Positions 1-36,685 of a DNA stretch of 36,685 bases are shown here, one piece after another. A program made the translations under genes and the position numbers. The notes below the pieces were generated by a model. It was not told the DNA's origin. It searched no databases and was given only the letters and a program-made list of their open reading frames with translations. Source of the DNA: Candidatus Auribacterota bacterium (GTDB lineage Bacteria; Auribacterota; Tritonobacteria; UBA1439); assembly GCA_026392035.1 (NCBI GenBank), contig JAPLCX010000060.1, positions 1-36,685 of the forward strand, read 5' to 3'. Every line of letters starts with the position of its first letter. Position 1 is the stretch's first letter.

Positions 1-1453
1 GGCGGATGCGGGAGAGGTCGTAGTTGTATGCGTCCATGAAGTGCATCCCGCCCACCATCATGGTGCGGAATGTCCTCGCGTTCTTCGCCCTCCCCACCTT
101 CTTGTCGAGCATCCCGTTCAGGGTGTGGAGGTACTTCGTGAAGGAGAGGCCGCGCGGGGCCCGGTCCTCGTGGTAGTGCCTCCGGAGCGAGTTCCACGCC
201 CTCATCTTCGCGAACGTCTTGAAGCGCGACTTCGCCGTCTTCCCCGCGAGGCGATTCATGTCCGTCACCAGCCCCTCGACGTCGATGAAGCGCGACATCG
301 GGATCGCCTTCCCCTCGTCGTCGATGACGAGGTAGGTGCAGAGGGTGCAGTGGGGGTGGCAGGTGAGGTTCGTGATCTCCTCGCCGCGCAGCGCCCCGAT
401 GAACTTCGAGAAGGGGCTCACGAAGGAGAGGGGGTAGAAGTCGCTGCGCTTCACGATCCCGGTCTGCCGCTCGAGGCCGAGCATAACGTCCGGGAGGGTG
501 ATCCGCTTCTCCATCCGCTCCGCGTGCGAGATGCGCCCCGTGAAGCAGACCGGCTGAAAGCTGATGGCCGCGATCACGTCCGCGTTCGCGATGGCGAAGC
601 GGAGGATGTCGCCCACCGCCCCGTCGTTCACCCCGCGCACGATCGTGCAGACGAGGGCGATCTTCATATCCGCCCTGCGGATGTTCTCGATCGCCTTTAT
701 CTTGACGTCGAGGAGCGGCTTCCCGCGCGTGACCTTATAGATCGCGTCGTCGAGGCCGTCGAACTGCAGGTAGATGGTGTGGAGCCCCGCCTCCTTCGCC
801 CGCATCGCGAAGTCGGGGTCGTTGAAGGAGATGCCGTTCGACGCGATCTGGATGTGGGAAAACCCCATCCGGCCCGCGAGCTTCATGATCTCGTGGAACT
901 GCGGGTGCAGGGTGGGCTCGCCGCCCGAGAACTGGATGATCCTCCCCGCCACCGGGCGCTCGTTCCGATAGGTCTGGAGCATCGCCGCGACCTGGTCGAG
1001 CGACGGCTCGTAGACGTAGCCGGTCACGTTGGCGTTGGCGAAGCAGATCGGACAGGTGAGGTTGCAGCGGTTGGTGAGGTCGATATTCCCCATGACGGTA
1101 TGGTTCAGGTGCATGCCGCAGAGGCCGCAGCTCGAGGGGCAATTCACCTCTCCCGTGACGTTGGGGTTGCTCACGCCGTAGCCGGTGTCAAAGGTCCAGC
1201 GCTCATTCCTCAGGTAGAGATCGACATCACCCCAGTAAATATCCCTGCACTCGCCGTGTTCGGGACAGGTCTTTCGCATCATGACCTTGCCATTTTCCTC
1301 ATACAGCTCCGCGGGGATGACCTTGAGGCACTGCGGGCAGAGCGACTGGATCGTTTTCGGCAGCCCTCTCTTCAATGGCTCCCTGGGATATCCTGCAAGC
1401 GTCTGGTCTCTTTCCTGGGTATCAATAGAATACGCTAAAGATGGCGTCCTCAC
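1..1453 (-). CDS. Radical SAM protein of the Tes/MJ0619 type, C-terminus cut by window edge
   Basis: The frame reads open from a GTG at 1453 to the window edge, giving 484 codons with no stop. A Shine-Dalgarno AAGGAGG lies about 8 bases upstream of the GTG. The N-terminus has a Cys pair (SLCPQC, residues 38-42) followed by TCPEHGEC, then NCPSSCGLCGMH near residue 105. The radical SAM cluster motif is C-x3-C-x2-C at C130, C134 and C137 (RCNLTCPIC), followed by the FSGGEPTLHP motif. A further Cys group (CHPHCTLC) lies in the C-terminal half. This arrangement matches the family containing archaeal tetraether lipid synthase Tes and MJ0619-type enzymes, which bind extra iron-sulfur clusters and act on unactivated carbons. 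The substrate here is unknown; lipid tail coupling or C-methylation are the known precedents. The + strand frame opposite is an antisense shadow. Confidence 0.85.
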   Translation of the reverse strand, partial: MRTPSLAYSIDTQERDQTLAGYPREPLKRGLPKTIQSLCPQCLKVIPAELYEENGKVMMRKTCPEHGECRDIYWGDVDLYLRNERWTFDTGYGVSNPNVTGEVNCPSSCGLCGMHLNHTVMGNIDLTNRCNLTCPICFANANVTGYVYEPSLDQVAAMLQTYRNERPVAGRIIQFSGGEPTLHPQFHEIMKLAGRMGFSHIQIASNGISFNDPDFAMRAKEAGLHTIYLQFDGLDDAIYKVTRGKPLLDVKIKAIENIRRADMKIALVCTIVRGVNDGAVGDILRFAIANADVIAAISFQPVCFTGRISHAERMEKRITLPDVMLGLERQTGIVKRSDFYPLSFVSPFSKFIGALRGEEITNLTCHPHCTLCTYLVIDDEGKAIPMSRFIDVEGLVTDMNRLAGKTAKSRFKTFAKMRAWNSLRRHYHEDRAPRGLSFTKYLHTLNGMLDKKVGRAKNARTFRTMMVGGMHFMDAYNYDLSRIR

Positions 1454-1489
1454 ACCAACCCTCCTTTTCTTGACTCCTTAAGGGGTGTA

Positions 1490-1519
1490 ATATTAGCTTA
1501 GTATATGCTCAAAAATCAA
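1490..1519 (-). promoter_or_regulatory. Candidate sigma-70 promoter for the radical SAM gene
   Basis: On the minus strand TTGATT (1519-1514) is followed after 18 bases by TAATAT (1495-1490). The start codon is about 37 bases downstream. Both boxes are imperfect, so this is only a plausible promoter. Confidence 0.35.
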
Positions 1520-1539
1520 GTTTAAACGGCCTTTTGGAG

Positions 1540-1560
1540 TAATGGGACAGTTATAGGGGG
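1540..1560. repeat. 21-bp repeat, inverted partner at 25345-25365
   Basis: The 21 bases beginning taatgggacag and ending in five G are the exact reverse complement of 25345-25365, nearly 24 kb away. Both copies are intergenic and next to other repeats. They look like fragments or ends of the same interspersed element. Confidence 0.6.
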
Positions 1561-1561
1561 G

Positions 1562-1720
1562 CAAATGTGATATTACTGTGGTGTAGGGGCACGATTCCCG
1601 TCTGGAGCCGGGCAGGTATAGCGCTTGCCCGTAAGGGCCCGGGTTCGATAAAACTTGTCCTGAGCGGAGCCGAAGGATCGAACCACTACAGATTTATACC
1701 TCCCATAACTGGTGTGTCCC
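1562..1720. other. Intergenic stretch with nested palindromes, no gene seen
   Basis: No convincing gene is visible. An 8-bp inverted pair, ggttcgat (1642-1649) and atcgaacc (1677-1684), encloses a cttgtcctgagc...gccgaagg core that itself resembles a commonly interspersed bacterial repeat. A 70-80 codon frame can be drawn on each strand, but both are low complexity or repeat-derived. Confidence 0.5.
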
Positions 1721-1825
1721 CGGTGTTCGCGCGAGATGCGGATCGTCGCGCTGATCGACGACCGGGCGGTGATCGAGCGCATCCTGCGCCATCTCGGCCT
1801 GCAGGGTAACTGGGGTCAAACCTGA
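1721..1825 (+). pseudogene. Remnant of the C-terminus of an IS91-like (Y2) transposase
   Basis: The frame containing the ATG at 1736 translates as MRIVALIDDRAVIERILRHL followed by GL. This resembles the peptide following the last Cys pair of IS91/IS801-like transposases (typically CGGRMRV-IA-I-DP-VI--IL-HLGL). Homology stops near 1801. The remaining residues and the TGA at 1823-1825 come from the inverted repeat of the adjoining element at 1812. The upstream part of the transposase is missing. This appears to be a relic into or beside which the RAYT element inserted. The assignment rests on recognition of a short motif. Confidence 0.45.
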
Positions 1826-2898
1826 GCAGTGGATTTCAGAGCGATGACGCAACCTTGTCGAAGCGCTTCTTCAATAGTTTATCACGCTCAAAATTATCTT
1901 GAAATCTCTTGCGGCTCTTGTACATCCCGCTCACGCATATTCCCCCCAATTGTTCTCCTATTGCCCTCAGGCTCTTTTCCCTTACACCGAATCGGCAACT
2001 GAGTTCTATAAGCATTAGCCGCGCCTCTCTGTGTCTTGCTCTCTTCTTCACTATATCTGCTGGCTTTAGACTATATTCGTCTGCTACTTTCTGCGCTATC
2101 TCAGCAACTGTGTGACTCGCCAATAGTTCTCCCAACCTGCTGAATTCCTTGTCCTCTTGCTTGCCTTCAATGAAGTGTTCATAAATCCACTCTATGAATT
2201 TAGGAGTGCCCAAGACAATCCCGGCCTTCCTTGCTTGAAGCGGACTTCTGATAGCTTCTTTCAGCCCGTCCAGAACAAATCTCTGGTAAAGCTTTGGGCC
2301 TTCTTTGGCCCCTCCCCCTATCATGCCCAGGATCATATCCTGATGAAGAAAGATCGGCGCCTTCTTCTTCCCTATATAAGCCGGGTAACTGCTCCATGGA
2401 TACCTGTTCAAAAGCCCGACTTTTTCCCCTAACGGGATATCCTTCAGCTTCTTGAGCCTGACAGGATTCAGGTGCAGGTAACGACTCAACTCCAGTAGAT
2501 ATGCGTCCGCATCCACCAGAATAGCTTTGTATCTTCCCTGAAAAAGGTGGCCCGAGCGTCGATGTCGCCGATTGAAATAGACGGTATATGAGGTGTTGAA
2601 CCGCTGCATGAAGCGGCTCAGATTAGCCAGAGGCGTATTCAATAAAAAGTGGAAGTGATTGCTCATCATACAGTAGCAATGCACTTCCACCTGAAATGCC
2701 CAGCAGCTTTCTTCCAGGATATCTAAAAATCTTCCCCGATCATGATCATCGCGAAAGATCGACGTTCGTTCATTACCTCTACTGGTAACATGGTACCATG
2801 CATCGGAAAATTGCACTCGCAGTGACCTGGCCATGATGAATGTTATGACAACTATACCTTCTTTTCAACAATAATGTCCACTGCTCAGGTTTGACCCC
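1812..2898. mobile_element. RAYT-type element bounded by perfect 22-bp inverted repeats
   Basis: Bases 1812-1833 (ggggtcaaacctgagc...) and 2877-2898 are exact 22-bp inverted copies. They enclose only the IS200/RAYT-like transposase gene, giving a unit of 1087 bp. The repeat stops 2 bases beyond the transposase stop codon on one side and 42 bases upstream of its start on the other. No target-site duplication is evident. HUH transposases normally recognise subterminal hairpins rather than terminal inverted repeats, so the perfect inverted pair is more likely a REP-like pair placed head to head around the gene. Confidence 0.75.
1836..2834 (-). CDS. REP-associated tyrosine transposase (RAYT, Y1_Tnp/IS200-like)
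   Basis: 332 residues. The N-terminal Y1 transposase domain begins ARSLRVQFSDAWYHVTSRGN. The metal-binding HUH motif is H60-F-H62 within CMMSNHFHFLL. The GHLFQGRYKA strand follows near residue 96, and the likely catalytic tyrosine is Y119 in SRYLHLNPVR. Residues about 250-320 form a basic helical region resembling the DnaA C-terminal DNA-binding fold that many RAYT proteins carry (AEIAQKVADEY, then MLIELSCRFGVREKSLRAIG). The protein nicks and joins single-stranded DNA at hairpin repeats. Its length is normal for long RAYTs and the frame is intact, so the enzyme may be active. Perfect 22-bp inverted repeats flank it. Confidence 0.9.
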   Translation of the reverse strand: MARSLRVQFSDAWYHVTSRGNERTSIFRDDHDRGRFLDILEESCWAFQVEVHCYCMMSNHFHFLLNTPLANLSRFMQRFNTSYTVYFNRRHRRSGHLFQGRYKAILVDADAYLLELSRYLHLNPVRLKKLKDIPLGEKVGLLNRYPWSSYPAYIGKKKAPIFLHQDMILGMIGGGAKEGPKLYQRFVLDGLKEAIRSPLQARKAGIVLGTPKFIEWIYEHFIEGKQEDKEFSRLGELLASHTVAEIAQKVADEYSLKPADIVKKRARHREARLMLIELSCRFGVREKSLRAIGEQLGGICVSGMYKSRKRFQDNFERDKLLKKRFDKVASSL

Positions 2899-2932
2899 CT
2901 TTATGTCTAAACGGGGAGATGGAGATTTAAAA

Positions 2933-3679
2933 TTATCCGGATTTGATTGCGCAGCATTTTTTATATTTCTTGCCGCTGCCGCAAGAGCATAGTTCATTTG
3001 GATATATTTTTCTGGCTTCATTTCTGACTGGTTCCGATTTGGGTATGGGAGGGGCAAGTTGTTGAAATCCAACAGAAGGAGCCCGATATACAAACTGTGT
3101 TTGACCATTCCTATTTGTTATTGCAAAATCACCATAACCAATTATATCCATGCCTATTAATACATCCGCCCCGCCGCTTATCTCTCCTTGAGTGACTTTC
3201 ACAAAAGGGCTCATGACGGATTTTTGTGATGCTTATACCAGTCAGAACGAACACAATTCGCCACAAACGGCCTTATTTTTCGCATAAATCACGTTGTTTG
3301 CTTTTGTCCAGTATCTCCCAAGATAATAGGAGATTGGTTTTTCATCTTTCACAAAATTCCGTCATGAGCCCACAAAAGTAAAAGCGACTTTATTTGGCAA
3401 ACCGATATTAACGATATATTGAAACCTTCTATCTTTTCCTCCACCGTGACATACATCAACAACCCCTATTGGTTGTAAGCCTAGAGCAGTAACAACTGCA
3501 CTTGAAATGACCGAATTCGTAGCCCCGGTATCCCAAATAGCTTGATATGGGGTATGTTCTGGATGTTGGTCTGTGGATATTGTTCGGGGATCAAATGCTT
3601 TGGCAATCAATACGGGGCTGGATAATACTCTAGCGCGCCTCGGATAACTCGCACTAAAGCATTTTACTTCCATTGGCAT
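2933..3679 (-). pseudogene. Retropepsin-like aspartic protease with C-terminal SEC-C motif, split by a MITE
   Basis: The first half (3679 to 3364) has the aspartic protease active-site signature WDTGATNSVIS with D50 as the catalytic Asp. The second half (3207 to 2933) continues with ADVLIGMDIIGYGDFAITN, the usual second conserved block of single-domain retropepsin-like proteases, and ends in a SEC-C zinc motif (CSCGSGKKYKKCC). Between them lies a 163-bp element flanked by 8-bp direct repeats. It introduces a TGA just after GGCTCA. Removing the element and one 8-bp copy joins VAFTFV to KVTQGEIS in frame and yields 191 codons plus stop. The gene is therefore a recent insertional mutant. A truncated N-terminal 105-residue product keeps the catalytic Asp. 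It follows a small gene at 3688-3933 by 8 bases. Confidence 0.85.
3208..3370. mobile_element. 163-bp MITE with 22-bp terminal inverted repeats and 8-bp target duplication
   Basis: The ends begin ggctcatgacgga on both strands. The inverted repeats extend about 22 bases with a single mismatch (tttttgtga against attttgtga). Direct repeats cacaaaag at 3200-3207 and 3371-3378 are the target duplication. The interior is AT-rich and has no coding capacity, so a transposase must act in trans. An 8-bp duplication and GG-initial ends occur in several families, including ISL3 and IS1595, but the family cannot be fixed from this window. Confidence 0.88.
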
Positions 3680-3687
3680 CTCAATGG

Positions 3688-3933
3688 CTACACATATATT
3701 ATTCTTGAATTATAAGTCTGAGTATATTCTTCATCGCCCGGGGTACATTTCTGGACTAAGAAAGTTCCAATGGCATGTTGCTTGGCCGTTTCTTTAACTG
3801 CCGCTTCTTCGGAATCATAATCACCGATAACGGCACAATTCTTAATAACAATTACTCTGCCGTTATATTTATCCACTAATTCCCTTTGGTGATCAATGTA
3901 GTATTGGAACTCTTTTTCCAAATCCGTCTTCAT
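3688..3933 (-). CDS. Small DUF5678-like protein, partner of the adjacent protease gene
   Basis: 81 residues from the ATG at 3933, chosen because a purine-rich GGCGGGGGAA Shine-Dalgarno lies just before it. A longer frame upstream lacks one. The protein begins MKTDLEKEFQYYIDHQ, then KYNGRVIVIKNCAVIGDYDS, followed by a conserved-looking ETAKQHAIGTFLVQKC. This pattern (an acidic helix, then a short beta-sheet with a DSEEAA turn) matches small DUF5678-type proteins. It is soluble, with no signal peptide. Its stop is 8 bases before the protease start, so the two are very likely co-transcribed. A role as inhibitor, adaptor or substrate of the protease is possible but unproven. Confidence 0.7.
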   Translation of the reverse strand: MKTDLEKEFQYYIDHQRELVDKYNGRVIVIKNCAVIGDYDSEEAAVKETAKQHAIGTFLVQKCTPGDEEYTQTYNSRIIYV

Positions 3934-4153
3934 GTTTCCCCCGCCAGTTTTCCCAGAAACTATTCTCCATATAAAGTGTAGCATATGTCAACCCCTTTTT
4001 CGCGTTTATTCGCTCTTATTTTATATGATCTACATAACGACATAACTGTGACAATTTCTATTACCCTAAAGCCAATCATTACTTGGTGAAATTCAAAAAA
4101 TTCAAACTGGCCCACTACCGAAAACCCTCTATCGTTTACTCACCCGGAAGCTT

Positions 4154-4990
4154 ATGATAAGCTACTCGTTATTCATGAAAATGATGCTCCTGCTGTTTTT
4201 GGTCATAATGCTGTTTATCACAGGCTGTGCGGTCTACACACCCCGACCTACAGCTCATAAAATGCCTATATATCAGAGCGCCTCGATCGAGCGGCTCCTG
4301 AAGCGCCTCTCCACCGGCTCATCAACTGTCACCAACATCAAAGCCGATTTCTCGGCATCGATAACCGACCTCAAGAACATCACCACGCAGTCCTGCAGCG
4401 GCATACTGGCCATGGCGAAGCCCGACAAGCTCAGGATGAGAGGGAGCAAGGCCATGCTTCCGACGCTGTTTGATCTCCTCTACGATGGAAACCAGCTCAC
4501 GCTCTTTGTCCCACGCGACAAAACAGTGTATCGGTCTGCGCGCAACGCCGAGAGCATTCGGCGGGGGCTGACCGGCGTGAGCTTCTTCACGGATATCTTT
4601 TTTGGCAATGAGGGTGAGCAGGGAAGCCTCCATTTTCTTGAAACCTCGACCTCTCAGTACACGGTCTACTCGGTTGTCCTGCTCAAGGGGAATCCCAGGC
4701 TATTAAAAAAAGTGTATTTTGAGAGAGCGAACCTTTTCCCTGTACGCTACCAGTATTTTGATGGCGAGGGAACGCTCACATGCGATATCAGATGCAGCGA
4801 TTTTTTTGTGCCCCTGGCCGGAGCAGAAGCCATCCCACGGGAGATCGCACTCGAGGCCCCGCCGGGAGAGAACAAAATCGTGCTGACGCTCACGGATGTC
4901 CGGCTCAACAGCCATTTGAATCCTGAGCTGTTTACCTTCGCCATGCCTGCTGACGCCAACGTGCGTCCGCTCGAGGAGTACGCGCGATGA
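4154..4990 (+). CDS. LolB-like / DUF4292-type outer-membrane lipoprotein
   Basis: 278 residues. A hydrophobic signal (MKMMLLLFLVIMLF) ends in the lipobox LFITGC, so Cys at about residue 25 is the likely lipidated residue. The mature part begins with an acyl-carrier-like fold: IKADFSASITDLKN, then SCSGILAMAKPDKLRMRG and LYDGNQLTLFVPRDKTVY. That is the pattern of LolA/LolB-superfamily half-barrels that hold lipid chains. The ATG at 4154 has GGAAG seven bases upstream. The stop overlaps the next gene (ATGA at 4987), so translation is coupled to the ABC permease. Context suggests an acceptor or anchor for lipoproteins at the outer membrane. DUF4292-type lipoproteins with other roles remain possible. 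Confidence 0.75.
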   Translation: MISYSLFMKMMLLLFLVIMLFITGCAVYTPRPTAHKMPIYQSASIERLLKRLSTGSSTVTNIKADFSASITDLKNITTQSCSGILAMAKPDKLRMRGSKAMLPTLFDLLYDGNQLTLFVPRDKTVYRSARNAESIRRGLTGVSFFTDIFFGNEGEQGSLHFLETSTSQYTVYSVVLLKGNPRLLKKVYFERANLFPVRYQYFDGEGTLTCDIRCSDFFVPLAGAEAIPREIALEAPPGENKIVLTLTDVRLNSHLNPELFTFAMPADANVRPLEEYAR

Positions 4991-6090
4991 CGAGCTTTGT
5001 CTGGGCCAATGTGCGCCACCGCAAGACCAGGAGCCTTCTCTGCGTCGTGGCCGTGGGCATCGGCATCGCACTCCTGCTCGTCCTCAGCGGCCTCTGCCGC
5101 GGCATGATCGCTGAATCGGCCCAGAGGATGAGGAACACGGGGGCGAGCATCATCGTCCAGCCGCGCAGCGCCTCGGGACTCCTCGCGTTCAAGGGGAGCA
5201 GCCTGCCGGTCAGGTATGGCCCCGAGCTCGCGCAGATTCCCGGCGTCACTGCCGCATGCCCGGTGCTCACCTGGACGACCACGATCGAAAAGGTCATCTA
5301 CGTGATCTACGGGGTGGACCTGAAGAGCTACGAAGCGGTCGGCGGACGGCTCCAGCTCGTCGAGGGCCGGCCATGGAGAGACACGCACGAGCTCCTCCTG
5401 GATACGAGGCTCGCGGGCGCCAATGGTTACAAGGTCGGGGACAAAATACCGCTCCTCGGCGCGCACTTCACCGTCGCCGGCATTTTCAAGAGCGGGGTGG
5501 GCGCACGGGTCTATGTCCCGATCGAGACGCTCCAGACGTCGCTGCACCTTGAGGGGATGTGCTCGCTCTTTTTTCTGAAAACGAACACGGGCGAGGCGCA
5601 CATCGTCACAGACACCGCCGGGCAAATCGAACGCCGGTTTCCCGCGCTGAGGGCGAATGCCCTCGACCGCTACGAGGACGTCATGGTGAACGAGGTGACG
5701 GGTCTCAATGAATTCTTCGGCGTCATCACCTCGACGGCGCTCGTCATCAGCTTCCTCGTCATCCTCCTCACCATGTACACCACGATCATCGAGAGGACCC
5801 GCGAAATCGGCATCCTCCGCTCGCTGGGCGCGACGAAGGCGTATATCATCCGCATGGTCATCAAGGAATCCGTCCTCCTCTGCGCCATGGGCGTCGTTGC
5901 GGGTTCGGCGTTCACCTCGCTCGCGCGCTTCTGGATTGCGGCCTACCACCCGCTGCTCACCATGGAGATCACCGCCGCCGGTTTTTTGCGCGCCGCTGCA
6001 CTGGGCGTGGCGGGCGGCGTACTCGGGGCGCTTTATCCCGGCTTCAGGGCGGCCCGCATTGATCCCGTAGAGGCATTGACGTATGAATAG
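4987..6090 (+). CDS. FtsX/MacB-type ABC transporter permease (LolC/E-like role likely)
   Basis: 367 residues with the MacB/FtsX topology. There is one N-terminal membrane segment (about 14-38, LLCVVAVGIGIALLLVLSG), a periplasmic domain of about 200 residues, then three C-terminal segments (about 245-275, 290-320 and 330-360). The C-terminus ends in the coupling sequence GALYPGFRAARIDPVEALTYE, typical of this family, and ERTREIGILRSLGATKAYI is the cytoplasmic coupling helix. The gene overlaps the lipoprotein gene upstream by 4 bases and the ATPase gene downstream by 8. A single permease would act as a homodimer. The neighbouring lolA and LolB-like genes favour lipoprotein release, but a MacB-like efflux role is not excluded. 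Confidence 0.87.
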   Translation: MTSFVWANVRHRKTRSLLCVVAVGIGIALLLVLSGLCRGMIAESAQRMRNTGASIIVQPRSASGLLAFKGSSLPVRYGPELAQIPGVTAACPVLTWTTTIEKVIYVIYGVDLKSYEAVGGRLQLVEGRPWRDTHELLLDTRLAGANGYKVGDKIPLLGAHFTVAGIFKSGVGARVYVPIETLQTSLHLEGMCSLFFLKTNTGEAHIVTDTAGQIERRFPALRANALDRYEDVMVNEVTGLNEFFGVITSTALVISFLVILLTMYTTIIERTREIGILRSLGATKAYIIRMVIKESVLLCAMGVVAGSAFTSLARFWIAAYHPLLTMEITAAGFLRAAALGVAGGVLGALYPGFRAARIDPVEALTYE

Positions 6091-6766
6091 CGCGATTCCC
6101 CAGGATTTTATATCGGTAGCCGGCCTCTGCAAGATATACCACACCGGAGGTGAAGACGTTCACGCGCTGGACAATGTCTCCCTGGGCGTGAAGAGGGGCG
6201 AGTTCCTCTCAATCGTCGGGCCATCGGGGTGCGGGAAATCGACCCTCCTCTACGTGCTCGGCGGCCTCACCACCCCCAGCACGGGGTCGGTCCGGATCGG
6301 GGGGAAAGAGATCTGCGACCTCTCGGATGCTTCGATCTCCCACCTCAGGGGGGTACTGACCGGCTTTGTGTTCCAGCGTTTCAATCTCCTGCCCACGCTC
6401 ACAATCTATGAGAACATCGCCCTCGCCCAGAAAATCAGGGGGACAGGGGTGCAGGGGAAGGAGCACATTGGCGAAATGCTCGAACGGGTGGGTCTGGGCG
6501 GCAAGAAGGGCCGGAGGCCATCTGAACTCTCGATGGGAGAGCAGCAGCGCGCGGCGATCGCCCGCGCCGTGGTGCACCGCCCCGCGATCCTCCTTGCCGA
6601 TGAGCCCACCGGGAACCTCGACTCCGCCAACTCGGAGGCGATCATCAATCTCTTCATCGAGATGCACCGCGAACTCCGGCAGACAATCCTGCTTGTGACA
6701 CACAACAGCGACATCGCCAGCGTAGCAGGCAGGGTGGTCCGGATGAGGGATGGGAGGATCGAATAG
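6083..6766 (+). CDS. ABC transporter ATPase, LolD/MacB family
   Basis: 227 residues, the normal length for LolD. Walker A is GPSGCGKST (46-54), the Q-loop is VFQRFNLLPTLT (about 94-105), the signature is LSMGEQQRAAIARA (about 148) and Walker B is ILLADEPTGNLDSAN. The H-loop is LLVTHNSDIA. The signature has SMGEQ where most family members have SGGQQ, a mild variation. It overlaps the permease by 8 bases and should power it from the cytoplasm. The next genes on the same strand are 300 bases away behind repeats, so this may be the end of the first transcript. Confidence 0.92.
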   Translation: MNSAIPQDFISVAGLCKIYHTGGEDVHALDNVSLGVKRGEFLSIVGPSGCGKSTLLYVLGGLTTPSTGSVRIGGKEICDLSDASISHLRGVLTGFVFQRFNLLPTLTIYENIALAQKIRGTGVQGKEHIGEMLERVGLGGKKGRRPSELSMGEQQRAAIARAVVHRPAILLADEPTGNLDSANSEAIINLFIEMHRELRQTILLVTHNSDIASVAGRVVRMRDGRIE

Positions 6767-6789
6767 CGATCAATATTCCACCACGGACT

Positions 6790-6805
6790 TGCCTGCCGGC
6801 AGGCA
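6790..6805. repeat. Palindrome TGCCTGCCGGCAGGCA
   Basis: A perfect 16-base palindrome embedded in cacggac...ggcacggagagcacggag. A second copy of its 14-base core (GCCTGCCGGCAGGC) is at 14603-14616. Both sit inside A/C/G-rich short repeats, suggesting a recurring small insertion element. Confidence 0.6.
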
Positions 6806-6851
6806 GGGGCACGGAGAGCACGGAGACTTTTAAAACAGTAACAACAGTTTC

Positions 6852-6992
6852 TAGTGTCTTGTCACGGAAATTCCTAGCATATGTCTGTCATCGCGAGCGA
6901 AAGCGAAGCGATCTCAACATATTGGCAATCATGAGATTGCTTCGTCGCTACGCTCCTCGCAATGACAGGACTTTTGAATGCTACTTCCGAGG
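6852..6992. mobile_element. MITE copy 1 (inverted relative to copy at 30801-30951)
   Basis: From ctagtgtcttgtcacgg to ttccgag this stretch matches the reverse complement of the copy at 30.8-30.95 kb over about 140 bases with one visible mismatch. The far end differs (ggtggtt instead of the terminal repeat), so this copy is truncated at one end. Its core is a long imperfect hairpin of the tcatcgcgagcgaaagcgaagcgatctc / gagattgcttcg...cgcaatgaca type. It fills most of the 312-base gap between the ATPase gene and the next gene. Confidence 0.8.
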
Positions 6993-7090
6993 TGGTTAAA
7001 TTTAATCCGCTTAATCTGGGTAATCCGCGGTTTGTCTTTTGAACATCAGCCTTCGTAGCGAGGAATAATCATGCAGAGTTGCTCCATTTT

Positions 7091-7741
7091 ATGAATACTT
7101 CTTCCCGCAACATATCGGCGGTGCGCTGGTTTGTCGGCTTCGCGATCTTCATCGCCATACTCTGCCTCGCCCTTCTCTGGGCCCGCTCCGCCGGCAGGCG
7201 ATCCCTCACTCATCTGATTTTTTTCATCATCTACGTGAGTTGCGCGTGCCAGTTCTGCCCCCTCAATATTATCTGGATATTCATCTGGATCGCGCGTGAG
7301 TACAACCCCTTTCTCATCGCCCTGCTCGGCTCCCTGGCAACGTGTGTGGCGAATCTCCACGACTACTACATACTCAACTCCCTCATGAGATGGGACCGGC
7401 TGGGGAGAGCAAAGGATTCCCACTGGTACAAGCGGTGGGCGGAATGGTTCTCGCGGTGTCCATTCTGGACGCTGGTCGTCGCCAACTTTCTCCCCCTCCC
7501 CATTGACGTGCCGCGCCTGCTCGCGATCTCAACCGGCTACAGCCGTATTCCCTTCACCGCCGCGACCCTCGTGGGGCGCTATCCGCGCTACCTGATTTTG
7601 ACAATTTATGGGTACCAGTGCAAACCCTCCATCCGCACCATTGTGATCATCTTGATCGTCACCGCGGTGATACCTCTGACCATTAAACTAGTTCAGAAGC
7701 TGATCAATAAACCAGGCCGCACAAAAAGGGAGAACACCTGA
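7091..7741 (+). CDS. VTT/DedA-like (SNARE-associated) inner-membrane protein
   Basis: About 216 residues from the ATG at 7091; a TTG at 7079 is an alternative start. Membrane segments are visible at residues about 12-30, 40-75 and 105-125, with another from about 170. The segment FWTLVVANFLPLPIDVPRLL and the following ISTGYSRIPFTAATLVGRYPRY correspond to the conserved VTT region with the GR-P-RY end. VTT/DedA proteins move or scramble lipids across membranes, which fits the neighbouring lipoprotein-transport genes. The stop is one base before the lolA start. A 7-codon frame with a GAGGA site (ATG 7071) ends with TGA overlapping the ATG at 7091, which might provide translational coupling. Confidence 0.7.
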   Translation: MNTSSRNISAVRWFVGFAIFIAILCLALLWARSAGRRSLTHLIFFIIYVSCACQFCPLNIIWIFIWIAREYNPFLIALLGSLATCVANLHDYYILNSLMRWDRLGRAKDSHWYKRWAEWFSRCPFWTLVVANFLPLPIDVPRLLAISTGYSRIPFTAATLVGRYPRYLILTIYGYQCKPSIRTIVIILIVTAVIPLTIKLVQKLINKPGRTKRENT

Positions 7742-7742
7742 T

Positions 7743-8408
7743 ATGCGCAGGAACCTTGTGCTCGTGCTCCTGATTGTTGCCGCCGGAGCCGGCATTCCCT
7801 GGCCCGCATCAGATGCCGCAGACCTGGATACGGCGGGCATACTCAAAAAAATGGAGGAGGCCGGCACACGCTTCACCACGCTCCAGGCTGACTTCCGCCA
7901 GGAGCGGATCTACTCCCTTTTCGACGAGAAGAGGGAATCCTCGGGGACGATTTTTTACAAGAAGCCTAGCGCAATGCTCTGGAAATACAATCCCCCGGAT
8001 AACACAATGATCTATCTCAAGGAGAGGCGCGCCCTTATGTACCTCCCCGATATCAAACAGGCTCAAAAAATATCCCTGGCACAGGACAGGAAGACGGAAA
8101 CGCTCCTCATCGGATTCGGCAATACCGCCGAGGAGATCAGGCGCAACTTCACTGTCGTGTCGTCGCCCGGGGGAAAAGGCCGCTACACGCTTGACCTCAC
8201 TCCCAAAACTGATGAGCTCGCCTCGCACTTCCAGCGGCTGCGGCTGGTCATTGACGGGGAGCGCTGGCTCCCTGTCCGCAGCGAGAGGTTCGAACGGGGC
8301 GGCGACAGGACAGTCTTCACCTTTTCGAATTTCAAGGTGGGGGTGACGCTGAAAGACGAGCTCTTCGATTTCAAGGTCCCAGCGGGAGTGGAGGTGGTGG
8401 AATACTAA
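7743..8408 (+). CDS. lolA: Outer-membrane lipoprotein carrier protein LolA
   Basis: 221 residues with an N-terminal signal peptide (MRRNLVLVLLIVAAGAGIPW, cleavage likely after SDA). The mature protein starts with ILKKMEEAGTRFTTLQADFR, the typical LolA helix. It continues with SSGTIFYKKPSAMLWKYNPP and IYLKERRALMYLPDIKQAQK, and ends with FTFSNFKVGVTLKDELFDFK. LolA carries lipoproteins across the periplasm from the LolCDE transporter to LolB. The gene follows the VTT protein after one base, so the two are co-translated. The ATP-driven exporter and a LolB-like lipoprotein lie upstream in the same cluster. Confidence 0.88.
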   Translation: MRRNLVLVLLIVAAGAGIPWPASDAADLDTAGILKKMEEAGTRFTTLQADFRQERIYSLFDEKRESSGTIFYKKPSAMLWKYNPPDNTMIYLKERRALMYLPDIKQAQKISLAQDRKTETLLIGFGNTAEEIRRNFTVVSSPGGKGRYTLDLTPKTDELASHFQRLRLVIDGERWLPVRSERFERGGDRTVFTFSNFKVGVTLKDELFDFKVPAGVEVVEY

Positions 8409-8521
8409 AGGCAAAAGGTAAAAGTAAAAAGTCAAAACCATAATCCAAAATTCAAAACTTAATATAATTTTAAGTTTTAAGTTGTGGCTTTGACTTTTTC
8501 GTTTTTACTTTTGACTTATAG
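8409..8521. terminator. AT-rich nested hairpins between convergent genes
   Basis: Inner arms aaaacttaa (8454-8462) and ttaagtttt (8470-8478) lie within outer arms of the aaaagtaaaaagtcaaa / tttgactttttcgttttt type (about 8418-8440 and 8482-8515). The element separates the lolA stop from the end of the gene on the opposite strand, and may serve as a bidirectional terminator. It also looks like a common interspersed repeat. Confidence 0.45.
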
Positions 8522-8536
8522 CCGGGGTATGAGACA

Positions 8537-11500
8537 TCATCCGCGCCTAGACTTCCTGTACTGCCTCGCCTGGTGCATGAACGCCTCGAGACGGGTGATA
8601 TCATTCACCCCCTCCTGGCCGTCATAGGTCATATTCAACCAGGGGATATCCCTGAACTGTTCGCGCACCTTGCCCGAAATGGCGGTGGCAACCATGCCGG
8701 GCATGCAGGTGAACGGCATCGCGTTCACGATCCCCGACGCGCCCTTGTTGATATAGTCAATCGCCTTCCCGATGCTGAGAATCGCCTCGCCTCCAAAAGA
8801 AAAATGCATATACGGCGCGCTGTGCCTGAGGATTTCTTCGATCTCCGCTTCATGAGGGTTGCGCAGCACCCCCCCGAATATCTTCAGCATCCGCTCTTCA
8901 TCCACCTGCTGCACCCTGTCCGTTATGTACCCCTTGATAAAATCCACGTACCTCCCCGCCGAGAGGCTCTCTTCAAAACGCCGATTATTTGTATAGAACA
9001 CCCACTCGGTCACCGGGGCGACCCACGCCTCTCCGCCGAGGCTCTCGATGAGATGGACCAGGTTATTGTTCGTGAACCGGTTGCTCCTGAGGTATATCTC
9101 CCCCACCACGCCGATGACCGGTTTACATCCCCTCTCCCAGTCAATCCTTACCTCCCTGAAGAGATCGCGCACCTTCTCGAGCGCGGTAAACACATGGTCT
9201 CCGCCCCGCTCCAGCCCTCTCACCACGAGCTTCAGCGACTCGTCGAAGGCGCGGTCGGTTTCACCGGGGACCGCCTCGTGGGGTCGGTATTCCCGCGCGA
9301 GCTTTTCCAGGAAATCAATGGCGAGGAGGCCGCGCCAGGCGAGCCGGCGGAAGCTGCTTCCCACCTCTCCGAACTGCGACGAGTACGAGTCGCTTGAATC
9401 GGGGGAGACGATCGGGACATCCTTGAAGCCGAGGTCATCCAGGATCATCCGGTGCATCTGCGCGTACTGGCCGAACCGGCACGGCCCCAAGGCGGTGGGC
9501 ATGAAGAACGCCGCCGTCCGATGATCGAAGCCCGGCTCGAATAGTTTCTTCAGCATGTCACCGGTGGTGGCGATGAACGGCAGGCACTCCCTCCCCGACG
9601 CGAATTGCCTCCCGATCTCTATCGTGCGGTCATCGGATCCCGGCAGCGGCTCGGACGGAATGCCGCACGCCCGCATCGCGGCGCTGAAGCCGTGCGCGTG
9701 CAGGGCCATCAGGGGCACATAGAGCGTGCGCTTCGTTTTCGAGAACACCTTGCGGAACCTCCACTCGCGGGCCGTGGGGACCGGGCGGCTGTTGGAGAGG
9801 CTGTCGAGAAACGCCTCGCACCTGGTGATCACCCCCGCATCGGCGCTGTGCTCGTCAATCTCGAGCTGCAGGTACGGCTTCCCCTCCATTTTCCTCCTGA
9901 AGAAATGCTCGATGAACGAGTCGGGGCCGCATTTGAAGTTCGTGATGTAGATCGCGTGGAGCCGCGGGTCATCCCTCACGACCTGGGCCGAGCTCAGGAT
10001 CCTCTGGCCGTAGCGCCAGTACATATTGGGGAACTGATCGTAGATGTCGACGCGCTCCAGATTGAGGTAATCTTGTGGTATGGGGAGGACGCCGAGATCG
10101 CGGAGCTTCTTCGGCAGGTTGAGGTTGATCCCCGCATCGTAATTATTGTACGGGCGTCCCAGGATCACCATTGCCCTCTGATCTTCCCTCAGCCCTTCCA
10201 GCACCCTCCCTCCATTCTCCTTGAGCGAACGATAGAACCGCGCCTGCGCCTCCTCTGCAGCCCTGAGGGCGTTTCTGATCTCTCTCGTACCGAGTCCAAT
10301 CCGATGCCCCATCCTGATCAGGGATGTTTCGATCGCCGCGCGGCCCCTCAGGTAGTGGAGCGGCGGCTGGAGCACCTTCACGGAGGCCCTCTCAAGATCG
10401 AGCGTCGCGCCCAGGATGTAGGGGATCGCCTGCACCAGGGGGCAGCAGTAGCTCTGCGGGATGCGGGGGTTGATCCGGCTCATGTTGATGATACTCGGGA
10501 GGAAGAGGTAATCGAGCTTCTCCTCCAGGAGGCTCAGGGCATGCCCGTGGACGATCTTGATCGGGAAGCAGGTCTCGGTCACCACCTTCTCGACGGAGGA
10601 GCGGATGATGCGCGGCGTGGTGGTCTCTGAGAGAACCACCTCGAAGCCCAGGCTCCTGAAGAATTCCCTCCAGTAGGGGAAGAACTCATACATGTAGAGC
10701 ATGCGCGGTATGCCGACCCTGCCGCGAGATTCTCCCCGCGGGGGGTAGCGTCTCAGCCCGTCGAGATCCTTCTGGGTCTCGCCCGGTTTCGCGTCGAGCA
10801 GGAGACGCTCCCTCTCAGCGAAGTGATCGGTGATATCGCGCGCGCGCGCTTTTTCACTGATCTCGTACTTCTCGCACCGCGCCCCGTAGTAGAGCGGGCG
10901 TTCGTCGCCGAATTTGACCTTCCGGATCTCGCAGAGGTTATCACACCCCGGGCAGGTGAACGAGGATGACTCAGATGTCCGGTGGGACAGGTCGAAACCG
11001 TGGAACCTCTTGCCGCCGGCGCCCCGGCACTCCCTCATCGCGAGGAGCGCCACTCCGATCGCGCCGGTGACGTCGTGGTGCGGGGGAACCGTGACCTTCT
11101 TGCCGGTGACCTTCTCAAACGCGGCAACCACGCCATTGTTCCAGGCGACCCCGCCCTGGAAGAAAATAGTATCCCCCACCCGCCGGTCACCCACCACCTT
11201 GTTGAGGTAGTTGTGCACGATGGAATACGCGAGTCCGGCGACGAGGTTTTTCTTGTTCAATCCCTTCTGCTGATGCGCAACCAGGTCGGATTCCATGAAG
11301 ACCGTGCAGCGGTCGCCGAACCGGCCGGGATTATCAGCCTGCAGCGCGAGCCGGCCGAACTCCTCCTCGATCCGGATATCCAGCTTCTCCGCCTGCTCCT
11401 CGAGGAACGAGCCGGTGCCCGCCGCGCATACCTTGTTCATTTCGAAATCAACGACGGTGCCATTCGCGATGCTGATGTATTTCGAATCCTGCCCCCCAAT

Positions 11501-12802
11501 CTCGAATATCGTGTCAACATTCGGGTCGATATGGATGGCGGCCGTCGCCTGGGAGGTGATTTCGTTGCGCACCATGTCAGCCCCGACGTAATCCCCCGTC
11601 AGGTAACGTCCCGAACCCGTGGTTCCCACCCCGCACACTCGCACGCGGCTGCCGACCTCTTCGCCCACCTCTTTCAATCCCCGCTTCACCGCCTCGAGCG
11701 GCCGGCCTGCGGTCGGAAGGTATCGCCGCGCGATGACATTCCCCTGCCGGTCAATCACCACGACATTTGTGCTCAATGAACCAATGTCGATGCCCACGTA
11801 TGCCTCGAGCGGCTCGGTGGGGTTCGAAGGGATCGGCGTGAGGGCGAGGTGGTCTGCCTCAGCGTACCTTGTAAAACTCAACACCTCCAGCCCCTGATTC
11901 TCAGGGCGCTGCGTGCGGAGATACTCCCCTATCGCCTCAAGCCCCCTGAACTTTCCTGTATTCGCGAGGCCGTGCTCAACGGCGTAGATGGCGGCGCCGA
12001 TTGCCCCCATCGTCGCGTGGTTGCGCGGGATAATCAGCTCTCCCGGGAGGAGGCCGAGCACATCCTCAAACGCCTTGACCACCCCCGCGTTCGCCGCGAC
12101 GCCACCCTGGAAAACAACGGGAGGCACGAATTTTCTCCCCTTGCCGACATTGCTCTTGAAGCTGCGCGCGACCGCATAGCAGAGCCCCGCGACAATGTCG
12201 TAGTCCGGCGTGCCGATCTGCTGGAGATGGATCATGTCCGATTTAGCGAAGACCGAACAGCGCCCGGCGATGCGCGGGGGCCTTTTCGACCTGAGGGCGT
12301 ATTCGCCGAACTCCTTCTCAATGACGAGCCCCATGCGGCTCGCCTGCTGGTCGAGGAACGAGCCGGTTCCCGCGGCGCAGATGGTGTTCATCGAAAAGTC
12401 CTCGATGATCCCCTTCCCGGATGAAGAATCCCCGTGCATGAAGATCAATTTGGAATCCTCTCCCCCCATCTCGATGATTGTCCTCGCCCCCGGACAGAGC
12501 GCAGCGGCAGCTCTGCTTTGAGCAATGATCTCATTGACAAAATCCGCGCCAATAATTGAACAGATGAGCTTCCCCCCTGATCCTGTCACGGCGATCGCGT
12601 GAATTGTCTCAAGTGGTATCTCTCCGAGCAGGTCGCCGAGGAGCTTGCCCACGGTGGATATCGGATGCCCCCTGTGCCTGACGTAGTAGTCCTTCACAAG
12701 CGTGCCCGAGGAATCCAGGAGCGCCATCTTGACGCTCACCGAACCCACGTCTATGCCCACAGACAATGTCCGTGTATCCGTATCATCAGCTTTTGCAATC
12801 AT
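8537..12802 (-). CDS. 2-hydroxyacyl-CoA dehydratase-type activase/reductase fusion, 1421 residues
   Basis: Two activase (BcrAD/BadFG, ASKHA-fold ATPase) domains come first: SVGIDVGSVSVKMALLD near residue 14 and AYVGIDIGSLSTNVVVID near 335. Each has a cluster-binding Cys motif (NTICAAGTGSFLDQQA and NKVCAAGTGSFLEEQA) and a second Cys (GRCSVFAKSD, GDRCTVFMESD). A small Cys cluster follows (FTCPGCDNLCEIRK, near 620), then a DUF2229-like region (RVGIPRMLYMYEFFPYWREF) and an HgdB-like part with RECLPFIATTGDMLKKL. In this family an ATP-driven activase injects electrons into an iron-sulfur dehydratase or double-cubane reductase. The substrate is unknown. The fusion is typical of strict anaerobes. It begins 18 bases after larE. 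Confidence 0.87.
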   Translation of the reverse strand: MIAKADDTDTRTLSVGIDVGSVSVKMALLDSSGTLVKDYYVRHRGHPISTVGKLLGDLLGEIPLETIHAIAVTGSGGKLICSIIGADFVNEIIAQSRAAAALCPGARTIIEMGGEDSKLIFMHGDSSSGKGIIEDFSMNTICAAGTGSFLDQQASRMGLVIEKEFGEYALRSKRPPRIAGRCSVFAKSDMIHLQQIGTPDYDIVAGLCYAVARSFKSNVGKGRKFVPPVVFQGGVAANAGVVKAFEDVLGLLPGELIIPRNHATMGAIGAAIYAVEHGLANTGKFRGLEAIGEYLRTQRPENQGLEVLSFTRYAEADHLALTPIPSNPTEPLEAYVGIDIGSLSTNVVVIDRQGNVIARRYLPTAGRPLEAVKRGLKEVGEEVGSRVRVCGVGTTGSGRYLTGDYVGADMVRNEITSQATAAIHIDPNVDTIFEIGGQDSKYISIANGTVVDFEMNKVCAAGTGSFLEEQAEKLDIRIEEEFGRLALQADNPGRFGDRCTVFMESDLVAHQQKGLNKKNLVAGLAYSIVHNYLNKVVGDRRVGDTIFFQGGVAWNNGVVAAFEKVTGKKVTVPPHHDVTGAIGVALLAMRECRGAGGKRFHGFDLSHRTSESSSFTCPGCDNLCEIRKVKFGDERPLYYGARCEKYEISEKARARDITDHFAERERLLLDAKPGETQKDLDGLRRYPPRGESRGRVGIPRMLYMYEFFPYWREFFRSLGFEVVLSETTTPRIIRSSVEKVVTETCFPIKIVHGHALSLLEEKLDYLFLPSIINMSRINPRIPQSYCCPLVQAIPYILGATLDLERASVKVLQPPLHYLRGRAAIETSLIRMGHRIGLGTREIRNALRAAEEAQARFYRSLKENGGRVLEGLREDQRAMVILGRPYNNYDAGINLNLPKKLRDLGVLPIPQDYLNLERVDIYDQFPNMYWRYGQRILSSAQVVRDDPRLHAIYITNFKCGPDSFIEHFFRRKMEGKPYLQLEIDEHSADAGVITRCEAFLDSLSNSRPVPTAREWRFRKVFSKTKRTLYVPLMALHAHGFSAAMRACGIPSEPLPGSDDRTIEIGRQFASGRECLPFIATTGDMLKKLFEPGFDHRTAAFFMPTALGPCRFGQYAQMHRMILDDLGFKDVPIVSPDSSDSYSSQFGEVGSSFRRLAWRGLLAIDFLEKLAREYRPHEAVPGETDRAFDESLKLVVRGLERGGDHVFTALEKVRDLFREVRIDWERGCKPVIGVVGEIYLRSNRFTNNNLVHLIESLGGEAWVAPVTEWVFYTNNRRFEESLSAGRYVDFIKGYITDRVQQVDEERMLKIFGGVLRNPHEAEIEEILRHSAPYMHFSFGGEAILSIGKAIDYINKGASGIVNAMPFTCMPGMVATAISGKVREQFRDIPWLNMTYDGQEGVNDITRLEAFMHQARQYRKSRRG

Positions 12803-12820
12803 CTCAGCTGCCTTATTTCG

Positions 12821-13651
12821 CTATCGCATAAATTGTGTCGTCTCAGCCAGGCCGTAGTTGAGGCTTCCCATGCGGTAGCCCTCGATATCAAGAGAGATAG
12901 AGATAAACCCAAGGCCTTTAAGTTTCCGTACGATCTCGCACCTCAACTGTTTCCCGTGGAATCGGCCAAGCTGTGCCTTGTCAACCTCGATCCTCGCTCC
13001 CCGCCCCGCGTATCGCACGCGCACATTTCTGAATCCTTTGCCCCTCAGAAATGCCTCGGCGTTTTCCACTCGCCTCAGCTTCTCCACACGTATCCGCTCC
13101 CCATAGGGGAACCGCGAAGCCAGGCAGGCCATCGCCTCGCGACGCCAGCCCGGAAGCCCAAGTTGCCTGGAGAGACGCCGCACATCTTTCTTTGTGAATC
13201 CGGCGAGCCTCAGGGGGCTCACCGCACCCATTTCGCTCACCGCTCTCTCTCCCGGCCGGTAGTCATTCAAATCATCCATGTGTGAGGCAATAGCCACATG
13301 TGCGATTTCCCCTTGTTGAGCCAGCGCACCAAGCTTCTTGAGCAACCCCAGCTTGCACCAGTAGCACCTCTCAGGCGAGTTTTGGACAAACCGCTCGTCA
13401 GTTAATGCATCAGATTTAATCATCCGATGCCTCACCCTGAGCTGGCGCGCTGTCTTTTTCGCGATTTCCAGCTCCGCGTGAGGATAGATCGCTGACATCG
13501 CCGTGACCGCGAGGACATTCTCCCCCAGAATATCCGACGCCACCTTCAACAGGAGCGTGCTGTCCACACCGCCTGAGTATGCGACGATGAGGCTGCCGTA
13601 TGATTTGACCAGCTTTTTAAGCCGCTCGTATTTTCGCAAAAGGGCACTCAT
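12821..13651 (-). CDS. larE: ATP-dependent sulfur transferase LarE-like
   Basis: 276 residues. The PP-loop ATP site is SGGVDSTLLL (near 26). Further LarE marks are ERCYWCKLGLL (near 90), HMDDLNDYRPGERA and MACLASRFPYGERI. The CxxC in RCYWC plus the Cys of MACLAS give the three-cysteine pattern of LarE proteins proposed to bind an iron-sulfur cluster instead of sacrificing a single Cys. LarE adds sulfur to the pyridinium carboxylate precursor of the nickel-pincer cofactor. LarB and LarC are not in this window. The dehydratase/activase fusion follows 18 bases downstream, so they may share a transcript. Confidence 0.88.
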   Translation of the reverse strand: MSALLRKYERLKKLVKSYGSLIVAYSGGVDSTLLLKVASDILGENVLAVTAMSAIYPHAELEIAKKTARQLRVRHRMIKSDALTDERFVQNSPERCYWCKLGLLKKLGALAQQGEIAHVAIASHMDDLNDYRPGERAVSEMGAVSPLRLAGFTKKDVRRLSRQLGLPGWRREAMACLASRFPYGERIRVEKLRRVENAEAFLRGKGFRNVRVRYAGRGARIEVDKAQLGRFHGKQLRCEIVRKLKGLGFISISLDIEGYRMGSLNYGLAETTQFMR

Positions 13652-13723
13652 GGTGGCACCGCACGCAATCGGCGAATCGGGGCGAATGAGTTGGCGATAC
13701 GTGGGGGCATCAAGAGGGTTCGA

Positions 13724-14356
13724 TCAACTCAGGCCATCGCTGATCTGAACCTTCCAGCCTGCCGGGGTGAGAAAATGCTCCCAGCTCGAGCAGGTATTCC
13801 TCTTGAACGCGATGTGATTGAACGGCGACCATCGCGGCTTTTTTGGCATCTTGATCAAGCCCATGCCGGAGACCTCAACCGTCTTCTCTCCCTTTCTGAG
13901 ATTGCACTCCACGCAACTGCACACGATGTTTGTCCAGGTCGTGGCCCCGCCCAGGCGCCTTGGCAACACATGATCGAGGTTGAGCTCATTCTCCTTGAAG
14001 AACCTTCCGCAGTACTGGCACGTATTCCTGTCCCTGAGATACACATTTTTGCGCGTCAGTTTGATTTCCTTCTGAGGCAGTCTATCGTAGTGGTAGAGGA
14101 GAATGATCTCCGGGATGCGAATCTTGAGCGATATCGTCCTCACATATGAGGCCCCATCGCCCTCACTCCATTTCATCCCCCCCCACCGCCTGAAATCATA
14201 TGCGGCGAATGTCCCATTTTCTTTGAACACAACCTGCCCCGCCCCTCTGTATAAGAGAGAGAGTGCCCTCCGCACGCCGCAGATATGCACTGGCTGCCAG
14301 AGCCTGTTGAGGACGAGCACATTTTTTGAAGAAATGACAGATTCATCCAACTTCAT
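13724..14356 (-). CDS. HNH endonuclease family protein
   Basis: 210 residues. The N-terminal half is NVLVLNRLWQPVHICGVRRA, typical of a widespread bacterial HNH family. The HNH core is NVYLRDRNTCQYCGRFFKEN, ELNLDHVLPRRLGG, then TNIVCSCVECNLRKG, giving two CxxC zinc pairs and the D-H catalytic pair. The C-terminal part is unremarkable. It lies 72 bases upstream of larE on the same strand. Such stand-alone HNH proteins are chromosomal genes of unknown physiological role, and no restriction-modification partner is nearby. Confidence 0.85.
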   Translation of the reverse strand: MKLDESVISSKNVLVLNRLWQPVHICGVRRALSLLYRGAGQVVFKENGTFAAYDFRRWGGMKWSEGDGASYVRTISLKIRIPEIILLYHYDRLPQKEIKLTRKNVYLRDRNTCQYCGRFFKENELNLDHVLPRRLGGATTWTNIVCSCVECNLRKGEKTVEVSGMGLIKMPKKPRWSPFNHIAFKRNTCSSWEHFLTPAGWKVQISDGLS

Positions 14357-14486
14357 AACGGAGCAGAAGTTTACCTCAGGCGCAGGAGATTGTCAATAAC
14401 AGGTAACCGCAGCGCCTGGGGTTTCCTCTATTTCTGTCAAAACAGCTTCACTGTCCTACCACAGAGGACACGGAGATTGACGTGTG

Positions 14487-14526
14487 ACACAGATTCACAC
14501 AGATAGACACAGATGAACACAGATTA
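14487..14526. repeat. Tandem array of four decamers ACACAGATNN
   Basis: Four consecutive 10-base units, acacagattc, acacagatag, acacagatga and acacagatta, differ only in the last two bases. The period equals about one DNA helix turn. Decamer periodicity recurs at 16398-16477 and 25281-25342 with different sequences. Confidence 0.7.
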
Positions 14527-14602
14527 TTCAGTGGTAAAAAGATCATCATGCAGTTTGAAAAACTTTCTCAACTAAAAAAGTTTTGCACACTTGTAATACG
14601 GA

Positions 14603-14616
14603 GCCTGCCGGCAGGC
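14603..14616. repeat. Palindrome GCCTGCCGGCAGGC, second copy
   Basis: A 14-base perfect palindrome identical to the core of the element at 6790-6805. It is followed by agggacactgagg, comparable with aggggcacggagag at the other copy, so part of the flank is also shared. Confidence 0.6.
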
Positions 14617-14717
14617 AGGGACACTGAGGATAACAACAGTTGAAAGCGTAGGGTTTAAGGCAAGCTGCTGCATTCAGCACGTTATGCTTTAGACTTTACT
14701 CTTCACTATTTCCTGCG

Positions 14718-15785
14718 TTACGCGGGGGCAAAACGGAAGCGGACCACGTCGCCGTCGCGCACCACGTAGTCCCTTCCCTCGATCCGCAGGAGTCCCTTCG
14801 CCCGCGCATCGCTCATAGCGCCGAGCCGCTCCAGATCTTTAAACGCAACCACCTCGGCTTTGACGAAGCCCTTTTCCATGTCCGAGTGGATGCGCCCCGC
14901 CGCCTGCGGCGCGGCAGTCCCCTGACGCACCGCCCATGCCTGAACAATACCGCTCTCAAGGGTAAAGAAGGTAATCAGGTTCAGGAGCTCGTAGCATTTC
15001 CTGATGAATCGGGGCAGCACCCGCTCCGTCATGTTCATCTCTTTGAGGAACTCCGCCGCCTCTTCGTCCGCGAGTTCGGCCAGTGCTACCTCTACCGCGG
15101 CGCAGATCGCGATGCTATCCGCACCCATCCCCTTCGCCACGCGGGAGACCTCATCCCCCCAGCGCTTCTCGATATCTGTATGTCGCTCACCCGTGTTCGC
15201 GATAATGATGAGCGGTTTGAGCGAGAGGAATCCAAATTCCTTGAGCAGGCCCTCCTCTTCGGCTGAGAGACCTGCCCCCCTCAGCGCTTCGCCCCGTGAG
15301 AGGGCGTCGCGAACACGCGAGAGAATGTGAGTCTTCTTTTCATCGCTGGACAATTTTCTCAGCGCCCTCTCCGCCGCCTGGAGGTCCGCCAGGAGCAGCT
15401 CGGTCGCAACGATCCCGATCTCCTCTTTCGGGTCGATCCCGGGCAATTGACAGGCGACGTCATCACCGATGAAACAGCGGACCACCTGCGCGATGACCTC
15501 TGACACTCTCACGTGGCCGAGGAACTGGTTGCCCAAACCCTGGCCTCGACTCGCTCCCTCGACGAGACCAGCGACATCGATAAAATCGACATGGGCGGGA
15601 ATGACCTTCTGGGGCTTGACCAACTCCGCGAGGCGAGTGAGCCGGCTGTCAGGGACGGCGACAGAACCTTTATTGGGCTCTATGGTGCAGAACGGGTAAT
15701 TCTCGTTCGGGGCATGCGCGTGGACCAGGGCGTTAAAAATGGTCGTCTTCCCCACGTTCGGGAGGCCGACTATCCCAATATTCAT
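14718..15785 (-). CDS. ychF: GTP/ATP-binding protein YchF (OLA1 family)
   Basis: 355 residues, the usual length. The N-terminal G1 motif is GLPNVGKTTIFNAL, the G3 motif is DVAGLVEGASRGQGLGNQFL, and IANTGE stands where classical GTPases have NKxD, which fits the ATP preference of YchF. The C-terminal TGS domain is ITFFTLESGIVQAWAVRQGT to SDMEKGFVKAEVVAFKDL, ending in the expected VRFRFAP tail. It is a conserved translation- and stress-linked P-loop protein. It is separated by 361 bases from the upstream-coordinate gene, so it is probably transcribed on its own. Confidence 0.95.
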   Translation of the reverse strand: MNIGIVGLPNVGKTTIFNALVHAHAPNENYPFCTIEPNKGSVAVPDSRLTRLAELVKPQKVIPAHVDFIDVAGLVEGASRGQGLGNQFLGHVRVSEVIAQVVRCFIGDDVACQLPGIDPKEEIGIVATELLLADLQAAERALRKLSSDEKKTHILSRVRDALSRGEALRGAGLSAEEEGLLKEFGFLSLKPLIIIANTGERHTDIEKRWGDEVSRVAKGMGADSIAICAAVEVALAELADEEAAEFLKEMNMTERVLPRFIRKCYELLNLITFFTLESGIVQAWAVRQGTAAPQAAGRIHSDMEKGFVKAEVVAFKDLERLGAMSDARAKGLLRIEGRDYVVRDGDVVRFRFAPA

Positions 15786-15929
15786 TATGAGGGCTTTACC
15801 TCAACAGCAGGACACGCTGAGCGCTTTGGAGAACCGGGTGGTTCAACGCAAAGGAGCCATGGGCAGCGATGGGACGCCCGGCACAAATACCATTGAACGA
15901 ACAGCTACAGACGTGCCGGCACCTCTGGG

Positions 15930-16109
15930 CTATAGACCCTGCGCGTTGGGATCCGAGACACTGTCCGAGTAATGCGGCGGCGCGTTTTCCGCTGCCTGGG
16001 TTGTTTGCCTGTCAAGACACCTGAGCAACCTTCCGCTGGCGGGAACATAATCACAGGTTTTTCTTTTAAGGCAATCATCGCATAACTGATTCACCACCCG
16101 AGAGACCAT
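15930..16109 (-). CDS. Small cysteine-rich protein, 59 residues
   Basis: The ATG at 16109 is preceded by GGAGG with a 5-base spacer. The product begins MVSRVVNQLCDDCLKRKTCD and has four cysteines in its first 31 residues: C10, C13, C19 and C31. Spacing C-x2-C-x5-C-x11-C suggests a small zinc- or iron-sulfur-binding knuckle. The C-terminal half (QTTQAAENAPPHYSDSVSD) is polar and likely disordered. No family was recognised. A strong ribosome site and the cysteine pattern support coding, but conservation could not be tested. Confidence 0.5.
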   Translation of the reverse strand: MVSRVVNQLCDDCLKRKTCDYVPASGRLLRCLDRQTTQAAENAPPHYSDSVSDPNAQGL

Positions 16110-16209
16110 GAGCACCTCCGACCGCTATGATAACCTAGTTCAAGGAAAAGTCAAAACGAATTCAGCCGGTAATAGATCAGAAGGTGTGAAAAAATCAGCA
16201 TTAAGGTTG

Positions 16210-16318
16210 TCATTGCGAGGACGCCGAGTCCCGCTAAGCGGGGCGAGGCGGACGTGGCAATCTCAACTCTATGGGAGACAACAGATTGCTTCGTCCCGCT
16301 TAGCGGGACTCGCAATGA
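16210..16318. repeat. Long palindromic element, tcattgcgag...ctcgcaatga
   Basis: The outer arms tcattgcgag (16210-16219) and ctcgcaatga (16309-16318) are close to an exact inverted pair. Inner arms tcccgctaagcggg and cccgcttagcggga also pair. Its motif attgcgag / gcaatctc relates it to the hairpin core of the MITE copies at 6.9 and 30.9 kb, though the sequences differ in detail. The 459-base gap between the Cys-rich gene and the HIT gene is filled by this and the next repeat. Confidence 0.7.
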
Positions 16319-16397
16319 TAATTTCTCATATCAGTGTACACGCGCTGAAAATACGATTTTTTCACACCTTCTCAGTTACGGAGGGAATAAAAAGGTT

Positions 16398-16477
16398 ATC
16401 CACGGATTTTCACGGATTTTATTGAAAGGAATTTCAGGGGCTTTTGAATCCGTGTTAATCCGTGTCAATCCGTGGAT
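16398..16477. repeat. Inverted decamer repeats of the ATCCGTG type
   Basis: Left arm 16398-16418 (atccacggattttcacggatt) and right arm 16457-16477 are inverted copies with two mismatches. Each arm is itself built of 10-base units (cacggatttt twice on the left, aatccgtgtt-like units on the right). Confidence 0.65.
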
Positions 16478-16568
16478 GAAAGAACACTATTTGCATGGAT
16501 CCGCTGCCCCACGCAACTGAGGCATTACCGTCCGGATCAGCTGAGCGCTGCTCAACGAATACGCGCGC

Positions 16569-17051
16569 TCAATCCTTGCCCTTCGCTCCGGTGAGCACTT
16601 CGTACATCGCGTCGAGTGCCTGGGGGATCACCTTCGTGCCCGCCGTGACGGGCATGAAATTCGTATCCCCGCTCCAACGCGGCACCACATGGACATGCAC
16701 GTGATCAGCCACTCCCGCCCCGGCGACCGCCCCCAGGTTAATGCCCACGTTGAACCCCTCTGGCCTGAGCGCCCTCTTGAGAAGTGAGATAGAATCGCGT
16801 ACCAATGCGATCAACCCGGCGAGCTCGCGGTCATCAAGGCCATCAAGATCCGCCACATGCCGGAATGGGGCGATCATCAGGTGCCCTCCATTATAGGGGA
16901 AGAGGTTGAGCATGGAGAAACACGTTGCCGTCCTGCCCACAATATGGTTCTTTCTATCGTCGCGCTCCTTCGCCTTATCACAGAATATGCATCCCCCGGG
17001 TGCCCCCTGCTCGATGTAGCGCTTCCTCCATGGTGCCCATAGCTGCTTCAT
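16569..17051 (-). CDS. HIT-family nucleotide hydrolase
   Basis: 160 residues. The HIT motif is HVHVHVVPRW (near residue 119), with the H-x-H-x-H catalytic triad. An N-terminal CIFCDK pair (residues 21-24) with downstream histidines matches zinc-binding bacterial HIT proteins that act on Ap4A-like dinucleotides. LNLFPYNGGHLMIAPFRHVA is the conserved substrate-facing block. The ATG at 17051 has GAGGAG seven bases upstream. It follows the zinc-ribbon gene by 12 bases, so both likely form one transcript. Confidence 0.92.
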   Translation of the reverse strand: MKQLWAPWRKRYIEQGAPGGCIFCDKAKERDDRKNHIVGRTATCFSMLNLFPYNGGHLMIAPFRHVADLDGLDDRELAGLIALVRDSISLLKRALRPEGFNVGINLGAVAGAGVADHVHVHVVPRWSGDTNFMPVTAGTKVIPQALDAMYEVLTGAKGKD

Positions 17052-17063
17052 CCGGTCTCCTCG

Positions 17064-17300
17064 CTAGTGGCCGCCGCACGTTCCGCACTGACCGGGCGAT
17101 GGCCTGCAGGCCGCGCAGCCCCCGCTCCCGGTCGAACTCCTGACCACCGAGCCTGATGTAAAGCCAAAACGAGAAAAAAGCCTGCGCGTACGCTTCGAAC
17201 CGCATCGTGGACACGCCGCGCCTCTCGCCGGTTCCGTGCTTTTCTGGAGGGTCTCAAAAAGCTCGCCGCACCCCCCGCAGCGGTACTCGTAAATCGGCAT
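17064..17300 (-). CDS. FmdB-like zinc-ribbon protein
   Basis: 78 residues from ATG 17300, which has GGGAGG eight bases upstream. A longer frame upstream lacks such a site. It starts MPIYEYRCGGCGELFE, followed by ACPRCGSKRTRRLFS, giving the two CxxC pairs of the FmdB/CxxC_CXXC_SSSS family zinc ribbon. The C-terminal tail is Gly/Ser-rich and carries a further Cys group (GGCAACRPSPGQCGTCGGH). These small regulatory-like proteins are widespread, with an unresolved role. The HIT hydrolase gene follows 12 bases downstream. Confidence 0.87.
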   Translation of the reverse strand: MPIYEYRCGGCGELFETLQKSTEPARGAACPRCGSKRTRRLFSRFGFTSGSVVRSSTGSGGCAACRPSPGQCGTCGGH

Positions 17301-17443
17301 CCGCCAGACCTCCCTCGCTCTACCCTTGCTCACCTGTCCTGAAAAATCAATGTCATGCACCCGACGCGTAATTATACTTTAAAAGCGCATGGGGCGTCAC
17401 TACAATCAACGGTTTTGGATATGGTCCCCTCAAAAATCTTGTA

Positions 17444-17472
17444 TCGAAATAAAAGTGAAAAAAGTATATACT
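17444..17472 (+). promoter_or_regulatory. Candidate promoter of the exported protein gene
   Basis: TCGAAA (17444-17449) and TATACT (17467-17472) with a 17-base spacer. The start codon is 63 bases downstream. Confidence 0.4.
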
Positions 17473-17534
17473 ATTCATGCATGGTAATGTGGTACTATTG
17501 CGCAAAACGATTTCCATGCGAGAGGGGGATAGTA

Positions 17535-18344
17535 ATGAAAGGACGAGCCGGGAAAAGCGCCATCGCTCTGTTTCTCTGTCTTATTTTTCTCTCTGCACTG
17601 CTCTTCATCTTCCTGGAAAGTAAAAAGGTATCCAAAGCTCAATCCCTGACGAGCGCCAATCCTGACGCGCTCGTTGAAATTGTGGATCCCGAGGCGTTTA
17701 TAGGAGCGATGAATGATTACGAATACGACCTCTACCGCAAAGACGGCGATCGATTCACGTTCGTCCCGCCCCCCGAGCTGGACTACGCCGACCCTGCGTC
17801 AATAGACGATGTGACGCTGAACGAGCTCCAGGTCGCTACTGAACCGATACCTGACTCGAGCCGTCAAGTGACCATTACCCTCACCGCAATATGCCCCTGC
17901 CCCCCTCCCTGTCCAGCAGGTTGTTCAACCCTCACAACGGGCCGTCCCCTCCTTATTACTTACCAGATCACGCCGGCGACAAAAACTGTCCTCCTCGAAA
18001 ACGGGGCAACGCAGCTAGTTTATATCCTGCCTTCAAGGGTTGATATGTACGTGGCCGTGCGCACCCCGAGTATGAACCGCGTCTTCCTCAATCGTCTATC
18101 TGCGGTGCAACGCAAGTTTTACAGTGAGCCAGTCGTCTTCTTAAGGAACATGGCGATCAATGTTCTCAGCTACCCTCTGCTGGGGATATTGATGCCGGGC
18201 AATTTTCCCCCTGGTCCTTATAAAGTTTATGTCGTGATGGTCCCTCCGGGGCAGAAATTGTTTGGGAATCCCTACTACTGGAGCAACTGGATCAGCGACC
18301 TTGGGATGGTCGAGTTTAACTACAATTTTGCGCAGACGCAGTAA
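17535..18344 (+). CDS. Exported protein of unknown function with a Cys/Pro motif
   Basis: 269 residues from ATG 17535, chosen because GAGGGGG precedes it by about seven bases; the frame opens upstream at 17355 without a ribosome site. Basic residues (MKGRAGKSA) and one hydrophobic stretch (IALFLCLIFLSALLFIFL) form a signal anchor. The middle region carries CPCPPPCPAGC (four cysteines around prolines), suggesting disulfides and an exported location. The C-terminal half looks beta-rich (VYILPSRVDMYVAVRTPSMN) and has PPGPYKVYVVMVPPGQ, a pattern common near the end of secreted surface proteins. No family was recognised. Confidence 0.7.
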   Translation: MKGRAGKSAIALFLCLIFLSALLFIFLESKKVSKAQSLTSANPDALVEIVDPEAFIGAMNDYEYDLYRKDGDRFTFVPPPELDYADPASIDDVTLNELQVATEPIPDSSRQVTITLTAICPCPPPCPAGCSTLTTGRPLLITYQITPATKTVLLENGATQLVYILPSRVDMYVAVRTPSMNRVFLNRLSAVQRKFYSEPVVFLRNMAINVLSYPLLGILMPGNFPPGPYKVYVVMVPPGQKLFGNPYYWSNWISDLGMVEFNYNFAQTQ

Positions 18345-18448
18345 GCGCCCCCGAGCATGATTGCCATGAGTCAGCAATGACTCACTGTTCAGTGTCCCCT
18401 GCGCCAGGTGCTATTCATTTCCTGCGCTCCGCCCATCATCAAAATATT

Positions 18449-18477
18449 TTGACAGAGACGAGAATTTCCATTACCCT
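18449..18477 (+). promoter_or_regulatory. Candidate promoter for the TPR gene
   Basis: A perfect TTGACA (18449-18454) with TACCCT at 18472-18477 after 17 bases. The -10 box is weak; TATACA at 18477-18482 is an alternative at a longer spacing. Confidence 0.35.
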
Positions 18478-18507
18478 ATACAAAAAATAGCACCAGAGGA
18501 GCCAGAG

Positions 18508-19179
18508 ATGATTACACCTTCTATAGTCTTTTGCATCGTAACAACGCTCGCCGGACAGACGCCATCGCCCGGCGCGGAAGCCACCGTCCCCGGAGGGACT
18601 CCCGCAGTCCACGCTGAATCTCCCTCGATCACGACACCGGCTGCCGGCTTGTCAGCCGCGCCCACAGCCATTCCCGGCGCCCCCCCCGCGGAAGACACAG
18701 TCAGCACAACGCTCGAGGAGGCCAAGAAATTGTACCGTGACAAGAAATATGACGATGCGCTGGCCCTTTTCCAGAAAGTCGTCGGCCTTGATCCAGGAAA
18801 TGCCGCGGCATACAACGGCATGGGCCTGTGCTACCACGCTCAGGGGAAACGCGATCTCGCCATCGACTTATTTCAAAAGTCGGTGGAGCGCGACCCTAAC
18901 GTAAGCACCGTCTATTACAATCTTGGCCGTGCGTACGGTACAAAACAGCAATTTGATCTCGCGATCATCGCATACCACAAAGCAATCAAGAAGAACCCCG
19001 AGTATGGATTCGCGCATTTCGAGCTTGGCAATACGTATTTCCTGAAAAAAGAGTTCACGAAGGCAAAAGAGCACTACGAAAAGGCGGCGAGCATATTCGG
19101 CGAGAAAACATACCAGGGAGAGCAGGCCCTCAGCAACGCCATAAAGAGCGAGATGTTCATGCAGCGGATGGGGAAATAG
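18508..19179 (+). CDS. Exported TPR protein
   Basis: 223 residues. A short hydrophobic N-terminus (MITPSIVFCIVTTLAGQTPS) is followed by a Pro/Ala/Thr-rich linker (to about residue 65). Three to four tetratricopeptide repeats follow: AKKLYRDKKYDDALALFQKV, AYNGMGLCYHAQGKRDLAID, VYYNLGRAYGTKQQFDLAII and AHFELGNTYFLKKEFTKAKE. TPR arrays bind peptides and organise complexes. GGAG lies eight bases before the ATG. It is convergent with the next gene, with a palindromic repeat between them. Confidence 0.8.
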   Translation: MITPSIVFCIVTTLAGQTPSPGAEATVPGGTPAVHAESPSITTPAAGLSAAPTAIPGAPPAEDTVSTTLEEAKKLYRDKKYDDALALFQKVVGLDPGNAAAYNGMGLCYHAQGKRDLAIDLFQKSVERDPNVSTVYYNLGRAYGTKQQFDLAIIAYHKAIKKNPEYGFAHFELGNTYFLKKEFTKAKEHYEKAASIFGEKTYQGEQALSNAIKSEMFMQRMGK

Positions 19180-19232
19180 GTCAGGGGCCCCCGCACCGCG
19201 TATAAGTTCGCCTCTGAATTTTAACGAAATTA

Positions 19233-19311
19233 GCACCTGATTAACCTGATTTATACCCGCACCCTAAAGGGTGCGCTACAGAATATCGGGCCAATCAGAG
19301 AGATCAGGTGC
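19233..19311. repeat. Palindrome with central hairpin between convergent genes
   Basis: Outer arms gcacctgat (19233-19241) and atcaggtgc (19303-19311) enclose a perfect hairpin, cgcaccct-aa-agggtgcg (19258-19275). It occupies the gap between two convergent TPR genes and could act as a terminator, although no U-tract is present. Confidence 0.5.
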
Positions 19312-19355
19312 AAAAAATAAATTGCGCAGTTTGATTTAACGGATAAGCTCGTTAC

Positions 19356-20387
19356 TCAAAACCCCATGCGCTCCAGGCGAAGGAGGTACCCCCTCGCCAG
19401 TTTCATCCCCGGATCTGTTTCCAGAGCTTTTTCCAATGATTTCCTTGCGAGATCGTAGCGCCCGCTCACCATGTAGGTGACTCCCAGCGCGCAGTGGATC
19501 TTTGCGCAGTCCGGGGCGAGGGCCGCCGCCTTGCGGTACTCATCGAGCGCCATAGTGAACCATTCCATGTACCGGTACGCCATGCCAATTCCGTAATACG
19601 CATTCCCGAGGAGGTAGTGGGCTTCAACGCAGGCGGGGTCTGCCTCGATCGCTTTTTGAAAGTGCTGGATTTTGCTGTAGGAGCCCTCAGGCGCCTGTTT
19701 CCCCTTGCAGTACTCCTCGAATGCGGCGTCGGAGGATGTGGGGCACTCCGCCAGTTTCACGCGCTCCTTATCACTCAGCCTGAGGCCGAGCAGCTCTGCG
19801 GCGGAGGCCGCCATCTCCTCTTCGAGGAACCAGATTCGATCGGCAGGACTCTCAAAGTGCAGTGGCGCGCTGATCAGATCAACCGACGGCCGCATCGCTT
19901 GAACATCAGCGCATATCGTATCCCCTGCGAAAGCGTAGCTCCCCACCACCACTACATCAGCCTTGGCCCGGCGGGCAAGCGAAGCGATCTGGGCTTTACT
20001 CACCCTCCCTAGCTTTTTTCCAGAGAAGCGGTTTTTAAAGGATGGCACGGTGAACGGATCGAGATAATCCACGTCGAAAAACGCCTTGAGCTTCCTCACC
20101 AGCGAATCAGCGAGCTCGTACGCGATCCAGTCGTGGTTCTTCTTCTGCTGCGCGTTGAAGAATTTGAGGATGGCCACCCGGCATTTCTCTCCCGTCGTTG
20201 CGAGGGCGTTCGCCGGCGGACGCGCATTTTTGAAAGAGAGGAGGGGGAGATGGTTCTCCAGGGGATCTTCTCGCTGATGAGAGGAAGGGCGTGCTTTGCT
20301 GAGATGGGGAAAACGATCAGGAGAGGTATCGCCGGGGGGAGCGCACAACACGACGGAAAGCAGAACCGCGACCCCTATCGCCCCCAC
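19356..20387 (-). CDS. Exported TolB-N/FlgO-like protein with C-terminal TPRs
   Basis: 343 residues starting at GTG 20387 (AGAGG six bases upstream). A signal peptide (GAIGVAVLLSVVLCAPPGDT) leads to a linker, then CRVAILKFFNAQQKKNHDWI, which starts an alpha/beta domain like the TolB N-terminal/FlgO-type regions (LADSLVRKLKAF, ADVVVVGSYAFAGDTICADV). The last third holds TPR units (FQKAIEADPACVEAHYLLGN, AALAPDCAKIHCALGVTYMV). It follows the propeller gene after an 85-base gap on the same strand. Function is unknown; such modules sit in envelope sensing or secretion-assisting proteins. Confidence 0.7.
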   Translation of the reverse strand: MGAIGVAVLLSVVLCAPPGDTSPDRFPHLSKARPSSHQREDPLENHLPLLSFKNARPPANALATTGEKCRVAILKFFNAQQKKNHDWIAYELADSLVRKLKAFFDVDYLDPFTVPSFKNRFSGKKLGRVSKAQIASLARRAKADVVVVGSYAFAGDTICADVQAMRPSVDLISAPLHFESPADRIWFLEEEMAASAAELLGLRLSDKERVKLAECPTSSDAAFEEYCKGKQAPEGSYSKIQHFQKAIEADPACVEAHYLLGNAYYGIGMAYRYMEWFTMALDEYRKAAALAPDCAKIHCALGVTYMVSGRYDLARKSLEKALETDPGMKLARGYLLRLERMGF

Positions 20388-20472
20388 TCCGCACCTCTGT
20401 CACAGAAGGTAGCGCGTACCACTTCAGCCACATCCCTCCCCCGTAGGGGAATCGGGGAGGAGGGCGTGGGTG

Positions 20473-22488
20473 CTATATGGCGAACAGGCGCTTGATGACG
20501 TTCGACTTCCTCTCCTTCCCCACTTTCACATCGTTCAGGCGCTGGGTGAGGTAGCCGCCCGTGAGATAGTCAATGTTGGCGGTGACCTCCTGTAACTGGA
20601 GCTCCAGACGCAGCCGCTCGCGGAGATCCTCAGACGGCGAAAGGAGGAGGTCGATCTGCAACTGCCGTCTCTGGAAATAGAACTGCGTCACCTCTTCAAG
20701 CACGTCATTCCGCAGCTCCACCAGGTCCCGTACCTCATCGCTGATTCTCACCTGATCAGGATTGTAGAGGAAATCGCCGAGATCCCACTTGAATTTGAAG
20801 TCTATATTTCTTTTCCTGTCTGTTGTATCCTGGGTTGTATGTCTATCTATCGTCTGCGTGTAGAGATAGAACTTATCTGAGTATTCGGATGAGGTGATAG
20901 ACACATCTCCCGTGGTGTTGATGTTTACCGTGTCTCCCAGTTGACTGCCATACTCCCGACGGTTGTACTCTTTTACTTCATCCATGTCCAACCATCTATC
21001 GGTCACCCTGTGATCAAACCCGAAGCCGAGTGTGAACTCCGGGAGCAGCGCGCGATACTTCGCGCCCTTCCGCCACCCCTCGATCAGGTCCGGGTGCACC
21101 TCGGCCCAACGCATTGCCACCTCTTGAACCTCCTGAACCGTCGGCTCGTGGGAGAATTGACCCAAAACTGTTTTTACGTCGTCAATAGTGGGCACGGATG
21201 GCCCCGCCGCTGCTCCTGCCTTTGCCCCGGATGGCTCCTCCACCGCGATCGTCTCGACGTTCTCCTCCACGGGGGCGGTCTGGGCCGGCGCCACCTCTTC
21301 GGCCTTCTTCGCTCCTTCAGCCGCTGTCCCTCCGCCTTTCACCTCTGCGGCAACTGCGGCGCCCGGTGCGGCGGCTTCCGGCTTTGCGAGCGCAGTCTTG
21401 TACAGACCGGTGGCCGTTGCCGCCCATATCGCGCCACTGTCGAGGGGATCGAAGGCCAGCGACATCGCATCCTTGAGTCCGGTCCCTTTTGAAAGATCCT
21501 GCCACTTCGCCCCGCCATCGGCAGAGCCGTACACGCCATCGGTGGTGGCCGCATAGAGCGCCTTGGAGTCAGAAGGGGCGACGGCTAGCTTCTTCACGTT
21601 CTTTTTCGCAAGGACATCCGACCCGATCTCCTTCCAGCTCGCACCTCCATCAACGCTCTTATACACGCCGCCTGATGTCCCGAGATATACGATTTCAGGA
21701 TTGACAAGGTCAACCGAAACGCTCTGGGTCACCTTCGATTGCGAGAGAACCCTTTCCCATGAGGAGCCCCCGTTTTTAGATTTGAACACACCATCGGGCG
21801 TTCCCGCATAGACCACCTGAGAATCGAAGGGGTGAACCGCCACCGCGGTAACTGTCTTCTCTCCGGCGCCCACTTCAACCGGCTGCCACGTTTTCCCGCC
21901 GTCTTTCGATTTGATCACGGCCTGGTTCAGAGTCCCTGCGTACACCATGTCCGGGTTCGAGGGGTCGATCGCAATGGAGAGCGGCAGAAGGGAAAGGCCC
22001 TTCAGCGCACCGTCGCCCTTGGTCCAGCTCTTGCCTCCGTCGGCGCATATATAGAGGCCATCCACGCTCCCCGCAAAGACCTTCTGAGGATTGGCGGGAT
22101 CAATAGCGAGTGCGGTAACTCCTGAAACCTCACCGGCTTTTCCGCCCGCCTGCAAACCCTCAACAACCAGCTTTTGGGCGGCGCTCAACTCCGCGGAGAT
22201 ATCCTTCTTTGAGCTTGAGAGATCGAGGCAATTCACCCACTCTTTCCCGGCATCACTGCTCACGAATACACCCTTCGCTGAACCGATAAACACCTTTTTG
22301 GGGTTGAGTGGATCCACCGCAACCGCCCGAAGACCCTTCCCCCCCTCACCGGCGGAGAGATTTGTCCATTCGTTCCCGTATGATAGGCCAACGCTTGCGA
22401 CACGGCTGAAGAAAGCTGACGCAGCGACCATTATCAACACGGTCAGGAATAACATTGAAACATGGCAACGCCGTATAGTGGATTTCAT
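20473..22488 (-). CDS. Beta-propeller (BNR/Ycf48-like) fused to an unknown outer-membrane-like C-terminal domain
   Basis: 671 residues with an N-terminal signal (MLFLTVLIMVAASAFFSRVA). Residues about 45-370 are repeated units of the VFIGSAKGVFVSSDAGKEW and VVYAGTPDGVFKSKNGGSSW type, that is BNR/sortilin-like propeller blades. A linker rich in Ala, Glu and Pro follows to about 430. The C-terminal domain begins near VPTIDDVKTVLGQF, then has LLPEFTLGFGFDH, FKFKWDLGDFLYNPDQVRIS and a helical part RDLVELRNDVLEEVTQFYFQ. This part looks like a partial barrel followed by coiled coil and was not assigned to a family. The ATG has GGAGGGG 11 bases upstream and a good promoter 136 bases upstream. Confidence 0.78.
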   Translation of the reverse strand: MKSTIRRCHVSMLFLTVLIMVAASAFFSRVASVGLSYGNEWTNLSAGEGGKGLRAVAVDPLNPKKVFIGSAKGVFVSSDAGKEWVNCLDLSSSKKDISAELSAAQKLVVEGLQAGGKAGEVSGVTALAIDPANPQKVFAGSVDGLYICADGGKSWTKGDGALKGLSLLPLSIAIDPSNPDMVYAGTLNQAVIKSKDGGKTWQPVEVGAGEKTVTAVAVHPFDSQVVYAGTPDGVFKSKNGGSSWERVLSQSKVTQSVSVDLVNPEIVYLGTSGGVYKSVDGGASWKEIGSDVLAKKNVKKLAVAPSDSKALYAATTDGVYGSADGGAKWQDLSKGTGLKDAMSLAFDPLDSGAIWAATATGLYKTALAKPEAAAPGAAVAAEVKGGGTAAEGAKKAEEVAPAQTAPVEENVETIAVEEPSGAKAGAAAGPSVPTIDDVKTVLGQFSHEPTVQEVQEVAMRWAEVHPDLIEGWRKGAKYRALLPEFTLGFGFDHRVTDRWLDMDEVKEYNRREYGSQLGDTVNINTTGDVSITSSEYSDKFYLYTQTIDRHTTQDTTDRKRNIDFKFKWDLGDFLYNPDQVRISDEVRDLVELRNDVLEEVTQFYFQRRQLQIDLLLSPSEDLRERLRLELQLQEVTANIDYLTGGYLTQRLNDVKVGKERKSNVIKRLFAI

Positions 22489-22623
22489 CTCGCAGGGCCC
22501 CTCCTCTCTGTCTCTGACTTCCCTCTCACCGCACGCATTAACTACTTCCGATTACATAACGCTTACCTCACGCAGACTTCGCCTTGATATCACACACGGA
22601 GGTGCATCGCCCGAATGAGTCGA

Positions 22624-22652
22624 ATGCTACCATTCCACCCTAATACTGTCAA
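22624..22652 (-). promoter_or_regulatory. Strong sigma-70-like promoter for the propeller gene
   Basis: Minus-strand TTGACA (22652-22647), 17-base spacer, TAGCAT (22629-22624). The -35 box is a perfect match. Transcription should begin near 22617, leaving a leader of about 130 bases before the start codon at 22488. Confidence 0.6.
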
Positions 22653-22706
22653 GCGGTTCTTTATATTTTTTTAACAATGACTTCCAGTGATACTGCCTCC
22701 GAGGAG

Positions 22707-23924
22707 CTACTGCTGACCCCGCGCCGATCTGGCCATGATCGCTATTTCACGCACATATAAACCCCATATGAGATACGCGAGTATCAGAGGCGAATATGCC
22801 AGCACAATTTTGATGGCAGGGCGGACGAGCGGCAGCGTGGCGCTCACCGAGGAGATAATCGTAAACAGGACAAGGGCTGCAGCGCCCGCACTCTTGGAAG
22901 CCGATTCCGTCAATATGAAATATGCGGGGACGATAAGGATGACATACGCGTAGTCCTCGAAGTTCGGCAGGATCAATGCGTACGCGGTGCATGCCAGAAA
23001 TATCATAATCTTATCCTTGCCGATTATACTCAGTGATTTCAGCAGTGCTGACGCGCGCCACGTCACCACGAGCACCGCGCCGATCACGGCGAGAAAGGCC
23101 ACCCCGTGAATGATCGGGAAGCCCGCCGCTGCCGGCTCAGCCCCCCCCGCCATGAGCAGATCCTCCAGCAGATCATGCATGGATGGCTGATGGACCACGA
23201 ACCTCCTGTTCAATACCCTCACCGTGTTATGCAAGAAGTGCATCACGGAGACAGGGTCGCACAGGTACGAAATCAGCGCGACGGCGGTTACTAATGCAAT
23301 GGATCCCCAAAAATATAGATGTTTCTTCCTCTCATCTGAGAACCACAAGATGCACAAGAAGAACAGCGGGGTAATCTTAAAAAATGCTGAGAGGAGAATA
23401 AACAAGCAGAAGAAAAATAGCCTGCGCTTCAAAAAGAAATAAAACCCGAGCCAGAGGGTGAATTGTTCTATGACAGAGATGTTTCCCGCCTTGAAGTCAA
23501 TATAGATCGAACTGTTAAACGCCAGCAGGCAGAATAAGTAAAATAGTAAATCTTGTTTCGCGCGTAAAAACTTCTCCCTCCATAAATAGATCAGGCCGGC
23601 GAGCAACACGCATTTGAGTGCGAAGAGCGCATGGAAGGCCGTCGTGTAGTCCAGAAGCGAGATCGCGCTCAATACATACAGTGAATAGGGCGGATAATTG
23701 ATCTTGAATCCCCTGGGGCCGGGAGATCCCTCAACACCCGCCGCGATCGTGGTCTCATACGGGTCCAGTCCCGCCGCATGAGCGCGGCCCGCATAATAGT
23801 GCACCTTAAAATCCCACTGAAAAATGTCCTGGTGGATCGCGAGGAAAAAGAGTGTACCCGCGCAATAGACAAGCACTGTCACACCCGCCAATGTCTTTAA
23901 AAAAGTCCCGCTCACAGTCCTCAT
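22707..23924 (-). CDS. GT87-like (DUF2029) membrane glycosyltransferase, second tandem copy
   Basis: 405 residues with about ten hydrophobic segments. The first periplasmic loop has FQWDFKVHYYAGRAHAAGLD followed by a proline-containing NYPPYSLYVL, a pattern of GT87 (DUF2029) GT-C enzymes in which the Asp of QWDFK is the proposed catalytic acid. Such enzymes use polyprenyl-phosphate sugars at the outer face of the inner membrane. Its start overlaps the stop of the upstream paralogue by 4 bases (ATGA). Residues FYFFLKRRLFFFCLFIL and VVTWRASALLKSLSI are shared with that neighbour. Confidence 0.78.
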   Translation of the reverse strand: MRTVSGTFLKTLAGVTVLVYCAGTLFFLAIHQDIFQWDFKVHYYAGRAHAAGLDPYETTIAAGVEGSPGPRGFKINYPPYSLYVLSAISLLDYTTAFHALFALKCVLLAGLIYLWREKFLRAKQDLLFYLFCLLAFNSSIYIDFKAGNISVIEQFTLWLGFYFFLKRRLFFFCLFILLSAFFKITPLFFLCILWFSDERKKHLYFWGSIALVTAVALISYLCDPVSVMHFLHNTVRVLNRRFVVHQPSMHDLLEDLLMAGGAEPAAAGFPIIHGVAFLAVIGAVLVVTWRASALLKSLSIIGKDKIMIFLACTAYALILPNFEDYAYVILIVPAYFILTESASKSAGAAALVLFTIISSVSATLPLVRPAIKIVLAYSPLILAYLIWGLYVREIAIMARSARGQQ

Positions 23925-25132
23925 TGTCCCTTAGATGCTATTGACCGCGACGATATCTCACGCACGTAGAGACCCCATACCAGATACGTCAGCATCAGGG
24001 GGGAGTACGCCAGTATGATTCTCATGAGCGGGCGAACGAGCGGCAGCGTGGTGCCTGCGGCAGAGAGAATCATAAAAAGGAGAAGCGCGGCCCTGTCGCC
24101 TCGCCCGGACCTCCTCACGATCACATACGCGGGCACGAGCACGATGATATAGGAATAGTCCTCAAAGTGCGGGAGGATTACCGCATACACGGCGCAGGCC
24201 AGAAATATCAGTATCTTTTCTCCGGAAACCAGGCGCAGCGATCTCAGCGCTACGCACGCGCGCCACGTCACCACGAGCACCGCAACGGCGATGGCGCCAT
24301 ACGCTGCTAATTGAATGCGCTCGGCCGCCGACGGGCAGAGGCTCATTCTGAGTCGCCCGAGCAGATCACCCAGCAGCGCGAACGTAGAGGGCTGGCTTGA
24401 CTTGGCGATCGTTCTCCCCGCCTGGTACAGGAAACTCGCGAATAATACCGGGGTGCAAAATTGGAACAGCGCGAGCGACACGACAAAAATCAACAACGAA
24501 CCGAAGAAGTACAGGTGCCGCTCCCGGTCTTCCAGAAACCAAAGCAGGAACAAGAACAGTATGGGCGTGACCTTAATCGCTGCCGGGATGAGGATGAAAA
24601 GGCAAAAGAGGAGGAGACGGCGCTTTAAAAAGAAGTAAAATGCGAGCCAGAGGGCGAACTGCTCCACGATGGCGACATTGCCGGCCCTGAAATCAATATA
24701 GAGGGGACTGTTAAATGCCACTATGCAGAAGAGATAAAACGACAGATCAGGCTTATCCTCAATGAACTCCTTCCCCCACAGATAGATAAGACCGGCGAGC
24801 AGAACCAATTTCACGAGTAGAAAAATATGCAGCGCGGCGGTATAGCGGAGAGGCGAAAGGGGGAGGAATAGGAACAACATGGGCAGCGGATAGATAAATC
24901 TGAAGGAACCAGGGGAATCACTGTATTCACCGACCGCCGCCGTCACGACAACATCGTACGGGTTCAGTCCCGCAGCGTAGGCGCGCGCGGCATGGTAGTA
25001 CGCTTTAAAATCCCACTGGAAAATATTAGGGTGTGATGCCAGGTAGACCACTGCAGCGAGACAGTATACGAGCACGATCACGCGTATGGATACCGTGAAG
25101 ATTCCTTTTCCCATATGATGCGCGCAACTCAC
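23921..25132 (-). CDS. GT87-like (DUF2029) membrane glycosyltransferase, first tandem copy
   Basis: 403 residues from GTG 25132; an ATG at 25114 (seventh codon, MGKGIFTVSIRV) is an alternative start, and neither has a clear ribosome site. It has the same membrane pattern and motifs as the downstream gene: FQWDFKAYYHAARAYAAGLN, FIYPLPMLFLFLPLSPLRY, SPLYIDFRAGNVAIVEQFAL and the C-terminal TYLVWGLYVREIS. The pair is a clear tandem duplication. A 4-base overlap implies translational coupling. Together the two could add successive sugars or form a heteromer. The donor and acceptor are unknown. Confidence 0.78.
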   Translation of the reverse strand: MSCAHHMGKGIFTVSIRVIVLVYCLAAVVYLASHPNIFQWDFKAYYHAARAYAAGLNPYDVVVTAAVGEYSDSPGSFRFIYPLPMLFLFLPLSPLRYTAALHIFLLVKLVLLAGLIYLWGKEFIEDKPDLSFYLFCIVAFNSPLYIDFRAGNVAIVEQFALWLAFYFFLKRRLLLFCLFILIPAAIKVTPILFLFLLWFLEDRERHLYFFGSLLIFVVSLALFQFCTPVLFASFLYQAGRTIAKSSQPSTFALLGDLLGRLRMSLCPSAAERIQLAAYGAIAVAVLVVTWRACVALRSLRLVSGEKILIFLACAVYAVILPHFEDYSYIIVLVPAYVIVRRSGRGDRAALLLFMILSAAGTTLPLVRPLMRIILAYSPLMLTYLVWGLYVREISSRSIASKGQ

Positions 25133-25280
25133 GTTAGGCCGCCCGGTTGTGTTACTCTAACATAAGCAATTGTCACGCGGCAATGCTTTTGGCATCATGA
25201 ACGTAATGGGTCACCTACAGGGTGAATCCAGCAATGAATTGCCGCAGATAAAAAGGATTGTTTGAGTGGTCAAGGTTTCT

Positions 25281-25342
25281 TGCCGCAGATACACGCTGAT
25301 TTTATATAGGTGTATCAGCGTTCATCCGCGTAAATCTGCGGC
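25281..25342. repeat. Inverted repeat built of decamers (ATCNGCG type)
   Basis: Left arm from 25281 (tgccgcagatacacgctgat) pairs with the right arm 25314-25342, which carries one extra 10-base unit. The right arm reads as atcagcgttc, atccgcgtaa, atctgcggct, a 10-base-period series. It lies in the 267-base gap before the TMTC-like gene. Confidence 0.6.
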
Positions 25343-25344
25343 TA

Positions 25345-25365
25345 CCCCCTATAACTGTCCCATTA
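25345..25365. repeat. 21-bp repeat, inverted partner at 1540-1560
   Basis: Exact reverse complement of 1540-1560. It abuts the decamer element at its left, so the two repeats are nearly contiguous here. Confidence 0.6.
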
Positions 25366-25399
25366 ATCATGAACTACAGCCCAAGGTGATAGTGCCTCA

Positions 25400-27793
25400 A
25401 TGAACCCTCGCACGCGCACGGTAATTCTCGTGATCCTCCTCTCCTTGATCACGCTCACCGCGTTCGGGCGAGCCGTTCAAGCGCCGTTCTTCTGGGATGA
25501 CAAGGCGCTGATTCTCTACAACCCGTACCTCGGCCGCGCTGCCGGCCTGATACAATTTCTATCGCCCCACTTCTGGAAGGGCAGCCTCTTCCCCAATGAC
25601 TTCAGGCCTGTTGAGATGTACTCCTACAGCCTCGACTGCCTTTTCTGGAAGAGGAACCCGATGGGGTATCATCTCACCAACGTGCTCATTCACCTGTTCA
25701 ACTGTGTTTCCGTCTACCTTCTCCTCGCGCTGATTTTCAGGAGAAATCGTCCTGCCGCATTTGCCGCCCTCTTCTTTGCGCTCCACCCCATACACAGCGA
25801 GGCCGTGATATGGATACAAAATCGCTCGGAGCTCCTCTCCGCCAGTTTCTCGCTCGTGAGCATTATCGCAATGGTCCGCTACCTCAGCGATCAGGCGCGC
25901 CAGAGGCCCCTCCTGCCTGTATCCCTGGCCGCCCTCGCGCTCGCCCTGCTCACCAAGGAGAGCGCGGTGGTCGCGCCGCTCGTGTGCGCCGCCCTCCTGC
26001 CGTTTCTTCCACGAGACGCAACCACACGCGGGCGCAAAGGGCTCATCCTCATGTTCGCGATCGCGGGAACGCTGTTAGCTTTGAAGTTTTTGCTCCTCGG
26101 GCAGGGGAGATTCGAGGAAGCCGTGCCTTATCTCTCCGGCGGATGGCGCTCCTTATTTTTCACTGCGACAAAATCAACACTGACCTACCTCTCATTACTC
26201 GTGCTGCCCGTGAACCTTTCGCTCGATCGGGGTTTCACCATCCCGCCCGCCGCTCCCCTGCCGGGCTCTCTCCTCTCGAGCGCCCTGATTGCCCTTCTCG
26301 TCGTGTGGGCGCTCAGGGAATCACGCCTCAGGCGGGGCGCCGGATTCGCCCTCCTCTTCATCATCGTCAGCCTCCTGCCCGCGTGCAACATCGTGTTCCT
26401 CGCGGGGCGCCCCATCTCAGAGCAGCGGGTGTACTTTGCCTCGATAGGATTCTGCCTCCTGCTGGCGGTCGCGCTCGAAGCGGCCCTGAGAATCCGGCGG
26501 CTGCGCGCCCTCGGGGTGGTGCTCGTGCTCGTAGTCTCGTCATCCTACCTCCTCATCTCGATAAAGCGCACCGACTGCTGGCGCAACGAAAAGGTGCTCT
26601 GGGAGCGCACGCATGAGGTATCCCCATCCAGCTGGAAATCAGAGCTCTTCCTCGCCGCGATGTACGGGAACGAGGGGAAATACGCCGAGTCAATCGCCCT
26701 TTTCAAGCACGTCCTGCGCGCACCGTCCTCACAGCAGGTCAGGGCCGTCAAAGAAATGGGGGTTGTCTTTGAGAAAATGGGATGGGACGACTGCGCCTTG
26801 AGGGAATTCGAGCGGGCGGCGGTCCTCGATCCCAATTTTGTCGAGGGCAGGCTCTGCCTGGGGGATGCGCTCAAAAAGGCGGGGAGATATGCGGATGCCG
26901 CTGCGCACTATCGATTCGTTGAACAGAAGTGCCCGGTCATCGGCGAGGCGCAGCTGCGTTTGGGGATTCTCTATAAGGAGCAGGGCCGATATGAAGACGC
27001 GCTCAAGGAATTAGAAAAATTGCTTGCGCTCTATCCGGACAATGAAAAAGCGCTCACCAACATCGCCTCAATCTACGGCCATGAGGGGAGGGACCGCGAG
27101 GCGGAGAAGCTTTTTACACATATCATCGCACTGAACCCGCGTTCAGCGCTGGCTCACAACGACTATGGGCTCTACCTCGAACGGAGGGGTCGGCACGACG
27201 AGGCGCTCACTCATTACGCAAGCGCCGTGCGTATCGAGCCGGACGCGGTGCTGCCTCACTATAACCTGGCGCAGGCATACCTGCAGAAGGGCGAAAGACC
27301 GGCAGCGCTCCTGGAGCTGCTGAGGGCGGCGCAGGTGCAGCCCGGCAGAGATGATATCCTCGAAGAAATCAATCGCCTGAGCGATGCCCTCCAAGAATCG
27401 CGGGCGCCAGACGCACTGGCGGGGAACATTGTTCGGGAGTACGGTGAACTGCTCAACCGCCGCGGGATTTATTTGGCGCAGATCGGGAATGCCACGGCTG
27501 CTCGAGACTGTTTCAAAAAACTCGTCGCCCTCCAGCCGAACAACGGGCAGGCTCACGCAAACCTCGGGCGCACCTATACCGAGGAGGGGGACTACACACA
27601 GGCGCTGAAGGAACTTCTGATCGCCGCACGTCAGCTACCGGCGGAGGCCCCCGTGTACTCGAGCCTCGGGAGCTGTTATGCGGCGCTCGGCAGGATGGCC
27701 GATGCCCGGAAGGCGTGGGAGAAGGCGCTGGAACTTGACCCGCAGGCGAAGGAACCGAGGCGCAATCTCGCGAGGATGAGGAACAGCGAGTAG
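25400..27793 (+). CDS. TMTC-like membrane protein: GT-C fold N-terminus plus TPR array
   Basis: 797 residues. The N-terminal 400 residues hold about ten membrane segments. The first exoplasmic loop has an FFWDDKALI motif at residues 30-38, the DD pair expected of GT-C mannosyltransferase-type proteins (TMTC, PMT relatives), then DFRPVEMYSYSLDCLFW and LFFALHPIHSEAVIWI, which is the TMTC-type signature. The C-terminal half has at least eight TPR units (AYADAAAHYRF-like and YTEEGDYTQALKELLIAARQ-like). It is the longest gene of the envelope block and stands alone on the + strand. Proposed role: glycosylation of exported proteins captured by the TPRs. Confidence 0.83.
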   Translation: MNPRTRTVILVILLSLITLTAFGRAVQAPFFWDDKALILYNPYLGRAAGLIQFLSPHFWKGSLFPNDFRPVEMYSYSLDCLFWKRNPMGYHLTNVLIHLFNCVSVYLLLALIFRRNRPAAFAALFFALHPIHSEAVIWIQNRSELLSASFSLVSIIAMVRYLSDQARQRPLLPVSLAALALALLTKESAVVAPLVCAALLPFLPRDATTRGRKGLILMFAIAGTLLALKFLLLGQGRFEEAVPYLSGGWRSLFFTATKSTLTYLSLLVLPVNLSLDRGFTIPPAAPLPGSLLSSALIALLVVWALRESRLRRGAGFALLFIIVSLLPACNIVFLAGRPISEQRVYFASIGFCLLLAVALEAALRIRRLRALGVVLVLVVSSSYLLISIKRTDCWRNEKVLWERTHEVSPSSWKSELFLAAMYGNEGKYAESIALFKHVLRAPSSQQVRAVKEMGVVFEKMGWDDCALREFERAAVLDPNFVEGRLCLGDALKKAGRYADAAAHYRFVEQKCPVIGEAQLRLGILYKEQGRYEDALKELEKLLALYPDNEKALTNIASIYGHEGRDREAEKLFTHIIALNPRSALAHNDYGLYLERRGRHDEALTHYASAVRIEPDAVLPHYNLAQAYLQKGERPAALLELLRAAQVQPGRDDILEEINRLSDALQESRAPDALAGNIVREYGELLNRRGIYLAQIGNATAARDCFKKLVALQPNNGQAHANLGRTYTEEGDYTQALKELLIAARQLPAEAPVYSSLGSCYAALGRMADARKAWEKALELDPQAKEPRRNLARMRNSE

Positions 27794-27846
27794 CGGCTGC
27801 CGATTCCCTTTCCCCCCCACTCAGTCATAATTACACAACAGCCCCC

Positions 27847-28272
27847 TCACTTGATCGCGTTCAGCAATTCTGTCTCGATATCCTTCAATCGCCTCTCGTT
27901 CTTTTTGACCCTGCTCTGCACGTCATGGTCTATCTTGACGATGTCGCTCATCTTTTTTGCGATATCCTTTTGAATAGATACAAGCTCCGCCTTCCTTTTG
28001 TTGATCTCTGAGAATTGAAACAAGAGCGCTGACACCAGCTTGTCTCTCTTGTCCGTGTACCAGACCAGCTCATCGGCCGGCGCCGTCTTGAGGCGCAACG
28101 CAGAAATCGCCTCCGTATACCTCTCCACGGCAGTGAGCGTATCCCCTTCCATTTTCGCCTTCTCCGCCTTTTCAACCAAGGCGCGCGCATCCTGCGGCAT
28201 CTTGGCGGCCGCGCTGTTTACAAGAAACAGTGGCGTGATCAAAATACACACAATAGCGATATATGTTTTCAT
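27847..28272 (-). CDS. Small exported coiled-coil protein, 141 residues
   Basis: Start chosen at ATG 28272 because GGGGGGGAG precedes it; a longer frame upstream is unlikely. The signal peptide is KTYIAIVCILITPLFLVNSA with cleavage likely after AAA. The mature part starts with a helical TPR-like motif (ARALVEKAEKAKMEGDTLTA) and continues as charged coiled coil (RKAELVSIQKDIAKKMSDIV, KNERRLKDIETELLNAIK). No family was recognised. It is the last gene of a four-gene - strand group with the calcium-repeat protein 78 bases upstream. Confidence 0.65.
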   Translation of the reverse strand: MKTYIAIVCILITPLFLVNSAAAKMPQDARALVEKAEKAKMEGDTLTAVERYTEAISALRLKTAPADELVWYTDKRDKLVSALLFQFSEINKRKAELVSIQKDIAKKMSDIVKIDHDVQSRVKKNERRLKDIETELLNAIK

Positions 28273-28350
28273 CTCCCCCCCGTTTTTGCACAAAGGCTGC
28301 GTTATCCACACCGATTGAATACTCCCCAGGAGTGTTTTTCCGCCCGCCTA

Positions 28351-29151
28351 TTATATTTCTTCTTCTACCGGCTCTCCCCCCTCAGTAACACCTTCCTGCT
28401 CCTCCCAATCGACGTTGCTCTCGTCATAGTCCTCAACCTCGTCCACCTCCGGATGATCTGAAGCATCCAGCGGATCATATCCCAGATCTACCTCATCGCC
28501 GTCATAAAAACCATCATTATCCGTGTCGGGATCGTTCGGATCAGTGCCGAGCTCGACTTCCACCTCATCGTTGAGTCCATCATTGTCAGAATCCAGCCCG
28601 GGCGCAATCTCAGCAGCGGCCAACCCCGCCTCTTCCAGCGCCGCTGCAAACTCTTCATCTTCCGCGGGTGGCCCTGCACTCACTTCCTCTCCTGCTGCGG
28701 CAGCCCCTTTCCGCTGCCCTACATAATCACCCATGAGCTTCTCGATCCTGTCATAGACAAAGTCGTGCTCCCAGTCCGCCTGATTCAACGCGCTCAGCTT
28801 TTGCACCTTCAGCCCATCCATGCGCGCGGAAAACAGTTTCAACTCACGGATCGATTGATCGAGCTCCCGCACGATGAGAGGCGCAGTCTTCGCACTCCCC
28901 GCGGCGCACGCCGACGCCTGCGCGACAACGCCTTCCGCGTGCCATGCCGGATAGTCTCTCTGGATCGCTTCAAAAAGTTTCCTCGCCTCGAGATACCGCT
29001 GCCACGCCAGGTCATTATCCTTCTTATACTCTGCCTGGTGTGCTTCCCTCAACACGTGATAGGCATCGCGGTAGGCTTCCTCTGGAGAGTCACTGGCCCG
29101 CGAGAGTGCGGGCGCAACCGCCATGATCATCGCCAGGAATATTAATTTCAT
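28351..29151 (-). CDS. Exported protein with C-terminal thrombospondin type-3-like calcium repeats
   Basis: 266 residues. The N-terminus is a signal peptide (MKLIFLAMIMAVAPALSRAS). The middle is helical (QAEYKKDNDLAWQRYLEARK and DQSIRELKLFSARMDGLKVQ) and predicted coiled coil. Residues about 193-240 contain two Asp-rich units, DSDNDGLNDEVEVELGTDPN and DTDNDGFYDGDEVDLGYDPL, of the thrombospondin type-3/dockerin-like calcium-binding class. An acidic tail follows. It is 18 bases downstream of the TPR gene at 29170-30519 and should be in the same transcript. Confidence 0.75.
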   Translation of the reverse strand: MKLIFLAMIMAVAPALSRASDSPEEAYRDAYHVLREAHQAEYKKDNDLAWQRYLEARKLFEAIQRDYPAWHAEGVVAQASACAAGSAKTAPLIVRELDQSIRELKLFSARMDGLKVQKLSALNQADWEHDFVYDRIEKLMGDYVGQRKGAAAAGEEVSAGPPAEDEEFAAALEEAGLAAAEIAPGLDSDNDGLNDEVEVELGTDPNDPDTDNDGFYDGDEVDLGYDPLDASDHPEVDEVEDYDESNVDWEEQEGVTEGGEPVEEEI

Positions 29152-29169
29152 TGAATGTGCCTCACTGAA

Positions 29170-30519
29170 CTATCCCTTCACGCGGAGCGCGGCTCGCTGG
29201 CGCCGGTGATACGCCGCTTTTTCACTCGCGCCGAGCCTGCTATGCGCCCTTGACAGAACCGCGTGCGCCCGAACCAAATCCACGGTGAAACGGGGTGACG
29301 CGTCTTTGAGCACTCCCTCGCCAACCTCGATCGCCTTGCGATCATTTTTCTCCCGGAGGAACAATTCCGCGAGCGCGACCCGCGCCCGCGAATTTCCCGG
29401 GTAGAGATCGAGGACCCGCTCAAGGATCTCCTTCCCCTCATCGAGCCTCCCGCTCCCGATCTTCAATTCAGCCACACGTATCAGGCCGCTGAAGACGTCC
29501 CGGCACTTCTTCAGCGCCTCCTGCATCTCCCTGTGCAGCTTCTCCCTCTTCACCTCATGGAGGGCTCGGTAAGCATGCTTGAGCAGGCGATGGCACCTCA
29601 CCTGCTCCCATATGTAGTAGAAAGGGGTCTGGGCGAGCGCTGCTTCTCCACGTTGAGCCGCTTCCTTGAAGCGTCCCTCAAGAAAATCTATCTCCGCGCG
29701 ACAGAGCAGCACCCGCGAATTGTCAGGGTAGCGGCGGTCCACCTCTTCGAGCAACTCTCGTGCCTCACTGAGCTTATTCTCCCTGATGCGCAGCTCCGCC
29801 ATATGGATGAGGGACTGAAAATTCCCGGGCTTCTCCTTGAGCAGTTCGGCGAACTCGTACTCGGCGAGCTCGTAGTTGCCGTTCTCCATGAGCGCGACCC
29901 CCAGCCAGACCCTGGTCTCGCGATCTCCCTTATCCCCGGCGAGCGCATTCTGAAAAGACTCGATTGCCCTGATATAGCGCTTGCTGATGAGGTAAAACTT
30001 GCCGAGTTCCCTGCTCAGCTTGGGGGTGACCCCGTACTCGTCGATCTCTTTTTTCAAACACGAAATAGCCCGCGGGATGTCACCCAGCCGCCAGTATATC
30101 CCCGTGAGCCGCTTGTAGCTTTTCCTCTTGAGCGGGTGAGTGGGCTTCAGTTCCTTGTACAGCGTGATCGCCCTCCGCGGCTGGCCGATCCTCACGTAGA
30201 GCTTCTCGAGTTCCTTGTAGTTGATGTATTCGGCGGGGAACCGCCTGATGAGATCGGCGTACACCCTGACCGCCCCTGCCGCATCGCCCGAAGCGGCGCA
30301 GGCGCGCGCCAGCATTTGTCCACACTTAAGATCGTCGCGGTGGTCCTTCACGAAGACGCTGTACACCTCGACCGCATCATCCAGAGAGCCCTCCTCGATG
30401 AGCAGATCCAGAAGCTTTTTACAGGAGACGGCAGGGTGAGGTCCCATAAGCATGCCCTTGAGGAGGAGATCCTTTTCAGGATTCGGGGTCTGGAATGCTA
30501 TGCGAGCCCTTTCATTCAT
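29170..30519 (-). CDS. TPR-rich protein
   Basis: 449 residues from ATG 30519, which has AGGAAC about eight bases upstream; a longer frame upstream includes the overlapping membrane-protein gene. It has no clear signal sequence. At least ten TPR-like units fill it, for example AVRVYADLIRRFPAEYINYK, AITLYKELKPTHPLKRKSYK, YRAIESFQNALAG-like and EILERVLDLYPGNSRARVAL. The start overlaps the stop of the small membrane protein by 8 bases (ATGAATGA), so the two are translated together. A role as scaffold or chaperone for exported partners is plausible. Confidence 0.78.
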   Translation of the reverse strand: MNERARIAFQTPNPEKDLLLKGMLMGPHPAVSCKKLLDLLIEEGSLDDAVEVYSVFVKDHRDDLKCGQMLARACAASGDAAGAVRVYADLIRRFPAEYINYKELEKLYVRIGQPRRAITLYKELKPTHPLKRKSYKRLTGIYWRLGDIPRAISCLKKEIDEYGVTPKLSRELGKFYLISKRYIRAIESFQNALAGDKGDRETRVWLGVALMENGNYELAEYEFAELLKEKPGNFQSLIHMAELRIRENKLSEARELLEEVDRRYPDNSRVLLCRAEIDFLEGRFKEAAQRGEAALAQTPFYYIWEQVRCHRLLKHAYRALHEVKREKLHREMQEALKKCRDVFSGLIRVAELKIGSGRLDEGKEILERVLDLYPGNSRARVALAELFLREKNDRKAIEVGEGVLKDASPRFTVDLVRAHAVLSRAHSRLGASEKAAYHRRQRAALRVKG

Positions 30520-30721
30520 TGTCGTTCCTGAAAAGCGAGTATCCGCACACCTCAAAAAAGAGGACCATCGCGACAAAATAGCCGATGCCATATATGAAGC
30601 CGGCGAGCACTGAGTATCCAACGCCTTTCACCACGGCCAGCCACACCACGCAGGAGGCTACCGCCGAAGCGGCAACAACAAACACAGGCGCACGTTCTGG
30701 TTTCTCCGTTTCCCTCTGCAC
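30512..30721 (-). CDS. Small two-segment membrane protein, 69 residues
   Basis: The GTG at 30721 starts QRETEKPERAPVFVVAASAV. Two hydrophobic stretches follow: VFVVAASAVASCVVWLAVV and VLAGFIYGIGYFVAMVLFF, ending CGYSLFRNDNE. Its TGA overlaps the start of the TPR gene. The ribosome site (GGAACGGAG) is only approximate. The overlap and co-direction indicate a partner, perhaps a membrane anchor, for the TPR protein. No family was recognised. Confidence 0.6.
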   Translation of the reverse strand: MQRETEKPERAPVFVVAASAVASCVVWLAVVKGVGYSVLAGFIYGIGYFVAMVLFFEVCGYSLFRNDNE

Positions 30722-30800
30722 ACTCCGTTCCTCTCAGCACCCCTACAGCATGGACCGAAATAGTATAGCACTATCAGGTCATTTCAATACAATTTTTTAC

Positions 30801-30951
30801 TAGTGTGGTGTCTCGGAAGTAGCATTCAAAAGTCCTGTCATTGCGAAGAGCGTAGCGACGAAGCAATCTCATGATTGCCAATATGTTGAGATCGCTTCGC
30901 TTTCGCTCGCGATGACAGACATATGCTAGGAATTTCCGTGACAAGACACTA
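30801..30951. mobile_element. MITE copy 2, intact, TA-bounded
   Basis: Both ends lie in TA dinucleotides (30801-30802 and 30950-30951). The 18-base terminal inverted repeats are tagtgtggtgtctcggaa and tagtgtcttgtcacggaa, with three mismatches. The interior is a long hairpin with the aagcaatctc...gagatcgcttcg arms. The TA target and end sequence resemble IS630/Tc1-type MITEs. The copy at 6852-6992 is its near-identical inverted relative. A 79-codon frame that crosses it is repeat-derived. Confidence 0.83.
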
Positions 30952-31011
30952 GGATATTCCCCAATTTTTAAAAGAGATTGCAGTATGTTCCCATGATTAT
31001 GGTCGTGTGTC

Positions 31012-31075
31012 ATTCCTGCGAAACTTGTCCTCGATAAACGTGTCCCCGCAAAAGCGGAGATCGGTGAGCAGGAAT
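31012..31075. repeat. Inverted pair attcctgc / gcaggaat
   Basis: Arms attcctgc (31012-31019) and gcaggaat (31068-31075) enclose about 48 bases including tccccgcaaaagcggaga, another hairpin. This resembles a common dispersed palindromic element. It lies in the 574-base gap between the MITE and the Spy-like gene's 3' side; no gene was recognised there. Confidence 0.45.
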
Positions 31076-31191
31076 CCGCTCTCTGAGCGTGAGTTATGCA
31101 CTTCCATGCACTGTTCTAATGTTCATTCCTGAATCAAAGCATGACATGAAAAGAGGAGGCATCTCGACTTCCTTCGGTCGCTCGATGCCAA

Positions 31192-31225
31192 AATACAAAG
31201 GGCCCTATAAAGGGCCCTCTGTATT
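31192..31225 (-). terminator. Candidate terminator of the Spy-like gene
   Basis: Arms 31192-31206 (aatacaaagggccct) and 31211-31225 pair with one mismatch around a 4-base loop. On the minus strand the stem is followed by a short T-rich run. It lies 70 bases past the Spy-like stop codon. Confidence 0.55.
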
Positions 31226-31295
31226 CTGGCTTCCCCGGCAGGGGGGCCTTTCGCGGTGCGCTCTTATGTGATCTATGTGCAGTTATTATTCTCCC

Positions 31296-31865
31296 TCACT
31301 CAGAGACACTCCCGACCGACTCCCCAGCGGGTTTCTCCGGCTGCGTGGGGACAGGCTCGGGTTTCGCGTTCTGATCGGCACAATGCCCACGCCTCTGACC
31401 CTTCCCTTTCCACGGCCCGTGCTTTTCGCCGCCGTACTCCTCCTTCAGAGAGCTCAGTTTCTTGAATTGCTCAGGTGTGAGCGTCTCTTTCATCTGGAGA
31501 ATATTTTTGACTTTCTGATCTATGCGCTGTGCCTCCAGGCGCTTCAGTTCGGACGTGACACTCTCGATCTTGCCCTTGTCAGGCTGCTGCTTGTCCAACT
31601 CCTCGAGAAGCTCACTGTGCTTCGTTTTGAGAGCCTGCTTAAGTTCCCGCATCGCGCTCATATTCGCCTGACGCTGTTTCTTTATCTGCTCCGTCTGCGC
31701 AGGGGTCAGGTTGAGCTCCTTGAGCTGCTCCTGGAAACGCCCTTCTCCGTGCTCCTCTCCCTCCCCCCGCATCGGGCAGGGAGTCTGTGCGTGCGCGTCA
31801 GCCAGAGAGAGAAGCAGTGCACCCATCCCCAGCGCCACAATTGCCCCAGCAAATCGTACTTTCAT
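31296..31865 (-). CDS. Spy/CpxP-like periplasmic protein with LTxxQ motifs
   Basis: 189 residues. The signal peptide is MKVRFAGAIVALGMGALLLS, with cleavage after AHA. LNLTPAQTEQIKK (near 52) and ETLTPEQFKKLSS (near 131) are the two LTxxQ motifs of the Spy/CpxP family, separated by a charged helical hairpin (LKQALKTKHSELLEELDKQQ). Family members are periplasmic chaperones or metal and envelope-stress sensors. The C-terminal tail is Pro/Lys/His-rich. AGGAGG lies 8 bases before the ATG. A sigma-E-like promoter and a 27-codon upstream frame precede it. Confidence 0.87.
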   Translation of the reverse strand: MKVRFAGAIVALGMGALLLSLADAHAQTPCPMRGEGEEHGEGRFQEQLKELNLTPAQTEQIKKQRQANMSAMRELKQALKTKHSELLEELDKQQPDKGKIESVTSELKRLEAQRIDQKVKNILQMKETLTPEQFKKLSSLKEEYGGEKHGPWKGKGQRRGHCADQNAKPEPVPTQPEKPAGESVGSVSE

Positions 31866-31945
31866 CTTTGACTCCTCCTTTTTGGTATAAGATTGTTCAA
31901 CTCAGATCGCATGGCTATATCTTCGATAGCCAGCTCAATATTCAT
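31862..31945 (-). CDS. Putative 27-codon upstream ORF overlapping the spy-like start
   Basis: ATG at 31945 to TGA at 31864-31862, where the TGA overlaps the ATG of the spy-like gene (AGATGA). The sequence AAAGGAGGTGATG gives near-perfect anti-16S pairing. The spacer from GGAGG to ATG is only 2 bases, so the real start could be different. The predicted peptide begins MNIELAIEDIAMRSELNNLI and ends with basic KRRSQR. A 6-bp hairpin, ggctat...atagcc, lies inside. A leader peptide or coupling ORF is possible, but a non-coding leader is equally possible. Confidence 0.35.
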   Translation of the reverse strand: MNIELAIEDIAMRSELNNLIPKRRSQR

Positions 31946-31961
31946 CACCTCCTTTAACATC

Positions 31962-31990
31962 TTAGACACAGAGCGAGCGCCAGAAGTTCC
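31962..31990 (-). promoter_or_regulatory. Sigma-E-like (ECF) promoter upstream of the spy-like gene
   Basis: Minus-strand GGAACTT (31990-31984), a 16-base spacer, then GTCTAA (31967-31962). Both boxes match the E. coli sigma-E consensus closely. Transcription would start near 31955, just before AAAGGAGG. The gene it controls belongs to an envelope-stress family, which makes this match more credible. Confidence 0.6.
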
Positions 31991-32069
31991 CGCTATAGCA
32001 AATATTGCTCGATAATTGTGCCGAAGTTTTCAGAGGTCGTGCCTGAGTGATCCGTTCCATTGGCAGCAG

Positions 32070-32105
32070 AGCAGATGACTTATTATTTGGGGTGTGACCC
32101 TGATT
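32070..32105. repeat. 36-bp degenerate repeat, partner at 33280-33315
   Basis: Both copies end in tgaccctgatt and begin agc-ga-ga. About 30 of 36 bases agree. In the second copy it follows the longer repeat unit at 33113-33271. Confidence 0.55.
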
Positions 32106-32160
32106 GTTGCTTCCTCCGCTTATGATGGGGAAGCTTTATTGAGGTGTCGTGGACGCTTAA

Positions 32161-32310
32161 ATGCGTATGCCGATAACATTCACGCGAGTCAAGGCGGATC
32201 TTTTTAGCATTCCAATTATAGATACTGGAGGGAATGGCTCAAAAATTTCCCCTGTTTTTGGTGCTCCCCTTTGACTTCCCCCACGAGCTCCACGGGCGCA
32301 GGAAAGAATC
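32161..32310 (+). repeat. Degenerate repeat unit copy A with a short open frame
   Basis: Copy A (32161-32310) and copy B (33113-33245) share aacattc-cgcgagtcaagg and ggagggaatggctcaaaa blocks at conserved spacing. Copy A can be read as 37 codons, including TFTRVKADLFSIP and GGNGSKISPVFG. Differences from copy B are spread over all codon positions, so coding selection is not evident. Confidence 0.5.
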
Positions 32311-32319
32311 CCGATGTCA

Positions 32320-32838
32320 TCATGGCTCCGCATGAAATCCGATGCGATGCTTGAGCTTTTCGGGTGGCGCCATGAGTTCGCGGATTGCGTCGAAAACCAC
32401 CCTAAATTGAGCGTCGTATTTCTTCTCCATTTCTTCGAGTTTGCGGGCCAGCTCGACATGCGTCGACAGAATCATCCGCAGTTTCACAAACGCCCGCATG
32501 ATTTCAATATTCACATGGACGGCCCTTTTGCTCCTAAGAACGCTGGAGAGCATAGCCACTCCCTGCTCCGTAAAGGCATAGGGATTGGCGCGGCGCAGGC
32601 CACCCCAATTTGAAGTCACAATTTGTGACTTCAAGTTTTGAAACTCCTAATCGGTGAGCTGGAACATAAAATCTTCAGGGAATCGCTCGATGTTTCGCTT
32701 CACCGCCTGTACCAATACTCTCGGTGCCACACCATAGAGCTCTGCGAGATGAGTACTCAGCATTACTTTGTTCCCATGAATTATATAAATCCGGCGCTCA
32801 ATGGATCCCCCGAGGATCATCGCTCCATGCTTTGCCAT
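32320..32838 (-). pseudogene. ORF6N-domain protein gene with an in-frame amber stop
   Basis: ATG at 32838 (AGAGGTG six bases upstream) begins MAKHGAMILGGSIERRIYII. It continues LSTHLAELYGVAPRVLVQAV and NIERFPEDFMFQLTD, the ORF6N/KilA-N-type DNA-binding domain. A TAG at 32649-32647 follows, and the same frame continues [16 protein letters not shown] to [19 protein letters not shown] and ends at 32320. A family member would have Glu or Lys at the TAG position, so one base change inactivates the gene. The total is 173 codons including the amber. These proteins are phage- or mobile-element-related regulators. Suppression of the amber codon cannot be excluded. Confidence 0.82.
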
Positions 32839-33008
32839 ATTTCACCTCTTTCAGATTGGCTAAGCTGACTCCAGCAGCCCACATCTCCGCTGGCTAGAGG
32901 TCCAATCATATTTAGCCCTTCACATGATTAGACGAAGTGAGTGAGCATGTTATTCCCGGAAAAATGAAATATTATTTTCGGCGGGGGTAAGTGGAGGCTT
33001 GAATTGGT

Positions 33009-33071
33009 ATGCCGATAATATTCGTGCGAGTCAAGGAGGATCGGTGTGGCATTCATGGATGGGGACAATGA
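33009..33071 (+). repeat. Degenerate repeat unit copy C (partial)
   Basis: Shares gtatgccgata and ttcgtgcgagtcaagg with copy A. As an open frame it is 20 codons (MPIIFVRVKEDRCG...). The downstream stretch 33072-33112 also retains a weak relative of the unit (atatttgtgtgggccaagg). Confidence 0.4.
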
Positions 33072-33112
33072 TATTTGTGTGGGCCAAGGCGGAGGGGTTG
33101 AGCGTTCGCGGG

Positions 33113-33271
33113 ATGAGATCAATAACATTCGCGCGAGTCAAGGCGGATGGATTTGGCAGTCTCAGTATAAATGCTGGAGGGAATGGCTCAAAATTTTCGG
33201 CTGTTTTTGGTGATTCCTTTCGATTCCCCCCACGAGTGCAGGAAAAGGAACCTCTGATCTCAGCGCAGTGA
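33113..33271 (+). repeat. Degenerate repeat unit copy B with a short open frame
   Basis: The frame from ATG 33113 to TGA 33271 reads MRSITFARVKADGFGSLSIN then GGNGSKFSAVFG and FPPRVQEKEPLISAQ. It is related to copies A and C. The rest of the 642-base stretch between the ORF6N gene and the PIN gene contains only these and the 36-bp repeat, plus gtcaaggataaagatttgacccc near 33357-33380, a short palindrome-like motif related to the RAYT ends. Confidence 0.5.
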
Positions 33272-33279
33272 GTGCGCGC

Positions 33280-33315
33280 AGCGGACGATTTATTGTTTGG
33301 GGAGTGACCCTGATT
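33280..33315. repeat. 36-bp degenerate repeat, partner at 32070-32105
   Basis: Second copy of the repeat described at 32070. It directly follows copy B of the larger unit, indicating a composite element of roughly 200 bases. Confidence 0.55.
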
Positions 33316-33480
33316 ATTTCAGAGGCTGATGGGAAAAGGCATCACCGCTGTATCAACTGTCAAGGATAAAGATTTGACCCCCAATGCACCTCCAAGGCCG
33401 CTCTTTGTTACCCAACTATTTCTATCTTTTTAAATTACAGCAAGACATCGTGGCGCGAAGGGGATCGCACAGAAGCGCCC

Positions 33481-33879
33481 TTATTTTGATAGCTTTGCCC
33501 AGAACTGCCGTGGGCTGAAGATTGGTATTCCCTCAACTCTCTTCAGTGCAAGCAGGTCATTATCTCCGGTGACTATACAATCGGCCCCACCTGAAATGGC
33601 GAGTGCAAGTATGTTCTCATCGCTGCGATCCCTGCATATATTTCTTGGGAGGGCTTTGGGGGCTATCTCTTCGCACTGCGTTTTCAGGAATACCACGATA
33701 TCGCGGACATTACGGACTGGAACTTTTAACTTTCCCCTGAGGCAGCTTCCGAGTTCGTCGATAATGAACTCACTCGTCAGAATACTATGTTCAGCAAGAC
33801 ACAGCTCGAACACATCCTGGCAGAGGCCGCGCGTGGCAAAGGCCGCCACCAAAATATTAGTATCAATGACCACCCTCAT
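33481..33879 (-). CDS. PIN-domain ribonuclease toxin (VapC-like)
   Basis: 132 residues. The acidic active-site pattern of PIN nucleases is present: VVIDTNILVAAF (D6), EFIIDELGS, DRSDENILALAISGGADCIV and TGDNDLLALK. The type matches the PIN-family toxin component of COG1569-like systems, which cleave RNA. Its start overlaps the antitoxin stop by 4 bases (ATGA, 33876-33879). The order is antitoxin then toxin on the minus strand, as expected. The C-terminal FSPRQFW is also typical. Confidence 0.9.
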   Translation of the reverse strand: MRVVIDTNILVAAFATRGLCQDVFELCLAEHSILTSEFIIDELGSCLRGKLKVPVRNVRDIVVFLKTQCEEIAPKALPRNICRDRSDENILALAISGGADCIVTGDNDLLALKRVEGIPIFSPRQFWAKLSK

Positions 33880-34094
33880 GAGATATTCCTGAAGGCGTCT
33901 TCGTCAGTAAGCAGCCCCTGTGATTCGGCAAACGGGAGGATCTTTGTTCTCAGGCGCCTGAAACGGCGAATGGCAAGATACTTTTGGAGCGATTCGCGCA
34001 CGATGTCACTCACGGGAACATGCTCCTCTTTACTGAGCACGTCAAGTTGGGCCTTAAGCTTCCTGGGCATCCGTACAGTAACAGTATATTCCAT
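33876..34094 (-). CDS. Ribbon-helix-helix antitoxin
   Basis: 72 residues. The N-terminus YTVTVRMPRKLKAQLDVLSK is a ribbon-helix-helix DNA-binding motif, followed by HVPVSDIVRESLQKYL, and a C-terminal tail likely to bind the PIN toxin. It overlaps the toxin gene by 4 bases. The upstream region has two direct copies of gtattaca 10 bases apart, a likely autoregulatory operator. Confidence 0.85.
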   Translation of the reverse strand: MEYTVTVRMPRKLKAQLDVLSKEEHVPVSDIVRESLQKYLAIRRFRRLRTKILPFAESQGLLTDEDAFRNIS

Positions 34095-34105
34095 TATTCA
34101 CCTCC

Positions 34106-34141
34106 GTATTACAATGTATTACAGTTCGGCGCTTCCGTCAA
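34106..34141 (-). promoter_or_regulatory. Promoter and operator of the toxin-antitoxin pair
   Basis: Minus-strand TTGACG (34141-34136) and TACATT (34118-34113) with a 17-base spacer. Two exact 8-base repeats gtattaca at 34106-34113 and 34116-34123, 10 bases apart (one helix turn), cover the -10 region. A partial third copy, gtattact, is at 34160-34167. This fits ribbon-helix-helix autorepression. Confidence 0.6.
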
Positions 34142-34207
34142 CAACTATATTTGACCACTGTATTACTTCTGGAAAAGAGGATGACGCGGCTCTTAGGAAT
34201 CTGCCAG

Positions 34208-34351
34208 GTGAACAATATCAATTTGTGCACAGTCCCCAATGCGCCGGGTAGATACCAGATTATCGTGGGGCTCGTCCCGGAAGCCGTGAAGCCGAACGTT
34301 GCGAAAGCGATACCGGGGTACATGGACCAGAAGACGGTGACGGTGCAATAA
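34208..34351 (+). pseudogene. Possible 3' remnant of a secreted-protein gene
   Basis: The + strand frame reads APGRYQIIVGLVPEAVKPNV and ends in DQKTVTVQ, similar in character to the C-terminus of exported beta-sheet proteins and to PPGPYKVYVVMVPPGQ of the gene at 17535. No upstream part or ribosome site was found, so it is likely a fragment or chance. The 400-base gap between the antitoxin gene and the carboxypeptidase holds nothing else obvious. Confidence 0.25.
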
Positions 34352-34493
34352 ATCAGGGAGATGGGGACGGTTTTGCGCGATTTCCTTGATGTGAAAGTCT
34401 TGCAAATAACTTAATTGTGATTTAAATTGTGAAAATTAAACTGGAAATTATTTGCAACCGCTTCTCCGCAGATGAAATATCGGGAACCGCTCG

Positions 34494-36161
34494 CTAAAGT
34501 ACTGTAACGACTGCCGTGTATGCGGACAAGACATATTTGGTATAGCGTTTCAACTCGTTCAAATTACTAACGCGTGGTATTTTTCCTGCCTCTGCAGCAG
34601 CGAGAATGAAGGTGAAATCTCCTTTGATATTCGGCACGGCGACACTGTCAAGCATCTTGACGGTGCAGGGAGTCGACAATGCGATACTCCTGTACACAGG
34701 TTTTATTTCTGGTTTGATCCTGTTGGTTGGATAGATTGTGTAGGCCCCGTAAGGAGAGAGGCAGAGGAGATAGATATCGCATTTCTTCCTCACGGCAGTT
34801 CTCGATCCGGCGTTGAGCGTGAATCTATCGCCCGGCATGAGGGAGTTTGGCTTTACCCTGATGAAAAGCGGCGCAGGCGGGGGCATGGGCCCGCCTGCTT
34901 CTTCGCATGTATAAAGAACGGCCCCCATATTTCTCGCGCACTGTTCCTGTATGCAGGAGCCGGGTGGGTAGAACTCCATGGGATCGTCATCATTGGGATA
35001 CATCTCAAATGTGAATGCGAAAATGCGGTGCTCCCCGTACATCCAGTCGGCCCAGTCGCCATCGGAGACGTAGAGCGCGCTTGCCTGCTGAGGCGTATAT
35101 CCGTTGGTGGAGGCCATGTAATCGGCCATCTCGATAAATCTGCTATGGTCGGGGGGATCCATATCGGCGGGGATGGCCTCAAAGGTGTATCCGTAGGGCC
35201 ACATGATCAATTCTCCGAAGGTGTGGAACGAAATTGCCGTTTTGATATTCTGATGGCCGTTCACGAACGTCCTCACCGCGGCAGTCTCGGGCGCTGAGAA
35301 TGGCGACGGGCCGCGATAGACCTCGCTGCCTGGATCAGGGCTTGATCCTCCAGCGGCGCCCCAGACGTAACCATAGTTGCGGTTGAGATCGGTCCCCACG
35401 TATTCACTCCCCGGATTGGGCTGGCGATTTTTCCTCCACCACTGATAAGTGTCGTTGATAATATCGTATTCTCCGCCGTCCGGATTGACGTTGAACGTTA
35501 TGAATGTCTCCCTGTTGTTCACGATATCCGTGACCCGGTCGTCCACGTTGTAGTTATCGGTCAGGTAGTTCATTATCGCGAGGGTCATCTCCACGGTGAG
35601 ATGTTCCCGGGCGTGATGGAGCCCCAGGAAATATGGAGCGGGTTCTTCTCCATCGAGCTCCGGATTGTCGCTAATCTTCATGGTCCACAGTTCCCTCCCC
35701 TCATAGCTTTTGCCTATTGAGAACAGGCTTGTGATCCGCGGGTGGGCGGCAGCGGCCTGCTGGATCTCGGCCAGCATTCTATTGTAGTCATGGTAGTCGC
35801 TGTCTCTCGGAGGGAACCCCATCCGGGGGGCGATGCGTTCTGCTCTATAGCCCATGGCTTTGATAGCTTCAACATGCCAGGGGCGCGCATGAACGATTAC
35901 ATAATCATCTCCAATCTTGAGTATATCCGCTCCGGCAGAGAGGATGTCTGTTCGCGCATATTTATCCCTCACGGGGGTCACGCGGTACATCTCGAGGTCA
36001 TCGCTCTTATGGCTGGCGAAGGGCATAGTGCTGAGATCGAAAAGGACGGAGTGTGCGTTTGAATCCTGCGCCATGGCTATGGGGGAGAACCCGGACAAGC
36101 TGAAGGTCAAGAAGAGGAGAATGACCAGAGTATAAATTGAATGCGGCTTTGCACTCTCCAT
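34494..36161 (-). CDS. Secreted M14 zinc carboxypeptidase
   Basis: 555 residues with a signal peptide ([20 protein letters not shown], cleavage near AMA). Zinc ligands are H183 and E186 in LHHAREHLT and H313 in [16 protein letters not shown]. Substrate-binding N260-R261 lies in [13 protein letters not shown], and the catalytic Glu is E386 in [10 protein letters not shown]. This is the complete carboxypeptidase A-like set. A C-terminal domain of about 140 residues ([15 protein letters not shown] to the end) is beta-rich and may mediate attachment. GGGCGG is the nearest upstream Shine-Dalgarno-like sequence. It probably cleaves peptides outside the cell or in the periplasm. Confidence 0.9.
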
Positions 36162-36685
36162 TTGCCCGCCCCCATGTGTGGCATATTCTCAATATAATAG
36201 TTACATTTCTTTTATCGAAAAGTCAAATATATATTGCAATCAAAGAGGAAATACACGGCGTAGGGTACCAAAAAACTAATCTGGGGCCAAAATCACAGAT
36301 AAAGGTCATGGGAAGAGCTTGGCAAGGGAGTGATTGGTCTTCCCAATCGACCTGTTGATGAAGATTGAAAAGGGAAGCGGCAACTAAACTGCTCATAATG
36401 TGCATCATCTGTAATTGTAGAAATGGATATAGTTGGGAAACTTAATTCAACATGAAAATATTATTCGTGCATATGATCTGAAAATCGGCCAAGGAGACCA
36501 AGGGAATGATCAGTCCTGTTCAAAGAACTAACTTTACCATACTTCGAGGGAATTGCTTTGCTCATAAGATGTTGCATAGGAGAAGGAGAGAAGAAGTACA
36601 GAAATGAGTTTACCCCATCGCGTGAGGCAGAGAGAGTGAGGTTTCATGCAGAGATAGGGAAATTCACCCCAGGAGGGGAGAATAG
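36162..36685. other. 524-base right-hand edge, no gene seen
   Basis: No reading frame with a convincing start or recognisable product was found on either strand. A minus-strand TTGACT (36226-36221) with a weak -10 may be the carboxypeptidase promoter. The last 100 bases are purine-rich and unstructured. Confidence 0.4.

Follow-up and report, generated by a model that had tools for sequence, protein, structure and literature searches.

Genes and features at the locus

The window analyzed here is the entire contig C60 (36.7 kb) of a 2.8-Mb MAG (genome G000), and the features described below lie on its minus strand. A gene encoding an exported protein of 189 aa, placed in the Spy/ZraP/CnrX superfamily by Pfam, NCBIfam and the helical core of its AlphaFold model, occupies positions 31865..31296. 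Upstream of it, an ECF (sigma-E-type) promoter spans positions 31990..31962. The -35 element, GGAACTT (31990..31984), was identified by an exact motif match and by its conservation before sigma and spy genes in relatives, and a 16-nt spacer separates it from the -10 element, GTCTAA (31967..31962). Six nucleotides after the -10 begins a Shine-Dalgarno (SD)-like block, AAAGGAGGTG (31955..31946), which would form the 5' end of the transcript. The block is followed by a 27-codon upstream open reading frame (uORF; 31945..31862) encoding the peptide MNIELAIEDIAMRSELNNLIPKRRSQR. Its ATG, at 31945, stands just 2 nt after GGAGG, and its TGA (31864..31862) overlaps the spy ATG to give ATGA. The spy-like gene also has an SD of its own, AAAAAGGAGG (31883..31874), located 8 nt before its ATG and with a counterpart in the Auribacterota relatives. 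Upstream of the promoter, at 31993..32061, tblastn revealed the 3'-end remnant of an anti-sigma gene, NGTDHSGTTSENFGTIIEQYLL*, which in-frame stops cut off on its upstream side.

Two further features flank this region. A GC-rich inverted repeat, GGGCCC-TTTATA-GGGCCC, followed by a T-rich stretch, lies about 75-100 nt beyond the stop codon of the spy-like gene, also on the minus strand (window ~31195-31225); judged by eye, it looks like the terminator of that gene. An ORF6N-domain gene at 32320-32838 (minus) is apparently split into two ORFs of 63 and 104 aa and is probably broken.

The spy-like protein belongs to the superfamily but is not Spy itself

The original prediction placed a Spy-family gene downstream of the promoter, and at the superfamily level this holds. 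The 189-aa ORF scores 50.2 bits against Pfam Metal_resist (cut-off 29.2) and 26.5 bits against LTXXQ (cut-off 24.3), carries two LTxxQ motifs and has an N-terminus that resembles, by eye only, a signal peptide. Its AlphaFold core is helical, with the hairpin fold of the Spy/CpxP/ZraP/CnrX superfamily, and is confident at residues ~40-145. In Foldseek searches ZraP was the top match, with CnrX, Spy and CpxP among the best (E ~0.02-0.1, Foldseek probability ~1). However, the protein reaches only 28.5 bits on the Spy equivalog model (NCBIfam NF007769, cut-off 174), and it also scores below the NCBIfam cut-offs for the ZraP and CpxP equivalogs. Thus, we regard it as a member of the superfamily and not as Spy itself. 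It shares with the Spy/CpxP/ZraP chaperones an exported, alpha-helical architecture with LTxxQ motifs, ZraP being the closest in structure, but differs from them in falling under the equivalog cut-offs and in its transcriptional control. In E. coli, spy is under Cpx/Bae control.

Genome G000 encodes two paralogues of the spy-like protein, on contigs C77 (74% identity) and C118 (55%). A variant architecture was seen in Tritonobacter, where a spy-like protein of ~334 aa (locus L029 of genome G006, 4472-5476) contains two tandem Spy/Metal_resist domains.

A conserved ECF promoter in front of sigma and spy-like genes

The RpoE (sigma-E) promoters of E. coli and Salmonella carry a GGAACTT -35 element (PMC8103513, PMC3397946), and the -10 of sigma-E promoters is of the GTCAAA type (PMC1804206). 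The window site has the GGAACTT -35, a -10 of the form GTC(T/A)AA and the ~16-nt spacer expected of this class. It is an exact match to GGAACTT-N16-GTCTAA and the sole one in the 36.7-kb window even when 2 mismatches are allowed, against a shuffling expectation for the window of 0.5 matches at <=2 mismatches. In the whole genome, the pattern GGAACY-N16..18-GTCWAA occurs six times and a reversed control pattern five times; consequently, it is the position of the matches, and not their number, that carries the evidence for a promoter. Such a pattern is bound to produce a few random matches per genome, as the control illustrates, and the window site might have been one of them. Yet four of the six matches precede the ECF sigma gene on C77 and the three spy copies (C60, C77 and C118), and the promoter is kept across two phyla at a fixed spacing, which makes a chance match extremely improbable. 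The window site is thus strongly supported, from sequence comparison, as a genuine and evolutionarily conserved ECF (sigma-E-type) promoter. The remaining two genome matches (C59, 15-nt spacer) look unlike regulon members: L035 lies within a 257-codon open frame and L034 opposite a 146-codon one.

The locus on C77 reads, in order, promoter, ECF sigma gene, zinc-finger anti-sigma gene, promoter, leader and spy-like gene. The first of these promoters has the same motif as the window (G000:C77:2436-2464) and stands directly before the sigma gene, a signature of autoregulation. The sigma factor, with sigma regions 2 and 4, scores above the cut-offs for PF04542 and PF08281, and it stands next to an anti-sigma that scores above the cut-off for PF13490 (zf-HC2). 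The anti-sigma carries the HxxxCxxC motif as HLAACTRC and one hydrophobic segment, AVYAAASLAVVSLIVAFLV. The C77 sigma is the one close ECF sigma in the genome, and three others are distant. At G000:C68:16599-17738 a second, distant ECF sigma adjoins a distant spy-like match, which suggests another ECF-Spy pair in this genome.

The original reading of the site as a match to the sigma-E consensus is borne out by the exact motif, by its recurrence before sigma and spy genes in two phyla and by the presumed cognate ECF sigma of this genome, whose gene follows a promoter of identical form. It applies to the promoter type and not to the regulator, since by curated model cut-offs the proteins form an ECF/zinc-finger anti-sigma pair and not an orthologous RpoE/RseA system. 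The sigma scores 104 bits on TIGR02939, far below the RpoE equivalog cut-off of 236, and apart from zf-HC2 the anti-sigma matches solely other anti-sigma models, below cut-off, and no RseA model. The two systems share the promoter motif type and an autoregulated ECF sigma with its anti-sigma; here, in contrast, the anti-sigma is a zf-HC2 protein and the target is a Spy/CnrX-like gene.

A parallel in gene content is CnrYXH of Cupriavidus metallidurans, in which an ECF sigma, an anti-sigma and a periplasmic Metal_resist-family protein, CnrX, are encoded in one locus and CnrX acts as the sensor of the anti-sigma complex. The same three kinds of gene stand together on C77, and CnrX is among the top fold matches. 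The spy-like gene, however, lies downstream, has its own promoter and has been duplicated away from the sigma gene, features that suit an output of the system better than a sensor such as CnrX. Sequence identity is low. A literature search for ECF/LTXXQ pairing returned nothing specific.

A single-sequence search of genome contigs found nothing, whereas an alignment-based search of genome contigs found 30 loci. The relatives recovered by sequence include Ca. Auribacterota, Ca. Tritonobacter lacicola and, more distantly, Omnitrophota, and the window's placement in Auribacterota rests on them. Four genomes (G002, G003, G004 and G006) keep the C77 locus order together with GGAACTT-N16-GTCWAA; G005 keeps the order with a degenerate promoter (GGAACTC...GTCATA). 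In Omnitrophota, about half of the examined loci have an internal promoter before spy, with the 16-nt spacer in nearly all, and several of those lacking it have spy immediately behind the anti-sigma gene. Three Omnitrophota loci (L094, L085 and L097) have the promoter and an immediate SD before genes other than sigma and spy, apparently for exported proteins, so the regulon may be wider than these two kinds of gene.

Evidence that the window copy was duplicated from the operon end

The remnant just upstream of the window promoter, NGTDHSGTTSENFGTIIEQYLL*, aligns with the C-terminal residues of the anti-sigma (tblastn, 59% over 17 aa, E 0.011). It comprises the last ~22 codons of the gene, at the equivalent position and with in-frame stops before it, and DNA homology between the window and C77 starts near it. 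The C118 copy keeps 67 anti-sigma residues upstream of its promoter, and neither the window copy nor the C118 copy has a sigma gene alongside. Because the remnant sits at the right place, the sequence comparison firmly supports the window copy as a detached duplicate of the operon end (anti-sigma tail, promoter, leader and spy), in which the promoter was carried along. The region just upstream of the remnant (window 32070-33318) contains dispersed repeats of 39-115 nt that are 66-85% identical and lie within 1.2 kb, with more copies on C58 and C63; these are possibly linked to the duplication.

The 27-codon frame is present but its peptide is not conserved

The 27-codon frame overlapping the spy-like start is indeed there. 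The original prediction further took it for a coupled leader ORF upstream of spy, and several observations favor a functional leader that is translated and coupled to spy through ATGA. All three copies in the genome (C60, C77 and C118) have a frame of 27 codons, starting with GTG in C118, and in each the stop overlaps the spy start as ATGA. A strong SD stands beside the ATG, and a start codon occurs at the corresponding position in five of the eight Auribacterota leaders. On the other hand, the peptides themselves (MNIELAIEDIAMRSELNNLIPKRRSQR in C60, MTARAVIEAGPLRCVVHRPRYERRHQR in C77 and VDSRPEPGHRATQVAGQNPPKWRRYLR in C118) are unrelated. Only 2-3 of 20 interior positions are identical among the three (3/20 for C60 vs C77), while the C60 and C77 spy-like proteins are identical at 141 of 190 positions (74%). 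The arginines common to their C-termini are encoded by the spy SD. Between C60 and C77, third codon positions of the uORF vary no more than the others, so no codon-position signal is visible.

Comparison with relatives likewise argues against a conserved peptide. Relative to the A of the spy ATG, the uORF stop ends at +4 in the three copies of genome G000, at +104 in G004 and at +38 in G006; in G003 the upstream frame runs in frame into spy, and G002 and G005 have no suitably placed start codon. Nor does the overlap carry much weight alone, since shuffling by itself produces an ATGA-overlapping open frame at a frequency of 3.5-16% (six Auribacterota copies in which the test can give one), and a composition-shuffled leader that is given a start codon remains open at P 0.18-0.57. 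In addition, spy's own strong SD makes coupling unnecessary. We therefore rejected the uORF as a conserved peptide. Conservation of the small frame in relatives was the check that the original prediction had proposed for itself, with its absence named as the refuting outcome, and the frame proved not to be conserved. Thus, the coupled small-peptide reading is probably wrong, and a translated leader coupled to spy appears unlikely on these sequences. A lineage-specific function may still exist in the window's genome, given the 27 codons and ATGA in all three of its copies and the start codon that five of the eight leaders have at +16/+17.

An RNA-structured leader or riboswitch was also considered and rejected. 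The leader folds no better than its shuffles (z 0.8), with no unusual structure, and no Rfam family matched it above chance.

A Shine-Dalgarno block next to the promoter recurs across two phyla

The claim that an SD lies almost on top of the expected transcript start fared better, as this geometry recurs in both phyla. Throughout the regulon the SD starts mostly 6-9 nt after the -10, at or just past the predicted transcript start. Sigma gene start codons are mostly at +15 to +17 after the -10 and are served by that SD. In Omnitrophota, spy start codons are mostly at +20 to +24 and use the SD next to the promoter directly; two leaders are longer, with spy starting at +40 and +49. In Auribacterota the spy ATG lies at +75 to +98 and a second SD is present.

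Our leader comparison covers eight Auribacterota spy leaders, which are mutually related, the window's genus being represented by one genome. Five of the eight have RAGGR at +6 to +8 (six if one more nucleotide is allowed), and five of the eight have ATG or GTG at +16/+17, the position used by sigma genes. Between most genera the leader interiors have diverged almost to randomness, yet five of the eight leaders keep the SD block; the shuffle probability for the block, ~1e-5, ignores shared ancestry and is indicative only. Two genomes, G002 and G003, have no SD block downstream of the -10. A search for the 16S tail pattern in the window's own MAG did not find it, and the anti-SD was therefore taken from relatives: AAGGAGGTGAT in the window is an 11-nt complement of their 16S 3' end, GGATCACCTCCTT.

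The first SD and ATG could be a pure relic, left from a start placed as in the sigma and Omnitrophota spy genes and without present function. The start at +16/+17 fits the sigma genes, the position of the SD fits the Omnitrophota spy genes, and AAAGGGGTGATGAAAATGAG of locus L046 resembles AAAGGAGGTGATGAATATTGAG of the window. The persistence of the SD block while the leader interiors diverged to near randomness weighs against this, although the shuffles ignore phylogeny. We consider a relic a serious possibility, somewhat short of an even chance.

In the functional alternative, the 5' SD would act like a STAB-SD. In cry3A, an SD-like 5' sequence is complementary to the 16S tail and the gene has another SD (PMC4113751). 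Applied here, a 30S subunit would bind the 5' SD element, AAAGGAGG, and guard the mRNA against decay from its 5' end, with or without an ORF. The block's location at the presumed mRNA 5' end, its 11-nt complementarity to the 16S tail, the unusually short distance of 2 nt that separates it from the ATG and its retention in most leaders although spy does not use it for its start would all fit, and cry3A provides the precedent. But that precedent comes from Bacillus, with RNase J; the window SD precedes an ATG and an open frame and is not a processed end, the likeness being one of sequence; and the block, which G002 and G003 lack, may persist as initial transcribed sequence or as a relic. A STAB-SD-like role is accordingly doubtful, with something like one chance in five.

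A model for the regulon and its leader

Our model suggests that a dedicated ECF sigma, probably autoregulated and RpoE-like in its motif, is held by a membrane-type zinc-finger anti-sigma. Envelope or metal stress would free the sigma, which would then transcribe the operon that encodes it along with several gene copies for a Spy/CnrX-like periplasmic protein. Partial duplication of the operon end would have made the window copy a satellite member of this regulon, and we infer that the C77 sigma transcribes the window promoter, with a transcript start near 31955 and ribosome binding at the 5' SD.

We hypothesize that the ribosome-binding site directly after the promoter, on which the sigma and Omnitrophota spy genes start, has been retained at the 5' end of the Auribacterota spy mRNAs as the first SD and ATG. 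The short Omnitrophota leader would be ancestral, a direction that we infer without a tree, and the Auribacterota leaders most likely became longer by ~50-75 nt and gained a proper SD in addition to the first. Ribosomes can probably initiate at the first SD-ATG, the 27-codon peptide would be incidental, and any effect of the leader would come from the ribosomes that occupy it, through protection of the message or through the supply of ribosomes, and not from the peptide. The 5' SD would then be a relic or else a site at which ribosome occupancy matters independently of the peptide, similar in principle to STAB-SD (PMC4113751). Taken as a whole, an ECF-target promoter in a satellite regulon copy, with a retained 5' SD and an incidental 27-codon peptide, is the explanation that we hold to be likely. 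The motif, the locus order, the duplication remnant, the SD geometry and the non-conservation of the peptide are its footing in the sequence.

More tentatively, the promoter and its immediate SD may form a fixed module in the ECF regulon of two uncultured phyla. In Auribacterota, selection would keep the 5' SD, accompanied by a start codon where sigma genes have theirs, despite the gene's own SD; the site would load ribosomes or protect the mRNA independently of the peptide and would thereby strengthen the stress response. We would put this at about one chance in four.

The components are of known kinds: an RpoE-type motif (PMC8103513, PMC1804206), an ordinary ECF/zinc-finger pair and a CnrYXH-like linkage to a Metal_resist protein. 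The locus adds a member of these kinds in poorly studied phyla, and the leader feature is neat but minor. The leader serves as a caution that an SD and ATG near a promoter should not be taken for a leader peptide until relatives have been compared. The locus also offers an example of regulon growth through copying of the operon's own end, and it provides a testable stress regulon, made up of sigma, anti-sigma, promoter and Spy/CnrX-like effectors, for the uncultured Auribacterota and Omnitrophota.
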